In this document: piece by piece, positions 1 to 22,505 of the stretch
Layout: each line of letters starts with the position of its first letter
Position numbering within the stretch: the first letter of the stretch is position 1
Source of the DNA: a virus
IMG/VR virus record: IMGVR_UViG_3300049916_000344
Span: 1-22,505 of that record
Length of the DNA stretch: 22,505 nt
Direction: 5' to 3' (one strand)
The notes under the pieces: generated by a model
What the model was told of the DNA's origin: nothing
Databases searched by the model: none
What the model saw: only the letters and a program-made list of their open reading frames with translations
Made by a program: the position numbers and the translations under genes

Positions 1-1
1 C

Positions 2-556
2 TACAAAATATTTGAGCAAACGCTCAATGCAAAACACACGGACAGTATCGAGAATCGCAATCGGTACTGGCTTGTGGCAATTAGCCAAGGATTGGCTCCC
101 ACTAGCTTGGCACTTGACCATGTACCAGCGTCAGGTGTCAGCCTAGATTCGATACTCCAATCAGTCCCAGAGGATGAGTGGAAAGACCACACTTATCTCA
201 AAGAGAAAGCCATCAAGGACGCAGCAGCAGGCAAAGGCTTTGCCAAACGTCAGTTGCTCGATGGATCTGAGACTCGGATCGGTACTATCGGTCGGTTCTA
301 CGCAAAACGCCGCAGTACAGAGCCGTTTATGACCCGCTCTGATGGCAAAGAACGACTGCTTACTCCCATCGAGCATGCCGCAGTCAAATCAATACCCCCA
401 CGCCTTATTAAAGGTGTGTCCACCACAACTGCCCACGAGATATTAGGGCAGTCAGTAGATTTCAAACAACCTTACGAGCTCATGAAGCTCATTCTAAAAC
501 GTGTAGCCAAAAGCGACACATCTAACCAGGAGTATCCTTATGCAAACGCAAGCTGA
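2..556 (+). CDS. DNA (cytosine-5-)-methyltransferase, C-terminal part (5' cut by window edge)
   Basis: The frame is open from base 2, so the gene starts before the window; the GTG at 74 is internal. The visible 184 residues begin with an NR.RYWLVAIS segment typical of the C5-methyltransferase core just before motif IX. They end with TPIEHAAVKSIPP, an AHEILGQSVDF segment (motif X, GQSV) and a closing helix. The enzyme transfers methyl from SAM to cytosine C5. The catalytic PC motif and SAM site lie outside the window and cannot be judged. In phages such enzymes usually protect DNA against host restriction; no partner endonuclease is visible, so it may be an orphan enzyme. It overlaps the next gene by 17 bp. 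Confidence 0.82.
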   Translation, partial: YKIFEQTLNAKHTDSIENRNRYWLVAISQGLAPTSLALDHVPASGVSLDSILQSVPEDEWKDHTYLKEKAIKDAAAGKGFAKRQLLDGSETRIGTIGRFYAKRRSTEPFMTRSDGKERLLTPIEHAAVKSIPPRLIKGVSTTTAHEILGQSVDFKQPYELMKLILKRVAKSDTSNQEYPYANAS

Positions 557-932
557 ACAAAAACTCGACCTCTCCCAATTCTATGGTTCCGCATCTTTCC
601 AGAAGTTTGGTCTGACCAAAAACATATCTAGCGAAGGCGTTACTTATTTCGCTGAGGAAATGAGTGCTTTCTGGTACTTGGATTCCATATCTGCCTGTCT
701 GGCTGACTTAGAACTAGACGGAAAAGCTGTTGATTTTGCAGTAATTAAAATCAAGCCAGTACCGCACTACAAGGCTGACATCGTCATCGAAGATGGTAAC
801 GACAATGTAATCTACACCCACAATGTATCGTTCACCGACTTGGACTTTGACCGCCTGCCTGAAGACTTCATGATCTGGGCTGAACGCAACGAGTTGGGCA
901 GTTTCACCCTGTACCTGCCTAGAGAACGCTGA
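540..932 (+). CDS. DUF6876-like small phage protein
   Basis: A 130-residue protein starting at ATG 540 behind an AGGAG (528-532), overlapping the methyltransferase end by 17 bp, which suggests coupled translation. Residues ~38-50 contain AEEMSAFWYLDSI, followed by a segment ending in an IEDGNDNVIY stretch and an FTDLDFDRLP motif. This order matches my memory of the DUF6876 family, found in phages and mobile elements. No catalytic motif, signal peptide or membrane segment is seen. The function of the family is not known to me. It sits in a run of small accessory genes ahead of the replication module. Confidence 0.7.
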   Translation: MQTQAEQKLDLSQFYGSASFQKFGLTKNISSEGVTYFAEEMSAFWYLDSISACLADLELDGKAVDFAVIKIKPVPHYKADIVIEDGNDNVIYTHNVSFTDLDFDRLPEDFMIWAERNELGSFTLYLPRER

Positions 933-935
933 GAC

Positions 936-1112
936 ATGATTACTAGAGCGCAACGCGTATCGCTGCACCGTATTTGGCTGCAGAACGATCAAGGACTTAC
1001 GTACCGCCAGTTCCGAAAGACGGCTACGCGTGGCATCGGCATGGACTGCATCCTTGTTCAATGGTCAGGCATGTGGCTCGGCATCGAAACAGATGGCTAT
1101 ACCCACAGTTAA
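936..1112 (+). CDS. Small conserved phage protein (58 aa)
   Basis: ATG at 936 lies 3 bp after the stop of the preceding gene; the frame runs 58 codons to TAA at 1110. The protein is basic, with a YRQFRKT segment (~27-33) and a QWSGMWLGIEDGYTHS-like tail (actual GIETDGYTHS). That tail is reminiscent of small proteins repeatedly seen in tailed-phage early regions. It is too short for most ORF cut-offs. The longer overlapping frame 974-1162 has no such recognisable tail and was rejected in its favour. No enzymatic motif is seen. It may be the last gene of the first transcription unit, because a promoter-like region follows. Confidence 0.65.
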   Translation: MITRAQRVSLHRIWLQNDQGLTYRQFRKTATRGIGMDCILVQWSGMWLGIETDGYTHS

Positions 1113-1126
1113 ATCACCACTTTTAT

Positions 1127-1155
1127 TTGCTAATGCGCATTAGCTGGACTAATAT
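1127..1155 (+). promoter_or_regulatory. Candidate sigma70-type promoter with an embedded 16-bp palindrome
   Basis: TTGCTA (1127-1132), a 17-bp spacer and TAATAT (1150-1155) fit a sigma70 promoter with four of six matches in each box. The perfect palindrome GCTAATGCGCATTAGC (1129-1144) overlaps the -35 box and fills most of the spacer, a position where a bound repressor would block RNA polymerase. It lies in the only gap of any size in the first 2 kb, just before the gene at 1176. The promoter is inferred from sequence alone. A similar arrangement is seen at 9322-9350. Confidence 0.45.
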
Positions 1156-1175
1156 CTACTAAAGGGAATGACTGC

Positions 1176-1400
1176 ATGGACACGCAAGAATTTTTAGATC
1201 TCTCTAACGAGCTAAATACCCAACTTTGTCAAGACCAACATCAGTTCGAGCTGTATTCGTTTATGACGGTCTGGCTCAAAAGCAGGATGCCTAGTCTCTA
1301 CAAAGAACTAGAAACCAATTTCAGGAGGATAGAACCGCATGTCTACGCCCACCAAGCCTGTCTTGACCACCATACAGACAGAGCCAGCCAAGCCTTTTAA
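1176..1400 (+). CDS. Hypothetical protein (74 aa)
   Basis: ATG 1176 follows AAGGGA at about 7 bp. The product is a small soluble protein rich in Leu, Gln and His; residues 1-54 look alpha-helical, with FLDLSNELN and MPSLYKELETNFRR segments. The last 62 bp overlap the next gene in another frame, so the C-terminal His-rich tail may not be conserved. I do not recognise a family. Its position just after a candidate promoter suggests an early-expressed accessory protein. It could be a chance frame, but without it the strong ribosome site and the gap would be unexplained. Confidence 0.5.
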   Translation: MDTQEFLDLSNELNTQLCQDQHQFELYSFMTVWLKSRMPSLYKELETNFRRIEPHVYAHQACLDHHTDRASQAF

Positions 1401-1734
1401 TGAAATGTTTGGCAAGTTTCTCACGGCCAACCTGAATCATATGTCGAAGCACGACTTCCTAAACTTACCGGACTGTCGCGTACTCCATTCGATTCAAGAT
1501 CCTGTCTCTTCTGGCCTTTGGCTCTTGGTACCTGACGACGATAACGAAATCTATCAGCGATTGGTTGATTGCAATTATCAATACTCGTTTGTCTCTCTCC
1601 TACAAGTAGCACGACGTAACGGCTGTCAGTGGATTCACTTCTCTGAAGACGCCTCGATTATCTCCGGTATTCATCTCTACGAAGACGAAGACGCTGCATG
1701 GGCCACTACCCATATTGGAGGCGCGTTGCAGTGA
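1339..1734 (+). CDS. Hypothetical phage protein (131 aa), DUF5983-like
   Basis: ATG 1339 is preceded by AGGAGG (1323-1328). Residues ~56-66 read SGLWLLVPDDD and ~91-105 ARRNGCQWIHFSEDA, followed by a YEDEDAAW tail. This resembles small phage and plasmid proteins with a GC-W-I-F-D pattern (DUF5983 or a related family; recalled, not searched). No catalytic set is clear and no membrane segment is present. It overlaps the preceding gene by 62 bp. Its stop TGA overlaps the GTG start of the next gene, which indicates translational coupling. Confidence 0.62.
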   Translation: MSTPTKPVLTTIQTEPAKPFNEMFGKFLTANLNHMSKHDFLNLPDCRVLHSIQDPVSSGLWLLVPDDDNEIYQRLVDCNYQYSFVSLLQVARRNGCQWIHFSEDASIISGIHLYEDEDAAWATTHIGGALQ

Positions 1735-2006
1735 GTTACGCCGTGTTTCCTTCTAGCAGAGGTGATAACGCACCTAGCTTAACCAAGAACGAAGACAAAG
1801 AAACCGTCCGAAAGCAGGTAGCGGCAGACATAGCAGCCTACTTAGCCAAGGGCGGCACCATTACTTATTGCCCCCAAGGAGAATCTGCCATGGATATGGC
1901 CCAACAATATATTCAAGGATCTAAAAACTCGCGTGATCAAGAGTTGAAACTTGCAAAATCATTTAATTTCTCGGGGTCTAAAAGCTCTCGAAAACTAACT
2001 CACTGA
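1731..2006 (+). CDS. Hypothetical phage protein with KGG-type C-terminal motif (91 aa)
   Basis: I start this at GTG 1731 (GTGA overlap with the stop of the preceding gene) rather than at the upstream ATG 1698. GGAGG lies at 1716-1720, and the residues from ATG 1698 overlap coding sequence of the other gene. Residues ~35-53 contain AAYLAKGGTITYCPQGES, a pattern recurrent in short phage proteins of unknown function that end with a lysine-glycine-glycine turn. The tail is Ser/Lys rich. It lies directly upstream of the DNA polymerase and is probably co-transcribed with it. Confidence 0.58.
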   Translation: MSYAVFPSSRGDNAPSLTKNEDKETVRKQVAADIAAYLAKGGTITYCPQGESAMDMAQQYIQGSKNSRDQELKLAKSFNFSGSKSSRKLTH

Positions 2007-2015
2007 GGGGGTCAG

Positions 2016-3818
2016 ATGTTATTAACCCTAGACTTTGAGACCTATTTCGACGTGCGCTGCTCCCTCGGCAAGATGACGACCATGGAGTACATCAACGACT
2101 CAGACTTTAAAGTGCACGGTGCATCTCTCAAGTTTGATGATGAACCCGCTGAGTGGTACCCACACGAAGAGCTTACAGAGGCACTCGCTCAAGTTGATTG
2201 GGACGACACTCAGCTTCTCTGCCACAACGCGTCTTTTGACGGCGCTGTTCTAGCAAGTGTGTATGGGTACGTGCCTCAATACTACCTAGACACTAGTGCT
2301 ATGGCCCGTGGCTTATATCCTGGACAGTCCAGCTCGCTCGCCAACACTGCAATCAGGATGTTTCCTGATGATGAGGCGATGCGTAAAGGCAACGATCTAG
2401 GTAAATCTAAAGGTCTACACGACCTGCCTCCCGAGATCGAGGAAGCATTAGCTAACTACTGCATTCAAGACAGCGAGCTGACTCATGCAATCTGGGTCAA
2501 GTTCAAAGACCAGTTGCCCTCTTCCGAGCTCGACCTCATCGACATCACGACTCGCATGTTTACTATGCCTAAGATGGTCCTTGACCGTGAACGCTTAACA
2601 GCTTACATGGACACGGAACGACTGACGGCTGAAAAGCTCATCGATGACTCTGGTGTCGAGCCAGAGGTTCTCCGGTCGAACCCTAAGTTCGCCACTTATA
2701 TACAAGAACAATTAGACCTTATTGTTCCCACAAAGAAATCGCCAACCACTGGCGAATTCATACCCGCTCTGGGTAAGAACGACGCTGGCTTTCAACAGCT
2801 ATGTGCTATGTATCCAGAGCACCAAAAAGTCTGGGACGCACGCGTAGCGGCTAAGTCGCGTCTCGCAGAGACAAGATCACAACGCTTTCTTAACGCTGCT
2901 AACCCAGACAATACCATTGGTATACCGCTGCGCTACTACGCAGCACACACTGGCAGGTTTGGTGGTTCAGATAAATTGAACTTCCAGAACATGCCACGCG
3001 GTTCAGAACTCCGCAAGTGCCTGACCGCACCCAAAGACCATCTTATCTACGTTGCCGACTTATCAAACATCGAAGCCAGAATGCTCGCGTGGTTAGCTGA
3101 ACAAGCTGACTTACTCGACCAATTCAGAGACGGCGAAGATGTGTATTCATCATTTGCCTCTACTATATATGATCGCCAAATCAGGAAAGATAACGATCCC
3201 ACTGAAAGATTCGTAGGTAAGACTGCCGTTCTCGGCCTCGGTTATGGAATGGGTTGGAAGAAGTTCCAATCAACACTAGCCCTTGGCGCTGCAGGACCGG
3301 TAGTTGAAGTTGACGACGAGAAATCGTGGTCGATTGTAAACGCTTACCGCAGTAAGTTTTATCGTATTCCACACCTGTGGAAGCTATGCGATTCATTCCT
3401 CATCGATATGCTTACAGGTCGTTCTAATTACCACAAGGTTGTGGAAACGGAACGCAACAGAATAAGACTGCCAAATGGCATGTCACTGTACTACGAAAAC
3501 TTACAACGCTCAGAACAGGGCTTTGAGTTTCAGTCTAACCGCAAGCAGGTTTACACCTACGGCGGCAAGATTACTGAAAACATAGTCCAAGCCTTGAGCA
3601 GGATTGTTGTCACGGATGCACTGATTAGGATTGCGTACAAAAGGAAAGACCTTCACGTCTGCCTCACCGTCCATGATGAAATCGTTTGTGTTGGCCCTGC
3701 AGAAGCTGCAGATGAGCGAATGCAGGACATTATCGACCTCATGTGTATACCCCCCAGTTGGGCAGAAGACCTCCCCCTCGCCGCCGAGGGCGGTTACGAC
3801 AGTGGATATTCCAAATGA
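2016..3818 (+). CDS. polA: Family A DNA polymerase with 3'-5' proofreading exonuclease
   Basis: A 600-residue replicative polymerase. The N-terminal DEDDy exonuclease keeps its residues: LDFETYFD (D6, E8), HNASFDG (D75) and YCIQD (Y148, D152). The polymerase domain has motif A VADLSNIEARMLAW (D348), motif B RFVGKTAVLGLGYG (R398, K402, L406, Y410) and motif C VHDEIV (H553, D554). There is no 5' nuclease domain, as usual in phages. At the position of E. coli Pol I Phe762 it has Leu406, a variant reported as common in marine viruses and proposed to go with temperate life. ATG 2016 follows a GAGGGGG at 2005-2010. Its stop overlaps the start of the CsrA-like gene (ATGA). It likely copies the phage genome together with the primase-helicase downstream. 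Confidence 0.93.
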   Translation: MLLTLDFETYFDVRCSLGKMTTMEYINDSDFKVHGASLKFDDEPAEWYPHEELTEALAQVDWDDTQLLCHNASFDGAVLASVYGYVPQYYLDTSAMARGLYPGQSSSLANTAIRMFPDDEAMRKGNDLGKSKGLHDLPPEIEEALANYCIQDSELTHAIWVKFKDQLPSSELDLIDITTRMFTMPKMVLDRERLTAYMDTERLTAEKLIDDSGVEPEVLRSNPKFATYIQEQLDLIVPTKKSPTTGEFIPALGKNDAGFQQLCAMYPEHQKVWDARVAAKSRLAETRSQRFLNAANPDNTIGIPLRYYAAHTGRFGGSDKLNFQNMPRGSELRKCLTAPKDHLIYVADLSNIEARMLAWLAEQADLLDQFRDGEDVYSSFASTIYDRQIRKDNDPTERFVGKTAVLGLGYGMGWKKFQSTLALGAAGPVVEVDDEKSWSIVNAYRSKFYRIPHLWKLCDSFLIDMLTGRSNYHKVVETERNRIRLPNGMSLYYENLQRSEQGFEFQSNRKQVYTYGGKITENIVQALSRIVVTDALIRIAYKRKDLHVCLTVHDEIVCVGPAEAADERMQDIIDLMCIPPSWAEDLPLAAEGGYDSGYSK

Positions 3819-4021
3819 CCCGATTGGTATTAACAAGAAAAATTGATGAAGAAATCATCATCTCTAACGACAAGCAAAAAGTTGTTTGCTCCATAGCCGT
3901 ATCAAAAATAGACCGCAATAACGTGCGGCTATCTTTTGAGGCTGAAGCCGACTTACGCATAGATCGGAAGGAGGTATTCGAGAGCAAGTACGGCGCGATT
4001 AAAACAAACCAAGAGAGCTGA
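3815..4021 (+). CDS. csrA: CsrA-like RNA-binding regulator (68 aa)
   Basis: The start is ATG 3815, overlapping the polymerase stop as ATGA. A longer in-frame start at 3743 would lie inside polymerase sequence. The protein matches CsrA/RsmA in layout: RLVLTRKIDEEIIIS (beta 1 and the TRK motif, residues 3-17), a middle NNVRLSFEAEADLRI, and IDRKEVFESKY (49-59). Arg8 and Arg51 occupy the places of the E. coli CsrA RNA-contact residues Arg6 and Arg44. CsrA dimers bind GGA-containing hairpins in mRNA leaders and change translation or decay. Here it could tune host carbon metabolism or phage mRNAs; the target is unknown. Divergent features: an ASP-rich DEE turn and SFEAEAD in place of the usual IGVxAPK. 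Confidence 0.82.
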   Translation: MTRLVLTRKIDEEIIISNDKQKVVCSIAVSKIDRNNVRLSFEAEADLRIDRKEVFESKYGAIKTNQES

Positions 4022-4025
4022 TGAC

Positions 4026-6530
4026 ATGCAAGTATCTTTTTTAGAGGCTTCTAATGGCTTGCCTCTCTCAAAAGTCATCACTGCCAAAGAGACAAAGCCC
4101 TACCCGTTTGTTAAAAACGTTACCTCACACAAGTACGACGTTACTGACATTGGTGAGCTATATGACCTTGTCGAGAAACACTCAGCACTTGGCCATTGTC
4201 TCTTAAAAGGTAACCCTAAAAACGACCTCGTTGACCGCAGCCGAGCGGGTTCAGTCCGTCGCCAGGATCTTAACCAGCTCCTGGTTCTGGACTTCGATGG
4301 CATTGAACACCCTGCTCACATCCCACAAGCGACGTACACATCTTCAGACGTATCGCGCCTTGCTGAGGTATTAGTACACCAAATGCCTGCGCAGTTGCGA
4401 GACACGTCGTACATAGCGCAAGCGAGTAGCTCACTGGGATTCAAAGGCAACAAGATAAGCATGCACCTCATCTTCATGCTCAAGGTTGCACTTCCCCCTG
4501 CCACACAAAAACTGTGGCTAACACACACCAATACAAATATTGATTACTTCAAGAATCAAGTGGGCTTGAGCGTCAATGGACAGTCTCTGACATACCCGCT
4601 CGACATCAGCCTTGCAGACAACTCCAAGCTAATCTTTATCGCTCCACCCCAGTTTCAAGACAGCGTCGTTAACCCGTTCGTTAGCAACGATGACCGATTG
4701 ACGCTTGTCCGCAAAACCAACTCACAGCTTGAGCTTGATAGTTTAGTAAATCTGAGCCCAGAGGCAGTATACAACTCTGTCTCTGACCTCAAGAACGTAA
4801 TGCGTAGAGACCAAGGTTACAGCCGTAAGAAAGAGAAGGTCTCGCTAGTCAACGTCAACAACCGTTCAGAAGAAGTCCTGACGAACCCTGACCGGATGAC
4901 TATACAAGTTGCCAACATGGCCTACTCGCCGTGGGTTAATTGCAATATCAATAACGGCAACAGCGCGGCGTACTACTTCAATCTTGAGCGGCCTAACTAC
5001 ATGTACAACTTCAAGGGTGAGCCGATCTTCGAGATCGAGAAAGCTGACCCTGACTTCTATGCATCTCTATCTGACATATTCGATGAGTACTTCAGTGCCA
5101 ACGGCGTTACGTGCCGACCAGTTGCTTTACGCGACTTTGATACTGACACGTACTACAACGGCTTATATGACCCAAACAAATCTCAGTTCGATGACTCATT
5201 CCCACTCACAGCAAGCTCTGCAACAGGCATACAAAGCTTCATGGCTACTCACGGCGCTCTGATGCCAGAGATTATTGTGGACGCAAAGATCTACTTCGAT
5301 CCTACGGAGAAAGTCCCGACCGTTGACCTTCAACAGTCACCCATGAAAATCAATCTTTACCGCCGTACCGAATACATGATGAACCCTGCGCAGCTAGATA
5401 GTGAGGACCGCCTTGGCGTTGGTGAAGCACAGTCCCTCAAGACTGCAGTCCCTCTAATCTACAAGCTGATCCACCATGTTCTGGGTAACGGTGACCAAGA
5501 ATTCGAACGCTTTATAAACTGGTTGGCTTACATCTTCCAGACCCGACGGAAAACCGGCACCGCATGGGTGTTCACAGGCGTTCAAGGCACAGGTAAAGGT
5601 CTGTTCTACAGCCACATACTTCGTCCGCTCTTCGGGTCACACCACGTACCCATGAAGTCAATACAATCGATAGAAGAGCAGTTCAACAGCTACATGCGTT
5701 CTGCTCTGTTCATGATTGTCGATGAGTTCCACATGGCTAGTGCGTCCCAAGGCACTATGAAGATGGCTGACAAACTTAAAAACCAAATCACTGAGCCAAC
5801 ACAAACCATACGTGCAATGCGCTCAAACCAAATAGAAGTTCCTAACTTCTGTAACTACATCTTCCTGACCAACCGAGCAGACGCAGTAAAGATCGAAGAG
5901 ACTGACCGACGTTACAACATTGCACCCCGTCAGGAGACAACATTAATCGAAGCACACCCTGAGATCATAGATAACTTGGATAACATCCAGCACGAGTTGT
6001 CTCTGTTCGCAGGGTATCTACAAACCTTCAAAGTCAGCGAACGTCTGGTTAAGACACCCATCATCAACGAAGCCAAGCAGCTTATGCGTCAAGTCAGTCT
6101 GTCTGACACTGAAGAGTTCTTTCAGTCAATACGTACAGGCGACCTACTACCCTTCGTTGACGTTCTCGATATCGATGTCAATGACGTAATGAAAGCCGGT
6201 GAATACATGTCTGCAAAGCGTGTAGTCAAAGGCTGGATTGCCACGTCAGACCATCCTTACTGCATGGTCAACGTCAATCAAATGCAACTTATCTACAACG
6301 TTCTTATTGCTACCCACACTACTCGGCTCAGTCCGATGCAGTTCGCAAAAATTGCAATGAAGAATGGAATTAAGTCCATACGTAAACGGCCTTACGGAGC
6401 TGACCGCAGCGTACATGCGGTGAGAGGAGCAGAAGTCAAATGGAAACTCGACGACCTAGAACGGCAAGAGCTAATCAACAAGTACTTCACTGACCCTCAA
6501 GACAAGAAACTACTGGAGAATTCTCAATGA
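4026..6530 (+). CDS. Primase-helicase: AEP-type primase domain plus DUF5906-like SF3 helicase
   Basis: An 834-residue protein with two parts. The N-terminal third carries archaeo-eukaryotic-primase-like signs: VLDFDG (D89, D91), KISMHLIF (S145, H147) and YPLDIS (D193), which form the metal and nucleotide site in this fold. The C-terminal half has an ATPase core: Walker A GVQGTGKG (~518-525), Walker B MIVDEF (~563-568) and sensor NYIFLTNRAD (~613-622), typical of DUF5906/SF3 phage helicases. It would make primers and unwind the fork for the polymerase two genes upstream. The stop overlaps the nuclease start by ATGA. The AEP assignment is weaker than the helicase one. Confidence 0.85.
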   Translation: MQVSFLEASNGLPLSKVITAKETKPYPFVKNVTSHKYDVTDIGELYDLVEKHSALGHCLLKGNPKNDLVDRSRAGSVRRQDLNQLLVLDFDGIEHPAHIPQATYTSSDVSRLAEVLVHQMPAQLRDTSYIAQASSSLGFKGNKISMHLIFMLKVALPPATQKLWLTHTNTNIDYFKNQVGLSVNGQSLTYPLDISLADNSKLIFIAPPQFQDSVVNPFVSNDDRLTLVRKTNSQLELDSLVNLSPEAVYNSVSDLKNVMRRDQGYSRKKEKVSLVNVNNRSEEVLTNPDRMTIQVANMAYSPWVNCNINNGNSAAYYFNLERPNYMYNFKGEPIFEIEKADPDFYASLSDIFDEYFSANGVTCRPVALRDFDTDTYYNGLYDPNKSQFDDSFPLTASSATGIQSFMATHGALMPEIIVDAKIYFDPTEKVPTVDLQQSPMKINLYRRTEYMMNPAQLDSEDRLGVGEAQSLKTAVPLIYKLIHHVLGNGDQEFERFINWLAYIFQTRRKTGTAWVFTGVQGTGKGLFYSHILRPLFGSHHVPMKSIQSIEEQFNSYMRSALFMIVDEFHMASASQGTMKMADKLKNQITEPTQTIRAMRSNQIEVPNFCNYIFLTNRADAVKIEETDRRYNIAPRQETTLIEAHPEIIDNLDNIQHELSLFAGYLQTFKVSERLVKTPIINEAKQLMRQVSLSDTEEFFQSIRTGDLLPFVDVLDIDVNDVMKAGEYMSAKRVVKGWIATSDHPYCMVNVNQMQLIYNVLIATHTTRLSPMQFAKIAMKNGIKSIRKRPYGADRSVHAVRGAEVKWKLDDLERQELINKYFTDPQDKKLLENSQ

Positions 6531-7276
6531 ACATTTTAGTTAGTGACAAGCCACTCAAAGAGGAACCACCTAAACCTCTCGGCGATGTAAGAGCGTGGTC
6601 GTATAGTTCACTAAAGACATTCGAGTCATGCCCGTACCGCCTGTACATACAGAAAGTCAAAAAAATAAAAGAGCCCAGCGGCAAAGCTGCGGAGCGCGGC
6701 ACACTTATCCACCAAGAAGCCGAGGACTATGTCAACGGCAAGATTGGTGACCTACCAGAAACTCTCATTAAATTTAAATCAGAGTTCGAGGTTCTACGCC
6801 AAGGCTTCATCGACGCCAAAGTAGAGCTCGAAGGAGAATGGGGTTTCACAACCGAGTGGGAAACTACTGGTTGGTTAATGGGCGATACATGGGCTCGCAT
6901 CAAGCTAGATGCTTTGGTCAACGAGGATGAGACTAGCTGTCGCGTCATCGACTACAAGACAGGCAAGAAGTGGGGTAACGAGATATCCCACGGCCAACAA
7001 GGTCTTGTATATGCCATGGCTACCTTCCTTCGTTATCCAGCCATCGAGCACGCCAGAGTCGAATTCTGGTACCTCGATAAGGGCGAGACCACCGTCAAAG
7101 ACTATGCGCGTGACGAAACACTCAGGAACTTTCTTCCTGGCCTAAACAGCCGCGCTACCAAACTCACGACCTGTACCGAGTGGGAACCCAAGCCAAGCAA
7201 AGACGCTTGTCGATGGTGTGACTTCAAGAATGGGTCTGAGGAATCACCAGCACCATGCAAATGGGGAGTTATCTAA
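6527..7276 (+). CDS. RecB/Cas4-like PD-(D/E)XK nuclease, probable 4Fe-4S type
   Basis: A 249-residue protein with the full RecB-family active site: GTLIHQEAE (H62), IKLDAL (D128), VIDYKTG (D142, K144) and a QQGLVY helix (Q157, Q158, Y162). Cys35 (ESCPYRLY) plus a C-terminal set C228, C231 and C244 match the four-cysteine pattern that holds a 4Fe-4S cluster in Cas4, AddB and Dna2. It is likely a DNA end-processing exonuclease for phage replication or recombination. No CRISPR array or other cas gene is present, so this is a stand-alone phage nuclease. It is coupled by ATGA to the primase-helicase. Confidence 0.85.
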   Translation: MNILVSDKPLKEEPPKPLGDVRAWSYSSLKTFESCPYRLYIQKVKKIKEPSGKAAERGTLIHQEAEDYVNGKIGDLPETLIKFKSEFEVLRQGFIDAKVELEGEWGFTTEWETTGWLMGDTWARIKLDALVNEDETSCRVIDYKTGKKWGNEISHGQQGLVYAMATFLRYPAIEHARVEFWYLDKGETTVKDYARDETLRNFLPGLNSRATKLTTCTEWEPKPSKDACRWCDFKNGSEESPAPCKWGVI

Positions 7277-7609
7277 ATGGAATGTGTAGTAATGGCTGAC
7301 CTAGCCAAGCACGAGTACGAGCAAGAAAAGTTTGATGCCAGATGGGATCAATATGAAGCGTCTTTAGCGTATGAGCAGGACGTAATCGAGCAAATGGACA
7401 AGCTTATTACCGACCCAGATTGGTTCTGGGAAGGTACCGGCCCTGACGGCTTCGCTAAGTTCAAACTTGGCGCTGACCATCTTACTGAGCCAAAGCTTAT
7501 GCAGGCGTTTACCGATCACGATTTTGAAGCGGTCGGTAAACATTTCGTTCGTCAACTAGAGGCTTACGTTTACGACCAAGCTCTCAACAATCTTCCAGGA
7601 CCGCCATGA
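7277..7609 (+). CDS. Hypothetical acidic phage protein (110 aa)
   Basis: The start ATG 7277 directly follows the nuclease stop and has GGGGAG at 7263-7268; a second possible start is ATG 7292. The protein is acidic and mostly helical (HEYEQEKFDARWDQYEASLAYEQ). A central DPDWFWEGTGPDG segment and C-terminal FVRQLEAYVYDQAL follow. I do not recognise the family. The stop overlaps the next small membrane gene by ATGA, so it belongs to the same operon as the nuclease. Confidence 0.6.
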   Translation: MECVVMADLAKHEYEQEKFDARWDQYEASLAYEQDVIEQMDKLITDPDWFWEGTGPDGFAKFKLGADHLTEPKLMQAFTDHDFEAVGKHFVRQLEAYVYDQALNNLPGPP

Positions 7610-7767
7610 CATTATCAATCAGCCAAAAAATCATCTTATCAATTGCCGCCTTATTTCTTATCACTCTCGCCTTTTCACTTTTTATGCATGCTCTAAGCAT
7701 TGCGGTGACCGCTGTAATTATTGTTGCAGTGGTTTTTTTTGCCTTTCAGTTTTACCGGAGTGACTGA
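7606..7767 (+). CDS. Small two-span membrane protein (53 aa)
   Basis: Found by reading the gap between 7609 and 7767. ATG 7606 overlaps the upstream stop (ATGA), and its own stop TGA at 7765 overlaps the next ATG (TGATG). The product is almost entirely hydrophobic: residues ~9-28 (IILSIAALFLITLAFSLF) and ~32-50 (IAVTAVIIVAVVFFAFQF) form two likely membrane spans, with a short polar end YRSD. No family is recognised. The perfect coupling at both ends argues that it is translated. Small phage membrane proteins often act in superinfection exclusion or lysis timing, but nothing here decides that. Confidence 0.6.
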   Translation: MTLSISQKIILSIAALFLITLAFSLFMHALSIAVTAVIIVAVVFFAFQFYRSD

Positions 7768-7973
7768 TGTCAACAATTCTCATGCGACTACTACAGGCTG
7801 TAGAAGTCATCCTCATATACAAAGCTATTAAAGCTAAATACAACCAACGTCACGGAGACCCACATGGAGATAGTCAACAGCAATATCAAACGGATACATG
7901 TGAACCAGCACCACATTCGCAGCAACCTCAAGACCGGCAACAATCTTCCGCCGCTCACAGTCAAAACATCTAA
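7767..7973 (+). CDS. Possible small protein (68 aa)
   Basis: ATG 7767 overlaps the preceding stop and has GGAG at 7757-7760. The first ~25 residues are hydrophobic and helical (LMRLLQAVEVILIYKAIKAKY), compatible with a membrane-associated helix. The rest is Gln/His/Ser rich and lies in the 110 bp shared with the better-supported gene at 7864, so the C-terminal half is likely an accident of the other frame. The coupling supports translation, but the protein may be unimportant. No family is recognised. Confidence 0.38.
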   Translation: MSTILMRLLQAVEVILIYKAIKAKYNQRHGDPHGDSQQQYQTDTCEPAPHSQQPQDRQQSSAAHSQNI

Positions 7974-8121
7974 CGACAACATCAAATGTCACGACGTAGT
8001 GATCTATGGATCGTCTCGCGTTGTGTATTCCCCTGACAAACCATTGTCTTGCGGAGCAAAAGTATGGATCGAAACTCACGCACCTTTATCAACCACGGAG
8101 GTATCCCCTATATGTTCTTAA
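7864..8121 (+). CDS. Conserved small phage protein (85 aa)
   Basis: ATG 7864 sits 5 bp after GGAGA (7854-7858). The sequence contains RIHVNQHHIRSNLKTG (10-25), PPLTVKT, then VVIYGSSRVVYSPDKPLSCGAKVWIET (45-71). I recall this arrangement from a widespread, uncharacterised phage family with an HVNQH start and a CGA-VWIE end. It looks like a small beta-rich soluble protein with no membrane segment. Of the two overlapping frames here, this is the better supported one. Its last 10 bp overlap the next gene. Confidence 0.68.
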   Translation: MEIVNSNIKRIHVNQHHIRSNLKTGNNLPPLTVKTSNDNIKCHDVVIYGSSRVVYSPDKPLSCGAKVWIETHAPLSTTEVSPICS

Positions 8122-8399
8122 CAGGTCTTATTGCTGCTGTTGGCATGTTGTTCTTGTTATTCAAGTTCGGCATTAAACGCGTCATTCATTACGACATCTT
8201 CTTTGACATTGCTATCACAGGCTTTTTGCTCTGGTCATTTGCCGGTACATACAGCGGCATGATGGCTGCAATGTTCGGCGGCATGCTCGTATCTATCGTG
8301 CTGTACGCCATGAAGCGCACCATGCGTCACGAGAAGTTCACAGTCTTCAAGAGTGTCAAGTTTCCTTACCGTCGTTTCGGCTGGCAAGAAGTCAGATGA
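8112..8399 (+). CDS. Multi-span inner-membrane phage protein (95 aa)
   Basis: I choose ATG 8112 because GGAGGT lies at 8097-8102; the upstream ATG 8049 would run through coding sequence of the previous gene. The product begins MFLTGLIAAVGMLFLLFKFGI (first span, ~2-20). It continues with YDIFFDIAITGFLLWSFAGT and MMAAMFGGMLVSIVLYAM (two further spans, the last at ~55-72), then ends in a basic cytoplasmic-type tail (KRTMRHEKFTVFKSVKFPYRR). It resembles a recurrent phage membrane protein of unknown role. The stop overlaps the next start by ATGA. Confidence 0.7.
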   Translation: MFLTGLIAAVGMLFLLFKFGIKRVIHYDIFFDIAITGFLLWSFAGTYSGMMAAMFGGMLVSIVLYAMKRTMRHEKFTVFKSVKFPYRRFGWQEVR

Positions 8400-8638
8400 C
8401 TACTAAAAATATGCCGCTGCTCAACGACAACATGTTCTTCACTTTTGAGGACAACACCTATCGCTTCGAGCTGCACACAGATCCACCCGAAGCTATGTAC
8501 TGGTCTACCTACAAGGTAAAAGCATCCCACCTCAAGGTGTTCGATGCCAACAACAAACAAGTGTTTGGCCCCGCCAAGGAGGCGTTACTCAATGATCTCG
8601 ATGAGGAAAGAAAGTTCTTCACTAATCGCAACAGATAA
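8396..8638 (+). CDS. Hypothetical protein (80 aa)
   Basis: ATG 8396 overlaps the stop of the membrane protein (ATGA). It is a small soluble protein, with an FTFEDNTYRFELHTDPPEA segment (~15-33) suggestive of beta strands and an acidic helical end (LLNDLDEERKFF). Its last 47 bp overlap the start of the Cys-rich protein, whose ribosome site (AGGAGG, 8577-8582) lies inside this gene. I do not recognise the family. Coupling on both sides supports it as a real gene. Confidence 0.58.
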   Translation: MTTKNMPLLNDNMFFTFEDNTYRFELHTDPPEAMYWSTYKVKASHLKVFDANNKQVFGPAKEALLNDLDEERKFFTNRNR

Positions 8639-9332
8639 AACTCACCGGACTCGTTATCTCAAGTCCGTCAAACCACCCGACACCAACATGCTCAAGTCAG
8701 CTTCTTACAACAAGAAGCTCGGCAAGACAGTCTCTATCAAGAAGTGGAAGGACATGCCGATGTTCGCCCTCACCCTCGAAGAGCGCAACACCTGTACCAC
8801 AGCATGCAATCAATACAAGATTTGCTATGGCAACAACATGCCTTTCGCAAAGCGGCACGACCATACAGACCCAGACTTTCTAGACAACCTCGATGCCAGT
8901 ATTAACAACGTCGCTAACCAGCGCGGTTCTAAGAATGGCTTCGTAGTTCGGCTGCATGTACTCGGCGACTTCTACAGCAAAGCCTACGTGAACGCTTGGC
9001 AATCAGCCCTTAACAAGTATCCAGGATTACATGCCTTTGGTTACACACACCATCGACATGATTCTCCCATCGGCAAACTACTCAAGCGTATGAATGAGGT
9101 TGCTCCTGATCGCTGGCAGATACGCTTCAGCGACGACATGGACGATCAATTCCGCGCTCGCGTTATTAGTGGCACTTATGACAGGTCACTTAAACACTTC
9201 ACAGACTACGACCACACGGAGGTACTGCCTAATGAGCTTGTCTGTCCTGAACAGCTTGGCAAAACGATGGGATGCACGACTTGCGGCTATTGCTGGTCCA
9301 GCTCCAACCCCGTCGTTTTTCTTGCCCACTAA
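8592..9332 (+). CDS. DUF7227/Gp88-like cysteine-rich phage protein
   Basis: ATG 8592 is chosen over 8544 because AGGAGG (8577-8582) precedes it at 9 bp; this gives 246 residues. Two cysteine clusters stand out: C68-x3-C72-x5-C78 (CTTACNQYKICYG) and C218-x9-C228-x2-C231-x2-C234 (CPEQLG, GCTTCGYCW). Between them are RLHVLGDFYSKAYVNAW (120-136), FGYTHH (149-154) and IRFSDD (177-182). This layout matches phage Gp88/DUF7227 proteins as I remember them. Seven cysteines in two sets suggest a metal or Fe-S site, but the biochemical role is unknown. The gene overlaps a possible upstream start of the SNF2 gene. Confidence 0.72.
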   Translation: MISMRKESSSLIATDKTHRTRYLKSVKPPDTNMLKSASYNKKLGKTVSIKKWKDMPMFALTLEERNTCTTACNQYKICYGNNMPFAKRHDHTDPDFLDNLDASINNVANQRGSKNGFVVRLHVLGDFYSKAYVNAWQSALNKYPGLHAFGYTHHRHDSPIGKLLKRMNEVAPDRWQIRFSDDMDDQFRARVISGTYDRSLKHFTDYDHTEVLPNELVCPEQLGKTMGCTTCGYCWSSSNPVVFLAH

Positions 9333-9350
9333 CATTAGTAATGCTAATAT
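9322..9350 (+). promoter_or_regulatory. Candidate promoter with ATTAG/CTAAT inverted repeat
   Basis: TTGCCC (9322-9327), a 17-bp spacer and TAATAT (9345-9350) fit a sigma70-like promoter. The spacer and -10 box contain ATTAG(9335-9339)-5 bp-CTAAT(9344-9348), and another GCTAAT follows at 9355-9360. It spans the end of the Cys-rich gene and the gap before ATG 9376. The same box pair and spacing occur at 1127-1155, which makes chance less likely but does not prove function. Confidence 0.38.
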
Positions 9351-9375
9351 CCATGCTAATAAAGACGGATCTTTT

Positions 9376-10725
9376 ATGGAAGCATTTGCCCACCAAGTCA
9401 CTACGACTGACCACATACTCAAGTACCCGCGCTGCCTAATCACTTCAGATCCTGGCACCGGTAAAACTCGCTCAGTAATCGATGCGTTCACACAGCGTGG
9501 CGGCAAGATGCTTGTGTTGGCACCGCTGTCTATCCTACAGGCTAGCTGGGGTGACGACATCGACAAGTTTGCGCCGTTCATTAACTACTCAATTGCCTAC
9601 GCTAAAAATCGCGCAAAGATATTTGCTGCATGCGACGACGTTGACGTAGTGATTACAAACCATGACGCAGCTAAGTGGCTTGCTAAGAACCCCAGTGTTC
9701 TCGACAGCTTCGACACTGTATGTATCGATGAGTTTACAGCGTTCAAAAACAAAGACAGTCAGCGCAGCAAAGCGTTGGTCAAGGCAGTTAAGAATATCGA
9801 ACACCGCATTGCGATGTCAGGCACGCCTAACTCCAACACGATTCTTGACATGTGGCACCCAACCTTTGTTGTAGACGATGGTGAGCGTTTGGGTCGCAGG
9901 TTCTACACATTCAGAGGCCACGTTTGCACACCCAAGTTCAATGGCTTCGCTAACGAGTGGACAGACAAAGACGACGCCGAAGAGATTGTTGCTGCTCAGT
10001 TGTCAGACATCAACATACGGTACGCGCTCGAAGACTGTCTCGACATGCCAGAGCAAAGCGTCCACACCATGTATGTCGAACTGCCTCGCCCTATTCGCGC
10101 AGCTTACAAAACACTAGCTGACGACAATGTCTTGTACACAGGCAAAGGTACGATCAATGCAATCAACGCAGGCGCTAAGGTCAAGAAGCTACTCCAGCTC
10201 TGTACCGGTGCAGTCTACGACGAAAACGGCAACGCCCAAGACGTACACACCGAGCGTTACGAGCTGGTCATCGATCTCGTTGAGGCACGCAAGCATTCGT
10301 TAGTTGCCTTCAACTGGCGCCATGAGAGGGAAGCTCTCGTCGATCTTGCAGAGAAACGTGGGCTCAAGTACGCCGTCATCGACGGTGAGACACCTGCACA
10401 CAAGCGCGGCGACATTGTAGATCGACTGCAAGCTGGGCAATTACAAGTTGTCTTTGCACACCCACAGTCAGCAGGTCACGGCCTAACAATGACCAAAGCA
10501 ACCACGGTCATCTGGTCATCGCCAACCTACAACGCTGAACACTATCAACAATTTAATCGACGCATTTACCGCGCCGGTCAAACGCAAAAGACAGAAGTTA
10601 TTCAGATTGCTTCCAAAGACACATGGGAGCCTGAAGTCTATAAAAAACTTACAAGCAAGCTAGGGAAGATGGAAGACCTTCTCTTCATTCTCAACAACCT
10701 CAAGAAGGACGGAACCGATGAATAA
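9376..10725 (+). CDS. SNF2-type DEAD/DEAH helicase
   Basis: A superfamily 2 ATPase with all main motifs: Q-motif-like FAHQV (4-8), Walker A SDPGTGKT (24-31), DEFT at 118-121 in place of DEAH, MSGTP (147-151), a C-terminal HGLTMTKATTVIW block (~365-378) and motif VI QFNRRIYRAGQTQ (~391-403). Phage SNF2 proteins of ~450-500 residues are thought to remodel replication or recombination forks. Start: ATG 9376 has only a weak GGA. ATG 9232 has a strong GGAGGT (9218-9223) but would overlap the Cys-rich gene by 101 bp and add residues with no helicase character. I prefer 9376, with 9232 possible. It overlaps the next gene by 8 bp. Confidence 0.88.
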   Translation: MEAFAHQVTTTDHILKYPRCLITSDPGTGKTRSVIDAFTQRGGKMLVLAPLSILQASWGDDIDKFAPFINYSIAYAKNRAKIFAACDDVDVVITNHDAAKWLAKNPSVLDSFDTVCIDEFTAFKNKDSQRSKALVKAVKNIEHRIAMSGTPNSNTILDMWHPTFVVDDGERLGRRFYTFRGHVCTPKFNGFANEWTDKDDAEEIVAAQLSDINIRYALEDCLDMPEQSVHTMYVELPRPIRAAYKTLADDNVLYTGKGTINAINAGAKVKKLLQLCTGAVYDENGNAQDVHTERYELVIDLVEARKHSLVAFNWRHEREALVDLAEKRGLKYAVIDGETPAHKRGDIVDRLQAGQLQVVFAHPQSAGHGLTMTKATTVIWSSPTYNAEHYQQFNRRIYRAGQTQKTEVIQIASKDTWEPEVYKKLTSKLGKMEDLLFILNNLKKDGTDE

Positions 10726-11092
10726 CATGAACACGGGCGAGTTAATTAACCAACGACTTGCCATCCGCAAACAATTAGCTGACCTCGCCGAACAGGAGAA
10801 GCTCCTCAAGGAGCAGGAATCCGAAGTCGATTATCAGCTACGACAGCACATGGAAGATCAGGGTTTGAGCAAGTTCTCAAATGACCAAGCCACGATCTCC
10901 ATTAGTAAGCAGATAGTTCCACAGGTAGAAGATTGGACTGCGTTACACCAGCACATTCTAGACACCGGTGAATTTGAGCTTATGCAACGACGACCTGCCG
11001 TCAAGGCATATCGAGAACTCCGCGAGGCTGGACAAACTATTCCTGGCGTCGTGGATTTCGAGAAGGTCACACTCAATGTTCGAGCTTCTTAA
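10718..11092 (+). CDS. Hypothetical coiled-coil phage protein (124 aa)
   Basis: ATG 10718 overlaps the helicase stop by 8 bp; ATG 10727 is also possible. Residues ~5-45 form a charged helix with heptad-like spacing (INQRLAIRKQLADLAEQEKLLKEQESEV), probably a coiled coil. The C-terminal half has a pattern FELMQRRPAVKAYRELREAGQTIPGV and ends with a VTLNVRAS strand. That end recurs in small proteins next to phage replication genes; I cannot name the family with certainty. It may be a partner of the helicase or of the ssDNA-binding candidate that follows. Confidence 0.6.
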   Translation: MNNMNTGELINQRLAIRKQLADLAEQEKLLKEQESEVDYQLRQHMEDQGLSKFSNDQATISISKQIVPQVEDWTALHQHILDTGEFELMQRRPAVKAYRELREAGQTIPGVVDFEKVTLNVRAS

Positions 11093-11125
11093 CTTTTTAT
11101 CAATTATCAATTAGGACTTTTATAT

Positions 11126-11830
11126 ATGGCTAAATCTAATCAAGCAGTTGCAACCGCTAATGCATTCAACCCTGCCGCTACCGAGGTACCTGCATTCCTG
11201 CAGCAAACCGAAAGCCGTGGCAACGAGAACGTAGGTGGCAACTTAGAGATACCTCGCATCAAGCTTCTCCAGAAGATGAATGACGAAGTAGACAAGAACC
11301 ACGGCAGCTACATCGAAGGCGCTGAACCAGGAATGTTTGTCAACGTTCTTAACAAGCAGCTCTTCGAGGAGGTCTTCGTTATCTCTGTCCACTTCAAAGT
11401 AGAGTTCGTTATCTGGCGAAAGCGTGAGCACGGCGGTGGCAAGCAAGGCACATTCGCAACTCGCGAAGAAGCTAACAACTGGCTCGCAACTGACGGTGCT
11501 GGCGAAGCTGAGAAGTTTGACGTGTCTGAGAACCATCAACACTTGTTACTTATGTATGACCAAGAAACAGGTGCACTCTCTAACACACCCGCGATCATGG
11601 ACTTCAGTGGCTCCAAGCTGCGCGTGTCCAAGAACTGGAACTCTAAGATCATCGAGAAAGGCGGCGACCGTTTTTCTACGATCTGGAAGTTCAAGCCTGT
11701 CATGCAGTCCAATGACAAAGGTACGTGGGTAAATATTAGTGCAGAGTACGTGGGTTACGTAGCTAGCGAAGCAGACTATCAAGCTGCAGAGCTGCTGTAT
11801 CAGTCAACCCAAGTGCAAACTGTGCACTAA
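11126..11830 (+). CDS. Conserved phage protein, candidate ssDNA-binding protein (234 aa)
   Basis: ATG 11126 follows AGGA at about 8 bp. After a low-complexity N-terminal stretch (1-30) comes IPRIKLLQKMNDEVDKNHG (~43-61), a GMFVNVLNKQLF strand pair and VISVHFKVEFVIWRKREHGGG (~86-106), then a central insert. It closes with GTWVNISAEYVGYVASEADY. The strand-rich core and its place between a helicase and a nuclease suggest a single-strand-binding or recombination-mediator role, as assumed for similar proteins in other phages. No OB-fold signature can be proven by eye. Stop at 11830, with a short gap before the VRR-NUC gene. Confidence 0.55.
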   Translation: MAKSNQAVATANAFNPAATEVPAFLQQTESRGNENVGGNLEIPRIKLLQKMNDEVDKNHGSYIEGAEPGMFVNVLNKQLFEEVFVISVHFKVEFVIWRKREHGGGKQGTFATREEANNWLATDGAGEAEKFDVSENHQHLLLMYDQETGALSNTPAIMDFSGSKLRVSKNWNSKIIEKGGDRFSTIWKFKPVMQSNDKGTWVNISAEYVGYVASEADYQAAELLYQSTQVQTVH

Positions 11831-11861
11831 GAACCATGTCAAGTGACCTGCTGTATCTATT

Positions 11862-12323
11862 ATGAATGAACATAGCTTCGTTAAATCGATACACAGGTCA
11901 CTTCCTTCCCAAATTTATCGGTGGAAAATCCACGACACTTATACTGCGGGTGTGCCTGACGCTTTGTATGCAGGGCCAAGCGGCATATTATTCGTAGAAT
12001 ATAAGTGGGTAAACCTACCCAAAAGAGACACTACTAATATTAATTTAGGGTTATCAGCCCTACAAATAAACTGGCTTAACCGGTTTCATTTGTACGGACA
12101 TTCAGTTATGGTCGCTGTTGGAACAGCATACGGCGTTTTAGCATTAAGTGACAAATGTTGGCTAGATAACTTTAATAACTCGCAAGTGAAGGATTTAAGT
12201 GTTACTAAAGCCATCTTCACACAACTAATATTAGAAGCAACTCATGGTAGAGGCGCTAATGAACACACCAGCAATGGGCTCAGACCCGAGCCGAGAAGCG
12301 TTAAGGGTCAAGAAACAACTTAA
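11862..12323 (+). CDS. VRR-NUC / PD-(D/E)XK nuclease
   Basis: A 153-residue protein with the VRR-NUC pattern: GVPDALYA (G30, P32, D33), ILFVEYKW (E46, K48) and a downstream SALQINWLNRF helix (Q69). These residues form the metal-dependent nuclease site seen in phage Holliday-junction-type or flap nucleases of this group. It would act on branched DNA made during replication or recombination. The gene is visibly more AT-rich than its neighbours (for example 12030-12050 and 12160-12240), and it lacks a strong ribosome site. The last ~65 bp overlap the XRE gene, so the Arg/Pro/Gly-rich tail may not be conserved. Confidence 0.82.
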   Translation: MNEHSFVKSIHRSLPSQIYRWKIHDTYTAGVPDALYAGPSGILFVEYKWVNLPKRDTTNINLGLSALQINWLNRFHLYGHSVMVAVGTAYGVLALSDKCWLDNFNNSQVKDLSVTKAIFTQLILEATHGRGANEHTSNGLRPEPRSVKGQETT

Positions 12324-12912
12324 CTTTAAGCGGCTATGGAAAGCTCGCCGACAAGAATTAGATATTACTCAGAAGACTGCTGCCGACCAGCTTGGCATGA
12401 CGCAAGGTGCGTTCTCTCAGTACTTAAACGGCCACACAGAGATTAACGAAAAAGCTGTATTAAAGATTGCTAAGTTCTTAGGTGTGCCGCCCGTCGAGAT
12501 TGATCCAACATTTGATCAGAAGATGGTTAAGACGCCACCACCTTCCGCAATTGCGGAAGTCAACGTGACCAAGGTCACCAATGACTCGGGCGCGGCTATA
12601 AATAAACAGTACCTTCCCACTATATTCCAGGACCGAGATCCCTCAGACGTTATCTGGGTTGAGTTATCAGCGTCTATTGATGTGAATCCAGTGGACGACC
12701 CCAAGATGCGCAGGTTCATCCCAAAAGGTTCTGTACTCGGGTGCTTAAAAGTAGATGAGGTGCCGTATTCTTTTCTCAGCGCAGTACCCCGCCTTTATCT
12801 GTCTTCATCAACAAAACGAAAGCGTTACAGCTTGTTCTTTAGTGACACTCCACCGGCCCTCAAGCCAGAAACTAAAGAATTATTAACAGTTATATCGATC
12901 CTGTTCTCATAA
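12259..12912 (+). CDS. XRE-family HTH regulator (candidate phage repressor)
   Basis: ATG 12259 has AGAGG (12249-12253) at a short spacing; ATG 12244, five codons upstream, is the alternative. Residues 24-83 form a classic XRE helix-turn-helix: LWKARRQELDITQKTAADQLG, then MTQGAFSQYLNG as recognition helix and KIAKFLGVPPVEIDP. A linker (85-125) leads to a C-terminal domain (~130-215) with VIWVELSAS and IPKGSVLGCLKVDEVPYSF. It resembles the fold of S24/LexA-type repressor C-termini but has no convincing Ser-Lys protease pair, so self-cleavage is doubtful. Likely a lysogeny repressor or early regulator; the target operators are unknown. Confidence 0.8.
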   Translation: MNTPAMGSDPSREALRVKKQLNFKRLWKARRQELDITQKTAADQLGMTQGAFSQYLNGHTEINEKAVLKIAKFLGVPPVEIDPTFDQKMVKTPPPSAIAEVNVTKVTNDSGAAINKQYLPTIFQDRDPSDVIWVELSASIDVNPVDDPKMRRFIPKGSVLGCLKVDEVPYSFLSAVPRLYLSSSTKRKRYSLFFSDTPPALKPETKELLTVISILFS

Positions 12913-12966
12913 ACTGTATTTAGGAGCGAAATAAACTGACTCTTGTTCAGATGCGTGCTAGGATCT

Positions 12967-13000
12967 GTGTTTATTAGTGACTATTAGCACTAATAAACAC
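12967..13000 (+). repeat. Perfect 13-bp inverted repeat before DUF3310
   Basis: GTGTTTATTAGTG (12967-12979), an 8-base loop and CACTAATAAACAC (12988-13000) are exact reverse complements. The right arm abuts the GGAGGA ribosome site at 13001. As DNA it could be a dimeric repressor operator downstream of the XRE gene; as RNA it would form a 13-bp hairpin ending one base before the ribosome site. There is no T-run, so a terminator is unlikely. An internal ATTAGCACTAAT gives a second, tighter palindrome. Confidence 0.7.
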
Positions 13001-13013
13001 GGAGGATAAGCTC

Positions 13014-13256
13014 ATAGTCACTAAAGATCTTGTTAACCACCCACCCCACTACAACGCTGGCGGCGGTGTCGAATGCATCGAAGCCATTAAGTCTTCTATG
13101 TCCACCGAAGAATATCGCGGGTACCTCAAGGGTGCCTCTCAGAAATATCTTTGGCGGTACACCTACAAAAACGATCCCCTATCCGATTTGCGAAAATGCA
13201 ATTGGTATTTATCCCGCCTAATAGAAAGTCTAGAAGAAAACCCGCCACAACTTTAA
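13014..13256 (+). CDS. DUF3310 phage protein, apparent ATA start
   Basis: The frame 13014-13256 encodes 80 residues typical of DUF3310: NHPPHYNAGG (8-17), VECIEAIKSS, EYRGYLKGASQKYLWRY (~33-49) and a closing LRKCNWYLSRLIESL helix. DUF3310 (the T7 gp1.7 family, a nucleotide kinase or SaV-like protein) is common in tailed phages. No ATG, GTG or TTG lies in frame before residue ~29. The GGAGG at 13001-13005 is 8 bp from ATA 13014, so the gene seems to start at ATA. If the base were ATG this would be an ordinary start. A disabled gene or a sequencing error is the alternative. The 13-bp inverted repeat lies just upstream. Confidence 0.8.
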   Translation: MVTKDLVNHPPHYNAGGGVECIEAIKSSMSTEEYRGYLKGASQKYLWRYTYKNDPLSDLRKCNWYLSRLIESLEENPPQL

Positions 13257-13286
13257 TAACTGACCTAAGTTCACGGAGCTGAACCC

Positions 13287-13445
13287 ATGCTATTGTTTAC
13301 AAAATACCGCCCACCTTTCAGTCGTACTGCCGCTCCTTTATGCGCTGCATACGCTTTCGTTTTTTTCGGATCTTCGGTTGCTACGGCGACAGGGGTATGT
13401 GTGAGACGGAAGCCAGTTGAGGGGTGTTTTAATGAGCGCACATGA
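13287..13445 (+). CDS. Possible small hydrophobic protein (52 aa)
   Basis: ATG 13287 has GGAG at 13275-13278, 8 bp upstream, and the frame runs 52 codons to TGA 13443. It overlaps the HTH gene by 14 bp. Residues ~13-40 (AAPLCAAYAFVFFGSSVATATGVCV) form one hydrophobic span between basic ends, so it may be a single-pass membrane peptide or carry a signal sequence. No family is recognised. Without it, the 175-bp gap between DUF3310 and the HTH gene would hold no gene. Confidence 0.4.
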   Translation: MLLFTKYRPPFSRTAAPLCAAYAFVFFGSSVATATGVCVRRKPVEGCFNERT

Positions 13446-13701
13446 GCACATCTCTAACGCGAGAGCAGATATACTGATGGGCTATCTGACTGATCAATAT
13501 GGTCCTATCATGGATTTAGATGAGGTGGCTGCGGCGTTGCGCTTAAAGAAGCAGACACTGTACCAACAGATGTATCACAATAAATTTGACATACCGCGCA
13601 TGAAAAATGGGAAGAAGTATTTATTCCACACAGCGGATGTTGTCGATCATCTTTGTGGCGACTGCAATTCGCATCACGATATAGGCACTAACTGTGATTG
13701 A
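13432..13701 (+). CDS. HTH protein, candidate excisionase/directionality factor (89 aa)
   Basis: ATG 13432 is preceded by GAGGGG (13419-13424) at 7 bp; an upstream TTG at 13417 is less likely. Residues ~27-75 carry a winged or MerR-like helix-turn-helix of the excisionase/AlpA kind: IMDLDEVAAALRLKKQTLYQQMYHNKFDIPRMKNGKKYLFHTADVV, in which a wing KNGKKYLF follows the recognition helix. The C-terminus has a short Cys/His stretch (CGDCNSHHD). It faces the integrase and overlaps its 3' end by 14 bp. This placement suits a directionality factor, but a transcription regulator is equally possible. Confidence 0.68.
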   Translation: MSAHEHISNARADILMGYLTDQYGPIMDLDEVAAALRLKKQTLYQQMYHNKFDIPRMKNGKKYLFHTADVVDHLCGDCNSHHDIGTNCD

Positions 13702-14746
13702 TCTTTGGCACTAGGCTCTTAGCAGTGAGCTGTGTGTACCGCTTCAGTTGTTTCCAATCTCGATGACCTGATATGCGTGCCACCTCATGGATTTGCAGAC
13801 CCTTCTCGAACAAACGAGATATAGCCTCGTGCCGAAGGTCATGGAAATGCAGATCCGTAATACCTGCCTTAGCTCTTACCAACGCGAACCGGTCAGACAC
13901 CGCAGCGGAGGTTTGCATTGGGAATATGTTTCCTTTTGGCTGCTTACCTCTATGTGCCGAGCGTTCTAATATTCCAACGCCCCATTCCCTAATAACTCCT
14001 AAAGCTATATTACTGACCGGTATTATCTGGTCGTTACCTTTCTTCTCTCTCGGGTGCTTTCTGTCCTTGATAAAAAAAGTACTGGCGTCGAAATCCACAT
14101 ACTCCCATCGAAGCTCACAGATTTCTTTCTGCCGCATCCCTGTTTCCACAGCTAATTTAATCAGCGGCACCATCCAACCTGACCGGTGACTCTCCGCCGC
14201 ATCGAGCAACATTTCGAGCTCTTGATCCGACACCCTACGGTCACGCTGGCGACTACCAGCCACCAGATCTATCTTTGACAACGCTGACAGCGCGTCTCTC
14301 GCAACGTTTGACGGCAAATTTACACCCCAAAGTGTGCGTGCATGATCCAGAGTTTGAGCTAAATAAGTGATCTCCTGGTTCAAGGTAGAGCCGCTGATTG
14401 GCTTTCGACCGTTGTAACCTAACCGTCGTTTCTGTGCATAGAGGAATATCATCTCGGGAGTGAGGGTGGTCACCAGCACATCTTTGAAGTTTTGTGCCGT
14501 CAGTTTAATCGTAGCCATTTTAGATTTAGCGAAGGGCTTGTGAGGATGTACCTCAGCGATGTAACGATCCATCAGGGTGTCGATTGTGTAGCCACTAGTA
14601 GTAGAGCTCGAAGACGTGAGTGCCGCCTTTGTCTCGACCCCCCACGCTACAGCCGCTGGTTTGGTCGGTAACGTCTTGTAATAACGTTTCCCCATGTGGG
14701 ACACCGTTACGTACCAGTTATCCCCTCTTTTCACGATACGCGCCAT
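13688..14746 (-). CDS. int: Tyrosine-family integrase
   Basis: I start at ATG 14746 (352 residues), which has AGGAG 6 bp upstream; the frame could extend to 14794. An N-terminal arm-binding region (residues 1-45: RIVKRGDNWYVTVSHMGKRYYKTLP) and a SAM-like core-binding domain (~52-150) precede the catalytic domain. The full catalytic set is visible: R205 (ETGMRQKEI), K230 (DRKHP), H302 and R305 (FHDLRHE), H328 (ISGHRD) and Y337 (KRYTQL). It would recombine attP with a host tRNA-Ser gene. The attP-like core lies 127 bp upstream of its start, and the gene ends tail to tail with the HTH gene. Confidence 0.95.
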   Translation of the reverse strand: MARIVKRGDNWYVTVSHMGKRYYKTLPTKPAAVAWGVETKAALTSSSSTTSGYTIDTLMDRYIAEVHPHKPFAKSKMATIKLTAQNFKDVLVTTLTPEMIFLYAQKRRLGYNGRKPISGSTLNQEITYLAQTLDHARTLWGVNLPSNVARDALSALSKIDLVAGSRQRDRRVSDQELEMLLDAAESHRSGWMVPLIKLAVETGMRQKEICELRWEYVDFDASTFFIKDRKHPREKKGNDQIIPVSNIALGVIREWGVGILERSAHRGKQPKGNIFPMQTSAAVSDRFALVRAKAGITDLHFHDLRHEAISRLFEKGLQIHEVARISGHRDWKQLKRYTQLTAKSLVPKINHS

Positions 14747-14763
14747 ACATGGCTCCTGTGCAA

Positions 14764-14833
14764 TTGCGTCAAGCAGAAGAGCTATGACGCACAATCCTTT
14801 GCACTAATTGTGCATTGCGTCAGAAAAACGTCA
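14764..14833. repeat. Left cluster of GCGTCA-type repeats (putative integrase arm sites)
   Basis: Four copies of a (T/G)(A/G)CGTCA motif lie here: 14766-14771, 14785-14790 (inverted), 14817-14822 and 14828-14833. Two are in near-identical longer direct repeats, TGTGCAATTGCGTCA and TGTGCATTGCGTCA. A 7-bp inverted pair GCACAAT/ATTGTGC lies between them. They sit between the integrase start and the core, as arm-type sites do in lambdoid attP regions. A weak promoter for the integrase (TTGACG on the minus strand at 14834-14829) would overlap them. Confidence 0.5.
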
Positions 14834-14847
14834 AGGGAAAATAAAAA

Positions 14848-14863
14848 CCCCTGATATCAGGGG
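14848..14863 (-). terminator. Rho-independent terminator, minus strand, tRNA-type
   Basis: CCCCTGATATCAGGGG is a perfect 16-bp palindrome. On the minus strand it is followed by TTTTTATTTT, which fits an intrinsic terminator. It starts 9 bases after the CCA of the tRNA-Ser-like end in the attP core. Integration would therefore give the restored host tRNA gene a terminator and shield the integrase from tRNA transcription. On the plus strand no T-run follows. Confidence 0.72.
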
Positions 14864-14872
14864 CTTAGGGGG

Positions 14873-14892
14873 TGGCGGAGAAGGAGGGATTT
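14873..14892 (-). other. attP core: 3' end of a tRNA-Ser gene
   Basis: Read on the minus strand, these ~20 bases are the 3' end of a tRNA: AATCCCTCC (end of the T-arm), CTTCTCC (3' acceptor strand), discriminator G and CCA. A G discriminator with this acceptor is typical of bacterial tRNA-Ser. The upstream bases do not form a T-loop, D-arm or anticodon arm, so this is only a tail, as expected for a phage attachment core that restores the host tRNA on integration. It is adjacent to the integrase and flanked by repeat clusters. Confidence 0.75.
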
Positions 14893-14990
14893 TCACCTTT
14901 AAATCATGCATTTATCTAGCTTTGACTGCTTTTAGTTCTATATACATAGTCCGATTTTCATCGACACTTATATATGGTTCTATTTGGAAT

Positions 14991-15016
14991 TACGTCAAAC
15001 GTGCGTCAGAGCGTCG
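14991..15016. repeat. Right cluster of ACGTCA/GCGTCA repeats (putative arm sites)
   Basis: ACGTCA (14992-14997), GCGTCA (15003-15008) and a near copy GCGTCG (15011-15016) lie about 100 bp beyond the core, on the other side from the left cluster. The spacing of 11 and 8 bp is roughly a helical turn. No gene covers 14,747-15,065; apart from the core, the terminator and these repeats, the remainder (14,895-14,990) is AT-rich with nothing I can name. Confidence 0.42.
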
Positions 15017-15038
15017 TAGCTAGCAGGTCAGTTATCGA

Positions 15039-15058
15039 ACCGCCATATTGCTGGCGGT
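15039..15058 (-). terminator. Hairpin at the end of the tail operon (weak terminator candidate)
   Basis: ACCGCCA (15039-15045), a 6-base loop and TGGCGGT (15052-15058) form a 7-bp GC-rich stem, 7 bases after the stop of the last minus-strand small gene. There is no proper T-run on either strand, so it may be a 3' stabilising hairpin or a partly Rho-dependent end rather than a true intrinsic terminator. Confidence 0.4.
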
Positions 15059-15065
15059 AGAACCG

Positions 15066-15191
15066 TCAAATGAAATGTATTCCGGTGACCACAACCATTA
15101 AGCACAGTACCACGACAACAGTAGACCCTGCCTGCTTTTCTGACATTGTCTGCACCCGAGATCTAAATTGTTTGCCTAGCTTCTTGATCAT
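15066..15191 (-). CDS. Small single-pass membrane protein (41 aa)
   Basis: ATG 15191 overlaps the stop of the upstream 29-residue ORF (ATGA) and has AAAAGGG about 8 bp before it. A basic N-terminus (MIKKLGKQFRSRVQ) leads to a hydrophobic span at ~24-40 (VVVVLCLMVVVTGIHF) that ends the protein, a tail-anchored or N-in layout. It is the last gene before attP on this strand. No family is recognised. A lysis-related, envelope or virion-minor role are all possible. Coupled starts and the ribosome site support expression. Confidence 0.52.
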   Translation of the reverse strand: MIKKLGKQFRSRVQTMSEKQAGSTVVVVLCLMVVVTGIHFI

Positions 15192-15277
15192 TTTGAATAC
15201 CCTTTTCGAGGTTTCTTGGTCTTACCACCCTTCTTAGGCGGCTTAGAATTCAACGTGCATTTCTTACCTTTGTGCAT
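15188..15277 (-). CDS. Tiny lysine-rich protein (29 aa)
   Basis: ATG 15277 lies 5 bases after the stop of the DUF4376 gene, behind a weak GGTGA. The 29 residues contain ten lysines (a GKK start, then PPKKGGKTKKPRKGYSK), one Cys and no hydrophobic stretch. The stop TGA overlaps the start of the 41-residue membrane protein. Such basic peptides could bind nucleic acid or phosphate-rich surfaces. Alternatively the ORF may serve only to carry ribosomes to the next gene. It is too short for usual gene callers. Confidence 0.45.
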   Translation of the reverse strand: MHKGKKCTLNSKPPKKGGKTKKPRKGYSK

Positions 15278-15282
15278 AGTCT

Positions 15283-15891
15283 TCACCAGTTGATTGCATT
15301 TAAATCTGTAATAGAGGACGCAGCATCAATCTGAACCCTTAGCCCCCTAGCTTTGATGTGGCACGCGTCTACGTGCGCAGCTAACGCCATGCCCACCCGC
15401 TTTAACTGCAAGGCATCGAGCGTAATTGCTGAGTTGTTTAACAGCGTCCACTCTATTGAAACCGAGTCATCGATGGTCGCTTGTAAGATGGCCCCCTGCA
15501 ATCGTCTCTGAGACACGTCATCACACTGAAAGACATTGTCATCCCATGTGAAGCTACTGAATTCTTCTGCATCTCGGTTGGCCTTTAACTCTTGCCACTT
15601 GTCGAGCTTATGTTGCTCAAGGTCGCGGGGATCTATCCATTCTCCAGCATGCTCATCCCAATATGTGAACGGGGGTGCTGGCATAGTTGGTACATCAGTG
15701 GCGATGATTGCACCCATGTCGCTGTCGTATCGGTACTTAAAATCCCCGAACAACTCTACATTGACCTCTGGTCCTAAGACCCATACCTCTCCCTGCTCCT
15801 CAAAGAGCAAATCAACAGGCAGCTCATCGGGCGTTTGCTGATGTCCACAGATAAAATTTGCGGCGTCTAATTGCAGGTAATCGTTCATCAT
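15283..15891 (-). CDS. DUF4376-containing tail-associated protein
   Basis: A 202-residue protein coupled to the tail fibre gene by ATGA (a second ATG follows at once at 15888). The N-terminal half is strand-rich (VWVLGPEVNVELFGDFKYRYD) and leads to a YWDEHAGEWIDP linker. From ~90 on it matches the DUF4376 layout: a helical WQELKANRDAEEFSSFTWDDNVFQCD, then RRLQGAILQATI and a last KRVGMALAAHVDACH helix. DUF4376 proteins sit next to phage tail fibres and are thought to be tail-fibre assembly factors or tip components. This fits its place straight after the J-like fibre. Confidence 0.78.
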   Translation of the reverse strand: MMNDYLQLDAANFICGHQQTPDELPVDLLFEEQGEVWVLGPEVNVELFGDFKYRYDSDMGAIIATDVPTMPAPPFTYWDEHAGEWIDPRDLEQHKLDKWQELKANRDAEEFSSFTWDDNVFQCDDVSQRRLQGAILQATIDDSVSIEWTLLNNSAITLDALQLKRVGMALAAHVDACHIKARGLRVQIDAASSITDLNAINW

Positions 15892-17906
15892 CGCTTTGCC
15901 GCCATCACAACGAGTTTGCCCACGAACGTGTTCCCAGATTTAAAAGACGCCCCACCAGGATTGGACGTGCAAGACACTCTTAGAGATATAGTGTCCGCGT
16001 AATTGTTACCAATCACGAACGATCCGGTAATCGGGACGCCAATTCCATCAGCCCCAAACGTCACACCAAGACTAGTGTGTAAGGTGCTGCCCGTATAAAT
16101 ACTGACAATTAAATTCGTTTTAGTGCCATTACTGCCGTAAGCAGATAGGGCACCCATAATTATTATTCGCCCCGACGATCCAGGAGGAATGTAACCAGCG
16201 GACAGATATAAGGATGCAACCGTAATTAGGGAACTACTTAGATTTCCAGACGTAGTACCCGTTGCAAACCTCGGCACAGTTACAGCCTCACCGCCAAGTT
16301 GCAAAGTGTTAATCTCAGCGTTGCCAATCTTCGCGCCAGTGATCGAAGCGTTTTGTATTTTTGCACCAGTGACTGCGAGGTTATCTATCTTTGCTGTTTT
16401 TATAGAGGCATCTTGAATTTTAGCTTCCGTAACAGCCCCTACCCCTATCTTTGCACTCTCAATAGTACCGTTGGCAATCATCGCGTTAGAGATATAAGTG
16501 CCAGCTTGAACTAACATGCCGTTTAGATAAGCGGGAGTTGTCACCACCACAAAAGGAACAGTGCTAGAGGTGGCGCTAGTGCCGACAGCGAACTTGCTAG
16601 CATTTACATAAAACGCGCTGCTGTTGCCCGTGCCGTTGATCAACCCGAACCCTGAGACCGTGCCGTTGCTATCAATCGTAACCGTGTACTTGCCCAGAAT
16701 CCCATTGATACTCGATGAGTTGACTGCAACGCTAGTTGTATTCGAGCCGACCGTAGTGCTTAACGCATTCACGGAGTTAACGGCTGCAGTGATCTGTCCG
16801 CCTTGAGATGAAACCGTAGAGGTAAGGTTCGAGACAGCCGACGCATTAGCGCTTACTGAAGTGTTTGTCGCCGCTAAATCGTTCTGCAAAACAACAATGT
16901 CGCTGGACGTAGACGTTATACCGGCCTCGGTATTTGTTACGCGGGTCGTGAGGCCCGACAGAGCACTAGCATTAGCAGCGATACTACCGCCTTGGTTAGT
17001 AGTAGTCGTTTGCAGAGCAGTAATAGCGGCGGCACTGGTTGCTGTGGTGGACAGTAAGCTAATGATATTTGAACTGTTGTTAGCAACAGTGGTATTCAGA
17101 CCAGTGATGGCGGTAGCGTTGGTTTGTGTGGCCGTTGTCAGGGTGACAACATCGTTAGTCAAAGTGCCTATCAAACCCTGCGCAGCAAGAATGTCAGCCT
17201 CCACGAGGTCTACTGCCGTATCGATGATCGATATCATGTCGATCTCTGCACTGAGGTCTGTCGCTAATTGACTCTGCGTAATAGAGTCCGTGAGAACTCC
17301 AAGAAGAAATGTTACGTCAACAGCGGCCTGCCCAAGCGTTCCGTTCAGGCTATTCCATGGGCCTCTTTGGTTAATCACATTTACGTGACGCGCCCAGTAA
17401 TACCATGACTCAGCACTGTCTACGTCATCGACGTATATCATGCCGTAAGAGATACCTATTAGCCGCGCACCGCCAAGCTGGTTTATGTCATTACGCCACA
17501 CCTCAGTGAATGAGTGACCGTAGTAAGTGTCGAAAGGGAAGTCCCACTCGACAAAGATTACGTTGAAACCGCCAGTAACTTGAAGCCCTGTAGGAGCCAC
17601 TGGGTCAGAAGGCGGGTCCGTGTTGAAATTACCATCATCGCCGCCAGGAATAATAACGACGCCACCACCGCCAGGATTGGACGTGCCGCCACCACCGTCT
17701 ACAGTTAGCCCTTCTACAGCCAAACCACCATCAATAAGATCGCGATAAGTTACAGCCGCATCTCTCGGATCACCTCTCCGCCCAAGCCTGACTTCTAAAG
17801 CTTCAGCGATGGCCGTCAAATATGCGCGTTGGGCAGGGCTAGCGTCCGACGGTACTTTAGGAAAGCCAGGAAGTTTTGTTGGATTAGGTGTCCTCCCCCC
17901 ATTCAT
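15888..17906 (-). CDS. J-like tail fibre / host-specificity protein
   Basis: A 672-residue virion protein. Order: a short N-terminal helix with a Gly-rich linker (~70-95, VDGGGGTSNPGGGG), a fibronectin-III-like domain (~98-196, APTGLQVTGGFNVIFVEWDF...WYYWARHVN) and a long Thr/Ala/Ser-rich helical repeat region of DUF1983 type (~215-405, for example NDVVTLTTATQTNATAITGL). A short-repeat stretch of AKI/ASI units follows (~472-530), then a beta-rich C-terminal domain (~545-672). This matches the C-terminal half of lambda J-type central fibres that contact host receptors. It is coupled upstream by ATGA. The C-terminal domain is probably the receptor-binding part. Confidence 0.85.
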   Translation of the reverse strand: MNGGRTPNPTKLPGFPKVPSDASPAQRAYLTAIAEALEVRLGRRGDPRDAAVTYRDLIDGGLAVEGLTVDGGGGTSNPGGGGVVIIPGGDDGNFNTDPPSDPVAPTGLQVTGGFNVIFVEWDFPFDTYYGHSFTEVWRNDINQLGGARLIGISYGMIYVDDVDSAESWYYWARHVNVINQRGPWNSLNGTLGQAAVDVTFLLGVLTDSITQSQLATDLSAEIDMISIIDTAVDLVEADILAAQGLIGTLTNDVVTLTTATQTNATAITGLNTTVANNSSNIISLLSTTATSAAAITALQTTTTNQGGSIAANASALSGLTTRVTNTEAGITSTSSDIVVLQNDLAATNTSVSANASAVSNLTSTVSSQGGQITAAVNSVNALSTTVGSNTTSVAVNSSSINGILGKYTVTIDSNGTVSGFGLINGTGNSSAFYVNASKFAVGTSATSSTVPFVVVTTPAYLNGMLVQAGTYISNAMIANGTIESAKIGVGAVTEAKIQDASIKTAKIDNLAVTGAKIQNASITGAKIGNAEINTLQLGGEAVTVPRFATGTTSGNLSSSLITVASLYLSAGYIPPGSSGRIIIMGALSAYGSNGTKTNLIVSIYTGSTLHTSLGVTFGADGIGVPITGSFVIGNNYADTISLRVSCTSNPGGASFKSGNTFVGKLVVMAAKR

Positions 17907-19681
17907 GCATTTAGCTCCGCTATGGTGGACGCCAGAGTCACCTCATCTACTTCATAGTCTGAGATTATTTCGACTTCCCACTCAGTGCCGTGATTAGCAG
18001 GTAGCCTCGCGATGGGAGAAGCGCCAATGTCTCCATCGGCATTCGCAGGAAGTGTAGATGCCTGAGTTAAGAATCGACCGTTGCTGTTTTTATTAATTTC
18101 TTGTTGAGCTATCAAAACTCCATCAGCATAAACTTTGAATTCTACTGGGTAATCTTGTGCAACGATCTTGATTGCGGCCATACTTGTAGGCTGGCTTATG
18201 AACACTCGGCTTTTGTACTTAGCCGAGCCGCGAACTTGTGGGCCACCAGCCTGAAATTGAATTATCCGCAGCAAGTTATCGGCTGCTATGAAGAAGAGCT
18301 CACCCGTCGATTTCTGTGTGATACCACCCCGAACTGATGTTGGGTTCACTTCAAATGTTGAGAAAGCCGTTTCAGGGCGTCGAGGGTCAAAGATCCACCC
18401 GCCGTGATTACTCCCGCTTGACCAGAAAGCGACGTACACACCTTCATACAAGAACGCCTTATAGGTCGATGCGTAAAAGTCCGAATTCCATTGTTTAGGA
18501 CTGATGAACTCTTTGGATATAACTTGGCCCGTGGTGTTTGACACTTGAACCAGACCATCTGGCCCTGAGTACAAGACATACTCGCCCATGTCCACGATTG
18601 AGTCTGTGTTCAAACAGGATTGCGCAACGTCAACCTGAACCGCAGTCATTGCTGCAGGGTCAGTACCAGTAACAAAATAGGGGAACCCTTTGGTCATTAC
18701 CACGACGCCATTGTTGGTCGCCGATAGCCCCATGATTTCTTCTTCAATAGTAATCCGGTACTGCACGGGCCATGCGTGCGGTAAGTACGGCTCTGAGAAA
18801 CACAATCTCTTGCCAGCGTACCCACAGAAAACACCATTACCAACAGCTATTAACCCTTGCATCGGGCCATCTGGGTATAAAGAAGTGTCGTCATTAGGGG
18901 GGCCAACCCATCCTTCTGATGGCAGTACTTCGCCTAACCCTGCTGAGGCACGGTTATCCGTAAGACTAGTATTTGCAAAAGGTATCTCTGCTACGAACTG
19001 AAAGTAAGCTGCGTTAGAGCCTGCGTTTGCTCGGTAGATCCGCTTCTTACCGTTAGCAAAGCTGTATCCGCTACCGAACGCACTAGCGGATTGAGGCGTA
19101 GAGATGGTGATTGTCTCGGGAGAAGTCCAAGAAATAATATTAGACGGTGGGCTGGGTGGTCCTTCCTCGCCGTAGTCGCTTACCAAAGTATAGACGTAGG
19201 AAAAGTCCTCTACTGACTCTGTGGTAGAGGCAGTCCCCGCTTTTGTAACGCCAGGACGGGCAGTTGGTGCCGGTATTCCTAGTCTAAAAGAAGTGCTCGG
19301 GTAAACATTAAGACTGCCCGATACCATTGAAGTATAAGTACCCATCCGAGGGTAGTCGTCCCCCGTCCAATAACCACGCTCGTAACTATCTTCGGGAATC
19401 GGGGACTCTAAAAATTTAACCCCAGAGTCTTCAAACTGAAAAAGCTTTGGCGTGTCGCCAACACGGTCGTACCAAGCAATAGACTTAGTCGTGCCAACGA
19501 GATTCCCCGTGAAGCCACTACCGGCTCCAAAGCTACCAAGCCTAAGGTCGGCTTTCATCGGAGTCAATCGACCAGAATCGAAGGTCATGTTGTGGGCTGT
19601 TTGGCCAAGCCCAGTATTCAAAAGACGGGGCGACTTTGCTGGGGCAATACCTGCGAAATTTTCTAACTTAAAGACCGCCAT
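17903..19681 (-). CDS. Virion structural protein, tail tip/tube type (592 aa)
   Basis: The N-terminus reads NFAGIAPAKSPRLLNTGLGQTAHNMTFDSGRLTPMKAD, a recurrent opening of large phage tail or neck proteins (a G-x-x-P-x-x-S-P-R-L-L pattern, then A-x-N and a G-x-L-x-P). The rest is beta-rich, with repeated blade-like segments (GVFCGYAGKRLCFSEPYLPHAWP, GVVVMTKGFPYFVTG, YVLYSGPDGLVQVS) suggestive of a beta-propeller or stacked strands. No transmembrane segment and no enzyme motif are seen. It starts directly after the stop of the 84-residue protein and overlaps the fibre gene, so the two are probably made together and assembled at the tail end. Confidence 0.72.
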   Translation of the reverse strand: MAVFKLENFAGIAPAKSPRLLNTGLGQTAHNMTFDSGRLTPMKADLRLGSFGAGSGFTGNLVGTTKSIAWYDRVGDTPKLFQFEDSGVKFLESPIPEDSYERGYWTGDDYPRMGTYTSMVSGSLNVYPSTSFRLGIPAPTARPGVTKAGTASTTESVEDFSYVYTLVSDYGEEGPPSPPSNIISWTSPETITISTPQSASAFGSGYSFANGKKRIYRANAGSNAAYFQFVAEIPFANTSLTDNRASAGLGEVLPSEGWVGPPNDDTSLYPDGPMQGLIAVGNGVFCGYAGKRLCFSEPYLPHAWPVQYRITIEEEIMGLSATNNGVVVMTKGFPYFVTGTDPAAMTAVQVDVAQSCLNTDSIVDMGEYVLYSGPDGLVQVSNTTGQVISKEFISPKQWNSDFYASTYKAFLYEGVYVAFWSSGSNHGGWIFDPRRPETAFSTFEVNPTSVRGGITQKSTGELFFIAADNLLRIIQFQAGGPQVRGSAKYKSRVFISQPTSMAAIKIVAQDYPVEFKVYADGVLIAQQEINKNSNGRFLTQASTLPANADGDIGASPIARLPANHGTEWEVEIISDYEVDEVTLASTIAELNA

Positions 19682-19936
19682 TTATCCTCCGATATTTTTT
19701 TCCTGCATCCATACGATTGCAGCGATAACTGATAGAAGCGCAGTGGTTGCAAACTGCAGTATCGTTTTACCGACTGTCTTCTTAGTGCCTCTCCAAGAGT
19801 CGAGCAGCATTCGCAGCTCACGCATGTCGTGATATGCTTTTTCATCGGAAAGGCCGACCTTTTTAAGAGCTTCTTCTGCCCCCTTCTTAGCAGCCTGCTC
19901 TATCAAATTTTGTAGCTCTAATTCAGTTAAGTTCAT
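19682..19936 (-). CDS. Small DUF6127-like membrane-anchored protein (holin candidate)
   Basis: An 84-residue protein whose TAA stop abuts the next ATG. The first ~50 residues are charged and helical (LTELELQNLIEQAAKKGAEEALKKVGL, then DMRELRMLLDSWRGTKKT). They are followed by one hydrophobic span at ~61-78 (ILQFATTALLSVIAAIVWM) and a short tail. Phage proteins with an ALKKxGLxDEKAxxDMxELRxLLxxWR block belong to DUF6127, sometimes called holin-like; the assignment is from memory. A single span and its place among virion genes fit either a holin or a membrane-bound tail factor. Confidence 0.6.
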   Translation of the reverse strand: MNLTELELQNLIEQAAKKGAEEALKKVGLSDEKAYHDMRELRMLLDSWRGTKKTVGKTILQFATTALLSVIAAIVWMQEKNIGG

Positions 19937-19947
19937 TTGAGAGATTC

Positions 19948-20427
19948 CTATGAGGCGCTTGCCGTCACTCCTATTAACAGGGCAATCAGCCCAGCGATAA
20001 GGGAAACCGTGATAATCACTGTGAGAATATCGCTGTACATTTGCTTCGCCTTGGCTTTCTCACGAGCTGCTGTAGCTCGTTGCTGTTTGATTAAACGCCG
20101 CTCTTTCATCATGTCTTGCCACAGTGCGCCGTTCCCCGAGTAAATCATTAACTCGCGGAGCTCTTTTTCAAAGGTGGCTATTTTGTTTTTGTGAAGAGAT
20201 ATTTGGAGGGCTTGCGATTCGACGCTTGTAGCGCCGAATGTTTTAGCTAAGAAAGGTTGGTTTTTGTTAGATTGTTCTAGAGCATAAAGTTCTTCTTTGG
20301 CATCCCAGAACTTCCCGAGTTCACCAGCATAATCAGCAAGCTCACGCCCATTAGACATAGCTGTCTTGAGCGTTTTATACGCCACGTTAGCGGTAGATAT
20401 AATAGCCATTGCTTCAAGTGCTGGCAT
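19948..20427 (-). CDS. Coiled-coil protein with C-terminal membrane span (159 aa)
   Basis: A 159-residue protein; ATG 20427 has only a weak GGG close by, and ATG 20409 is an alternative. Most of it is helical: NVAYKTLKTAMSNGRELADYAG, a FWDAKEELYALEQSNKNQ segment, a long basic helix (ERRLIKQQRATAAREKAKAKQM) and a final hydrophobic span (~134-156, ILTVIITVSLIAGLIALLIGV). It resembles uncharacterised proteins seen in marine podo- and siphovirus-like genomes near tail genes. It lies just after the bilin reductase and before the DUF6127-like protein. Function unknown. Confidence 0.6.
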   Translation of the reverse strand: MPALEAMAIISTANVAYKTLKTAMSNGRELADYAGELGKFWDAKEELYALEQSNKNQPFLAKTFGATSVESQALQISLHKNKIATFEKELRELMIYSGNGALWQDMMKERRLIKQQRATAAREKAKAKQMYSDILTVIITVSLIAGLIALLIGVTASAS

Positions 20428-20437
20428 TTGCCCATAC

Positions 20438-21103
20438 TCATATTTCAGGAAATAAACATTCCTGAATGAATCTACTCACCTCCTCATCCGTAAAACCAAG
20501 CGCCGCCATGACTTTAGGTGTGTGGGGATTTTTCTTTTGCCAAAAACAATACTTGTTTTGTGCAGCCGTAAAATCGTTGTCGCCACGTTCACCTACATTG
20601 CTCAAGTAGTACTGAAGATTGCTCTTTAACAATCCTATTACTGACTCAAGCTCTTCGACATCGGTTATAAATCCTGCGCTAACCATGTCGTCACTAAAAA
20701 TATTTCTAGCCCATTCGGGCAACTCTCGTTTCTTGCTCCAAGTCATCGGGGCTACTCGCTCCTTGAAGCCCAAGAGCATTTTATGATCACCGTCTATTGG
20801 ACTGAAATCATGAAATGCACCTGTTACTTTCTTCGGGCCTGCAATCAAATCAAACCCGAACACCGGTGATCCGTCATCGGTATGTGGGAACACGGTGAGA
20901 TGCATCATGTACAGTCTCTTCGTATCCCGCGCATCTACAACGTCTAAATGCGCCCTTCTAAACCTGTCCGATTTCCATAAGTAATTATCCCATGGATATC
21001 GATGACCTTCATCATATGTTTCAAAGCCTGAGAGCTCAGAAACAAGCCAATCCTTAGCCCTCTCTAGGCTAGTGAATATTGTGCTTTCTTGTGACCCTGT
21101 CAT
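20438..21103 (-). CDS. pcyX: Ferredoxin-dependent bilin reductase, PcyX-like
   Basis: A 221-residue protein of the PcyA/PebS/PcyX family, which reduces biliverdin with ferredoxin electrons. Visible signs: RFRRAHLDV (H52, at the place of PcyA His88), SPVFGFDLIAGPKKVTGAFHDFSP (D85, at the place of the catalytic PcyA Asp105) and the closing pattern AQNKYCFWQKKNPHTPKVM...GFTDEEVSRFIQECLF. The residue aligned with PcyA Glu76 is not Glu (Asp39/Asn40). Together with the short length, this suggests PcyX, which makes phycoerythrobilin, rather than PcyA. The start ATG 21103 has AGGA at good spacing and overlaps the heme oxygenase gene by 35 bp. No ferredoxin gene is seen, so host ferredoxin would be used. 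Confidence 0.9.
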   Translation of the reverse strand: MTGSQESTIFTSLERAKDWLVSELSGFETYDEGHRYPWDNYLWKSDRFRRAHLDVVDARDTKRLYMMHLTVFPHTDDGSPVFGFDLIAGPKKVTGAFHDFSPIDGDHKMLLGFKERVAPMTWSKKRELPEWARNIFSDDMVSAGFITDVEELESVIGLLKSNLQYYLSNVGERGDNDFTAAQNKYCFWQKKNPHTPKVMAALGFTDEEVSRFIQECLFPEI

Positions 21104-21617
21104 ATATTCCTATCACAAAGTCAAAGGCAGCAATTGCTTCCTGCATTTCGGCTTTATCGTGGCTCAAGTTTTCTCGAATCTTTGCAATCAAATCTTTCCG
21201 GTCATCAAATTCATACCGACGACACTTTCCTGGCAGTTTGCCTTTTAGCATTTGCCCACCAAACATATCCCCCATATGGTGAACATATATATGAGCAAGT
21301 GTTGCTGCCTTTGACTGACGCCATACCCGATCACAATATTCTGCAATGAAATCATGGTAGATCGTCGTCTCTAAATTGTGCTCTGACGTAAGTTCCGCTA
21401 AATCTTCTAGCATTGCTGAAAAACGGGTAATGCCATCCAACTGTTCGACCCACCCAACCCGCCGCGCTTTGCTCTCTACATCGCCATAAGCGAGTAAAAG
21501 GTTCGCCAGCAGATCTGCATAGGCAGCGGCACTAATGGTCCCATTGACCATGCTCTGCGCCATAGGGTGGTGCTCTGCCCTATCATGTATGGGCTTGATA
21601 AACTCTTTTAGCGTCAT
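21069..21617 (-). CDS. ho1: Heme oxygenase
   Basis: I start at ATG 21617, one base after the upstream stop; the frame could extend to 21659 through the previous gene. The 182 residues show the heme oxygenase signs: FIKPIHDRAE (H11 as proximal heme ligand, like human HO-1 His25) and the distal helix HIYVHHMGDMFGGQML (G116, D117, G120, G121; D117 at the place of human Asp140), followed by a basic LPGKCRRYEF. It opens heme to biliverdin IX-alpha, CO and Fe2+, using ferredoxin or another donor. It is shorter than plant and cyanobacterial HO1 (~240). The next gene uses its product, and the two reading frames overlap. Confidence 0.93.
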   Translation of the reverse strand: MTLKEFIKPIHDRAEHHPMAQSMVNGTISAAAYADLLANLLLAYGDVESKARRVGWVEQLDGITRFSAMLEDLAELTSEHNLETTIYHDFIAEYCDRVWRQSKAATLAHIYVHHMGDMFGGQMLKGKLPGKCRRYEFDDRKDLIAKIRENLSHDKAEMQEAIAAFDFVIGIYDRVTRKHNIH

Positions 21618-21618
21618 G

Positions 21619-22263
21619 TCAAAAGCCCAAATTAAAACCGACGATAACTCGATCTTCACCAGAGTTATTCGGCATAGTCGAATGCGGTAACCAACCAGGA
21701 AACAGAAACATCACACCTGTATAAACCGGTAGTTGTCGCTTCGTTATCGCATGAACAGGGGCATCGTTTACCCAAACCGATGATTTCAAATGCCAAGCTG
21801 GATCATGGAAAACCAAGTCACCAGCATCATGTTCAGCCTTTGCATAGAACACCCCACTAAATGGAACATTGGAGTGAATATGCTCTGGTATGTACCCTCC
21901 CTCTGGGTACATCGAGTACCACATGCTTTCTATCCCAGCTCTAGCCGAGTACCAATGTTCTTTGTCAACGTGTTTAAGCAGCTCTTTGGCCATACTAATA
22001 ATTAAATTAGTTGGCTGTTCCCATTCTTCAAGCAAATGCAACTGGTCATTTGTTCCGTGGGAAGTTACCCCATGCTTTTCCCGCAGTTCTTTATCGTCAG
22101 TCCTTGTCGCTGCGTTCCAACCATTGGATATAAGTCGGAGATTTTTAGTTTGCTCTTTATGTTCAGCCGCTAGCGCACAGATCTCTTCACAAACATCGTA
22201 GTTCTGGCATTCCCCCGCATACACGGGGCTTTCAAAAAACCCTAGCTCGCGACCCTCTAGCAT
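21619..22263 (-). CDS. 2OG-Fe(II) oxygenase (TIGR02466/PF13759-like)
   Basis: I start at ATG 22263, where it forms a 7-bp overlap with the upstream stop (ATGCTAG) and has GGAA nearby; ATG 22296 is possible. The 214 residues have the double-stranded beta-helix marks: YIPEHIHSNVPFSGVFYAKAE (H128, H130), AGDLVFHDP, then MFLFPGWLPHSTMP (H194) and RVIVGFNL (R205, 2OG contact). These match a putative-hydroxylase family seen in cyanophages and marine phages. It couples oxidation of an unknown substrate to 2-oxoglutarate decarboxylation, with Fe2+ as cofactor. It lies directly upstream of heme oxygenase, which releases Fe2+. Confidence 0.82.
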   Translation of the reverse strand: MLEGRELGFFESPVYAGECQNYDVCEEICALAAEHKEQTKNLRLISNGWNAATRTDDKELREKHGVTSHGTNDQLHLLEEWEQPTNLIISMAKELLKHVDKEHWYSARAGIESMWYSMYPEGGYIPEHIHSNVPFSGVFYAKAEHDAGDLVFHDPAWHLKSSVWVNDAPVHAITKRQLPVYTGVMFLFPGWLPHSTMPNNSGEDRVIVGFNLGF

Positions 22264-22505
22264 TGTTTTTCCGATGGCTTTTTTGTGTGAGCCCATAAAA
22301 CCAACGAGTGTCTTGTGCCAGTTAAAACCGGCGTTACTTTGTGCGGAAATGCAGAAGGAAAAAGAATCATTCTTCCCCTTCTTTTTTCTGCAACCCAGTT
22401 CTTACCACCTATCTGCAACTTGAGGTCGCCCCCCACATAGTCCTTTGGGTCTGATAACTCTACTGTCGCACTCATAATGCGACTTGCTGCTAAACCATTA
22501 GCAGA
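22257..22505 (-). CDS. 2OG-Fe(II) oxygenase, C-terminal part (PKHD/P4H type; cut by window edge)
   Basis: The frame is open to base 22505, so the gene begins outside the window; ATG 22475 is internal. The visible 82 residues contain MSATVELSDPKDYVGGDLKLQ and FPSAFPHKVTPVLTGTRHSLVLW, the second half of a P4H/PKHD-type oxygenase. The distal iron His is in FPSAFPH and the 2OG-binding Arg in TGTRHS. The first His-x-Asp pair is outside the window. Its stop overlaps the start of the second oxygenase. Two unlike 2OG oxygenases in a row feed into the heme oxygenase block; their substrates are not known. Confidence 0.85.
   Translation of the reverse strand, partial: SANGLAASRIMSATVELSDPKDYVGGDLKLQIGGKNWVAEKRRGRMILFPSAFPHKVTPVLTGTRHSLVLWAHTKKPSEKQC

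Follow-up and report, generated by a model that had tools for sequence, protein, structure and literature searches.

The window analyzed here, which is the whole of IMG/VR record IMGVR_UViG_3300049916_000344, is a linear viral fragment of 22,505 bases with no DNA match among phage records. Near its right end, the minus strand encodes a heme oxygenase (HO; 21069..21617, 182 aa, ATG at 21617) and a ferredoxin-dependent bilin reductase (20438..21103, 221 aa), two overlapping genes that an earlier note, made from the sequence alone, had placed at 20438-21617. Pfam profiles uphold both assignments (PF01126, E 2e-14, and PF05996, E 2e-21, respectively), and the genes overlap by 35 nt. Immediately upstream on the same strand, a 2OG-Fe(II) oxygenase gene (21619..22296; PF13759, 1e-16; phrog_81, 2e-29) stops 1 nt before the HO start; it is missing in the relatives L005, L015, and G010. 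It is preceded in turn by the 3' portion of another 2OG-Fe(II) oxygenase gene (22257..22475, minus strand; PF13640, 4e-8), which is incomplete at the window end and has a 193-aa homologue in the relative G008.

Downstream of the reductase, and still on the minus strand, the order of transcription runs through a 159-aa protein of no assigned function that begins 10 nt after the reductase (19948..20427), a DUF6127 protein (19682..19936; PF19622, 3e-22), a virion protein (17903..19681; phrog_511, 2e-117), a tail fibre (15888..17906; phrog_19394, 1e-30; PF09327, 7e-7), and a tail protein with DUF4376 (15283..15891; PF14301, 2e-22). These are followed by an attP core, TGGCGGAGAAGGAGGGATT (14873..14891, plus strand), which is the reverse complement of a tRNA-Ser 3' end identified with ARAGORN, an adjoining terminator-like stem found by consensus scan only (14845..14866, minus strand), and a tyrosine integrase (13688..14749, minus strand; PF00589, 7e-28). 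The plus strand carries a replication module annotated at 2016..6530, with DNA polymerase A (2016-3818; PF00476, 8e-25), a CsrA-like regulator (3818..4021; PF02599, 5e-11), a primase with relatives in phages KPP25 and phiA008 (4026-6530), a nuclease, and a helicase, and then an XRE-type repressor candidate (12244..12912; PF01381, 3e-12; phrog_4, 3e-13) and a small HTH_17 protein that is a possible excisionase (13417..13701; PF12728, 6e-7). The integrase, attP, XRE protein, and CsrA-like gene, which the earlier note had seen together on one stretch, are thus all confirmed, by profile matches and by the identity of attP with the tRNA-Ser 3' end. The early region also encodes a GP88-domain protein (PF17338; 8544-9332) and a DUF6876 protein (540-932). 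No tRNA genes were found in the window or its relatives.

The reality of this arrangement is well supported by independent records. A metagenomic contig that is a linear fragment could in principle be an assembly chimera, an outcome that the earlier note had named as refuting its reading; two other IMG/VR records, however, are 99.9% identical to the window along 4.3 kb and 99.6% identical along 5.6 kb, and of the 32 ORFs of the window, about 24 are shared, with their order conserved, by the diverged relatives G008 and G010, leaving the chance of a chimera negligible. On the same grounds, a chance explanation of the gene pair is excluded. One of the two near-identical records, L003, extends past the window's right end, where it shows the fibre gene of the module described further on.

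The HO bears the hallmarks of its family, namely the proximal His, the distal Asp, and the Gly-rich helix (H11, D117, G120, and G121). H11 and D117 align with His20 and Asp136 of HmuO, and the predicted model (pLDDT 94.8) adopts an HO fold that matches HmuO and HO-1 (Foldseek E 1e-6). H11 and the GDMFGG motif had been read correctly from the sequence: H11, D117, G120, and G121 are invariant in 19 phage HOs, as are E15 and Q122.

The reductase is a PcyX, as judged from its sequence, phylogeny, diagnostic residue, and predicted fold, and the earlier reading of it as PcyX-like is borne out. Its best solved structure is PcyX_EBK42635 (PDB 5owg; E 1e-50), with PcyA reaching only 1e-16, and its predicted model (pLDDT 91.5) matches both PcyA and PcyX structures (Foldseek E 8e-13). 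In an alignment to Synechocystis PcyA, the residues Glu76, His88, and Asp105 correspond to Asp54, His68, and Asp85 of the window reductase, and these three are invariant across 20 diverse phage reductases. Of the two residues first pointed out, D85 therefore stands as the equivalent of PcyA Asp105, whereas His52 corresponds to PcyA His74 and lies outside the catalytic set of Asp54, His68, and Asp85; the closing Q-Y-Q-KN pattern is present (Q189, K190, N192). PcyX enzymes lack Glu76, a residue found specifically in PcyA (PMC10151467), and the CB_2 phage enzyme, which was shown to be a PcyA, does not have the catalytic Asp55 that is particular to PcyX (PMC11480375). The diagnostic Asp is present in all viral reductases found that were readable through the region. 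Finally, maximum-likelihood trees, built without alphaproteobacterial PcyA, CB_2, and four reductases that were not readable in frame from their BLAST start (L330, L363, L364, and L365), group the window reductase with EBK42635 and the enzyme of phage Mosig (100/100), apart from PcyA, PebA, PEBB, and HY2; inside this PcyX clade, the window and Mosig belong to different groups.

Among candidate hosts, bilin reductases above the cut-off were found in 2 of 369 gammaproteobacterial and 1 of 385 alphaproteobacterial genomes, and those that were read are not PcyX. The gammaproteobacterial G406 carries three bilin-reductase-like genes (L185, L187, and L188) and the alphaproteobacterial G1086 two (L194 and L196); none of these is a PcyX, and in the aligned parts they have no PcyA catalytic residues. 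These genes could constitute a separate reductase-like family.

Both HO and reductase are under purifying selection, with dN/dS values of 0.09 for the reductase and 0.05-0.12 for the HO where synonymous sites are unsaturated. The two also keep company, since the HO was found with the reductase in all 31 viral records, a set gathered via the reductase or the fibre that could miss phages with HO only. A mosaic is seen between L005 and L003, where the HO and reductase are 96% identical in DNA, the adjoining 2OG gene is missing in L005, and the next gene is 62% identical in protein, which suggests exchange of the HO-reductase pair.

The remainder of the phage can be pictured from G008, in which podovirus genes including a P22-type portal, a terminase, and a capsid are found. 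The G008 capsid shares 58% identity with its counterpart in Pseudomonas phage KPP25, and the G008 terminase and primase point to KPP25, phiR18, and phiA008; KPP25-type capsid, portal, terminase, and primase are all present in G008, and the primase is in the window itself. From its genes, the window phage belongs to a group related to KPP25, with a predicted podovirus virion, and capsid relatives are encoded on at least 596 IMG/VR stretches. In G010 (61,823 bp; labelled linear in IMG/VR), tail-fibre genes lie at both contig ends, which, together with the gene order, fits a genome of about 62 kb that is circularly permuted and nearly complete.

The temperate signs noted earlier are strengthened by their recurrence. 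The integrase is 66-72% identical in four relatives and recurs at 35-49% identity in 7 of 17 more distant ones, including all five of at least 53 kb; a peptide-pattern integrase scan of IMG/VR was too specific and missed known relatives. The core GGCGGAGA-RRGAGGGATT, or a close variant, occurs a single time in each of eight genomes, at a distance of 18-131 bp from the integrase, with no other occurrence in 1.18 Mb, and it equals the 3' end of tRNA-Ser according to ARAGORN in six bacterial genomes carrying the core. Accordingly, the integrase adjoins an attP that matches a bacterial attB, a hallmark of temperate phages. G1179 and G1191 have no tRNA-Ser core by the integrase and share a different stretch resembling another tRNA 3' end (GATTCCGACCCGAGCCTCCA), such that the podovirus group may use several tRNA sites. 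What the earlier note had found unusual, the link of the pair to integrase, attP, XRE, and CsrA genes, holds insofar as a tyrosine integrase is rare among PcyX phages, being confined, among 31 records with PcyX or its fibre, to the window's group and G017. The integrase is, on the other hand, standard in the phage group, also in members without pigment genes. Since the integrase and attP core recur across the group while the reductase occurs in none of the 17 more distant relatives, the temperate trait belongs to the phage group as such, to which the pigment genes have been added.

With regard to the host, profile searches of the window found no photosynthesis gene, and Pfam searches that covered the majority of the larger genes in G008, part of G010, G017, and G021, except for a few of extreme length, yielded no photosynthesis, phycobiliprotein, phytochrome, or bilin lyase genes. 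No known bilin-binding gene, of the kind that the earlier note had advised looking for, was found in these scans. A non-photosynthetic host is plausible. Several routes to a more precise host gave no answer: the tRNA-Ser end is unspecific, with at least 117 matching stretches in Bacillota, Beta- and Gammaproteobacteria, and others; the best integrase matches, 38% in Gammaproteobacteria versus 37% in Alphaproteobacteria, allow no decision; and a capsid search in the order of a Halieaceae genome gave matches of 26-29% only. A thin sample of Gamma- and Alphaproteobacteria, with about 340-390 genomes from each class, contained no close prophage.

A more telling link of the pair than the lysogeny genes is a tail-fibre module. 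In G008, a 107-aa protein and a 1074-aa tail fibre (phrog_9851, E 1e-236) lie upstream of the pair, and the full order, comprising the 107-aa protein, a small protein of 70-100 aa, the fibre, a few variable genes, HO, and reductase, recurs in G010, G017, G021, G1195 to G1199, G1201, G1200, G025, and G027, on backbones with few other genes in common (at least six, by a shared-gene table). Starting from the reductase, and counting loci whose upstream sequence extends for at least 7 kb, the fibre is found upstream on the same strand in 20 of 22; starting from the fibre, HO and reductase are found downstream in 25 of the 35 loci whose downstream sequence extends for at least 6 kb. These loci are not independent, and tail-fibre regions are hot spots of exchange, and therefore the counts show linkage rather than function. 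The isolate Mosig fits the module, with a 31% identical fibre upstream, and five near-complete relatives of the window's group that have no pair have no such fibre either. An exception is G1194, where reductase and HO flank the fibre, one on each side. The fibre does not require the pair, because the control cyanophages P-SSM2 and S-CAM1 carry related fibres with no HO or reductase within about 10 kb. The small 70-100 aa protein has a conserved 'DKTFYGF...W.WS...GHL' pattern and is present in nearly all module genomes, for instance at L051:11074-11328 and L399:5127-5339; the two copies that were scanned had no PHROG family match.

Conversion of heme to biliverdin, CO, and iron, and of biliverdin to phycoerythrobilin with electrons from ferredoxin, is the established chemistry of the two enzyme families. 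In published assays, as reported in PMC11480375 and in work it cites, PcyX yields phycoerythrobilin and phage HemO yields biliverdin. We propose, with a probability of roughly 0.7, that the window carries a novel branch of the HO-PcyX pathway already known from phages, acting late in the lytic growth of a temperate podovirus. Specifically, the HO would open host heme to biliverdin IXalpha, CO, and Fe2+, and PcyX would reduce the biliverdin in two steps to phycoerythrobilin, the product that the window reductase should make, with electrons from host ferredoxin; activity and product are here predicted from homology. Because the pair lies in a structural (tail) operon, which is co-directional in the window, G008, and G010, it would act during tail making rather than in the prophage, although it is gene order only that suggests such late expression. 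Selection would act on the reduced bilin, or on the draining of biliverdin; this is tentatively favoured over iron release alone because the reductase is kept wherever the HO was seen in the examined records. The benefit of the pair to the phage is the least certain part of the explanation.

The most serious competitor is a selected iron release or heme clearance, in which the HO frees Fe2+ late for 2OG-Fe(II) oxygenases or other needs and PcyX merely removes biliverdin. Such oxygenases adjoin the HO in both the window and Mosig, and a role for iron is discussed in PMC11480375. We nevertheless regard this as possible but doubtful, given that an HO alone would suffice for it, yet a reductase with a full catalytic set is always present, and that the 2OG gene beside the HO is missing in several relatives. 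Nor do the fibres have the HxH motifs expected of iron carriers, with one HxH in 20 fibre ORFs, and the related idea of an iron-carrying (Ferrojan) fibre was rejected on this count. In a different vein, the bilin could be a part of the virion, with the fibre or one of its small conserved neighbour proteins binding phycoerythrobilin to give a pigmented, perhaps light- or redox-responsive tail. This is a long shot, and if true it would explain the joint movement of fibre and pigment genes between unrelated phages.

It is improbable that the pair is a passenger riding in the recombination hot spot of tail-fibre regions with little or no benefit of its own: the mosaic identities around it and the cyanophages with related fibres but no pair would fit, but the purifying selection on both genes and the conserved order on at least six backbones would not. 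An equally unlikely outcome is a different product, phycocyanobilin (PCB) or another bilin in place of phycoerythrobilin. The CB_2 phage enzyme, once thought PcyX-like, proved to be a PcyA (PMC11480375), albeit one lacking the diagnostic Asp, and pre-PcyA enzymes make other bilins (PMC10151467); the window enzyme, however, has Asp at the PcyA Glu76 site and falls in the PcyX clade. Lysogenic conversion, by which a prophage-expressed pair would colour, protect, or supply the lysogen, is less probable still. An integrase, attP core, and repressor candidate do share the contig with the pair, but the pair sits inside the tail operon, with about 6 kb between it and the integrase, integrase-bearing relatives lack it, and most PcyX phages have no tyrosine integrase.

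The HO-PcyX pair of the window can be set beside several known systems. The PcyX/HemO of uncultured ocean phages (PcyX_EBK42635, PDB 5owg) resembles the window in gene pair, diagnostic Asp, clade, and fold, but is only about 45-50% identical, and the window's carrier is a temperate podovirus with a different backbone. Likewise, Pelagibacter phage Mosig EXVC030M (MT647606) has a 2OG-Fe(II) oxygenase, HO, and reductase arranged as in the window, with a related fibre upstream, yet it is a 141-kb Kyanoviridae phage of SAR11 whose reductase and HO are 45% and 27% identical to those of the window. Its HO-PcyX operon also contains a ferrochelatase gene (L002:1276-2046), and Mosig thus has both heme-making and heme-breaking steps. 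The valaS phages and the CB_2 phage (PMC11480375) share with the window hemO and pcyA/X in phages of presumably non-photosynthetic hosts; CB_2, however, makes PCB without the diagnostic Asp, and no alaS was found with the window pair. Specifically, no AlaS, and hence no valaS three-gene cassette, was found among the scanned ORFs of the window (a fragment), G008, part of G010, G017, and G021. Pseudomonas phages KPP25 and phiR18 and Aeromonas phage phiA008 are akin to the window's group in backbone (capsid 58% to KPP25, terminase and primase relatives), whereas the marine group of the window has an integrase together with a tRNA attP; homology searches for the HO and the bilin reductase reported no match in KPP25-type phages. 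Finally, cyanophage PcyA has the bilin reductase family in common with the window, but is only about 28% identical, has Glu at the diagnostic site, and serves photosynthetic hosts.

HO-PcyX phages, including those of non-photosynthetic hosts, were already known (PMC11480375; MT647606). The temperate podovirus carrier and the fibre link of HO-PcyX appear to be new; in the open literature searched, with subscription papers mostly outside the search, neither a temperate phage with PcyX nor the linkage to the fibre was found to be described. The co-occurrence of HO and reductase in phages of non-photosynthetic bacteria has been called enigmatic (PMC11480375), and the travelling of the pair with a tail fibre offers a clue to why viruses without photosynthesis genes retain pigment enzymes, as its linkage to the fibre, seen across many backbones, directs attention to late infection or the virion. 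Because the carrier is temperate and its attP core is defined, it also offers a way of obtaining a lysogen and, with it, a tractable host.
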